A stretch of 35,449 nucleotides of DNA from a virus, in IMG/VR virus record IMGVR_UViG_3300026183_000019, positions 1 to 35,449 of that record. One strand, 5' to 3'. A model generated the notes under the pieces. It saw only the letters and a list, made by a program, of their open reading frames with translations. It was not told the origin of the DNA and ran no database searches. Position 1 is the stretch's first letter. Each line of letters opens with the position of its first letter. Below, in pieces: positions 1 through 35,449 of this stretch. Made by a program: the position numbers and the translations under genes.

Positions 1-1
1 A

Positions 2-898
2 TCTAACTCTCAACATAAACAATTTCCTAGTCACGCTTATGTTAAAGATTTAAAAGAAAACTGGCCAGAGATTTGGAGAAGAGCAGGTACCGGTGGTAAT
101 CCTCCTACTTCATTTACTGGTAATGATGCTTACAACAGATGGACTGCCTACAAAGGTGGAGATAGAAGTGAGTCAGTACTTAACTGGGTTAAGAGAAGAG
201 AACGCTTTATGAATCGTCACAAGAAAAATAACAGACTTAACGGAACTATTGCTGTTATGAAATGGGGCGGTGTAACTTCTGGTGGTGTTTCACAAATGAA
301 GTCAATTGTTAACGATTATAAAAAAGTTATTAGAGAGCGTAGAAAAAAATCTCTTGATTATGCAGAGGAATATTTATTAAAAGCAATATCTGACCAAGCT
401 AGAGCAGGTCTTACTAGAAAAGTAGAAGACCATAATAAAAATAATCCTAATCATAGAGCAACACTTCGTATGCTAATTGCGGTATATAACAGAGGAATAG
501 GTGCTTACAGAACCAATCCGGGTTCAGTAAGAGGTAATGTGAGTTCAGCAGAGCAATGGGCAATGGCTAGAGTTAATGGATTTTTAAGAGCGTTGAGAAC
601 AGGTAAGTTCAGAAGAAAACCTTATGACCAAGACTTGTTGCCTAGCTCACATCCATTATCATCAAAAAAATCTGGTAACAAAGCAGAATCAGTAAGAGTA
701 GGTCAAGCTGTAAGCTGGTCAATCAACAAAGACCCAGACCCACCTTCAATTGTTCATGGTATTGTTACATCAGTAAATGATGATGAAGCCATAATGCAAG
801 TATGGGCTAGACTAGAAAATGGCGACCATAAAAAGACTGATAGAAAAGTCACTATGCCAATTTCAAAGCTAAGAATAATATCAGACTTTAGACAATAA
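2..898 (+). CDS. Conserved phage protein with C-terminal Tudor-like domain (5' end missing)
   Basis: The frame is open from the first bases of the window, so the gene starts upstream; 298 residues are visible. An internal ATG at 209 is not the likely start, because the upstream stretch reads as good protein (PEIWRRAG, GNDAYNRW, then a basic RRERF segment). The middle (about residues 70-220) contains MKWGG, NPGSVRG, EQWAMARVNGFLRALRTG and DLLPSSHPL. From memory these belong to a widespread but functionally uncharacterised phage domain. The last 65 residues, from GQAVSW to MPISKLRI, look like the small beta-barrel of DUF2945/HVA1 Tudor-like domains, which often sit at the ends of phage head proteins. 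It lies just before the prohead protease, so a head-assembly or portal-associated role is likely. The family name is a recollection; the position is seen directly. Confidence 0.75.
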   Translation, partial: SNSQHKQFPSHAYVKDLKENWPEIWRRAGTGGNPPTSFTGNDAYNRWTAYKGGDRSESVLNWVKRRERFMNRHKKNNRLNGTIAVMKWGGVTSGGVSQMKSIVNDYKKVIRERRKKSLDYAEEYLLKAISDQARAGLTRKVEDHNKNNPNHRATLRMLIAVYNRGIGAYRTNPGSVRGNVSSAEQWAMARVNGFLRALRTGKFRRKPYDQDLLPSSHPLSSKKSGNKAESVRVGQAVSWSINKDPDPPSIVHGIVTSVNDDEAIMQVWARLENGDHKKTDRKVTMPISKLRIISDFRQ

Positions 899-923
899 AA
901 AACTAAAATCTGAAATCGTATCA

Positions 924-965
924 TATAATAGTTAAAACGCACATCTGAATAATCTATTGTACAAT
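924..965 (+). promoter_or_regulatory. Possible promoter boxes before the protease gene
   Basis: The 84-base gap before the protease gene holds a perfect TATAAT at 924-929 and TTG-TACAAT at 957-965. Neither has a convincing TTGACA-like -35 at 16-18 bases. A Shine-Dalgarno GAAGG (974-978) follows before the ATG at 983. The TTGTAnnnT form recurs before the genes at 4427 and 7306. Confidence 0.3.
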
Positions 966-982
966 TTAAGATTGAAGGATGT

Positions 983-2164
983 ATGAATAACGAATCTAAA
1001 AATATCGACATAGAGTTGAAAGATGACTCTGGTCAAGTAGAAGCAGTTTTCAGTATATTCAATTCCCTTGACAGTGATGGGGATGTTGTTATGCCTGGAG
1101 CTGTCAAATCTGGTTTTAAAAATAACCAAGTTCCAATGGTATGGTCTCACAAATGGGATATGCCAATTGGTAAAGGAACTATCGCACAAGATGACGATAA
1201 AGCAGTTTTCAAAGGTGAGTTCTTTATGGACACCGAGTCTGGTAAAGAAGCTTACAACCTAGTTAAGAATATGGGCGATATGCAACAATGGTCATTCGGC
1301 TATAAAGTTAACGATTCAGATTTTGGTAAGGCAAAAGATAAAGGCGGAGACGATACAAACGCTAGATATCTAAAAGACCTTACTGTTTACGAAGTCTCTC
1401 CAGTACTTGTTGGAGCAAATCAAGACACATACACATTAGCTATCAAATCAAACACAGAGTTGTTGAAAGAAATAACTGATGTTAAAGGTGATGAAAAAGA
1501 ATCATCTGGATGTGGCGCAAATTGTGGTTGCAGTCAAAAAAGTTATGGAGATGACGAAGAAGAAATGAAATCTTGTAAGTATCACGACGGTGGTCCTTGC
1601 ATGAAAATGGAGGATGATAAAAAAGAAATGAAGAGTGAAGAAGATTTAGAAGTTTCACAGGAAGACAGCAAGTCTTTCTCTGAAGAAGTCATAGATGTGC
1701 TTGCTGCATTAGATGACTTAGTAGCCCGAGCAAAGGCAATATCTATGCTCCGTGGTGAAGATGGTAGGAAATTAGGCGTAAAAGCCACCGAAGCACTTCG
1801 TGCAGTCGCAGACGACTTGAACGACGCTTGGACCGAGATTGATGAGTTCATCGGAAATGTCGGAACTGAGGGTGCTTTGGAGTTAGAAGTAGAAGAAGAA
1901 CTTGTGGAAGATGAACAAGCTGAAACAGAAGAGGTAGCTGAGGCTTCAACTGATACTATTGATGTTGAAACTGAAGTCGAAGAAGTTACTGAGGAAGAAG
2001 CACCAGCAGAGGAACCTGCTGTTGAAGAACCGGAAGATGAAGCTGCTGAAGAAGAAACTCCAGAAGATAACACTGATTCCTCTGACGAAGAATTTGACGC
2101 TGAGTGGATAAGGGCTCAACAAATCATTGCTGAATCCTTAGCCGAAGAAATAGAAGAAGTATAA
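983..2164 (+). CDS. Prohead protease (HK97 family, peptidase S78) with acidic scaffold-like C-terminus
   Basis: The protein (393 residues) is the capsid maturation protease, which cleaves the capsid delta domain and itself inside the procapsid. The N-terminal 155 residues carry the S78 pattern: a DGDVVMPGA segment, His56 in VWSHKWD, Ser104 in QWSFGYKV and Glu137 in YEVSPV, matching the expected His/Ser active site. Residues 177-206 form a cysteine cluster (C177, C181, C183, C198, H201, C206), unusual for this family. Residues 225-290 look helical, and about 290-393 are extremely rich in Glu, as expected of an internal scaffold. No separate scaffold gene is visible, so protease and scaffold are probably fused, as in some HK97-like phages. 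The start at 983 is supported by GAAGG five bases upstream. The major capsid gene follows after 26 bases. Confidence 0.9.
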   Translation: MNNESKNIDIELKDDSGQVEAVFSIFNSLDSDGDVVMPGAVKSGFKNNQVPMVWSHKWDMPIGKGTIAQDDDKAVFKGEFFMDTESGKEAYNLVKNMGDMQQWSFGYKVNDSDFGKAKDKGGDDTNARYLKDLTVYEVSPVLVGANQDTYTLAIKSNTELLKEITDVKGDEKESSGCGANCGCSQKSYGDDEEEMKSCKYHDGGPCMKMEDDKKEMKSEEDLEVSQEDSKSFSEEVIDVLAALDDLVARAKAISMLRGEDGRKLGVKATEALRAVADDLNDAWTEIDEFIGNVGTEGALELEVEEELVEDEQAETEEVAEASTDTIDVETEVEEVTEEEAPAEEPAVEEPEDEAAEEETPEDNTDSSDEEFDAEWIRAQQIIAESLAEEIEEV

Positions 2165-2190
2165 GCAATATAGATTGGAGAAATCTAAAA

Positions 2191-3432
2191 ATGAGTAACA
2201 CAAACGAACTCATGGACCAAATTGCTGCTAAAAGAGCAGAATTAAAATCTGTCTTTGAAGCCAACGAAGACGGCAAGTACACCTCTGAACAAAAAGAGGA
2301 AATTAAGTCAAGAAATGACGAACTTGCTGAATTAGTTGAAGACCTTTCCATTGAGAAGAAAAAAGCTTCCAATGAAAAAGCTCTCAAAGAAGATTCAAAG
2401 CCAGTTGCAGAAATGCCACTAGCTGGTGAATCAGCAGAAGTTAAATCTGTTGGTGAGCAATTTGTTCAAACCGACGCATATAAAAATTATATGGAGGGCG
2501 GTGTTAAAGGTGTAGATTCTCGTATTGAGACAAAAACAACTTTGACAACTACAGGATATCCACCAGAGGTTTTAAGAACCCCGGGTATCTTGGAAACAGC
2601 TCTTAGAGACCCAAATGCTGTTATATCATTATTTGATGTAATCAACAGTGACCAAAATGCATTCAGCTATTTGGAAGAAACAACCTTCACAAATAATGCA
2701 GCTGAAGCTGCTGAAGGTTCTGCTGTTGGAGAAGCAGCTTTGGCTTTCACAGAGCAAACAGAAGCTATCCGTAAAATGGGTATCTTCATTCCTGTAACAG
2801 ACGAATTACTTGCAGACGAAAGTGGTATCCAAGGATACATTAACTCTCGTCTACAAACAATGATAAGACTTCGTTTGGACAACCAACTCCTTAATGGTGA
2901 TGGAACTGCTCCAAACCTAGAAGGTATCTTAGACGCTGGTAAAGCTTCTGTCGGTTCTACTGACTTTAGCGCTTACGCAGGAACTTTAGGAAAAATTGGT
3001 GCACTTTATGGAGCAATCACAGACATCAGAGTCAACGCATTTACAGAGCCAGACGCTATTGTAATGCACCCTAATGACTGGAATGATGTTGTGACTTCTG
3101 TAGGTGCAGACTTCGCAGGTACATCCAGTGCTGGCTACACAGAAAAGTCACCACTTTTCGTAGCAGCTGGTGGTATGGGCGCAGGTCCTTCAGCTCAAAT
3201 CTGGGGACTAAAAGTCGTTCCTACAACCGCAATTGCCGCAGGAACAGTTCTTGTTGGTAAATTCGGTGGTGGTGAAGCAGCTAACTTAGTTATGAGACAA
3301 GGTATGGAATTAGCCGTATCTGACTCCCATAGCGATTTCTTTATTAAGAATCAATTAGCTATCAGAGCTACCATGAGAGTCGGTTTCCCTGTTTACAGAG
3401 AAGCAGCTTTCCATAAAATCACTAACTTCTAA
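2191..3432 (+). CDS. Major capsid protein, HK97 fold
   Basis: This is the shell subunit (413 residues). Residues 1-75 are charged and helical (a Glu/Lys-rich coiled coil), as in the HK97 delta domain removed by the protease. Residues from about 105 carry the HK97 capsid signature: GYPPEVLRTPGI, then LRDPNAVISLFDVI, an E-loop region, GIFIPVTDELLAD, a spine-helix region with LRLDNQLLNGDG and LEGIL, the PDAIVMHPNDW segment, and a C-terminus with QLAIRATMRVGFPVYREAAF. The length is normal for the Phage_capsid family. GGAG at 2177-2180, ten bases before the ATG, fixes the start. A strong terminator follows 22 bases after the stop, so this transcript can end here, consistent with capsid protein being needed in large amounts. 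Confidence 0.95.
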   Translation: MSNTNELMDQIAAKRAELKSVFEANEDGKYTSEQKEEIKSRNDELAELVEDLSIEKKKASNEKALKEDSKPVAEMPLAGESAEVKSVGEQFVQTDAYKNYMEGGVKGVDSRIETKTTLTTTGYPPEVLRTPGILETALRDPNAVISLFDVINSDQNAFSYLEETTFTNNAAEAAEGSAVGEAALAFTEQTEAIRKMGIFIPVTDELLADESGIQGYINSRLQTMIRLRLDNQLLNGDGTAPNLEGILDAGKASVGSTDFSAYAGTLGKIGALYGAITDIRVNAFTEPDAIVMHPNDWNDVVTSVGADFAGTSSAGYTEKSPLFVAAGGMGAGPSAQIWGLKVVPTTAIAAGTVLVGKFGGGEAANLVMRQGMELAVSDSHSDFFIKNQLAIRATMRVGFPVYREAAFHKITNF

Positions 3433-3439
3433 AGTTAGT
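3421..3439 (+). repeat. 8-bp inverted repeat over the capsid stop codon
   Basis: ACTAACTT (3421-3428) and AAGTTAGT (3432-3439) are exact inverted copies with a 3-base loop; the TAA stop (3430-3432) lies in the loop and stem. It sits 16 bases before the terminator hairpin and could protect the 3' end of the message or slow termination. It could also be chance. Confidence 0.4.
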
Positions 3440-3454
3440 TTAGATTTATACATT

Positions 3455-3485
3455 AGAGCGGGGTTAAACCCGCTCTTTTGTTTTT
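3455..3485 (+). terminator. Rho-independent terminator after the capsid gene
   Basis: AGAGCGGG (3455-3462) pairs with CCCGCTCT (3469-3476) across a 6-base loop, giving an 8-bp stem with five G-C pairs. It is followed by TTTGTTTTT. It is the only strong intrinsic terminator I found in the window. It separates capsid-gene expression from the connector and tail genes. Confidence 0.9.
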
Positions 3486-3491
3486 ATAGTG

Positions 3492-3497
3492 TAAAAT
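3492..3497 (+). promoter_or_regulatory. Possible -10 box (TAAAAT) before the small basic gene
   Basis: TG-TAAAAT lies ten bases before the ATG at 3507 and just after the terminator; TATAGT at 3485-3490 is a second candidate. No Shine-Dalgarno site separates it from the ATG, so a transcript starting here would have a leader of about three bases. Confidence 0.35.
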
Positions 3498-3506
3498 TAG
3501 AACATC

Positions 3507-3764
3507 ATGTCAGATTATATTAAACCAAAGAAAAGCATTTGGAAAATGAAAGATGGTTCCATTTGGGAAGGTCCTTTATCAGAACTTCCTAAGTCTGGAG
3601 CTTCTCTCATTGCTAAAGCAGGTAAAGAATATCCAGCTGATTGGCTCAAAGAGCAAGGTTGGGGTAAAGAGGAGAAGAAAGAAAAATCTGCTCCTAAGAA
3701 AAAAGCTGCTAAAAAAGCACCAGAAACCAAAGCTGTTAAACCAGAAGATACAGAAGATAAGTAA
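3507..3764 (+). CDS. Small basic protein of unknown function between capsid and connector
   Basis: An 85-residue protein. Residues 1-52 form a compact, Trp-rich part (SIWKMKDGSIWEG, ADWLKEQGWG). Residues 53-85 are a Lys/Ala/Pro-rich tail (KKKAAKKAP) that looks disordered. No family is recognised. Position suggests a minor head or neck protein, or a nucleic-acid-binding accessory. It has no clear Shine-Dalgarno site; a TAAAAT box lies ten bases upstream of the ATG. Its stop (3762-3764) overlaps the AAGGAG Shine-Dalgarno site of the connector gene, so the two genes are probably translated together. An overlapping frame at 3553-3774 is a shadow. Confidence 0.75.
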   Translation: MSDYIKPKKSIWKMKDGSIWEGPLSELPKSGASLIAKAGKEYPADWLKEQGWGKEEKKEKSAPKKKAAKKAPETKAVKPEDTEDK

Positions 3765-3774
3765 GGAGTCCTAA

Positions 3775-4419
3775 ATGGCTCTTTGTAGCGTTGGTGATGT
3801 AGAGCAATTCTTACAGGTAGATTTAAACTCTACTGTAGAAGCTTCAGTCACAAATACTTTTATACCTTATGTTGACGCGGCTATTAAGCGTTATCTAGGT
3901 CATGATGTAGAAAAAGCAACTTATACAGAAGTATTTGACGGAAATGAACAACAAGACTTATTTTTAAGGCATGTTCCTGTTGCCTCTATAACTTCTATTA
4001 CTGAAGATAGTAATGCACTTACTGAAGGCAATGAGAGTGACTATGTTTCTTACACCAACGGAAGATTAAGAAGAATAGTTATTCGTTGGTCTGGTATAAA
4101 ACCTAAAAATATTTCAGTTACTTATGTTGGCGGTTACGAAGCTGCTGACATTCCAGAACAAATCAAACAAACTTCTGCACGAGCCGCAGCTCGTTTAGTT
4201 ATGACTTCTTTACAGATTTCAGCAAAAGCTGACACTGGAGAAGTTTCAAGTCACTTAGCTGACAATACAACAACACAAAGTTTTGACATACCTCTTACTG
4301 AAAGGGTGGGAGATTATGATGTTGCTTTTGGTGATGTAATTATACAAAACCTGCAACCTGTTCTTACTAATGCAGATATGGCATTATTAAACCCCTTTCG
4401 TTCAAGATTCTTTGTATAA
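3775..4419 (+). CDS. Head-tail connector (gp6-like adaptor)
   Basis: The protein (214 residues) is expected to form the ring under the portal. The start MALCSVGDVEQFL, the helix FIPYVDAAIKRYLGHD (residues 30-45), the DLFLRHVPVASITSITED strand pair and YVGGYEAADIPEQIKQTSARAAARL are characteristic of HK97 gp6/SPP1 gp15-like connectors. The start is set by a textbook AAGGAG (3763-3768) six bases before the ATG. The remaining neck genes would normally follow at once, but here four accessory genes (4427-7283) intervene before the head-closure gene at 7306. The family assignment rests on sequence pattern and gene order. Confidence 0.8.
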   Translation: MALCSVGDVEQFLQVDLNSTVEASVTNTFIPYVDAAIKRYLGHDVEKATYTEVFDGNEQQDLFLRHVPVASITSITEDSNALTEGNESDYVSYTNGRLRRIVIRWSGIKPKNISVTYVGGYEAADIPEQIKQTSARAAARLVMTSLQISAKADTGEVSSHLADNTTTQSFDIPLTERVGDYDVAFGDVIIQNLQPVLTNADMALLNPFRSRFFV

Positions 4420-4420
4420 T
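4415..4420 (+). promoter_or_regulatory. TATAAT box placed for a leaderless transcript of the HTH/zinc-ribbon gene
   Basis: A perfect TATAAT overlaps the stop of the connector gene. The ATG of the next gene is exactly seven bases after the last T, where transcription would be expected to begin. There is no Shine-Dalgarno site. No good -35 is seen. The same seven-base geometry occurs at 7294-7306 and 29215-29227. Confidence 0.5.
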
Positions 4421-4426
4421 TAAAGT

Positions 4427-5071
4427 ATGGTACATAGAAAAGCTCCTTCCCTAGAGGAAGCTAGGGAACTCTTTTTAGCAGACCCTAATAAAATGCTACA
4501 GTCATGGGCAGATGAATGGGGTGTAACACATGAAAGAGTTAGACAATTAAGAATAGAATCGGGCGTACCTCAACGAGGTGCTTATAACGAAGAAACAGCA
4601 GAAGCTATTTTAGAAATTATTCGTACAGGTAGAGGTGGTCTAACAACTCCAAGAACTTACGAAGGTCAACCTATTGGCTTAGAAAGATTTAAAACTTGGA
4701 TAGAAGAAGAAGAGGGTTTGAAAGAGCGTGTTGAAAAAGCACAAAAAGAAGCTCTTAAAAACTTAAAAGACCCTATTGAAAAAGAATGTAAGTATTGTCG
4801 TGAATGGAAACCTATAGAAGAATATTCTAGAAATCAAAAATACTTAGATGGTCTTTCTCGTTTTTGCAAAGATTGCATGATTATTTTAAAAGAGAAAAAA
4901 GAAGAACTAGGTGATGATAAAATGAAATTATGTTTATCCTGTAAGAAAGATAAGAAAACTTCAGAGTTTTCAAAAAATCCTAACGCACAAGATAAACTTA
5001 AAATATTCTGTAAAGAATGTCATAAAGCATTTAAACGCAGAAAAAGGAGACAAAGTAGGAATGAAATTTAA
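4427..5071 (+). CDS. Putative DNA-binding protein: helix-turn-helix plus two zinc ribbons
   Basis: A 214-residue protein in two parts. Residues 21-46 form a helix-turn-helix resembling sigma-70 region 4 (SWADEWGVTHERVRQLRIES). Residues 121-150 and 169-198 are two tandem zinc ribbons with identical spacing, Cys-x2-Cys-x22-Cys-x2-Cys (C121, C124, C147, C150; C169, C172, C195, C198). Such ribbons accompany HNH nucleases and phage regulators, but I see no HNH or GIY-YIG catalytic motif here. The C-terminus is very basic (KRRKRRQSR). It opens the accessory island and overlaps the next gene by 11 bases. Regulator or DNA-binding partner of the island is the best guess; a nuclease relic is an alternative. 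A TATAAT box ends seven bases before its ATG. Confidence 0.8.
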   Translation: MVHRKAPSLEEARELFLADPNKMLQSWADEWGVTHERVRQLRIESGVPQRGAYNEETAEAILEIIRTGRGGLTTPRTYEGQPIGLERFKTWIEEEEGLKERVEKAQKEALKNLKDPIEKECKYCREWKPIEEYSRNQKYLDGLSRFCKDCMIILKEKKEELGDDKMKLCLSCKKDKKTSEFSKNPNAQDKLKIFCKECHKAFKRRKRRQSRNEI

Positions 5072-5867
5072 GTTCAATAAGAAACAGACAATAGAATTTA
5101 AAACAGACATAATGGGTTTAGCAAAATTTGCACCTGTTGTACCAGCACAAGAAGCAGTGCCAGATTGGTTTAAAGAGATGAAGCACTATATGGAGGAAAA
5201 ACCACAAGGTTGGAATCCACAAGCCATGCCCGGTCAAGCTAAAAATCTATTTGGAAAAATGGGTAAGACTGCACAAAATATGTTTTATTCATTTACTGTA
5301 AAAAGATGTCCAGCAATAGTAGATATCATGACAGAAGGTTTTGTAATTCCTATGTGGTCTGACTTTTTACTACAAAGAGGTTTTCCGCCTAACATGGGTG
5401 GAGAAGAAATACTAGAATGGGATAACAGAGATTTTCCCTATGGTGCTTCTTTTCATGAAAATAATCAAATATACAATTGGGACTTACCTTCAAAAAGTAC
5501 TTACAAACATCCACTTAAGTTTCATAGTCCTTGGAAGTTTTTTACTCCAAAAGGATATTCAACATTGTTTATACCTTACAACTATAACTTTCAATCAGAT
5601 TATTCAGTGCTTCCCGGAATTGTAGAAACTGATACTTGGCACGAAGTAAACTTTCCTACACTTATTCATAAGAAAAAAGATTTTATGATAAAAAGAGGAA
5701 CACCTTTTGTTCAAGCAATTCCTTTTAAAAGAAGCAAGTGGAATTTAAAAATGGATATGGTAACACAAGAAGAAAAAAATGCTGAGGACGCTAGAAAGAA
5801 TTTTACTAGTGGTAACTTTAACCAAGGGTATAGAAAAGCAACTAAGTTGGATTTTGACAATGCCTAG
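5061..5867 (+). CDS. DUF6065-like protein common in marine phages
   Basis: A 268-residue protein of unknown biochemical role. Three blocks stand out: TVKRCPAIVDIMTEGFVIP (79-97), FHSPWKFFTPKGYSTLFIP (154-172), and LPGIVETDTWHEVNFP (184-199) with IKRGTPFVQAIPFKR (210-224). From memory, this series recurs in proteins of marine T4-like and related phages, sometimes labelled DUF6065. The G-T-P-F-V-Q-A-I-P-F block recalls the beta-barrel core of dUTPase-like folds, but no dUTPase active-site motifs are evident. AAGGAGA (5044-5050) lies ten bases before the ATG. It overlaps the previous gene by 11 bases and the next by 8, so it is co-translated with the island. Confidence 0.8.
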   Translation: MKFKFNKKQTIEFKTDIMGLAKFAPVVPAQEAVPDWFKEMKHYMEEKPQGWNPQAMPGQAKNLFGKMGKTAQNMFYSFTVKRCPAIVDIMTEGFVIPMWSDFLLQRGFPPNMGGEEILEWDNRDFPYGASFHENNQIYNWDLPSKSTYKHPLKFHSPWKFFTPKGYSTLFIPYNYNFQSDYSVLPGIVETDTWHEVNFPTLIHKKKDFMIKRGTPFVQAIPFKRSKWNLKMDMVTQEEKNAEDARKNFTSGNFNQGYRKATKLDFDNA

Positions 5868-6105
5868 ATACGATTACCAATGTATATTGCATAGATGTTC
5901 TTTTGAATGGGAAGTTAGTCATTCTATTACAGAAGACCCATTAATTAAATGTCCTAAGTGTAATTCACACGCTAAAAGACAGATTGGAAAAAATATTAGG
6001 TTTGAAACTCCTGTAGATGTTGAGTGGGAAAAAGACCCAAGTAATTTGTCTGAAAAATCTTATAAACAATTTCAAAAAGCTAAGAAGAAAAAATACAGAT
6101 GGTAA
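5860..6105 (+). CDS. Small FmdB-like zinc-ribbon protein
   Basis: An 81-residue protein beginning MPRYDYQC, the standard start of FmdB-type putative regulatory zinc ribbons. Probable metal ligands are C8, C13 (or H11, since the usual Cys-x2-Cys is here C-I-L-H-R-C), C31 and C34 (CPKC). The tail is basic and aromatic (KKKKYRW). A longer frame reaching back to 5779 exists, but the FmdB pattern fixes the start at 5860, overlapping the previous stop by 8 bases. The ATG of the next gene overlaps its stop by 7 bases. Function is unknown; FmdB-like ribbons are often passenger genes in phages and may act in regulation or protein contacts. Confidence 0.8.
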   Translation: MPRYDYQCILHRCSFEWEVSHSITEDPLIKCPKCNSHAKRQIGKNIRFETPVDVEWEKDPSNLSEKSYKQFQKAKKKKYRW

Positions 6106-7283
6106 TGGACAAAGGTACAGAAGAAGTTGTATCTGGAGTAGGTAGATACTTTTTTAACTATAAAAGCTATGCAATAATTAGAGACCCAATACAAACTAAA
6201 AACTTTTTACTTGTTATGTATGTGCCTATTAGAGACTTGACTTTTGATAGACCTGCGCAAAAACAATTAATACCAATACACCCTAATTGCAATATTGTAG
6301 ATTACGATACAAAAGTAGCAGACGAAATAATTAGAAGTGTTAAAGAAGAGTACGGAGAAAAAGGAACATTTCACTTAAAGTCACAAGGTATAAAAATATA
6401 CTGTTCTGATGTAGAAGTAAATGAATCAGCTGAAAGAGTTACTGTAACTATAAAAGACCCAGATACACAAGGAATTATTGATGGTGCTAATTTATATACT
6501 CTTGTAAAAGATATGAGAGTAGAAGATGTTGCTAAAAATTCTTTTATTAAGGTTGAACTAATAATTGGACACGACGCAGACTTATCTGATGATTTGACTG
6601 CAACACTAGACAGTAAACTAACATCTCGTAAAGATGTTAATGTATCTAATAAAGAGCTTGCTTGGCTAGATGAAATAATTGATGAAACAGATTACAAAGA
6701 CCAATTAGACGCTGTATATGTTCTTGGCCTTATAGATTTATTAAGAAGTAATCAATATGACGCAGAAGTAGAGAACCAACCAATATATCCATATTGGGAT
6801 AAGCAAAGAGTATTAGAGATGTATAGAGATAATCCTAAAGGATATCAGCAATATAAAACTATTGTAAAAGACATACTTTATTTATACGATTATATAAATT
6901 TTAAAACTCAAGAGATATGGCCATCTAAAAAGGGAAGTATAGGAAGTTTAGGTATAGCTACTTCTTACAAGCAAAAAGGTTATGACTTTCCTTTACTTGG
7001 TAAAAAAATGGACTACAAGTTACATGACGCAGTTAGTTTTATTATTATGAATGGATTTAGGTCGTTTGTGATATTTAATCCCGACGGAACAGCTAGATGG
7101 TCAAAAGATTTTAAAAAAGTACTTTCTCTCTATGAAATTATCGGTGCAGAGATAATTAACATAATTAGAGATTACAGCGCTCAAATGGGACATAACCCTC
7201 ACTTACTTGGTAAAAATAAAATGCTTTACAGTATTGTTTATAAAGAATTTATGATGGGAGATATGCTTAACCAATTTTTATAA
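6099..7283 (+). CDS. AIPR/DGQHR-like protein (abortive-infection related family)
   Basis: A 394-residue protein. Spaced blocks resemble the AIPR family (abortive infection phage resistance, PF10592) and the related DGQHR/DndB fold: FHLKSQGIKIYC (91-102, cf. F..NNGI.I.), GIIDGANLY (125-133, cf. IVDGQHT), FIKVELIIGHD (149-159) and LTSRKDVNVSNKEL (174-187, cf. I...N....V...SL). AIPR proteins are usually longer, and their biochemical role is not settled; members occur in anti-phage loci. Here the gene ends the accessory island, overlaps the zinc-ribbon gene by 7 bases and precedes the head-closure gene by 22. Possible roles are superinfection exclusion, DNA-modification sensing or counter-defence. 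The family match is by eye and could be wrong; residues 200-394 show no motif I recognise. Confidence 0.6.
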   Translation: MVMDKGTEEVVSGVGRYFFNYKSYAIIRDPIQTKNFLLVMYVPIRDLTFDRPAQKQLIPIHPNCNIVDYDTKVADEIIRSVKEEYGEKGTFHLKSQGIKIYCSDVEVNESAERVTVTIKDPDTQGIIDGANLYTLVKDMRVEDVAKNSFIKVELIIGHDADLSDDLTATLDSKLTSRKDVNVSNKELAWLDEIIDETDYKDQLDAVYVLGLIDLLRSNQYDAEVENQPIYPYWDKQRVLEMYRDNPKGYQQYKTIVKDILYLYDYINFKTQEIWPSKKGSIGSLGIATSYKQKGYDFPLLGKKMDYKLHDAVSFIIMNGFRSFVIFNPDGTARWSKDFKKVLSLYEIIGAEIINIIRDYSAQMGHNPHLLGKNKMLYSIVYKEFMMGDMLNQFL

Positions 7284-7293
7284 CATCCTGTTG

Positions 7294-7299
7294 TAAAGT
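7294..7299 (+). promoter_or_regulatory. TAAAGT box placed for a leaderless head-closure transcript
   Basis: TTG-TAAAGT lies in the 22-base gap after the island. The ATG at 7306 is seven bases after the last T, the same geometry as at 4415-4427. No Shine-Dalgarno site precedes this ATG. It would restart expression of the neck genes downstream of the inserted island. Confidence 0.4.
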
Positions 7300-7305
7300 A
7301 TAGTT

Positions 7306-7641
7306 ATGGCTTTAAAGCATAGACACTTACCAGAATCAATAACAATTCAAACAGTATCAGATACTAATATTGATGAACGAGGTTTACCTAGTGATAACTG
7401 GGCAAACACTTATACATCTGTTAGAGCTAAATTTGAATCCCAAGGCTCTGAAGAAGATAGAGATGGAAGAAATACAACAATAGAAACATTTTTCGTATAT
7501 TTAGAGCCTAATGTTACTGTAGTTCCCGGAGACAGGCTTGTTAGAGGTTCTGATTATCATGAAATAATTGTTGTACAACCTGTCTTAGACAGATATGGAA
7601 ACGAATCATATAAAAGGTTACAAACATTTGTGAGTAAGTAA
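7306..7641 (+). CDS. Head-closure (head-tail joining) protein, SPP1 gp16/HK97 gp7-like
   Basis: A 111-residue beta-rich protein with the usual layout of the phage head-tail joining family (PF05521). It opens RHLPESITIQT, then DERGLPSDNWANTYTSVRAKFE, a strand TTIETFFVYLEPNV, the turn VVPGDRLVRGSDYHEIIVVQPVLD, and ends RLQTFVSK. It seals the connector once DNA is packaged and provides the docking face for the tail. Its length is normal. It has no Shine-Dalgarno site but a promoter-like TAAAGT seven bases upstream. Its stop TAA shares one base with the next ATG (TAATG), so translation is coupled. Confidence 0.85.
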   Translation: MALKHRHLPESITIQTVSDTNIDERGLPSDNWANTYTSVRAKFESQGSEEDRDGRNTTIETFFVYLEPNVTVVPGDRLVRGSDYHEIIVVQPVLDRYGNESYKRLQTFVSK

Positions 7642-9545
7642 TGGTAACTCCATTAGAAGCTTTAGCTAAAAAACCTAAAAGAAAAAAACCTAATAAAAAT
7701 AAATCAAATGCTGAAATATTCAGAGATAGATTTTATAGTTTCGGTAAAAAGGCTGGTACAGCACAAGCTATACCGGGTATTCGTGGTTCTAATTTAGGTA
7801 GAACTTTACAAAACCAGCGTGCTTTAGTCTATCCAATAGCTCGTGGTCTTGGTACTGCGCAGTCAATTGGTAGAGAAGGAAATAAAGTTGCTGCTTTAGC
7901 TAATAGAGCTTTCAGAATTGCTTCTGGTTCTATAAGTGGTAGAATAATAGAATCCACAGTAAGACCATTTAATCTAGGACCAATAGTAGGTCGTCTTGCT
8001 CGTATTCAATTAGGTAAAGCTTTAAGTAAAAATAATCCAATTGATAATGCTGTTAGAAAGATGGGTCTTGCTGTTACAGGAACTGTAAAAATAAAAGGAA
8101 GCGCTTTAAATTCAAAAATACGAAGAGACCCAGCTATAAAAAAAATAGCACAAAAGGGTTTACTTTTAGCAGAAAGAAATATAAGAGCTTTTGCTCCAGA
8201 CCCGTCATCTGGACAATATTTAGTAGGAATGGGTAAACAAAAAAACATTGCTAAAAAATATCAAGGTGGTATTGATATGAATTTAGTCAACAGTACAGAC
8301 GCTTTTAAAAAACATGGTTTTTCTGAATATATAGCTAAAGATAAAAAATATGTTCATAGAGATTTATTTGGTTTTACAGAACCGGGTTTGGCGAGAAAAT
8401 TTTTACATATGTCTATACAAAGAAGAGATGTTACAGCAACAAGAGGAAAATATGTAGACCATTTCTTTAAAGGAGAAATTAGAGTAGGTGGAGATATGTT
8501 TCCATGGATTTGGGCTTTAGAGTATGGAGGAGATGTTCCATACTATGCTCCTAAAAAATATGATAAATCTAAAAAAAGAAGAGGTTGGAACGATACTTAT
8601 ACTGGTGCTTCACATTCTAGTAGAACAGAAATAGGTAAAGAAAATTTAGATATTCCTTTAGATATGTATGTACCAAAAGACCAATATGTACCACCAACAT
8701 TTTTTATTTATAGAGCAGCTGAAAGAGCGGCTTTATCTATGAAAAAACATACAGAAGTTGAAAGCTACGCAATGGGTGGTGAATCTGCTCAGCATTATAG
8801 AAAATGGATGAGGTTGGCAACTAAAAATCATAAATCTATGGCTGGAATATTAAGTGGAAAAAACAAATTAAGCTATAACACACCGGGAAGTTCACAAAAT
8901 TATTTGAATACCTTTTACAGATTAGATGGTAGAGCTAAAGACACATTTAGCTACATGGAGCAAAGGATACCCGGACCAAGAGTTGAATATTCACATGGTA
9001 ATTTTTATCATCCAGATTTAGCAGAAGCAATTGGAATCAAAAGAGTTCCAGAAGATTTTGCATTTAGTTTTAATATGCCTGTAAGAAAACAAGATAGTGA
9101 AGCAATACTTAAAAAAGCAGCAGATATATATGTTAGAAGAGGCGGTACTAATTCAACTACTGATGTTAATAAGAAATTCAAATCAAATGCTGTAGTTGAG
9201 GAAATAGCAAGAATGTTAAACTCACAACCGGGAAGAAAAAATACTATTGACGCAAACATAGCAGACGCTACAAGATATGTAAGCATGTTTGATAGATATA
9301 ACAAAGCTAGAGGCAATGTGGGTTATAAATTTAGAAGAGCTGAATATTTAGACAAAGTCTATGATTTTAGTGCAAAGCGTCAAGGTAAGAGAATGATAAT
9401 TACTCTACGAAAGAAATATGGAGGCAAAACAAATGCTCGTGGAGCTGAAATAGATAGAGATAAAAAAGATTCTCTAGCAAGGTCTGCTTGGTCTGCATTA
9501 GAAATAGATGACTTAATGAATGAAGTCATGGGAATGGATTTTTAA
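7641..9545 (+). CDS. Oversized HK97 gp10-like tail-completion protein
   Basis: A 634-residue protein in the slot normally held by the roughly 120-150-residue gp10/tail-completion protein. A gp10-like core seems to span about residues 165-365: AQKGLLLAERNIRAFAPDPSSGQ, an equivalent of the usual 'A.......AP.dtG', later FPWIWALEYGGDVP (288-300), and PPTFFIYRAAERA (351-363), the usual terminal helix. It carries a basic N-terminal extension of 165 residues (KKPKRKKPNKNK near the start) and a C-terminal extension of about 270 residues that I do not recognise. The extra parts may decorate the neck or be an internal passenger protein. It is coupled to the head-closure gene by TAATG. Confidence 0.65.
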   Translation: MVTPLEALAKKPKRKKPNKNKSNAEIFRDRFYSFGKKAGTAQAIPGIRGSNLGRTLQNQRALVYPIARGLGTAQSIGREGNKVAALANRAFRIASGSISGRIIESTVRPFNLGPIVGRLARIQLGKALSKNNPIDNAVRKMGLAVTGTVKIKGSALNSKIRRDPAIKKIAQKGLLLAERNIRAFAPDPSSGQYLVGMGKQKNIAKKYQGGIDMNLVNSTDAFKKHGFSEYIAKDKKYVHRDLFGFTEPGLARKFLHMSIQRRDVTATRGKYVDHFFKGEIRVGGDMFPWIWALEYGGDVPYYAPKKYDKSKKRRGWNDTYTGASHSSRTEIGKENLDIPLDMYVPKDQYVPPTFFIYRAAERAALSMKKHTEVESYAMGGESAQHYRKWMRLATKNHKSMAGILSGKNKLSYNTPGSSQNYLNTFYRLDGRAKDTFSYMEQRIPGPRVEYSHGNFYHPDLAEAIGIKRVPEDFAFSFNMPVRKQDSEAILKKAADIYVRRGGTNSTTDVNKKFKSNAVVEEIARMLNSQPGRKNTIDANIADATRYVSMFDRYNKARGNVGYKFRRAEYLDKVYDFSAKRQGKRMIITLRKKYGGKTNARGAEIDRDKKDSLARSAWSALEIDDLMNEVMGMDF

Positions 9546-9548
9546 TGA

Positions 9549-9559
9549 TACAATACAAT
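9549..9559 (+). promoter_or_regulatory. Tandem TACAAT boxes before the tail terminator gene
   Basis: TACAATACAAT gives two overlapping -10-like hexamers (9549-9554, preceded by TGA, and 9554-9559) directly upstream of the ATG at 9564, with no Shine-Dalgarno site. Initiation from the first would leave a leader of about three bases. No -35 is convincing. Confidence 0.35.
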
Positions 9560-9563
9560 CACT

Positions 9564-10055
9564 ATGGCTATTAAAAATGTAGGTGTCCACGGACACGCGG
9601 CAATGAATTTTCCACCAGACGCTGAAATTATTTTCAGAGAATGGGCTGTAAACAGTTCTATTATTACTGATGTTTGCGGAACTAGAATCGCAACTAGATT
9701 ACCTCGTAATGCAGATTTACCTTTTTTAACATTTTTTAACAATGGTGGAAGTATGGTTAGTAATTTAAGTGACGCTGCTATTGGTTCAAGTTCTTTACAA
9801 ATTAATGCTTTTGCAGGAAGATGGGGAAGTGGAAGCTCTTCACAGCCTAATTACGCTAAAGCATATGAGCTAGCTAATGCAGTAGCAGAAGCAGCATTTA
9901 AAACTGGAAAGACAATAGTTCACACTGAAAGTTCTAACACAAAAGCAGTAATTTATGGTTTTGATGTTGTCCAATTACCAGAGAGGATAGAAGAGACTGA
10001 CACTGGATTAGGACATTATCAGCTATCATTAAGTATGTATTATAGAGGAACATAA
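9564..10055 (+). CDS. Tail terminator / tail completion protein (DUF3168-like)
   Basis: A 163-residue protein of the fold that caps the tail tube and joins it to the head. Typical elements are PPDAEIIFREWAVNSSIITDVCGTRIATRLP (residues 17-47), PFLTFFNNGG (53-62), the strand SSLQINAFAGRWG, the helix AKAYELANAVAEAA and the C-terminal HYQLSLSMYYRG. These parallel the DUF3168/lambda gpU-like arrangement, and the position between gp10-like and major tail genes is the expected one. The next gene begins one base after its stop. Confidence 0.75.
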   Translation: MAIKNVGVHGHAAMNFPPDAEIIFREWAVNSSIITDVCGTRIATRLPRNADLPFLTFFNNGGSMVSNLSDAAIGSSSLQINAFAGRWGSGSSSQPNYAKAYELANAVAEAAFKTGKTIVHTESSNTKAVIYGFDVVQLPERIEETDTGLGHYQLSLSMYYRGT

Positions 10056-10056
10056 T

Positions 10057-10335
10057 ATGAAGAAGATAAAAGTTAAGATTAACCCTTTGTTAAACAAAAG
10101 CGTTGTTAGAGATACTAACAGCGGTATTGTTTTCAAAAGTGATTGGGTGGAAATACCGGTCGAAACTTGGGAGCGCCTTAAACCAAATAAATACAATCAA
10201 GGCGGAGAGCGCATATCCGTATTGATTGCAGATGATGAAGGTTATGAGGAAGAACCAATCGACGAATCAACAGAAGATGACAAAGACGCTGTTGAGGAGG
10301 TAGTGGAAGACTTCTTTATTGCTGAAGAAGAGTAA
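10057..10335 (+). CDS. Small acidic protein of unknown function
   Basis: A 92-residue protein. The first half is basic with KVKINPLLNK, SGIVFKSDWVEIP and TWERLKP. The second half is very acidic (EEEPIDESTEDDKD, EEVVEDFF). I recognise no family. It follows the tail terminator by one base and precedes the structured gap before the major tail gene. Its codons include several GC-rich ones (GAGCGC, CGCATA), slightly unlike its neighbours. A minor neck/tail protein or a chaperone is possible. Confidence 0.7.
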   Translation: MKKIKVKINPLLNKSVVRDTNSGIVFKSDWVEIPVETWERLKPNKYNQGGERISVLIADDEGYEEEPIDESTEDDKDAVEEVVEDFFIAEEE

Positions 10336-10341
10336 CGACAA

Positions 10342-10380
10342 AGCAGAATCGACTTTTTATTAAGTCGGCAGAGCTCTGCT
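10342..10380 (+). other. Nested hairpin/palindrome upstream of the major tail gene
   Basis: In the 82-base gap, CGACTT (10350-10355) pairs with AAGTCG (10362-10367) over a 6-base loop. AGCAGA (10342-10347) can pair with TCTGCT (10375-10380) to enclose it. GCAGAGCTCTGC (10368-10379) is itself a perfect 12-base palindrome that competes with the outer stem. No T-run follows, so it is a poor intrinsic terminator. It may shape mRNA processing, stability or translation of the highly expressed tail gene. Confidence 0.5.
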
Positions 10381-10417
10381 GATTAAGTATAAGTATAAGA
10401 TATGTTAGGAGAAACAA

Positions 10418-11071
10418 ATGAGTTTCAATACAACAGGTACAATTAACGAAGTATTAATTGGTACAGGTGTTCTATATATCAAAGACCGTTCTACTGCTTC
10501 TCTTGCGTTTCCATCAGATGATGGTTCAAACGCTTGGGAAGACCCAACAGGACTAACAGTTCCTTGGGACGAAGTAGGATATTCTGAAGACGGTTGGACT
10601 TTAGAAGTTGATAAAACTTTTGAAGATGTAATGGTCGCAGAAGAGCTAGACCCAATCAAATCATTGAAGTCAGCACAAGAAGTTAGACTTACAGGAGAAA
10701 TGGCACAAGCCTCTCTTGATAACTTAGCTGTCGCATTAGGCGGCGGTTCCGTTGCTGAAGATTCAGTGAACTATGCTACTGGTTACTATAAATATGTACC
10801 ACCAGTAACAGACCAGTTCACTGAGTATGCACTAGTTTTGCATACTGATGGTAAAGCAGGAAGCGATAGACAATTCCATATCCCTAGAGCAGTGAATGTA
10901 GGTTCATTCTCTATGGCACATCAAAAAGCTCCACAAAAAGTTACTTTGGCAACTGAGTTTAAATTACTCGTTCCAGATTCTTTTAATGTTGGCGCTGATA
11001 GTGCTGGAAATAACTATCTCTTCATAGTCGTTGAGAATAGAAACGATAGTGACGAATTAGACATCAACTAA
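10418..11071 (+). CDS. Major tail (tube) protein
   Basis: A 217-residue beta-rich protein that polymerises into the tail tube. It has the features of siphovirus tube proteins: an N-terminal strand with TINEVLIGTGVLYI, a GYSEDGWTLEVDKTFEDVMVAEEL segment (the tube strand and loop), KSAQEVRLTGEMAQASLDNLAVALG, and a C-terminal FKLLVPDS strand. It sits immediately before the chaperone pair and tape measure, the usual order. AGGAG (10407-10411) six bases upstream sets the start, one of the best ribosome sites in the window, in keeping with high expression. Confidence 0.9.
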   Translation: MSFNTTGTINEVLIGTGVLYIKDRSTASLAFPSDDGSNAWEDPTGLTVPWDEVGYSEDGWTLEVDKTFEDVMVAEELDPIKSLKSAQEVRLTGEMAQASLDNLAVALGGGSVAEDSVNYATGYYKYVPPVTDQFTEYALVLHTDGKAGSDRQFHIPRAVNVGSFSMAHQKAPQKVTLATEFKLLVPDSFNVGADSAGNNYLFIVVENRNDSDELDIN

Positions 11072-11101
11072 TTCAATTAATTTAGATAGGAGATACAAAA
11101 A

Positions 11102-11452
11102 GTGGTATTAAAAGACTTTGACGAGGCTTTAAAAGCCGACAAAAAAGAAGAGTTGCAGATTAAGGTAGCTGGAAAGACATATAAATTGCCTGCTACCTTA
11201 CCTGCACGAACAGTATTGGCTCAAATGAGATATGCTGAAGAAGAAACAGTTCCATTAGAAGTTATGCCAGACTGGATAGGTTCACTAGTAGGCAAAGAAA
11301 ACTTTGACCAAATGCTAGAAGATGGAATATCTTGGGAACAGATGAATGAACTACTAGTTTATTTACTAGATTTTTATGGTTTATCAACTATTTCGGAAGC
11401 AATAGCAGGCGAGGGTGAAAACCAAGAAGAGGAAGAAGATAGCCCAAAATAG
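11102..11452 (+). CDS. Tail assembly chaperone G (0-frame product)
   Basis: A 116-residue protein equivalent to lambda gpG. It starts at GTG, with AGGAG (11088-11092) nine bases upstream. The pattern LQIKVAGKTYKLPATLPARTVLAQMRYAEE is typical of tail assembly chaperones of phages of Gram-positive bacteria. The C-terminus is an acidic linker (GEGENQEEEEDSPK) ending at TAG 11450-11452. It coats the tape measure before tail tube polymerisation. The last codons form a slippery site from which the longer GT product is made. Confidence 0.88.
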   Translation: MVLKDFDEALKADKKEELQIKVAGKTYKLPATLPARTVLAQMRYAEEETVPLEVMPDWIGSLVGKENFDQMLEDGISWEQMNELLVYLLDFYGLSTISEAIAGEGENQEEEEDSPK

Positions 11453-11781
11453 TTTGGACCTACGGAGATATATTAGAACTCTGGGGTCCTATTGAGGCAG
11501 ACCTACTTCGCTTCTATCAAATACAAAAACCTTTGGATTTACATTGGTATAAATTTGTTAATTTAGTTTCATACATGCCTCAAGATGAATCTATATTTTA
11601 CAGAATACTCAGCTCTAGGCAATTAGAAGTAACTGAAGATGGCAAATTAATTCAAAAAGACAAAGCAGTTGCTTATTCAGCAAAACAAATGCTTCGTAAG
11701 CAACATGGTCGAGATAATCGACCTAGACAGAAAGTAACTTTAGATGAGTTATTCGGAGATAATCTAGGAGTAAAAAAATAA
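11102..11781 (+). CDS. Tail assembly chaperone GT (-1 frameshift fusion)
   Basis: Reading CCCAAAA (11443-11449) with a -1 slip bypasses the TAG and continues in the other frame to 11781. This gives a 226-residue fusion: 116 residues of G plus 110 residues beginning IVWTYGDILELWG and including EADLLRFYQIQKPLDLHW and VTLDELFGDNL. The T part is not preceded by any start codon until an internal ATG-free stretch ends (the listed Met-less TTG/ATG candidates lie well inside it), so frameshifting is the natural way to express it. The position directly before the tape measure, and the size, match the lambda G/GT arrangement found in most siphoviruses. An AGGAG at 11766-11770 inside its end serves the tape measure gene. 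Confidence 0.88.
11443..11489 (+). promoter_or_regulatory. Programmed -1 frameshift signal: slippery CCCAAAA plus downstream stem
   Basis: The heptamer C-CCA-AAA in the 0 frame fits X-XXY-YYZ exactly and abuts the TAG. Six bases after it, GGACC (11456-11460) can pair with GGTCC (11485-11489). An inner GGAG (11464-11467) can pair with CTCT (11479-11482, one G-U). This gives a stimulatory stem at the normal spacing. Confidence 0.85.
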
Positions 11782-14700
11782 ATGGCTAAACAAAGTGCAA
11801 GTGGTGTACCTCCAATAGTAATGGCCTTAAAGGTCGATATGGACGCTGCTAACTCTAAGTTAGCTAAAGAGTTATCTAAAACCGCTAAGTCATTACAAGC
11901 TGGTTATTCAAGTATTGCTGGTATAGCAACTGGAGCAGTTTTTGGTGCTGCTATAGGTGCAGCAGGTGCAATGGCTACAGCTTTACTATTTACTGTTGGA
12001 GCTGCTTCTAAGTTTGAAGATTCATTTGCAGGTATCAAGAAAACAGTAGACGCTAGTTCAGCAGAGTTTGATAAACTACAAGGTTCAATAAGAACTCTTT
12101 CAACAGAAATTCCAATAGCAGCTAGTCAATTAAATCAAATTGGTGAATTAGGTGGTCAGTTAGGTGTAGAATCATCTGGTCTTCCTATATTTATAGAAAC
12201 TATTGCTAAATTAGGTGTAGCAACTAGGCTCTCAACAGAAACAGCAGCTTTATCATTAGCTCGACTTCAAACAATTTTTCAATTACCAGAAACACAAGTT
12301 GCTAATTTAGCTTCATCATTAGTTGAACTAGGTAACAACTTCGCAGCTCTTGAAGATGAAATTTTATCTACATCACTTAGACTTGCAGCAGGTGCTAAAG
12401 TAGCTGGGGCAACAGTTGCAGATACTTTAGCAATTGCTACAGCTCTACAAGCAGTTGGTGTTCAATCACAAGCTGGTGGTACTGCTATGTCTCGTGTATT
12501 CCAAGCAATTACAGTAGCACTTCAAGGTGGAACAAAAGAAATGAGAACTTTTGCTCAAGTTACTGGACTCGGTGTTGAAGGGTTTAGACAGTTAGCAACA
12601 TCTGACCCTGCACAAGCTTTAAATGCTTTCTTAATCGGCTTACAAAAAGCTAAAGATGAAGGAAGAAACTTAATAAGTATATTAGAAGATTTAGGTCTAA
12701 AGCAACAAAGAACTATTAGAGCTCTTTTATCTGTTGCTGAGGCTGGAGACCTTCTATCTGAAACATTAGCTGTTGCTAATACTGAATATGTTATTAACAA
12801 TGCTTTGAATGAAGAAGCTGCAAAAAGATTCGAGACTTTAAAACAACAAACAAAATTAATGAAAAATGCTTTTACAGAGCTAAGAACAGAAGTCGGAATA
12901 AAATTTTTACCGGCTATGAAAAACCTTGTTAATTTTCTTGGTGCTACTGCTGTAGGAATGGCAGAAACAGATAAATCTATAGACCAAGCTAGTACAGCTT
13001 TGAAAGCGTTTGTAAGTGTTGTTTCAGTAGCCGGAGGAGTATTAGGAGCTTCAATAGGTCAGTTAATTGCAATACAGGGTCTTGCTTTAAAAAATGGTCA
13101 AGGATTATTTCAATCAATTAGATTGCTAGCTTCTGGTGGAGTAGTAAAAGACGCAACTAAAGGAATGACATTGTTTGCTAAAGGCGTATCGGGATTTATG
13201 AGATTTGTAGGTAAAGCTATAGGTCCTTTATCACTATTAGCAATTGCTTTTGGTATAAATGCAACTATGAATAGAAAAGCTCAACAAGAAGTTGACAGAT
13301 ATTCAAAATCTGTTCAAACTTTAATTCCTTTACAACAACAACTTCTTGAGAAAACAAATTTATACAAAGATTTAATTAGACAAGAAGGTTCAGAAAATCT
13401 ATTTAGACCTAATACTGCTGGTGCTAAAGCTTTAAAAGACCAAATAGAATTAATTACCGAAGAAATTGAAAAATTACAAAATGCTACTGCTACAAGTTTC
13501 TTGAACATAGCAAAAGGTATGAAAAATCTTTCATTAGAAGAAGGTCAAGAAGTACAAGATGTATTTAGTAGTATAGCAGAAACATTTGATGGTGAAGCGG
13601 GTGGAAAATTAATAAAAAATTTTGCAAGAAAATTTAATATATCACAACAAGAAGCGCAAAAAATTATATCCCAAGGCCTTCTATCTACAGCTCAATTTTT
13701 ATCTTCTGCTGCTTTAACTGATGAGCAAGCTTTTAACAAAGCAGCAGATGTATTTCGTACTTACCAAAATGATATTGTTTCTACAAATCACGAATTAAAA
13801 AAAGTTAATGACGAACTTAAAACTGAACAAGACATAGCAACACAAAATATGGCAAATCAATCAGGTCTTTTAGTTCAATTTATAGAAAGAATGAGCAGAT
13901 TATCTGGTGCTGAAACTGATATGTTAAGGGATAGTATGAAAGGAACTCTTGAAGCATACAATGATATAGCAGGACAAGTTGGAAGTGGTTTAGAAAAAAT
14001 TCCGGAAATAGTTTTCTTTACCGACCCAGAAGCTCAAATAAAAGTATTTAAAGTACTCAATGGAGAAATAGATGAAGTCGCAGATAGTACTTTAGCTGCC
14101 TCACAATCTGCTGATGATTTGGTTAATAAATTTAATGAAGCATTAAGTCCTTTAAGAGAAATGAAAGATTTACTAGAAGACATTGCAGACCCAGAATTAA
14201 TAAGCATGGATTCTATTGAGGGTGGTGTTAAAAAAGCACAAGAGCTAGAACAAGTTCTTGAATTAGGAGTTTTTAGATTACTAGAAGAAGGTTACCCTGC
14301 TTTAGCTTTGAGTTTTGCTGAGGGTGGTATAGAAGCAGAGAATTTAGGTAGATTAATAACAATAATGAACTCTGGTATAGAAGAAAATACAGGATTATTA
14401 ATGACAATGGAAGATGGTTTAATAGATTCTAATGAAGATTTAAGTTACCTAACTACTTTGCAAGCAGATACACTTGGTAAAGTAACTAAAGAATTAAGAG
14501 ACTCATATGGGTTAAGTCAAAGTACTCTTTCTGTAAAACAGCAACAAGTACTTATAGATAAAGTTTCATTGTCAAGACAAAAAGAAATCAAAAATGAAAA
14601 TAAAAGTATGTTGTCTATTGCCAGAGAGATTGTAAATATGGCTAGAGCTGAAAGAGACGCAAGAGCTGATATAAAAGAAATGACTGATGACATTACAGCT

Positions 14701-16197
14701 TTATCTGCTGATTTAGTTTATGACAATATAACCATAACTAATGCAATGAGAGACCAATTAGAAATTGAAATTGCAAAAGCTGAACTTGATAAAGCTATAG
14801 CAGAATATGGTAGAGAAGATGTAGTAACTAAATCTGAAAAATTAAGTTTATTACAAATGGAACTAAATATTACAAGAATGAATGATAAATTATCTCAACA
14901 AATGACTGCTAGAGAGAAAAAATCTATTAGAGATAAACAAAAAGAAATTAAATTTTTACAAATGGCTGTAGAGCAGGGTGTTGCAGAACAATTAGATTTA
15001 GATGTTGCTCGTGAAGAATTAGCTGAATTAACAAAACCAATGGCCTCTGTTGAAAAAGAAATATTACAAATACAAAAAGAATTAGCAGAAGCAGAACTAG
15101 AAATAGCTAAAGAAAGAGCAAAAGGTTTATCCCCAGAAATAATATCTGCTATTGAAAATTATAATAAAGCACTTGGTGTAACTACTGATAGAAATGATGA
15201 AGTAAAACAAAAGCAACAAGAATTATCAGACGCAACTACTGATTTGAATTTTGATTTAGCAGAAAATGCTGAAAGATATGATGAGATAGCTTCTAAATTT
15301 CCTAATTTTAAAGACGAAGTATTAGAAATTGCTGGAATGGTTGGAATACCAGATGAAATGTTAACTGCTGCTTTAGATTCTATGGATAAATCAGTTACTG
15401 AATTTATTAATTATGTAGAGTACGCAAGAAAATTTAGAGATAGTGTTATAAGAGGTGAAGACGGTGGGGCAGATTGGACACAATCTCAAGAAGGTATACA
15501 AAATTGGATGGACTCTGACGCTTACAGAAATATGAATACATATAAACCGGGCGACAGAACTAAACCACCTCCATGGGACCCAAGTATAGTACCTCCTAGT
15601 GGGCCAAGTGAACCAGACCAACCAAAAACCTCTTGGTGGGAGAAAGCTGCTCAATTTATTGTTTACCCTCAAGGAAGTAATGTTCCAAAAATTGATTTTG
15701 CTAAAGAATTTAACAAAATTACTTTAGATAATTCTTTAGGATTTACTGGATTTGGAGGTTATCCCGGTCAAACTCCTCCTAATTTACCTAAATATAAGAG
15801 TAATGACCCAAGCTATATAGGACTTACAGACTTAGCTAAAGAATTTATATTAAATCCTATAGGGAAAGCAGCTAGCAGTGTTGACTGGAACAGTGTAATG
15901 GATATACAAAACACTTGGATGGGTAAAGCGTACGGAGGTAGTGTTCCTGTAGGTCAATCGTCTATTGTTGGCGAAATGGGACCAGAAGTTATTATGTCAA
16001 CACCGGGTGGAACTTCTGTATTTCCTAATAAAACCGGAAGTGGCTATGGAGGTATTACAGTAGAGAATATGAATGTTAACATTACAGGACTTCCTGCTGA
16101 CCCAATATCTGCAAGAAAAGCTGCTATAAATATAAGAAAAGAATTAACAAAGCTTGAAAAAGAAGGCAATGCTGGTACTGGTTTGAGGAATAGATAA
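11782..16197 (+). CDS. Tape measure protein (TP901 type)
   Basis: The 1471-residue protein sets tail length; at about 0.15 nm per residue the tail would be near 220 nm (an estimate). Residues 44-75 are strongly hydrophobic (Ala/Gly-rich). About 80-380 match the phage TP901 tape-measure core, including EIPIAASQLNQIGELGGQLG and GGTAMSRVFQAI. Further hydrophobic stretches lie near 405-435 and 465-495. Long Lys/Glu-rich coiled coils occupy about 950-1170. The C-terminus has the usual YGGSVPVGQSSIVGEMGPEV block. No lysozyme, peptidase or other enzyme domain is apparent. The start follows directly on the GT stop, with AGGAG (11766-11770) eleven bases before it. Confidence 0.95.
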   Translation: MAKQSASGVPPIVMALKVDMDAANSKLAKELSKTAKSLQAGYSSIAGIATGAVFGAAIGAAGAMATALLFTVGAASKFEDSFAGIKKTVDASSAEFDKLQGSIRTLSTEIPIAASQLNQIGELGGQLGVESSGLPIFIETIAKLGVATRLSTETAALSLARLQTIFQLPETQVANLASSLVELGNNFAALEDEILSTSLRLAAGAKVAGATVADTLAIATALQAVGVQSQAGGTAMSRVFQAITVALQGGTKEMRTFAQVTGLGVEGFRQLATSDPAQALNAFLIGLQKAKDEGRNLISILEDLGLKQQRTIRALLSVAEAGDLLSETLAVANTEYVINNALNEEAAKRFETLKQQTKLMKNAFTELRTEVGIKFLPAMKNLVNFLGATAVGMAETDKSIDQASTALKAFVSVVSVAGGVLGASIGQLIAIQGLALKNGQGLFQSIRLLASGGVVKDATKGMTLFAKGVSGFMRFVGKAIGPLSLLAIAFGINATMNRKAQQEVDRYSKSVQTLIPLQQQLLEKTNLYKDLIRQEGSENLFRPNTAGAKALKDQIELITEEIEKLQNATATSFLNIAKGMKNLSLEEGQEVQDVFSSIAETFDGEAGGKLIKNFARKFNISQQEAQKIISQGLLSTAQFLSSAALTDEQAFNKAADVFRTYQNDIVSTNHELKKVNDELKTEQDIATQNMANQSGLLVQFIERMSRLSGAETDMLRDSMKGTLEAYNDIAGQVGSGLEKIPEIVFFTDPEAQIKVFKVLNGEIDEVADSTLAASQSADDLVNKFNEALSPLREMKDLLEDIADPELISMDSIEGGVKKAQELEQVLELGVFRLLEEGYPALALSFAEGGIEAENLGRLITIMNSGIEENTGLLMTMEDGLIDSNEDLSYLTTLQADTLGKVTKELRDSYGLSQSTLSVKQQQVLIDKVSLSRQKEIKNENKSMLSIAREIVNMARAERDARADIKEMTDDITALSADLVYDNITITNAMRDQLEIEIAKAELDKAIAEYGREDVVTKSEKLSLLQMELNITRMNDKLSQQMTAREKKSIRDKQKEIKFLQMAVEQGVAEQLDLDVAREELAELTKPMASVEKEILQIQKELAEAELEIAKERAKGLSPEIISAIENYNKALGVTTDRNDEVKQKQQELSDATTDLNFDLAENAERYDEIASKFPNFKDEVLEIAGMVGIPDEMLTAALDSMDKSVTEFINYVEYARKFRDSVIRGEDGGADWTQSQEGIQNWMDSDAYRNMNTYKPGDRTKPPPWDPSIVPPSGPSEPDQPKTSWWEKAAQFIVYPQGSNVPKIDFAKEFNKITLDNSLGFTGFGGYPGQTPPNLPKYKSNDPSYIGLTDLAKEFILNPIGKAASSVDWNSVMDIQNTWMGKAYGGSVPVGQSSIVGEMGPEVIMSTPGGTSVFPNKTGSGYGGITVENMNVNITGLPADPISARKAAINIRKELTKLEKEGNAGTGLRNR

Positions 16198-16589
16198 TGT
16201 TTGCAAAAATAAAAGATAATATAGGTTTAATAGCAACTGCTATTGCTCTTATGGGAACAATAGGAACAGGTTTATCAACTGCTGGCGAAATAGTAAACAC
16301 TCTTCAAGGCATTGATGACAGAATGAATCAAGTTGAAGTAGATTTTGAAATGCTAAAAGAAAGCACATTCGTACAAGGCGATATAGCTGTTCTGTTTGAA
16401 AAAGTGCAGAAACTAGAAATAGCTAATGATACTAACCAATATGTCCAAATTGAAAAATGGGAATGGGATGATATGAAAATACAAATTACTCGTCTTGAAA
16501 CACAACTTATGGACCAAGAACAAGATTTAATGCTAGTCAGAGAAATACAAACTAGATTAGCTTGGATAGAAGCGAATTGTTGTAGATAA
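16197..16589 (+). CDS. Membrane-anchored coiled-coil protein
   Basis: A 130-residue protein with one N-terminal hydrophobic segment (residues 8-27, IGLIATAIALMGTIGTGLST), followed by helical, heptad-like sequence to the end (VEVDFEMLKES, LFEKVQKLEI, IQITRLETQLMDQEQ). It ends in a Cys pair (NCCR). XhlA-like holin accessory proteins and tail-tip injection proteins share this layout; I cannot tell them apart here. GAGGA (16185-16189) lies seven bases before the ATG. Both ends are TAATG junctions, coupling it to the tape measure gene and to the next small gene. A role at the membrane during DNA entry or lysis is an inference. Confidence 0.75.
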   Translation: MFAKIKDNIGLIATAIALMGTIGTGLSTAGEIVNTLQGIDDRMNQVEVDFEMLKESTFVQGDIAVLFEKVQKLEIANDTNQYVQIEKWEWDDMKIQITRLETQLMDQEQDLMLVREIQTRLAWIEANCCR

Positions 16590-16711
16590 TGATTGATAAT
16601 AAAGAAAAACATTATTTAAAAGCTTGTAAATCAGATTTTAAATGCGGTAATTATTTTTATGGACCTAAATATCAGTTCTGTGAAAAATGTAGAGCAAAGG
16701 AGATGTGCTAA
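16589..16711 (+). CDS. 40-residue cysteine-rich mini-protein
   Basis: A tiny gene filling the space between the coiled-coil protein and the minor tail gene. It starts at the ATG of one TAATG junction and ends at the TAA of another. The product has five cysteines (C13, C19, C31, C34, C40) with a CEKC knuckle, so it probably binds zinc. The AAAGGAG site of the next gene lies inside its 3' end. No family is recognised. The exact fit between two coupled junctions, and the Cys pattern, argue that it is a real gene rather than a gap. Confidence 0.65.
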   Translation: MIDNKEKHYLKACKSDFKCGNYFYGPKYQFCEKCRAKEMC

Positions 16712-17973
16712 TGGCTAATACACATCAAGTTACTATTGGACATTTAAGTTTTACTTCCCCTAGTAATTTAAACTTTCAAACAGACCCAACAACTAGAAAC
16801 TACAATTTATCTGGAACAATAGCTCATACATCTGATAATAAATTGGATTTAGATGAAGTTAAATATATTAGAGATGAACTTTCTTCAATGGCTAATTATG
16901 GAATATTTTACCCTTTAACTTATACAGGAGATAGCTCACTTAAAGGATATTGTAAAATTGAAAATGCTAGCGTAGATATTACAAGATATGGTGGTGCTGG
17001 TGTTAAATATAACATATCCGGTACATGGTTAGGAAATCCCGGAGAAATAAGATTTGAATCACAATTCTCTGGTGCGTTATTAGATAATGACCATAGTATT
17101 ACTTCTACTACTTCTCAATTTTTTGCTATACCAGAACAAGCATATTCAGTACACATACCTACTGTAGGAACTGGTTCAGCTCCAAATGTTGAAACTAGAA
17201 TTGCTAGCTACGGAGAGGGAACAATTAACTTAAATTACTTTAGTGGTGCAAACATAAGAACAGACAATGTTGAATTTGAGTGTAACCCTATAGATTATTT
17301 AAAAGGCGCAGTAAAGGTTTCTACTAATGGAAAAGTTAGAAATGGTTTATTAAGTCCTAACGATAATGTTGACCAAGCAGTTATAGAAAATGGATTAGTA
17401 AAGTTTGAGTTAACAAACAGTAATACAGAATCAAGATTTACAATATCACTTTGGGATAGTGATGATTGGAGAAGTGTAAAAGAGTTTGCCTTATCTAAAG
17501 GTACATCACAAACAGAATGGTTAGGTTGGAATACAGTACAGATTATTAAAAACTATGCTGAGTGTGCAACATTAAGATTTACTTCACAAGCAAACAATGA
17601 TGGTAGTGGTAGGTTGACATTTGATGTTTCTCTAAGAAGAGGGTCAAGATACTTTAGCTTGATTGTTCATTCTTACGGAAATGCTGACGAAATAAGAATA
17701 CAGAGAACAACCACAGAAGCATGTAGTTCTGGTACAGGTTATATTGTATCTTCTACAAATGATTCAGAAGGAAACTTTTTTATTCTTGGTTCGCCTAACA
17801 CCTTTAGCGAAGATTTAACTGAAGGTGGAATTTACCTTACTGCTACACAAATGAAGGCATTTATAGGTTTTTGTTTTGACGGAACTTCTGCTGCTGGAGA
17901 AAATACTGCGGATAAAATGAGAGACGCATATTTTGATTATTTGTATGAGCATGTAAGGGTAATTCGTTCATGA
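16711..17973 (+). CDS. Minor tail protein (distal-tail/baseplate type, tentative)
   Basis: A 420-residue, mostly beta-strand protein. The N-terminal part (HQVTIGHLSFTSPSNLNF, then LDLDEVKYIRDELSSMANYGIFYPLTYTGD) resembles structural tail proteins that contact the tube end. Residues from about 185 form a second beta-rich part, WDSDDWRSVKEFAL to RGSRYFSLIVHS, with a jelly-roll-like look. I chose ATG 16711 over a GTG at 16705, because AAAGGAG (16696-16702) is eight bases upstream and the TAATG junction fits. Position after the tape measure and before the hub is that of a distal tail protein. It ends in ATGA with the next gene. Confidence 0.7.
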   Translation: MANTHQVTIGHLSFTSPSNLNFQTDPTTRNYNLSGTIAHTSDNKLDLDEVKYIRDELSSMANYGIFYPLTYTGDSSLKGYCKIENASVDITRYGGAGVKYNISGTWLGNPGEIRFESQFSGALLDNDHSITSTTSQFFAIPEQAYSVHIPTVGTGSAPNVETRIASYGEGTINLNYFSGANIRTDNVEFECNPIDYLKGAVKVSTNGKVRNGLLSPNDNVDQAVIENGLVKFELTNSNTESRFTISLWDSDDWRSVKEFALSKGTSQTEWLGWNTVQIIKNYAECATLRFTSQANNDGSGRLTFDVSLRRGSRYFSLIVHSYGNADEIRIQRTTTEACSSGTGYIVSSTNDSEGNFFILGSPNTFSEDLTEGGIYLTATQMKAFIGFCFDGTSAAGENTADKMRDAYFDYLYEHVRVIRS

Positions 17974-20969
17974 GTGTAAATGAAAAATTAATGACTCCCG
18001 GCACATTTAATGTGCTATTAAATTTAGAAACAACACCAAACTCTGTTGTCAATACTGTTGAGCCATGGGGTAACATAGTTCTTACTCCTACAAGAATATC
18101 CCCAGAGGAATTTACTGACGCACAAATTCGTGATATGGCTAGGTATGTAGGTATTATAACTTCTCAAGAAATTGGAGAAGAAGGTATAGATGTAAGCGGT
18201 CAAGGTGTACTTGCATATTTAGGTGATAGTGATTCTCGCGGTATGGTTCTTGCAAGAAATGCAGGTGTAGGTGCTGTAAGAAGTTATGTTAATGACACAT
18301 TAGATGATGTTATTGATAGAAATACTTCTACTCCTTATGGAATACTAAGAGATGAAGAAACTAATCAAAGAGCTGTAAGAAAAGGTACAGTAACTGAAGT
18401 TGATTTTGATACAACAGTATTATTACTTAACTTTGAAGGTACTGATGGAGATACTACAACTACTGATGGTTCTGAATATACTCAAAATCAGATAATTACA
18501 TTTATTGATACTGCTGATATATCTAGTGACCAAGCAAAGTATGGAAGTACAAGTCTTAACTTATCAACTGATGGATATGTAACAGTTGCTGATAGACCAG
18601 AATTAGATTTAACATTTAGAGATTTTACAATTGAATGGTGGGAATATAGAACATCTTCTAGTGGTAATGCTACTGTTATTGCTAGAAATAACGACACTTA
18701 TTCTCCATGGATAGCCGGTAAATTAGTTAGTGGTAACAATAGATTTCTTGTAACACACGACGGAGATGGTTATAACGAATCAGAAGACTTAAACATGAAT
18801 ATGGGTTCTATTAACTTAAATCAATGGAATCATTTTGCCGTATCTCGTCAAGGAGGAAAATTTAGAACATTCAAAAACGGTGTTAAAGTTTCAGAAGCAA
18901 CTAGAGATGAGCTTTACATAAGAGTTAGTTCTGAATCTTTGCAAATTGGTAAAGGACAGGATGGTAACTATTTTGAAGGGTATTTAGACGCTTTAGTAAT
19001 TACTAGAGGAGAAGCAAAGTATTGGGACTCTCCTTTTCTTTTTAGTGTAAATCCTCCATCAGCACAGACTGCTGCTAAAACATATACAGGTAAACACTAT
19101 ATGGAGTCTGCATATAAAGCTATAAAAGATGTTTGTGTAGCTTTAGGTGCAGAGTTCAAAATGAACAATGACGGAACTATAGATGTTGGTCCACCTTCTG
19201 CTTTATTTACGGGACATGAAAACAATACACCACAAGGAATGATTGTTAGAGATTTATCTGGTGCTGACCCACAAATAAAAGGTTATTCTGGAATAGATTT
19301 AAGTACAGAGTTCAACGCAGAAGATTATGTAAGCCGTGTAGAACTTATAGCCTCTAACTATGGTGTAGAAATAAACTTAGGTCAAGCAGACGCTAAAAGT
19401 GTACCTTATAAAGATTTGTTTGGTAATACATTAGAGAGAATACAGATACTATCTGAAAATGATGTACCAGATTCATTAAGAGATGTAAGAGCAGAAGCAT
19501 ACTTAAATGAATACAATAAAATACAGAAAACTTTAAATGTAGGTTTAGAAGATTATGATGTTTCTGGAGATATTGGTGTAGGAGATATTATCTTTGTCTG
19601 GGACCCAGATGTAGGATTTGAAGATACAGACAATGACGCTAATTTAGAAAACAGAGATAAACACGAAATAACTTATCAAGGTCAAATATTACATCCAATA
19701 AAAATTAGAGTTATGGGACTTAGCTTTCCTATAACAGATGAAATGGGTGTGTTTTATAGAGATGGTAATGGTAATTACACAGATTTAACAGATTATGTAG
19801 AGTTTGAAGTTGGAGTAACTCAAATAGAAGTAGGTTCTACTACAAGAAATATAAACGAAGATTTAAGAGGTTCTGGTTCAATAATTGCAGTTGGTGGTAC
19901 TAATGAATTTACAGTACCAGACGCACCTACAGGTTTTACTGCTGCTACTGGAACTTATCAAGATGGAACAGGTAGACCTTTTGCTTTTGCTAAGTTAAGT
20001 TGGGAACAACCTACTAACACTGACGGTTCAAGAATTACTGATGGAAATATGTATCGCGTAAGATACAGACAGGTAACTGATAGTGATGGTAATAACTTAA
20101 TTGACCAAAACGATAATCAAGTTACTGACTATGAATACTTAACAGTAGAGTTTGGAACTACATCTGTAGTTATAAAAGGTTTAGGTTCTCAAAACACTTA
20201 TGAGTTTGGAGTAGCTGCAATTGATAACTCTGGATTCTCTGGAGGATTTAGTGTGCTATCAGCAGTAGCTATGCCGGCAGACGCAACTGTCCCACCAGAA
20301 CCATTGCCTCCAACAGGTACTTATGGAACTGTTGCTGGTAATCCAACTCGTGTACAGATACAACATAACTTAGGTGCAGCTAAAGACTCAGATGGAAACC
20401 CTATTTCTAACCCTACAAACTTTTCTCTACCAGTAGATATTGACCACTTAAATGTTTATCGTGGTCTTACATCAGATTTTACAATTAGTTCTAGTAATTT
20501 AGTAGGACAAATAGAAGCAAAGTCAGCACATGTTACTTTAGGAATACCAGCTATTGGTGATTTCCCTTCATCAACAGAAGGTGTTGCATATTATAAAGTA
20601 ACAGCAGTTGATGTTGCTGGTAACGAATCAGACCCTTCTACAGCAGGTCAAGTAACAGAGGTTTTAATTAATACTCAATTTATATCTAACGCTGCTATTA
20701 CAAGTGCAAAGATAGAAGACTTAGCAGTTACAAATGCAAAGATAAATGATTTATCTGCTGGAAAAATTACCGCAGGAACTATTAGCGGTAAAGAAATTAT
20801 TATAGATACAGATAGCTCTGACCCATTAAATCCAGTACTTGGAACAATAAGAAGTGACAACTATGTTAACGGTACAGCAGGTTGGATAATTAAGTCCGAT
20901 GGTACAGTTGAGTTCGAGGGCGGAGAGTTCCGTGGTACACTTAGAGCTGGGGAGATACACATAGGATAA
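17970..20969 (+). CDS. Tail hub / central fibre protein with a LamG-like lectin insertion and fibronectin domains
   Basis: A 999-residue protein. Residues 1-140 and 370-640 look like one tail-hub unit, with VSGQGVLAYLGDSDSRG early and KTYTGKHYMESAYKAIKDV plus EFKMNNDGTIDVG later. It is interrupted at about 145-357 by a LamG/concanavalin-A-type beta sandwich (TVLLLNFEG, AKYGSTSLNLSTDGYVTV, FTIEWWEYRT, LNQWNHFAVSR, GYLDALVITRGEA). Residues 645-900 hold one or two fibronectin type III domains (PDAPTGFTAATG, YRVRYRQV, TYEFGVAAID). The end, AAITSAKIEDLAVTNAKI to GAGEIHIG-like sequence, is the helix-to-fibre transition common in central tail fibres. It starts within ATGA of the minor tail gene and leads into the S74 fibre through TAATG. 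Confidence 0.8.
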   Translation: MSVNEKLMTPGTFNVLLNLETTPNSVVNTVEPWGNIVLTPTRISPEEFTDAQIRDMARYVGIITSQEIGEEGIDVSGQGVLAYLGDSDSRGMVLARNAGVGAVRSYVNDTLDDVIDRNTSTPYGILRDEETNQRAVRKGTVTEVDFDTTVLLLNFEGTDGDTTTTDGSEYTQNQIITFIDTADISSDQAKYGSTSLNLSTDGYVTVADRPELDLTFRDFTIEWWEYRTSSSGNATVIARNNDTYSPWIAGKLVSGNNRFLVTHDGDGYNESEDLNMNMGSINLNQWNHFAVSRQGGKFRTFKNGVKVSEATRDELYIRVSSESLQIGKGQDGNYFEGYLDALVITRGEAKYWDSPFLFSVNPPSAQTAAKTYTGKHYMESAYKAIKDVCVALGAEFKMNNDGTIDVGPPSALFTGHENNTPQGMIVRDLSGADPQIKGYSGIDLSTEFNAEDYVSRVELIASNYGVEINLGQADAKSVPYKDLFGNTLERIQILSENDVPDSLRDVRAEAYLNEYNKIQKTLNVGLEDYDVSGDIGVGDIIFVWDPDVGFEDTDNDANLENRDKHEITYQGQILHPIKIRVMGLSFPITDEMGVFYRDGNGNYTDLTDYVEFEVGVTQIEVGSTTRNINEDLRGSGSIIAVGGTNEFTVPDAPTGFTAATGTYQDGTGRPFAFAKLSWEQPTNTDGSRITDGNMYRVRYRQVTDSDGNNLIDQNDNQVTDYEYLTVEFGTTSVVIKGLGSQNTYEFGVAAIDNSGFSGGFSVLSAVAMPADATVPPEPLPPTGTYGTVAGNPTRVQIQHNLGAAKDSDGNPISNPTNFSLPVDIDHLNVYRGLTSDFTISSSNLVGQIEAKSAHVTLGIPAIGDFPSSTEGVAYYKVTAVDVAGNESDPSTAGQVTEVLINTQFISNAAITSAKIEDLAVTNAKINDLSAGKITAGTISGKEIIIDTDSSDPLNPVLGTIRSDNYVNGTAGWIIKSDGTVEFEGGEFRGTLRAGEIHIG

Positions 20970-22303
20970 TGGCAGTAGCAGACGGATTTCATGTAGATAC
21001 TAACGGAAACCTTTGGTTAGGTTCTGATAGAGAAACTTTTGACGCAACAACTCGTTCAGAAGCACCTTTCTATGTTTATGCAAATGGTGACTTAGTAGCA
21101 AATTCTGGAACTTTTTCTGGAGATATTTCTGGTGCTAGTGGTACATTTACCGGTAGCATAACTGGTGCTAGTGGTACTTTTACAGGTGACTTATCTGGTG
21201 CAGATATTTCTGGTGGAACAATAAACATTGGTAACGGTACATTTCAAGTAGATTCATCTGGTAACTTAACAGCTACCTCTGCAACTATTTCCGGTTATAT
21301 AAACGCTGGTGGTGCTGCTACTGATATTAATGATAATTCTACTCAAATAAATGGTGGAAGAATACAAGCAAACAGTTTAGATGTAAATAGTGTTATTACA
21401 AATGATTTAGATTTTAATAACTTATCAATAGATTCACAAGATATTATAAATACACTTGTTGATAACGCAATATTAGCCAAAATAACTAATGGTGCTATAT
21501 CAGAGGCTAAATTAGGTTCTATATCCGCAAGTAAAATTACTGCTGGTACTTTGTCAGGTTTTACAATATCTGGTGGTTCTGTTACTGGTGTAGCAGTAAA
21601 TGCTACAGGACTTGATGTTACTTCCACTGCTTCAGACGCAATTGATTGTGCTGGTGGTGTAGACGCAGAAGGTGTAGTGAGTGGTTCTACATTTCAACAT
21701 TCTCAAACAAGCTCTAATGTAGGATTTGCTTCAAGTTATGTATATTTAAGAGGTGGTGGCACAACAGATTTTGCTGGTGGTGATGAAAATATAAGCTATC
21801 ATCATTTAAGACCATCTTTTAATAATCTTTATGACTTAGGTACATCTAGTTATAGATGGGATGATGTATATGCAACTAACGGAACAATAAATACTTCTGA
21901 TATAACTTTAAAAGAAAATATTGTAGCAACAGATTTAGGTTTAGACTTTATAAATGATTTGACACCTATTGAATTTACTTGGAAAGCTTACGGTGGCGGA
22001 ACAGTTTCACAAGGACCAGATTTAGATGATATAACTATCGAAACACCACCAGCTGGAACTAGAACACACTTAGGTTTTTCAGCACAAGATATAAAAGAAA
22101 AATTAATTACTCATAAAGGTGCTGAACAAAATATAGCTGTATATACAGAATCACAATATGACGAAAATTTCAATTCAGAAACTATGACTAATGAATTTGG
22201 ACTAAGAACAGCAGAGCTTATCCCAGTGTTGGTAAAAGCTATACAAGAACTCTCAGCTAAGAATGATGAGCTAGAATCAAGATTGGCAGCATTGGAGGCA
22301 TAA
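20969..22303 (+). CDS. Tail fibre with C-terminal S74 intramolecular chaperone
   Basis: A 444-residue fibre. Residues 45-85 hold short Ser-Gly-Thr repeats (SGTFSGDISGASGTFTG, repeated three times), suited to a triple beta-helix. Residues 275-300 carry the recurring DLGTSSYRWDDVYA module. The C-terminus from residue 310 is a peptidase S74 chaperone: S310-D-I-T-L-K315 supplies the Ser-Lys dyad, followed by LDFINDLTPIEFTWK, THLGFSAQDIKE, LIPVLVKAIQEL and a final coiled coil. In this family the domain drives trimer folding and cuts itself off at the Ser, releasing about 135 residues. It is coupled on both sides by TAATG; GGGGAG lies about 14 bases before the start. Confidence 0.88.
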   Translation: MAVADGFHVDTNGNLWLGSDRETFDATTRSEAPFYVYANGDLVANSGTFSGDISGASGTFTGSITGASGTFTGDLSGADISGGTINIGNGTFQVDSSGNLTATSATISGYINAGGAATDINDNSTQINGGRIQANSLDVNSVITNDLDFNNLSIDSQDIINTLVDNAILAKITNGAISEAKLGSISASKITAGTLSGFTISGGSVTGVAVNATGLDVTSTASDAIDCAGGVDAEGVVSGSTFQHSQTSSNVGFASSYVYLRGGGTTDFAGGDENISYHHLRPSFNNLYDLGTSSYRWDDVYATNGTINTSDITLKENIVATDLGLDFINDLTPIEFTWKAYGGGTVSQGPDLDDITIETPPAGTRTHLGFSAQDIKEKLITHKGAEQNIAVYTESQYDENFNSETMTNEFGLRTAELIPVLVKAIQELSAKNDELESRLAALEA

Positions 22304-22599
22304 TGGCTGAAGAAGTAAAAAAAACAAAACCAAAACAAAACAAAGAAGTTTTTGAATATAAGTTAATGAGCCATGGAGATAAATTATCTTTATTACTTGA
22401 AGGTATGTACGAACTAGAACAAGCTTTGTTCAATCACAATATTAATAGATTAGATGAAAAACATTCTGAATATCCAGCATGGAAAGCAACTAATGATGAA
22501 TTAGAAGCAGAGGTATACAGATTAAGATATATATATGAAAAAATGGGAGGCGGATGGGATAATACTCAAGAATATGATGAGTATGGAGAACCTGTCTAA
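22303..22599 (+). CDS. Small protein following the S74 fibre, possible fibre chaperone
   Basis: A 98-residue, charged, mostly helical protein (LSLLLEGMYELEQALFNHNI, TNDELEAEVYRLRYIYEKMG) with a Lys-rich start and a short acidic end. No family is recognised. GGAGG (22294-22298) lies four bases before the ATG. It joins its neighbours at TAATG on both sides and sits between two fibre genes, the usual place for a fibre assembly helper. The role is inferred from position only. Confidence 0.75.
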   Translation: MAEEVKKTKPKQNKEVFEYKLMSHGDKLSLLLEGMYELEQALFNHNINRLDEKHSEYPAWKATNDELEAEVYRLRYIYEKMGGGWDNTQEYDEYGEPV

Positions 22600-23735
22600 T
22601 GGCCCAAGTAACACATTCTGATTTAACACTAGAGATGGCAACTGACCCATCTTATACATATACATTTGAAGGATATCAAGCAAGTAACTACATAGTAAGT
22701 ATTGAATCTCTTAATGACATTCTTTATTTAGACGGTAAGTCTATATTTTCTGATGGTGCATTATCAATAGGTACAACTAATAGCAATCCTGTATATTTAG
22801 GTGCTGATTCTACTGAATACTTAAAAATAGAAACAGACGGAAAGATAAACTTTCTTTCTGGGAAAATGTCCATAAATGGAGATACCGGTACTGTTGGTCA
22901 ATTCTTACAAACTGATGGTAATGGAAATATTTCATGGGAAACTATGGATTACACCCAGAATGCTTTTAGTAACATAGCAGTATCTGGGGAAGTTACAGTA
23001 ACAGCAGATAATACAGAAGATACTTTAACTCTTGTAGCTGGCTCTGGTATAGATATATCAACTTCTGGTAATAATATAACAATTGCTAGCGATAGTACAG
23101 CACACAACACATTCAAATATATGGATGTTATTGCTGGTGCTGGTCAAGCTAGTGGAAGTACTATTGAAGCTGATAATCAAAATGACACTCTTACATTTGT
23201 AGCTGGTCAAGGAATAGACTTAGACTTTAACACACAAAATGACAGAATAACTATATCATCTGTACAAGTAGGTGAATCAAACCAGAATGCTTTGTCTAAC
23301 ATTGCAGTGTCTGGACAAAGTACAATTACATCTAGTTCTCAAACAGATAGTATTGAATTAGCTACTTCTACAGATAGAAATAAATTAGAGATTACTACAG
23401 ATACATCATCTAATACTGTGAATCTAAAAGCTGTCTTACCAAGAACTTTAAGTATGAGTGGTAGAATACCAACAAGGCTAAGTGACGGTACACTATCTGG
23501 AATGCCTGTTAAAAACCACTTTGTCAACCGTACAGTATCTGGTGCAGAAGTAAGTGGTGGAGGTACATCCGTAGGTTTTAGTACTCGAGCTGTTGTTTGT
23601 AATGAAGCTGATGGAACTATTCATAAAGTAACAATGCCGGCTTCAAATAACAATAGTCTTTTATTTACATTAACAGAAGCAGACGGAAGCACACAGCAAG
23701 AGTTTGAAATAGATATGGCAGAAAGCAATATATAA
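22599..23735 (+). CDS. Tail fibre/appendage protein with three internal repeats
   Basis: A 378-residue beta-rich protein. Three repeats of about 45 residues cover the middle: SNIAVSGEVTVTADN..DTLTLVAGSGIDIS, then YMDVIAGAG..NDTLTFVAGQGIDLD, then SNIAVSGQSTITSS. The block NDTLTFVAG also occurs in the fibre at 29227. Near residue 115 the FLQTDGNGNISW motif is typical of phage fibres. The C-terminal 100 residues have no recognised domain. No strong ribosome site is seen; translation is probably coupled by TAATG. The next gene starts directly after its stop. Confidence 0.75.
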   Translation: MAQVTHSDLTLEMATDPSYTYTFEGYQASNYIVSIESLNDILYLDGKSIFSDGALSIGTTNSNPVYLGADSTEYLKIETDGKINFLSGKMSINGDTGTVGQFLQTDGNGNISWETMDYTQNAFSNIAVSGEVTVTADNTEDTLTLVAGSGIDISTSGNNITIASDSTAHNTFKYMDVIAGAGQASGSTIEADNQNDTLTFVAGQGIDLDFNTQNDRITISSVQVGESNQNALSNIAVSGQSTITSSSQTDSIELATSTDRNKLEITTDTSSNTVNLKAVLPRTLSMSGRIPTRLSDGTLSGMPVKNHFVNRTVSGAEVSGGGTSVGFSTRAVVCNEADGTIHKVTMPASNNNSLLFTLTEADGSTQQEFEIDMAESNI

Positions 23736-26700
23736 ATGGCAGTAAAATCCCCAATTAGGTATGTGTTCGATGGCGATGGTAATATTGTCGAATTTTCCGA
23801 GTTTCAAGCCGCAGATTTTATTGCAATATCAGATGGTGGTACTGGAGCTAATACAGCTTTAGGTGCCGCACAAGCTTTAGGTTTAGAAATCGGTGTAGAG
23901 GTTCAAGCCTATGATATAAACTTAGACCAATTAGCTGCTTTAAATCCAACAGATTCAAACTTTATTGTTGGTAATGGTTCAGAGTGGGTAGTAGAATCTG
24001 GCTCTACAGTTAGAGATTCATTAGGTTTAGGAACATCTGATGATGTTCAATTCAACACAATACTTACATCAAACTTAACAGTTAGTGGTCCTTCTATAGC
24101 ATTAGAGGGAGCTACAGATGACGCTTTTGAAACTACTTTATTAGTTACAGACCCAACTGCCGATAGAACAATTACTTTTCCAGACGCAACTGGAACTGTA
24201 GTACTAGATAGCCTTGCACAAACTTTAACAAACAAAACTATTGACTATGACGATAACACTATACAAGATTTTGAATTAGGTGCATTTAAAGCCTCTGTCA
24301 TTGTTACTGAAGTAGAAGGTATTGGCTCTAACGATAGTGATACACAAATTGCAACTACTGCCGCAATCATTGATTATGTAGGAGCACAACTTACACTTGA
24401 AGACTTAGACTTTGCAGGTGATACAGGAACCGGTGCAGTTGATTTAGACAGTCAATCGCTTACTATTGCTGGAACTGCAAACGAAATAGAAACTAGTGCT
24501 AGTGGTCAGACTTTGACAATTGGTTTACCAGATGATGTAACAATTGGAAACAACTTAACAGTAGATGGTACTTTTTATTCAGATGATATAACTGCCGCTT
24601 CTATTAGTGCTACTGGTGATGTAACTATTACAGGAAACCTTACAGTTCAAGGTAATACCACTTCTGTTGAATCTAATACAGTAACTATTGGCGACGCAAT
24701 ACTTGAACTTAATGCAGATGAAACTGGAGCACCTACTGCTAATGCTGGTTTAGAAGTAAATAGAGGAACAAGTACTAATGTAGATTTACTTTGGGACGAA
24801 ACTAATGATAGATGGACAGTTGGAGCTTATGATTTTGTAGCCGCTAACTTTATCGGAGATTTGACAGGAACAGCTGATGTAGCTGACGCTTTGTCATCTG
24901 CGGTAACGGTAGAGCTTACAGGAGATGTATCTGGTTCTGCAACATTTACAAATGCTGGAGATACTGCAACAATATCTGCCACTATTCAACCAGACAGCGT
25001 TGCTTTAGGAACAGACACAACTGGAAACTATGTAGAAGATATTACAGCTGGAGATGGTCTTTCTACTACTGGTACAGCAAGTGAAGGTCAAACACCAACT
25101 CTTTCTGTAAATGTAGATGATAGCTCTATAGAAATAGACACTGATATATTACAAGTAAAAGCACTTGGTATAACAAATGCAATGCTTGCTGGTTCTATTG
25201 AGAATGCAAAACTTACAAATAGCGATATAACTTTTACAGACGGAACTACTCCTAGCGATATAGCTCTTGGCGATACAGTTACATTTACAGGTGGTACAGG
25301 TGTAACAATAACTAATACTGCTGGAAACTTTGATTTTAGTTTTGACATAGCAGAAGTAAAAGCTGATATAGATGAATATGCACAAGACGCACTTAATGAC
25401 GCATTTACAGCTGGAACTCAAACAAGAATAACAGTAGCTTATGATGATAATGCAAACTCACTAAGTTACACAGTTGAAGATGATTTATCTCTTTACGACA
25501 ACACTACTTCTGCTTTTATAACTGCAAGTAGTACAGATACACTTACAAACAAAACTTTTGACGCTAATGGTACTGGTAACAGTATATCTAATATTGAAGT
25601 AGCAGATTTAGCTGCCTCTGCTGTTGTAACAGAAGCCGAAGGTATAGGTTCAAATGATAATGATACAACTATTCCTACATCTGCTGCTGTTGTAGATTAT
25701 GTAGCTGCGCAAATTACTTTAGAAGATTTAGATATAGCTGGCGATACTGGAACTGGTTCAATTGACCTTGATTCTCAAACACTAACAATAGCTGGTGGAA
25801 CTGGACTTGATACTACTGTATCTGGTCAAACAGTAACAGTAGATATTGACAGTACTGTAGTTACATTAACTGGAACTCAAACTTTAAGTAACAAAACACT
25901 TGAAGCCACAACTATAGCTGGACATCTGATACCCGACACAGATGTTACCTATGACTTAGGTTCTAGTACATATAAGTTCAGAGATTTATATCTAAGTGGT
26001 TCATCAATCTACTTAGATACAAATACAATAACTTTAAATAGTGGAAACTATGAATTTAGTGATGGTTCAAATATTATTACAATGCCAATTGCTTCTACTG
26101 ATACATTAGTCGCAAGAGATACTTCAGACACATTAAGTAATAAGACTGTTATAGATACAGATAACACAATGGTTAAAACTATTGTTGTTGATGTAGCTAA
26201 TAATAAATTTAGATTTAATGGAGTAGAAGAAGCTACTCTTAACTTAGAAGCAAATATCAACTATAGATTTGATTTATCAGACACATCTCTTGCAACAGAT
26301 AACTTTGCATTGTCTGAAACAGAAGATGGTTCTAACACAGTAGTTAGCTCTACTTATGTAACAGATGAGTTTGACCCATCACAAATTATTTCAGACACAA
26401 TTACATTTACAGCTGCTCATGGTCTAACAACTGGAGATGAGATTCAGTATGACCAAAATGCTGACTTTGAAATTGACGGTTTAACAAGTGGGACTGACTA
26501 TTATGCAATAGTAGTAAGTACTACTGAAATACAAGTTGCAGCTTCTGCGTCTGACGCAAGTGCTGGAACACAAATAACTATTGCAAATGGTAGTGCTACA
26601 ACTAACCAATTATTTAGAACATATACCTACACCTATGGTAGTGAATATACAACTGGATTAACTACTGTTGGTACACAAGGTCAAGCTGGTGCTTATAAAG

Positions 26701-29222
26701 AATTAAGAGTACATACTACAACCCCAGAACTTTTCCCATTCTCTTCTGCTAATGCTAACAGAGGTGGTAGAGCAAAAGGTAGACCACAAGGTGTAGGTCG
26801 ATTTGCTTCTATTGACTCTGCTGATGAGTTAACAAATAAAACAATAGACCTAGAAGAAAACATAATAAAGATTACTTATGCCGTAACTGTAGCAGTTGGT
26901 ACTGATGGAAACAATAAGTTTTTCATAGATGGAGAAGAAACTGCTTCATTAGCACTTGTATCTGGATTTAGATATATCTTTGACTTGTCAGACTCTTCTA
27001 CTGCTACACATCCATTTAGATTTAATGACGAAAAAGATGGTACAGGAACTGACTTAACAACAAATGTTACTTATTCTGGAACACAAGGAACTGCCGGAGC
27101 ATACGCTCAGATAGATGTCAACTCTACTACACCAGACTTAGTTTTCTACTATTGTTCATCACACTCTGGAATGGGTGGAAACTCAGTATTAACTGTAGCT
27201 GGTGCAGACTTATCTACACAAACAACTGATGACTTAACACAAGGTAGTACAAATCTTTACTACTCAGACACTTATGTAGATAACTATTTACAAGGTGGAA
27301 CTGGAATAACATATTCTTCTGGAACTTTAAGTGTTGATTCATCAATAATTACAAATCAAACTGCGTTCTCTGGAACTATAGATACTGCACAAGATTTAGT
27401 GTTGATGTGGGATAATTCAGCTTCAGATTTAAGAAAAACAACAATAGCAGCTATTTTAGCTAACGCTGGTGCTGGAACTATGTCTAGCTTTACATTTACT
27501 GATGGAACATTAAGCACACCTATAACTGACGGAGATACAGTAACTATAAATGGTACTACTAACGAAATAGAAGTTTCTGTCGGAACAGACAGTGTAACTA
27601 TAGGTCTTACAGATGAAATATCTGTAGATGTAAATGGTGCAATACATGTTAAAGGTAAAAACGAATCTGGCTCAACAATTACAAAAGGTACCCCAGTATA
27701 TATATCTGGTCAAGCAGGAAATGGTCAAGAGTTTACAGTAGATGTAGCTGACGCTGATAATACATCAACAATGCCAGCAGTTGGTATTGCTTATGCAGAC
27801 TCAAATAATAACTCTCAAATAACAATTGTTACACACGGTAAGTTTATCGGAATTGACACTTCTTCATTTACAGTAGGAGATAATTTATATGTTTCTACAA
27901 CTGGAACATTAACAAATACAGCTCCAACTGGAGAAGCTTCTGGAATACAAAAGATTGCAAAAGTAATTAGAGTAAACGCAAGTGATGGTCAAATCTATGT
28001 TATGGGTGCAAGCAGAACAAATGCTACACCTAACTTAGATGATGGAGATATCTTTATAGGTAATGCTTCTAACCAAGCAGTTACAGCTTCATTAGATACT
28101 AAGATTTCAGATTATTTAGGAGCTGGTGGAGATATCACAATTGGTGGTAACTTAATAGTTCAAGGTACAACTACAACAATAGATTCTACAAGTATTAATG
28201 TACAAAATGCTTTTGTCTTTGAAGGAACAACAGACGACGCTTTTGAAACTACATTAACAGTTGTAGACCCTACTGCTGATAGAACAGTATCACTCCCAGA
28301 TAATGATGGAACAATACTATTAGATTTACCTTCAATTATTTCTGGTAGAACAGTACATAGCGGAACTCTTGATACAACAAATGATACCGTCTTACTTTAT
28401 GACGCTTCTATAACAGGATTAAGACAAATATCTGTATCAGCATTATTAGCTTCTGCTGGTTCTGGAAATATGTCAAGTTTCTTAGTTGGAGCTGATAGCG
28501 GAACTGCTGAGTCTGTAACTGATGGACAAACATTAACTATTACAGGTGGAACAGGAATAGATACAACTGTATCTGCTTCTGATACTGTAACTATTGATAT
28601 AGACAGTACAGTTATTACAACTAGTTCTTCTGTAAATGATTTAAGTGATGTAAATGCTTCTGGAGCTCAAAATGAACAAGTATTACAATACAATTCTGGA
28701 GCTGGAGAATGGCAACCTGCTTATGTATCTGGCGGTGGCGGTGGAGGAACTGCGGATTCTATTCAGCTTATAAACTTCTTAGGTATAGAAGAATATATAC
28801 CAGTAACTAACTCTGAAATACCATTTACAGAGCACGACGGTACTACAGATACTTCAGACCCATTACCAATAACAGGTTCTGTATTAGATTTTCAAGAAAC
28901 AACAGATGGTGTTACATTTACTGATGATGATATTCAGTTAGCTGTATCAAGAGAAACATTCCAAGTTATTTCTAATGAAGAAGGAACTACATCAGTATCT
29001 ACTACTGAAACAACAGATACCGTTAGTTTCTTTACACAAGGTAAGAAACGATTTGAAGTAGATGAGTTAGGTGTTGCAATAGGTGAAGATGGTATGGGTT
29101 ATAGAAATAATGACACATACGACGAAACACAAACAGTTCCTCAAAATCAAAACATGATGATGGTTGGTCCTATAACATTTGGTGGAACTATAACTGTCGA
29201 AGGAAGATTGGTGGTAGTATAA
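23736..29222 (+). CDS. Giant modular tail fibre with cupredoxin-like domains
   Basis: An 1828-residue fibre. It opens with the common start SPIRYVFDGDGNIVEFSEFQAADFI and continues as a chain of modules. Two copies of a TLTNKT...LEDLD.AGDTGTG...LDSQ.LTIAG repeat lie near residues 163-268 and 602-709. DAFETTL modules lie at about 125-158 and 1497-1530. A YDLGSSTYKFRDLYL module lies near 738. Two cupredoxin-like domains start at about 815 and 1050; the second has H1092, C1140, H1143 and M1146, a possible type-1 copper set. The first is degenerate and is split by an 'HGLTTGDEIQY' module. Near 1310-1430 is the common KNESGSTITKGTPVYISG domain. It presumably forms a long side or central appendage. 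There is no S74 or enzyme domain. Confidence 0.85.
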   Translation: MAVKSPIRYVFDGDGNIVEFSEFQAADFIAISDGGTGANTALGAAQALGLEIGVEVQAYDINLDQLAALNPTDSNFIVGNGSEWVVESGSTVRDSLGLGTSDDVQFNTILTSNLTVSGPSIALEGATDDAFETTLLVTDPTADRTITFPDATGTVVLDSLAQTLTNKTIDYDDNTIQDFELGAFKASVIVTEVEGIGSNDSDTQIATTAAIIDYVGAQLTLEDLDFAGDTGTGAVDLDSQSLTIAGTANEIETSASGQTLTIGLPDDVTIGNNLTVDGTFYSDDITAASISATGDVTITGNLTVQGNTTSVESNTVTIGDAILELNADETGAPTANAGLEVNRGTSTNVDLLWDETNDRWTVGAYDFVAANFIGDLTGTADVADALSSAVTVELTGDVSGSATFTNAGDTATISATIQPDSVALGTDTTGNYVEDITAGDGLSTTGTASEGQTPTLSVNVDDSSIEIDTDILQVKALGITNAMLAGSIENAKLTNSDITFTDGTTPSDIALGDTVTFTGGTGVTITNTAGNFDFSFDIAEVKADIDEYAQDALNDAFTAGTQTRITVAYDDNANSLSYTVEDDLSLYDNTTSAFITASSTDTLTNKTFDANGTGNSISNIEVADLAASAVVTEAEGIGSNDNDTTIPTSAAVVDYVAAQITLEDLDIAGDTGTGSIDLDSQTLTIAGGTGLDTTVSGQTVTVDIDSTVVTLTGTQTLSNKTLEATTIAGHLIPDTDVTYDLGSSTYKFRDLYLSGSSIYLDTNTITLNSGNYEFSDGSNIITMPIASTDTLVARDTSDTLSNKTVIDTDNTMVKTIVVDVANNKFRFNGVEEATLNLEANINYRFDLSDTSLATDNFALSETEDGSNTVVSSTYVTDEFDPSQIISDTITFTAAHGLTTGDEIQYDQNADFEIDGLTSGTDYYAIVVSTTEIQVAASASDASAGTQITIANGSATTNQLFRTYTYTYGSEYTTGLTTVGTQGQAGAYKELRVHTTTPELFPFSSANANRGGRAKGRPQGVGRFASIDSADELTNKTIDLEENIIKITYAVTVAVGTDGNNKFFIDGEETASLALVSGFRYIFDLSDSSTATHPFRFNDEKDGTGTDLTTNVTYSGTQGTAGAYAQIDVNSTTPDLVFYYCSSHSGMGGNSVLTVAGADLSTQTTDDLTQGSTNLYYSDTYVDNYLQGGTGITYSSGTLSVDSSIITNQTAFSGTIDTAQDLVLMWDNSASDLRKTTIAAILANAGAGTMSSFTFTDGTLSTPITDGDTVTINGTTNEIEVSVGTDSVTIGLTDEISVDVNGAIHVKGKNESGSTITKGTPVYISGQAGNGQEFTVDVADADNTSTMPAVGIAYADSNNNSQITIVTHGKFIGIDTSSFTVGDNLYVSTTGTLTNTAPTGEASGIQKIAKVIRVNASDGQIYVMGASRTNATPNLDDGDIFIGNASNQAVTASLDTKISDYLGAGGDITIGGNLIVQGTTTTIDSTSINVQNAFVFEGTTDDAFETTLTVVDPTADRTVSLPDNDGTILLDLPSIISGRTVHSGTLDTTNDTVLLYDASITGLRQISVSALLASAGSGNMSSFLVGADSGTAESVTDGQTLTITGGTGIDTTVSASDTVTIDIDSTVITTSSSVNDLSDVNASGAQNEQVLQYNSGAGEWQPAYVSGGGGGGTADSIQLINFLGIEEYIPVTNSEIPFTEHDGTTDTSDPLPITGSVLDFQETTDGVTFTDDDIQLAVSRETFQVISNEEGTTSVSTTETTDTVSFFTQGKKRFEVDELGVAIGEDGMGYRNNDTYDETQTVPQNQNMMMVGPITFGGTITVEGRLVVV
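24108..24209 (+). repeat. DAFETTL fibre module, copy 1
   Basis: A 34-codon unit (GATDDAFETTL...PTADRT..PD..GT..LD). Copy 2 lies at 28224-28325 in the same gene, in the same frame and of identical length. I count 24 of 34 residues identical. The copies differ at many synonymous sites, so this is an old duplication. Confidence 0.75.
24222..24538 (+). repeat. TLTNKT/AGDTGTG fibre module, copy 1
   Basis: About 105 codons running from TLTNKT through VTEVEGIGSND and LEDLDFAGDTGTGAVDLDSQ to SGQTLTIG. The second copy is at 25539-25863 in the same gene. The copies are clearly related as protein but diverged as DNA. Confidence 0.75.
25539..25863 (+). repeat. TLTNKT/AGDTGTG fibre module, copy 2
   Basis: This parallels the unit at 24222-24538: TLTNKT, VTEAEGIGSND, LEDLDIAGDTGTGSIDLDSQ, SGQTVTVD. 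It differs mainly at its ends, where it passes into a TLSNKT element not seen after copy 1. Confidence 0.75.
28224..28325 (+). repeat. DAFETTL fibre module, copy 2
   Basis: The 34-codon partner of 24108-24209 (GTTDDAFETTL...PTADRT..PD..GT..LD), placed near the distal end of the same giant fibre, about 4.1 kb away. Confidence 0.75.
29215..29220 (+). promoter_or_regulatory. Extended -10 (TGG-TAGTAT) placed for a leaderless fibre transcript
   Basis: TGG-TAGTAT overlaps the last codons of the giant fibre. The ATG at 29227 is seven bases after its final T, and the intervening AAACTT holds no Shine-Dalgarno site. This matches the boxes before 4427 and 7306. GGTGG just upstream is the only weak ribosome-site alternative. 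Confidence 0.4.
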
Positions 29223-29226
29223 ACTT

Positions 29227-30951
29227 ATGTCAAGAATAGAAGTTAATGAAATAGCTAAAACACCTACAGGTACAGAAGTTACTTTAGATTCTAAACTAGT
29301 TTTAGATGACACAATTCAGTTAAAGAATTACACTACTTCTCAAGTTTCGGCTATTTTAAATCCAGCAGATGGACAGATGGTTTTTAATTCTGAAACCGGT
29401 ACTGTTCAAGTTTATAGAGAATTAACATCTTTATGGACAGATGTTGGTGGTACAGAACATACTCAATCGTTCAATACAATTATTGCTACAGGTCAACCTA
29501 ATATAACTACAACAGAACAAAACGATACTCTTACATTTGTTGCTGGTTCTGATATTACACTTACATTTAACAGTGCTAATCAAAGTATTACTATAGACCA
29601 TGATGGACTAGATACTTCTGCTGTAGCTCAAAATATAGTTGCAGACGCTGATAGTACAAGAGATTTAGGAACAACAGATACTAGATGGGCTAATGTCTAT
29701 CTTGATAGAATTTATATAGGCAATATGGATATACAATCTATTAACCTTGGTGTAAACTCTGACAAGCTAGTCGTATCTGACCAAGTAGAAGTATCTGGAA
29801 TTATTGAATCTTCTGATACAGGTGGAACAGGTATTCCTGTAGAGGGTGGGTTAAATCCAGATTCAATTAAAACAGATAGTTTATCTGAAAAAACATCTAG
29901 TGCAAATATAGATTTAGAAAATGATTTAGTATTGGCTAGTGGTGTAACAATAGACTTTACTAACGGTTCTGCTACAGGATTAGCTGGCGGTGGTGGTGGA
30001 ACAAATATGAACTTACTTATGAATGGTGCTTTTCAAATTTGGCAATATGGAACTGCTGGAACACAAACAAGTAACGGTAGACCTCAAAGTGCAGATAGAT
30101 GGGTTACTACTACTAATGTATCTGCTATTACACAAGCTACTTTTGCACAAGGACAAACAGATGTGCCTAACAACCCAGAATATTATGCTAGGTGGAACAG
30201 TTCTAATACTGGTACTTGTATTATGGAGCAAAGGATTGAAGGAGTCCATACTGCACAAGGGCAACAAGTCACTTATAGTTTTTGGGCAAGAACAGCTTCT
30301 GGAACTAAAACATTAGATGTACAAGTGACACAACAGTTTGGTGTAGCTGGTGGGTATTCACCTGCTGTGACAACAGCTGGTAGTTCACACAGTATCGATA
30401 CTACTTGGACACAATATAGTGGAACAATTTCAGTACCTAGCACATCTGGAAAATCATTAGGTACTGCTTCTAATCAAGCTATACACGATTGTCTAAAATT
30501 TCAATTCAAACACAGTGGTTCTTCATTTGATATATATTTAGCAAATATCAAATTAGAAAATGGTGGTAGTGTAACTTCTTTTGAAATACCTCATTACAAC
30601 GAAGAGTTTACAAAATGTACAAGATTTTTCCAAAAAGTAGGTGCTGGGACAAATGCAATTATTGGTTGGGGTGGTGGTTCTCGTAATAATGTTTTTGACG
30701 GAATACTTCCATATAAACTAGGACCTATGTATAGATTTCCTACAAAAATACACTCTGGACAATATAGATTTGTAAGAGGTATTTATAACGAGTACGGAAA
30801 CTACTTAAACCATAACTTCAACAGTCATACTGATGACATAGGTTGGGGTTGTTGGAATGTAGATATTGGTAATAACTTAACAAGCTATTTTGTGACTATT
30901 GCAGGTGGTAATAGCAGCATGAGATGGTATTGGGACGCGGAGATACAATAA
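29227..30951 (+). CDS. Tail fibre with jelly-roll receptor-binding tip
   Basis: A 574-residue fibre. Residues 1-75 form an N-terminal module (MSRIEVNEI, LKNYTTSQVSAI, GQMVFNSETG, LWTDVGG) shared with the proteins at 31180 and 32818. Then comes a fibre shaft with NDTLTFVAGSDITLTFN and DLGTTDTRWANVYL elements. The C-terminus, from about residue 260, begins NLLMNGAFQIWQYGT and continues SADRWVTTTN, CIMEQRIEGV, QVTYSFWAR and FGVAGGYSPAV. This is a carbohydrate-binding jelly-roll-like tip common in environmental phage fibres; it ends in an aromatic-rich stretch (RWYWDAEIQ). It probably contacts surface sugars. The next small gene follows through TAATG. Confidence 0.82.
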   Translation: MSRIEVNEIAKTPTGTEVTLDSKLVLDDTIQLKNYTTSQVSAILNPADGQMVFNSETGTVQVYRELTSLWTDVGGTEHTQSFNTIIATGQPNITTTEQNDTLTFVAGSDITLTFNSANQSITIDHDGLDTSAVAQNIVADADSTRDLGTTDTRWANVYLDRIYIGNMDIQSINLGVNSDKLVVSDQVEVSGIIESSDTGGTGIPVEGGLNPDSIKTDSLSEKTSSANIDLENDLVLASGVTIDFTNGSATGLAGGGGGTNMNLLMNGAFQIWQYGTAGTQTSNGRPQSADRWVTTTNVSAITQATFAQGQTDVPNNPEYYARWNSSNTGTCIMEQRIEGVHTAQGQQVTYSFWARTASGTKTLDVQVTQQFGVAGGYSPAVTTAGSSHSIDTTWTQYSGTISVPSTSGKSLGTASNQAIHDCLKFQFKHSGSSFDIYLANIKLENGGSVTSFEIPHYNEEFTKCTRFFQKVGAGTNAIIGWGGGSRNNVFDGILPYKLGPMYRFPTKIHSGQYRFVRGIYNEYGNYLNHNFNSHTDDIGWGCWNVDIGNNLTSYFVTIAGGNSSMRWYWDAEIQ

Positions 30952-31187
30952 TGGAACCAGCAGAAGATAAACAAGTATTAGAGAACATAGATTACATTGA
31001 AAAGTGCTATGGACCTACCGGAGATTTAGACTTAATAAATATTTGGTTTATAGAAGATATAGATAATATATCCTGCAATCCAGATTACGAAAACACCGAA
31101 GGAGATTACTGGTGTGATATGGTAAAAGAATGGATAGCAGTTGAAGGTAATGATTTTACAGAAATAAGGTACCCAACAGATGAGTAA
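30951..31187 (+). CDS. Small acidic protein between fibres, possible chaperone
   Basis: A 78-residue, very acidic protein (DLDLINIWFIEDIDN, EGDYWCDMVKEWIAVEGNDF) with two cysteines. I chose ATG 30951 because GGAG (30939-30942) is eight bases upstream and the TAATG junction fits; an ATG at 30924 would overlap the fibre by 28 bases. It overlaps the next fibre gene by 8 bases. No family is recognised. The position suggests a dedicated helper for one of the two flanking fibres. Confidence 0.75.
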   Translation: MEPAEDKQVLENIDYIEKCYGPTGDLDLINIWFIEDIDNISCNPDYENTEGDYWCDMVKEWIAVEGNDFTEIRYPTDE

Positions 31188-32400
31188 GATAACAGTTGAC
31201 CAAATAGAAACTACTGGTGGCAGTAAGTTAATTATTAATGATGGTATATCGTTTAATATACCTGTAAGAATAAAAAACTATACAACTGCGCAAGTTAATG
31301 CACTTACTGGTATGGAAATTGGCGATTTAGTTTATGATACAGATTTAGAATTACTTAAAATATACAATGGTACAGATTGGTTAGAAGTTGCAGGTGCTCC
31401 TAACGAATTTGATGTCATTAATGAAAGTACATTGGCTAGTGGTGTAACTACTGACGGTGTATTACACAAAGACGGAGAAGTTTACACAGATAGAATTTAT
31501 GAACAAAACGCAGGTGCTGGTGTGAACATTGATGGTACTTTAATTAAAGATATCGGAATTGAAACTGACACAATAGTTGAAGCTACTGCAAATCAAGGTG
31601 TAACAATAGAAGGCTCTGTTTTAAAAGATGGAGGTATAACTGTAGCAGGAGATATACTACCAGATACAGATTCAACACATGACTTAGGTAGTACTACTTA
31701 CAAGTTTCAAGATTTACACTTAGCTGGTTCAACAATCTATTTAGGTGCAAGAACAATAACTGCTGATTCTAATGATTTGAAAGTAGATGGCGGTATAAAA
31801 GCTGATAGCATATCTGAATTTACTGCTGCTGGTGGAATAACTATTCCTTCTAATATCACATTTACAGGTGAACTAGATATGACCAGTGCTACTGGTGTAG
31901 GATTTCCTACTGGTAAAGTAGGTAACTGGGAATATTCTTTTTCTGATACTGAACAAACATTTGCAGTACCTTATGATGATACAGGTATAGAGATTACTCC
32001 ACTTACAACAACAATCTTTCCTACACAGGGTAACTCTAAAGTAATGATTATATTGACATTATATGGAGAAGCAGCTGCGCACGATATGATGGGTTATTTC
32101 AGTAGAACAGTATCCGGTTCTGCTGAAGTTAAATTAAGACCCACAGCTATTACAGGACAAAGAGGTTCTTTTATGGTTGGTAACTATCCAGACGGAGATT
32201 ATTCCAGTACACCATATCAAACAAATTATACTTATATTGATAGTCCTGCAACAACTAATTCAACTGTTTACAAACTTTATTTAGCAAGAACTGGTAATAG
32301 CACTGTTAACTTTAGATTTAACGGGACAATCAATACAACTACCGCTTTGAACTATGAAAAAGGACATTCAACAGTAACATTATTGGAGCTCTTAGCATGA
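31180..32400 (+). CDS. Tail fibre, shared N-terminal module, beta-rich tip
   Basis: A 406-residue fibre. Residues 1-70 repeat the shared N-terminal module (MSKITVDQIET, IKNYTTAQVNAL, GDLVYDTDLELLKIYNGTDWLEV). The shaft holds repeated short units (GVTTDGVLHKDG, GVNIDGTLIKDIG, GVTIEGSVLKDGG) and the PDTDSTHDLGSTTYKFQDLHLAG module also found in the giant fibre near 25950. The last 160 residues (GNWEYSFSDTEQTF to HSTVTLLELLA) form a beta-rich domain that looks like a small receptor-binding tip. It ends in ATGA with a likely assembly chaperone gene. Confidence 0.82.
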   Translation: MSKITVDQIETTGGSKLIINDGISFNIPVRIKNYTTAQVNALTGMEIGDLVYDTDLELLKIYNGTDWLEVAGAPNEFDVINESTLASGVTTDGVLHKDGEVYTDRIYEQNAGAGVNIDGTLIKDIGIETDTIVEATANQGVTIEGSVLKDGGITVAGDILPDTDSTHDLGSTTYKFQDLHLAGSTIYLGARTITADSNDLKVDGGIKADSISEFTAAGGITIPSNITFTGELDMTSATGVGFPTGKVGNWEYSFSDTEQTFAVPYDDTGIEITPLTTTIFPTQGNSKVMIILTLYGEAAAHDMMGYFSRTVSGSAEVKLRPTAITGQRGSFMVGNYPDGDYSSTPYQTNYTYIDSPATTNSTVYKLYLARTGNSTVNFRFNGTINTTTALNYEKGHSTVTLLELLA

Positions 32401-32744
32401 ACAGTTTAAATGATTATTGGATATCAGAAGCTATATTATTATTATCTCCAGATTCAGTATTTGTAGTTTCTGGAACAACAGAAGATGATATTAGTTGGAG
32501 TAATGATGTTGAACATCCAACTTGGGAAGATATAGAAGCTAAAGCTCAAGAGTTATTAGATAATTATTTAGCTAAAGAATATCAAAGAGATAGAAAAAGC
32601 GAATATCCATTAATTAGAGAACAATTAGATAAATTGTTTCATGACATTGAAAATGGAACACTTGATACTACAGGTGAATTTTATAACGCTATAAAGGCAG
32701 TAAAAGACAATAACCCTCAACCAGAAGAAGGCGAAGCCTCATGA
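32397..32744 (+). CDS. Tail fibre assembly chaperone-like protein (XkdW-like)
   Basis: A 115-residue protein. Its second half has the common fibre-assembly pattern: HPTWEDIEAKAQELL, then YQRDRKSEYPLIREQLDKLFHDIENG, then FYNAIKAVKDNNPQPE. 'R..EYP...EQLD.L.HD' followed by 'aik.VK...P' is widespread in small phage proteins located after fibre genes. It is expected to help fold the fibre encoded just upstream. It overlaps that gene by four bases (ATGA) and overlaps the next tiny gene in the same way. Confidence 0.75.
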   Translation: MNSLNDYWISEAILLLSPDSVFVVSGTTEDDISWSNDVEHPTWEDIEAKAQELLDNYLAKEYQRDRKSEYPLIREQLDKLFHDIENGTLDTTGEFYNAIKAVKDNNPQPEEGEAS

Positions 32745-32818
32745 TATATAAAATTGTAAATGAACTATTCATGGTAAAATTTAATCAATCCCTATTACTT
32801 TTGATGGAGAGTAACTAA
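32741..32818 (+). CDS. Possible 25-residue micro-gene bridging two fibre cassettes
   Basis: The frame begins at the ATG of an ATGA junction and stops at the TAA of a TAATG junction, exactly filling the gap between the chaperone-like gene and the 86-residue fibre module. The product is short with a hydrophobic middle (SLLLLM). It may be a real peptide, or simply a device that keeps ribosomes moving into the next gene. The GGAG at 32806-32809, used by the next gene, lies inside it. Confidence 0.4.
   Translation: MIYKIVNELFMVKFNQSLLLLMESN
32754..32780 (+). promoter_or_regulatory. Possible promoter before the stand-alone fibre module
   Basis: TTGTAA (32754-32759) and an extended TGG-TAAAAT (32772-32780) are 15 bases apart, slightly short of the usual 16-18. 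A leader of about 30 bases would contain the GGAG site of the gene at 32818. It lies inside the possible micro-gene. Confidence 0.3.
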
Positions 32819-33078
32819 TGAGTACTATAAGAGTAACAAATATTGAATCATTGGACGCTGCTAATGACCCTGTTGTATTTAATTCTGATATTCAGATGAC
32901 TTCTCCTTTAACAATTGTAAGTAAAACACAAGCAGAAATAGACGCTATATCCAGCCCTACAAGAGGAACAATAATTTTTAACACAGACGAAAATATACTA
33001 ACTCAATATGATGGTACAAATTGGATTGAGTATAACAAAACAAAAGTAAATATTGGATTGGTGGTAGCTCTTGGCTAA
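32818..33078 (+). CDS. Stand-alone fibre N-terminal module
   Basis: An 86-residue protein that corresponds to the N-terminal module of the fibres at 29227 and 31180: MSTIRVTNIES, IVSKTQAEIDAI, RGTIIFNTDENILTQYDGTNWIEY. It then stops after VNIGLVVALG. The last codons (GGA TTG GTG GTA) nearly match the end of the giant fibre gene. GGAG (32806-32809) lies eight bases upstream. It could be a capping or adaptor subunit, or a truncated fibre whose tip has been lost. The next frame begins inside its last codons. Confidence 0.75.
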   Translation: MSTIRVTNIESLDAANDPVVFNSDIQMTSPLTIVSKTQAEIDAISSPTRGTIIFNTDENILTQYDGTNWIEYNKTKVNIGLVVALG

Positions 33079-35449
33079 AAAATTAATTCAATCGTACTAT
33101 ACAATAGACGCAGCTAATGACACAATAAAATTTCCTAATTATGTAAAACAAGAAGAAATATATCTTATCACAGATGTTGAGACAGGAACTATACTTGTAA
33201 ACTTCTCTGACCCAGACTTAGAAGTAGCTACATGGAGTTGGAGTGAAGCTGACGAAGAATTAACAATTACTACTACTGCTGATTTAAGTGCATTAGGTGT
33301 AACAGACAGTTCAAAATTGCAGATTATTGTAGATAGACCTCTTAATGAAATAGAGGTAGCGGACTCTCTTTTAGACCCAGTACACAAAATTCGTGTATCA
33401 ACTCCAGAGAACCTAATTGACACAGACTTTGAGTATGGACTTCAGCCTACTAAATGGGAGACATTAGAGTTATCAAATAATGTTCCTTCTTTCTATGTAG
33501 CAGACGGAGACGCTGCTTTACAAATAGTTACAGGGATTACTGCTAAAGCAGGTTCTGATATTGTTACAGTAAGTTGTAGTGACGAGCACGGACTTGTAAT
33601 CGGTACACCTATTGATGTGCAAGGTTTAACATCAAGAACAGCAGAAGGTAAATTCCTAATTAAGTCTGCTAGTACTACTACATTTACTTATGTTGCTAAT
33701 GCAGTACAACCAAACACAGGAAGTATTGGTTCTATTTACTCTACAGTAACTCCGGGAAGATTTTATGCAGGTTCTCAAATAACATATGATAAAGACACTG
33801 GTGTTCAAACAGACGGACTACCTCAATCAACACTTAGTATTACAACTCCAAATCCACACGGATTTGTTAATAATTCAAACTTTTACTTAGTAAACACTGT
33901 TGCTACTAAAACACTTAAAGTAACAGAAACTACTACATCTGACGCACCAGATGGTAGACCTTATGTAGATTTTGCTGAAGAAGTTACAGTAACACCAACT
34001 GTAGATTTAACTAAAACAGAAACTAAAGCATGGAGACCTCCTCACTCAATTAAGTTTGACGCAACTGCTGTAAATCTTGCTAACGATACAATTGCATGGA
34101 CCAATCACAGAATGCGTGCAAATGATGTAATACTTTATGTACCTCCATCTGGTGATACTCAAATAGGTGGATTAGATAGATTTGATTTTTATTATATAAA
34201 AGTATATGATGATAACCATATTCAGTTAACTACAACCAGAGATGGTGCTGCTATAAACTTTACAAATACAGGCTCATACAATTACGGTAGAGCAATGGTT
34301 GGTATGGTTTATGAAATATGGAGAGGCAGAGGTAACTACAGAGATTCTTATGGCTACGCTTATACAGTGGCAGAGTACAACAATGGTGTAGGTTCTGGTT
34401 GGGATATAAACCAGTTTGATTCAGCAGCAGGTGGATATGGATTAGGTGGTGGCGCAGATGAAGCATGGAGAACTATCGATAAAGTTATGCTTTGTTCAAG
34501 AACTAATCAAAGAATAGAAGATTATCTAAAAGACGCATACACTTACGGATTACAACAAGATTCGACAAACTATACTTTCCCGGAAACAGGAACTAAGCCA
34601 AATAGATGGAACTTCATAGAAGATGACGCTCATTGGATAGACGGTACTTGGTTCTTTAATAGAGATTACGCAGGAAGACCTTTTAGAACATCAAAAGGTG
34701 GTTTTTGGAGATTTAGAAAAAATTATAACTACAATGGTGGTTATAGATACTTTGGTGCATATTCTGGAACTAGAGATGTATTCGTAGTACCGCTTATTAG
34801 AGATGATGAAGCTGATACTTTTTATTCTGAAAATTTTGCTTTAGCTGATAATGATGATATAGCTTTGACTATAAGCTCTGGCGATATAGAAGTATTAACA
34901 GGTGTATCTACTAATAAAAACAATATTTTACAAAGCACTATATCTTCGGGAACTTATCAAGTAGAAAAAGTTGGTAATGATAGATTTAGATTAAAAAACG
35001 GAGGCACTACACAGCGAATTACAGAAGCAACTGGAGTATATGGTTGGTCTGGAACAACAGACAATGCTACTAAGAATAGTTTTTATTTACCAGACCACGC
35101 ATTAAATCAAAATTCAAATATTACTATAGACGCTACACAAGGTTCATTGCCTGCTGCAACAACAGGTGCTTTGGCTCCTAAAAATCCAGATACATTACCT
35201 TTTGAATTTTCTCTTGTTAAAGCCGGTATAACTGAATATTTTAATAACAATGCAGGTAGAGTAGATATAGTAACTTCTGGAAATCCAAGTGGTACTGGAT
35301 ACATATCAGATGGTGTAAGAGCAGGTAGTATTAAGAGTTACTCTTATATTTCTACATCTGCAATTACCACACGATACTGGTCTCCAGTTGACCAAGTTAC
35401 TGAACAGATAACATACACTCCAGCTAATATAAATGAAACAGATGTTTAC
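33071..35449 (+). CDS. Large tail/baseplate appendage protein (3' end missing)
   Basis: The frame is open from 33068 to the window end (793 codons visible). There is an in-frame TAG at 33065, and the first ATG lies about 1 kb inside. The likely start is therefore the TTG at 33071, overlapping the previous stop by 8 bases; the only ribosome-site-like sequence is GGTGG just upstream. The N-terminus (KLIQSYYTIDAANDTIKFP, EEIYLITDVETGTILVNFSDP) has the style of marine phage appendage proteins. DEHGLVIGTPIDVQGL and NPHGFVNNSNFYLV are 'HGL' modules like that in the giant fibre. From about residue 310 a Gly/Tyr/Asn-rich region follows (FDFYYIKVYDDN, YGLGGGADEAW, YNYNGGYRYFG). Its function is probably structural. 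Confidence 0.75.
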   Translation, partial: MAKKLIQSYYTIDAANDTIKFPNYVKQEEIYLITDVETGTILVNFSDPDLEVATWSWSEADEELTITTTADLSALGVTDSSKLQIIVDRPLNEIEVADSLLDPVHKIRVSTPENLIDTDFEYGLQPTKWETLELSNNVPSFYVADGDAALQIVTGITAKAGSDIVTVSCSDEHGLVIGTPIDVQGLTSRTAEGKFLIKSASTTTFTYVANAVQPNTGSIGSIYSTVTPGRFYAGSQITYDKDTGVQTDGLPQSTLSITTPNPHGFVNNSNFYLVNTVATKTLKVTETTTSDAPDGRPYVDFAEEVTVTPTVDLTKTETKAWRPPHSIKFDATAVNLANDTIAWTNHRMRANDVILYVPPSGDTQIGGLDRFDFYYIKVYDDNHIQLTTTRDGAAINFTNTGSYNYGRAMVGMVYEIWRGRGNYRDSYGYAYTVAEYNNGVGSGWDINQFDSAAGGYGLGGGADEAWRTIDKVMLCSRTNQRIEDYLKDAYTYGLQQDSTNYTFPETGTKPNRWNFIEDDAHWIDGTWFFNRDYAGRPFRTSKGGFWRFRKNYNYNGGYRYFGAYSGTRDVFVVPLIRDDEADTFYSENFALADNDDIALTISSGDIEVLTGVSTNKNNILQSTISSGTYQVEKVGNDRFRLKNGGTTQRITEATGVYGWSGTTDNATKNSFYLPDHALNQNSNITIDATQGSLPAATTGALAPKNPDTLPFEFSLVKAGITEYFNNNAGRVDIVTSGNPSGTGYISDGVRAGSIKSYSYISTSAITTRYWSPVDQVTEQITYTPANINETDVY

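What the first reader, a model, noticed from the sequence alone, without database searches (positions are those of the whole stretch)
4427..7283. Four-gene accessory island inserted inside the neck operon
Head-tail connector (3775) and head-closure protein (7306) are normally adjacent. Here four overlapping genes lie between them: HTH plus double zinc ribbon, DUF6065-like, FmdB-like ribbon and an AIPR/DGQHR-like protein. The overlaps (11, 8 and 7 bases) show one coupled unit. Promoter-like boxes lie at both edges, as if the island is expressed on its own and the neck genes are then restarted. Two metal-ribbon proteins plus an AIPR-like protein could be a phage-borne defence, counter-defence or DNA-modification-sensing system.
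Basis: partly seen in the sequence, partly recalled or inferred. Interest (0 to 1): 0.75.

Follow-up and report, generated by a model that had tools for sequence, protein, structure and literature searches.

The report
Swappable gene slot in phage neck
In a group of uncultured phages that probably infect actinobacteria, four small non-structural genes sit between two genes for the phage neck, in a slot whose content differs between relatives and that seems to be switched on separately; what the genes do is not yet known.

Summary
In detail: four overlapping ORFs (overlaps 11, 8 and 7 bases) lie between connector and closure genes. Relatives turn the 'island' into a slot. Of 72 distinct connector-to-closure sequences, 49 carry p1-(p2)-p3-p4, 7 p1-HNH-110aa, 6 WhiB-p1, 8 (p2)-p3-reverse-strand genes-p1, and 2 nothing. 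p1 (HTH plus zinc ribbons) is the anchor; p2 comes and goes just before p3. Identity breaks fall at the p4/closure border. Closure has a TANNNT box starting 12 bases before its ATG in 38 of 43 upstreams and almost no Shine-Dalgarno; both empty sites lack the box and have purine-rich stretches instead. That fits leaderless restart of the neck operon after the cargo. p4 is a diverged AIPR homologue with a probable ParB/Srx-like N-domain. p2's family also lies near fibre-like, oxygenase and glycosyltransferase genes in relatives. Defence is supported only by p4's kinship: no PADLOC match, and p4 is in all 49 sequences of its clade. Best reading: a separately transcribed accessory slot whose products act in the cell, not in the virion; expression and function are inferred.

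The parts
3775..4419 (+). head-tail connector (adaptor), left border of the slot
   Evidence: phrog_442 E 1.1e-21
4415..4420 (+). TATAAT at -12 to -7 of p1: candidate -10 box of a leaderless transcript; overlaps the connector stop codon
   Evidence: TANNNT at this offset in 17 of 39 distinct p1 upstreams, also in two clade-D loci where it does not overlap the connector
4427..5071 (+). p1: HTH protein with a recognition helix resembling sigma region 4 (weak evidence) and two zinc ribbons; anchor of the slot
   Evidence: between connector and closure in 70 of 72 sequences
5061..5867 (+). p2: phrog_7084 / DUF6065-like protein; optional cassette
   Evidence: phrog_7084 E 1.1e-61; present or absent exactly at the p3 start
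5860..6105 (+). p3: FmdB-type zinc ribbon protein
   Evidence: Zn_ribbon_8 1.3e-10; TIGR02605 2.1e-9
6099..7283 (+). p4: AIPR homologue, probable ParB/Srx-like N-terminal domain (about 26-177) and helical C-terminal part
7294..7299 (+). TAAAGT at -12 to -7 of the closure gene: candidate -10 box for leaderless restart of the neck operon
   Evidence: TANNNT here in 38 of 43 distinct upstreams, Shine-Dalgarno-like motif in 1 of 43; both empty sites have a purine-rich stretch instead
7306..7641 (+). head-closure protein, right border of the slot
   Evidence: position; relatives' homologues match PF05521 and phrog_25

Best explanation
The interval between connector and closure is a cargo slot in the structural operon of a group of uncultured tailed phages that most likely infect actinobacteria (marine ones by inference). 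Shown: cargo differs by clade, is absent in two relatives, and recombines independently of the closure gene. Shown by comparison: the closure gene has a conserved -10-like box placed for a leaderless mRNA, so the neck-tail operon could restart after the cargo; p1 has the same arrangement in the window's own group. Inferred: the cargo is transcribed as its own unit and its proteins work in the infected cell, not in the virion. Proposed mechanism: p1 binds DNA through its HTH and steers transcription; p4, an AIPR protein with a ParB/Srx-like domain, is a nucleotide- or DNA-responsive switch that works with p1 (the pair with the most similar divergence pattern), as the related DndB is described to do as an ATP-dependent repressor; p3 is a small ribbon adaptor; p2 is an optional accessory gene from a family linked to modification-gene clusters.
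For: Slot contents: tally. Empty sites L245 and L252. Deposited phages with adjacent genes. Breakpoints: window vs L005 and L008 87-100% from 1900 to 3900, 80-91% in 3900-4400, 82-100% over the shared parts of p1-p4, then 48-72% from 7300 to 9400; L010 shares closure and the next ORF with the window (95-100%) but p4 with L005 and L008 (93-100%), while its closure is 59-74% to theirs; dS in window vs L010 is 0.54 for p4, 0.06 for connector, 0.13 for closure. Promoters: with connector (box 2 of 45, SD-like 38 of 45) and capsid protein (0 of 33, 31 of 33) as controls; a clade-D locus adds a terminator-like hairpin before the closure box. p1-p4 distance correlation 0.89, highest in a matrix of 8 genes. 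p4 kinship; fold: 56, 58. Host: WhiB in the slot of clade B and elsewhere in the clade-A record G001. Purifying selection on all four genes, dN/dS 0.03-0.28 in comparisons with the window (p2 in two comparisons only). Literature: TANNNT and leaderless transcripts in M. tuberculosis, PMC3898074 passages; DndB, PMC12704722 passages.
Against: No expression, binding or proteomic data. p1's TATAAT is partly forced by the connector's last codons (GTA TAA T), and 18 of 39 p1 upstreams have a Shine-Dalgarno-like motif. TANNNT peaks at other offsets occur at two further genes of the operon (the 85-aa ORF: 7 of 39 at -12, 20 at -15, 19 at -20; the gene at 9564: 2 of 25 at -12, 13 at -15), so the slot is not the only place with such boxes. 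Clade B has no such box at its left edge. The sigma-4 resemblance is weak: RpoH 0.0019 and SigA 0.78 with the p1 profile, a PPR protein scores better; Pfam Sigma70_r4 in 1 of 18 at 0.13. p4 lacks the Q and R of DGQHR motifs. Part of the p1-p4 correlation is shared ancestry, and p1 also correlates with a tail gene at 0.82. The closure protein of the empty sites has no profile match and is identified by place and size; only two empty sites are known.
Confidence: 0.6

Rival explanations
1. The block is a phage-borne defence or superinfection-exclusion system with p4 as the effector or sensor, expressed to keep rival phages out.
For: p4 is an AIPR homologue; AIPR proteins are reported with restriction-modification operons (passages of PMC3506569 and PMC2292703). 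Of the 4 cellular relatives found, one lies next to a HEPN/MNT-like pair and one near a DNA-methylase-like and a putative endonuclease gene, by reading their ORFs without profile search.
Against: No PADLOC match for 8 proteins tested, of which 5 are p4 or its relatives; no toxin or nuclease domain among the profile matches of p4; p4 is in all 49 clade-A sequences, 47 of them with an open frame of at least 385 aa, rather than sporadic; p1 and p3 occur in other clades without p4.
Confidence: 0.2
2. The proteins are virion or assembly factors of the neck that became fixed in this clade.
For: Position between two neck genes; strong purifying selection; p4 universal in its clade.
Against: p4 alleles 93-100% alike sit beside closure genes only 59-74% alike, so no co-variation with the partner in that comparison; other clades and empty sites do without p2-p4; clade-D cargo includes reverse-strand genes.
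Confidence: 0.12
3. A chance pile-up of selfish or decaying genes with no joint function.
For: p2 and p3 have relatives elsewhere in these genomes; p3 distances correlate little with those of neighbours (0.03-0.31).
Against: Low dN/dS in all four genes and clean overlapping junctions kept after gain or loss of p2.
Confidence: 0.08

Closest known systems
Accessory genes inserted among structural genes of actinobacteriophages (for example Microbacterium cluster ED, PMC7302621, passages)
   Same: Extra genes break the canonical head-tail order
   Different: There the insert lies between capsid and connector; here between connector and closure, with documented alternatives, an empty state, and a promoter-like box found with the filled state
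AIPR proteins (PF10592) and the wider ParB/Srx, DGQHR, DndB, GmrS group
   Same: p4 aligns over 323 columns with a cellular AIPR protein; N-domain resembles ParB/Noc folds at modest scores
   Different: Phage-borne, no HEPN match, DG-x-[NHY]-x-Y in the p4 proteins aligned instead of DGQHR; no modification genes beside it in the window
Ca. Actinomarina phages with WhiB (PMC3861242, PMC7771536, passages)
   Same: Size and GC near the G13 row of PMC3861242 (35,410 bases, 35.4%; window 35,449 bases, 35.2%); WhiB in relatives
   Different: I did not compare sequences with those records; the window's own record has no WhiB
phrog_7084 proteins of cyanophages and haloviruses
   Same: p2 matches 64 records, at most 30.7% identity in the 40 rows listed
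   Different: In the three inspected they lie by tryptophan halogenase, ribonucleotide reductase or thymidylate synthase genes, not in the neck

Membership tests
AIPR family (PF10592) | profile match | tested here: met
   Window protein 21.7 bits, under the 25-bit cut-off; 7 of 29 alignment members, window included, match at E <= 1, best 4.4e-10; three cellular relatives match at 1.1e-19 to 1.2e-23, and one aligns to the p4 profile with 99.7% probability over 323 columns
AIPR family (PF10592) | ParB/Srx-type N-terminal fold | tested here: inconclusive
   Model pLDDT 78.7, pTM 0.55; the top 11 rows are ParB, Noc, PadC or SspE at Z 4.4-5.5, first unrelated row 3.7, all under the level the tool calls safe; best Foldseek PDB E 0.086; viral library: an unnamed phage protein 8.7e-9, AIPR 3.1e-5, then GmrSD and DUF262 at 1.8e-3 and weaker
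ParB/DGQHR NTPases | DGQHR-type nucleotide motif | tested here: not met
   p4 reads IIDGANLY; in alignment A7 only D, G and the Y four places on are invariant there; its cellular AIPR relatives read ADGGHTYE
Known anti-phage defence system | match to a model of PADLOC-DB | tested here: not met
   0 of 8 proteins matched at E <= 1; the library is of 2023
Known anti-phage defence system | protection against phages | not testable with these tools
   needs an experiment
Moron-type cargo in a structural operon | extra genes between structural genes that relatives lack | tested here: met
   2 empty sites and 3 other kinds of content
Moron-type cargo in a structural operon | own promoter | tested here: inconclusive
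   Comparative -10 signal at p1 and strongly at closure; not measured; plain consensus scan at chance level
Moron-type cargo in a structural operon | own terminator | tested here: inconclusive
   Clade D (L249): 11-pair stem with T run before closure; none listed at the p4/closure border of the window
Sigma-70 region 4 domain (p1) | profile match to region 4 | tested here: inconclusive
   RpoH chain 0.0019 and SigA 0.78 with the p1 profile, but a synthetic PPR protein at 0.00073 ranks first; Pfam 1 of 18 at 0.13
Terminase small subunit (p1) | only small terminase of the genome | tested here: not met
   A phrog_4102 small terminase (8.3e-36) lies upstream of the large subunit in the close relative G010; the window itself starts after that region. 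Against: one p1 relative gives a weak Sf6_terminase match (0.022)

The most novel reading that the evidence does not exclude
p1 and p4 form a nucleotide-gated transcription switch carried in a dedicated neck slot: an AIPR/ParB-Srx protein senses nucleotide or DNA state during infection and acts through a sigma-4-like HTH partner to time late genes, while WhiB (known to act with sigma region 4, recalled) fills the same slot beside p1 in a sister clade. The slot would then be a docking place for interchangeable transcription-takeover modules, with a leaderless restart promoter as its insulation.
Probability: 0.18. Interest if true: 0.75.

Novelty: new variant of a known kind. Interest (0 to 1): 0.5.

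Why it matters
It gives a natural experiment: the same two neck genes with nothing, WhiB, HNH, enzyme-like or AIPR cargo between them, and a promoter-like box before the closure gene in the filled clades that both known empty sites lack. It supplies a phage context for AIPR proteins and points to leaderless transcription as a way for phages of actinobacteria to carry cargo inside an essential operon.

Tried and rejected
p1 as small terminase: rejected, a separate one exists in G010. p1 as endonuclease VII: the best stretches of those PHROG hits cover ribbon residues only. Structure of p2: the model failed, pLDDT 32 with 5 sequences, so no fold is claimed. PDB sequence search for p4 and p2: one chance-level row and none. 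p1 in deposited phages: no match in 50,697 records at E <= 0.01; p4: one match, E 1e-3. Generic promoter scan: at chance level. The cellular scan with p4 gave 4 relatives at 23-26% and none of them a phage of this group, so the host is inferred, not shown. Fold search: apart from SspE, which shares the ParB-like domain, I saw no defence protein in the rows shown; that proves nothing. Literature, in this library only: no paper holds the word DUF6065; searches for inserts in structural operons, for head-tail inserts in actinobacteriophages and for leaderless cargo promoters listed none with this arrangement in titles and abstract starts; of those listed only PMC7302621 was opened, at passages.

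Counts: first gave 76 exact-sequence-distinct connector-to-closure sequences; 4 of them were contained in others, so one search gives 72 (from 222 loci with both genes). They are not one per species; identical sequences from different contigs count once. Left out: loci without both genes, three in the wrong orientation (L279, L294, L295), and eight locus ids before the search (L001, which is the window itself, L031-L033 and L200-L203, deposited phages). Two of the 72 give split p1 and p4 matches, probably frameshifts, and are counted with clade A. Contents were assigned by tblastn with queries taken from the clades themselves; small ORFs such as the 56-aa and 64-66-aa ones are not in the tally.

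Papers seen as passages only: PMC7771536, PMC3861242, PMC3506569, PMC2292703, PMC12704722, PMC10853773, PMC4619093, PMC3898074, PMC7302621; all others as search listings.
Full report
What is there. The window is a 35,449-base virus record, 35.2% GC, with prohead protease and HK97-type capsid protein, connector, closure, tail and fibre-like genes. Between the connector (3775-4419) and the closure gene (7306-7641) lie four ORFs that overlap by 11, 8 and 7 bases. p1 is an HTH protein with two CxxC ribbons, p2 a phrog_7084 protein, p3 an FmdB-type ribbon, p4 an AIPR-like protein. Of four deposited phages inspected, the two with both genes named, Streptomyces phage Dubu and Microbacterium phage Franklin22, have adaptor and stopper adjacent.

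The slot. Relatives were gathered with p4, p2, connector and p1 queries in viral contigs (two searches were capped at 80 loci). In 72 distinct connector-to-closure sequences the content is: p1-p3-p4 in 40, p1-p2-p3-p4 in 7, p1-p3-p4 in split matches in 2 (clade A, 49 in all); WhiB-p1 in 6 (clade B); p1-HNH-110aa in 7 (clade C); p3-reverse SLT-like-p1 in 5 and p2-p3-reverse SET-reverse SLT-like-p1 in 3 (clade D); nothing in 2 (ORFs read; WhiB, SET and SLT profiles, the SLT match just under Pfam's cut-off; HNH). p1 is thus present in 70 of 72. Among 14 records searched whole, p1 is single-copy in 13 and not found in the empty-site record; p4 is found in 2, both of the window's clade. Most records may be fragments.

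Gain and loss of p2 is clean. With p2, p1 ends over the p2 start and p2 ends over the p3 start; in p2-less L010 and L005, p1 ends over the p3 start. A p2 directly before p3 also comes and goes in the distant clade D. The p2 family has members elsewhere in these genomes: 6 of 14 records, with 3, 4 and 3 copies in G003, G004 and G006. By reading the fetched regions, some copies lie between fibre-like ORFs and others in clusters with a 2OG-Fe(II) oxygenase (4.3e-9), a weak FkbM match (0.008), a ferredoxin-like ORF and, in G006, a GlcNAc-type glycosyltransferase (7.9e-19). A p3-like FmdB gene lies away from the neck in 3 of the 5 clade-C records searched, below Pfam's cut-off; in the one inspected, G005, it overlaps a GlcNAc-type glycosyltransferase gene. 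So p2 and p3 look like pieces of a modification repertoire rather than of defence; this is inference from neighbours.

Recombination. Against L005 and L008 identity is 87-100% from 1900 to 3900, 80-91% in the second half of the connector, 82-100% over the shared parts of p1-p4, and 48-72% from 7300 to 9400. L010 has the window's connector (92-100%), closure and following ORF (95-100%) but the p4 of L005 and L008 (93-100%; its closure is 59-74% to theirs); against the window its p3-p4 is mostly 82-96%. Against L022 the break is at the p3/p4 border instead. In window vs L010 dS is 0.54 in p4 but 0.06 in the connector and 0.13 in closure, with p4 dN/dS 0.04: old alleles exchanged as a block, under strong purifying selection. 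Among eight genes of 29 representatives (27 for p3, 24 and 23 for two tail genes) the highest correlation of pairwise distances is p1 with p4 (0.89; p1 with a tail gene 0.82; p4 with closure 0.59).

Expression. TANNNT begins exactly 12 bases before the closure ATG in 38 of 43 distinct upstreams, with a Shine-Dalgarno-like motif in 1. Other genes: connector 2 of 45 and 38 of 45; capsid protein 0 of 33 and 31 of 33; major tail protein 0 of 29 and 25 of 29; protease 0 of 22 and 16 of 22; but the 85-aa ORF has 7 of 39 at -12 with larger peaks at -15 and -20, and the gene at 9564 has 2 of 25 with a peak at -15. At p1 it is 17 of 39 (3 more one base nearer), Shine-Dalgarno-like in 18 of 39; in the window's group it overlaps the connector stop, but clade-D loci L240 and L249 have it well away from the connector. 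The two empty sites lack the box and have a purine-rich stretch before the closure ATG instead (AGGAGG in one, AGGGGG in the other). In L249 a hairpin with a T run precedes the closure box. In M. tuberculosis TANNNT lies 7-12 bases before 73% of primary starts and about a quarter of genes are leaderless (PMC3898074, passages), so the placing predicts leaderless mRNAs. A plain consensus scan is at chance level.

p4. Seven of 29 alignment members match Pfam AIPR (best 4.4e-10). Four bacterial relatives were found (23-26% identity); the three tested match AIPR at 1.1e-19 to 1.2e-23, and one aligns to the p4 profile with 99.7% probability over 323 columns. The model (pLDDT 78.7, pTM 0.55) resembles ParB, Noc, PadC and SspE over about residues 26-177 at Z 4.4-5.5, modest scores. 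The Q and R of DGQHR are absent. PMC3506569 places the DndB N-domain in the AIPR family; PMC12704722 reports nucleotide binding by diverse ParB-fold proteins including a DndB-like one. No PADLOC model matches.

Host. WhiB, described as found only in Actinobacteria (PMC3861242), lies in the slot of clade B and elsewhere in the clade-A record G001 (3 of 11 records have it). The window has none. GC and size agree with a reported Ca. Actinomarina phage group; I did not compare sequences with it, and 'marine' rests on that likeness.

Verdict. A real accessory slot with comparative signs of separate expression, known in kind (genes interrupting structural operons are reported, PMC7302621) but with another place, a documented empty state and a promoter-like box that goes with the filled state. 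The defence reading rests on p4's family alone. The most likely role is intracellular regulation or accessory function, with the p1-p4 pair as the core in this clade; this part is inference.

Noticed in passing
window 4447-4468: Hairpin followed by a T-rich stretch inside codons 7-15 of p1; the stem is kept in several relatives, in some with changes on both sides, and lost in others. Possible attenuator.
   Followed up: partly
window 3400-10500: 12 terminator-like sites against 3.1 (sd 1.9) in shuffles, including a strong one after the capsid gene at 3455-3476.
   Followed up: no
window 7641-9545: The 634-aa protein after closure is 34-48% alike in many relatives whose capsid proteins are 84-98% alike, yet 98-100% in L002-L004 and L010; it swaps together with closure.
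   Followed up: partly
L297 and L300: In relatives, clusters with 2OG-Fe(II)-oxygenase-like, FkbM-like, ferredoxin-like and several phrog_7084 genes, with a GlcNAc-type glycosyltransferase in L297: a possible modification locus (profiles run on L297 only).
   Followed up: no
L276 1896-2563 and L144 8476-9079: An HNH gene plus a small acidic ORF lies upstream of the large terminase in a close relative of the window, while a similar-looking pair lies in the neck slot in clade C.
   Followed up: partly
L257 8879-9181, reverse strand: A small SET-domain protein (1.9e-10) on the reverse strand inside the neck slot; a similar-looking ORF lies near the small terminase in G001.
   Followed up: no
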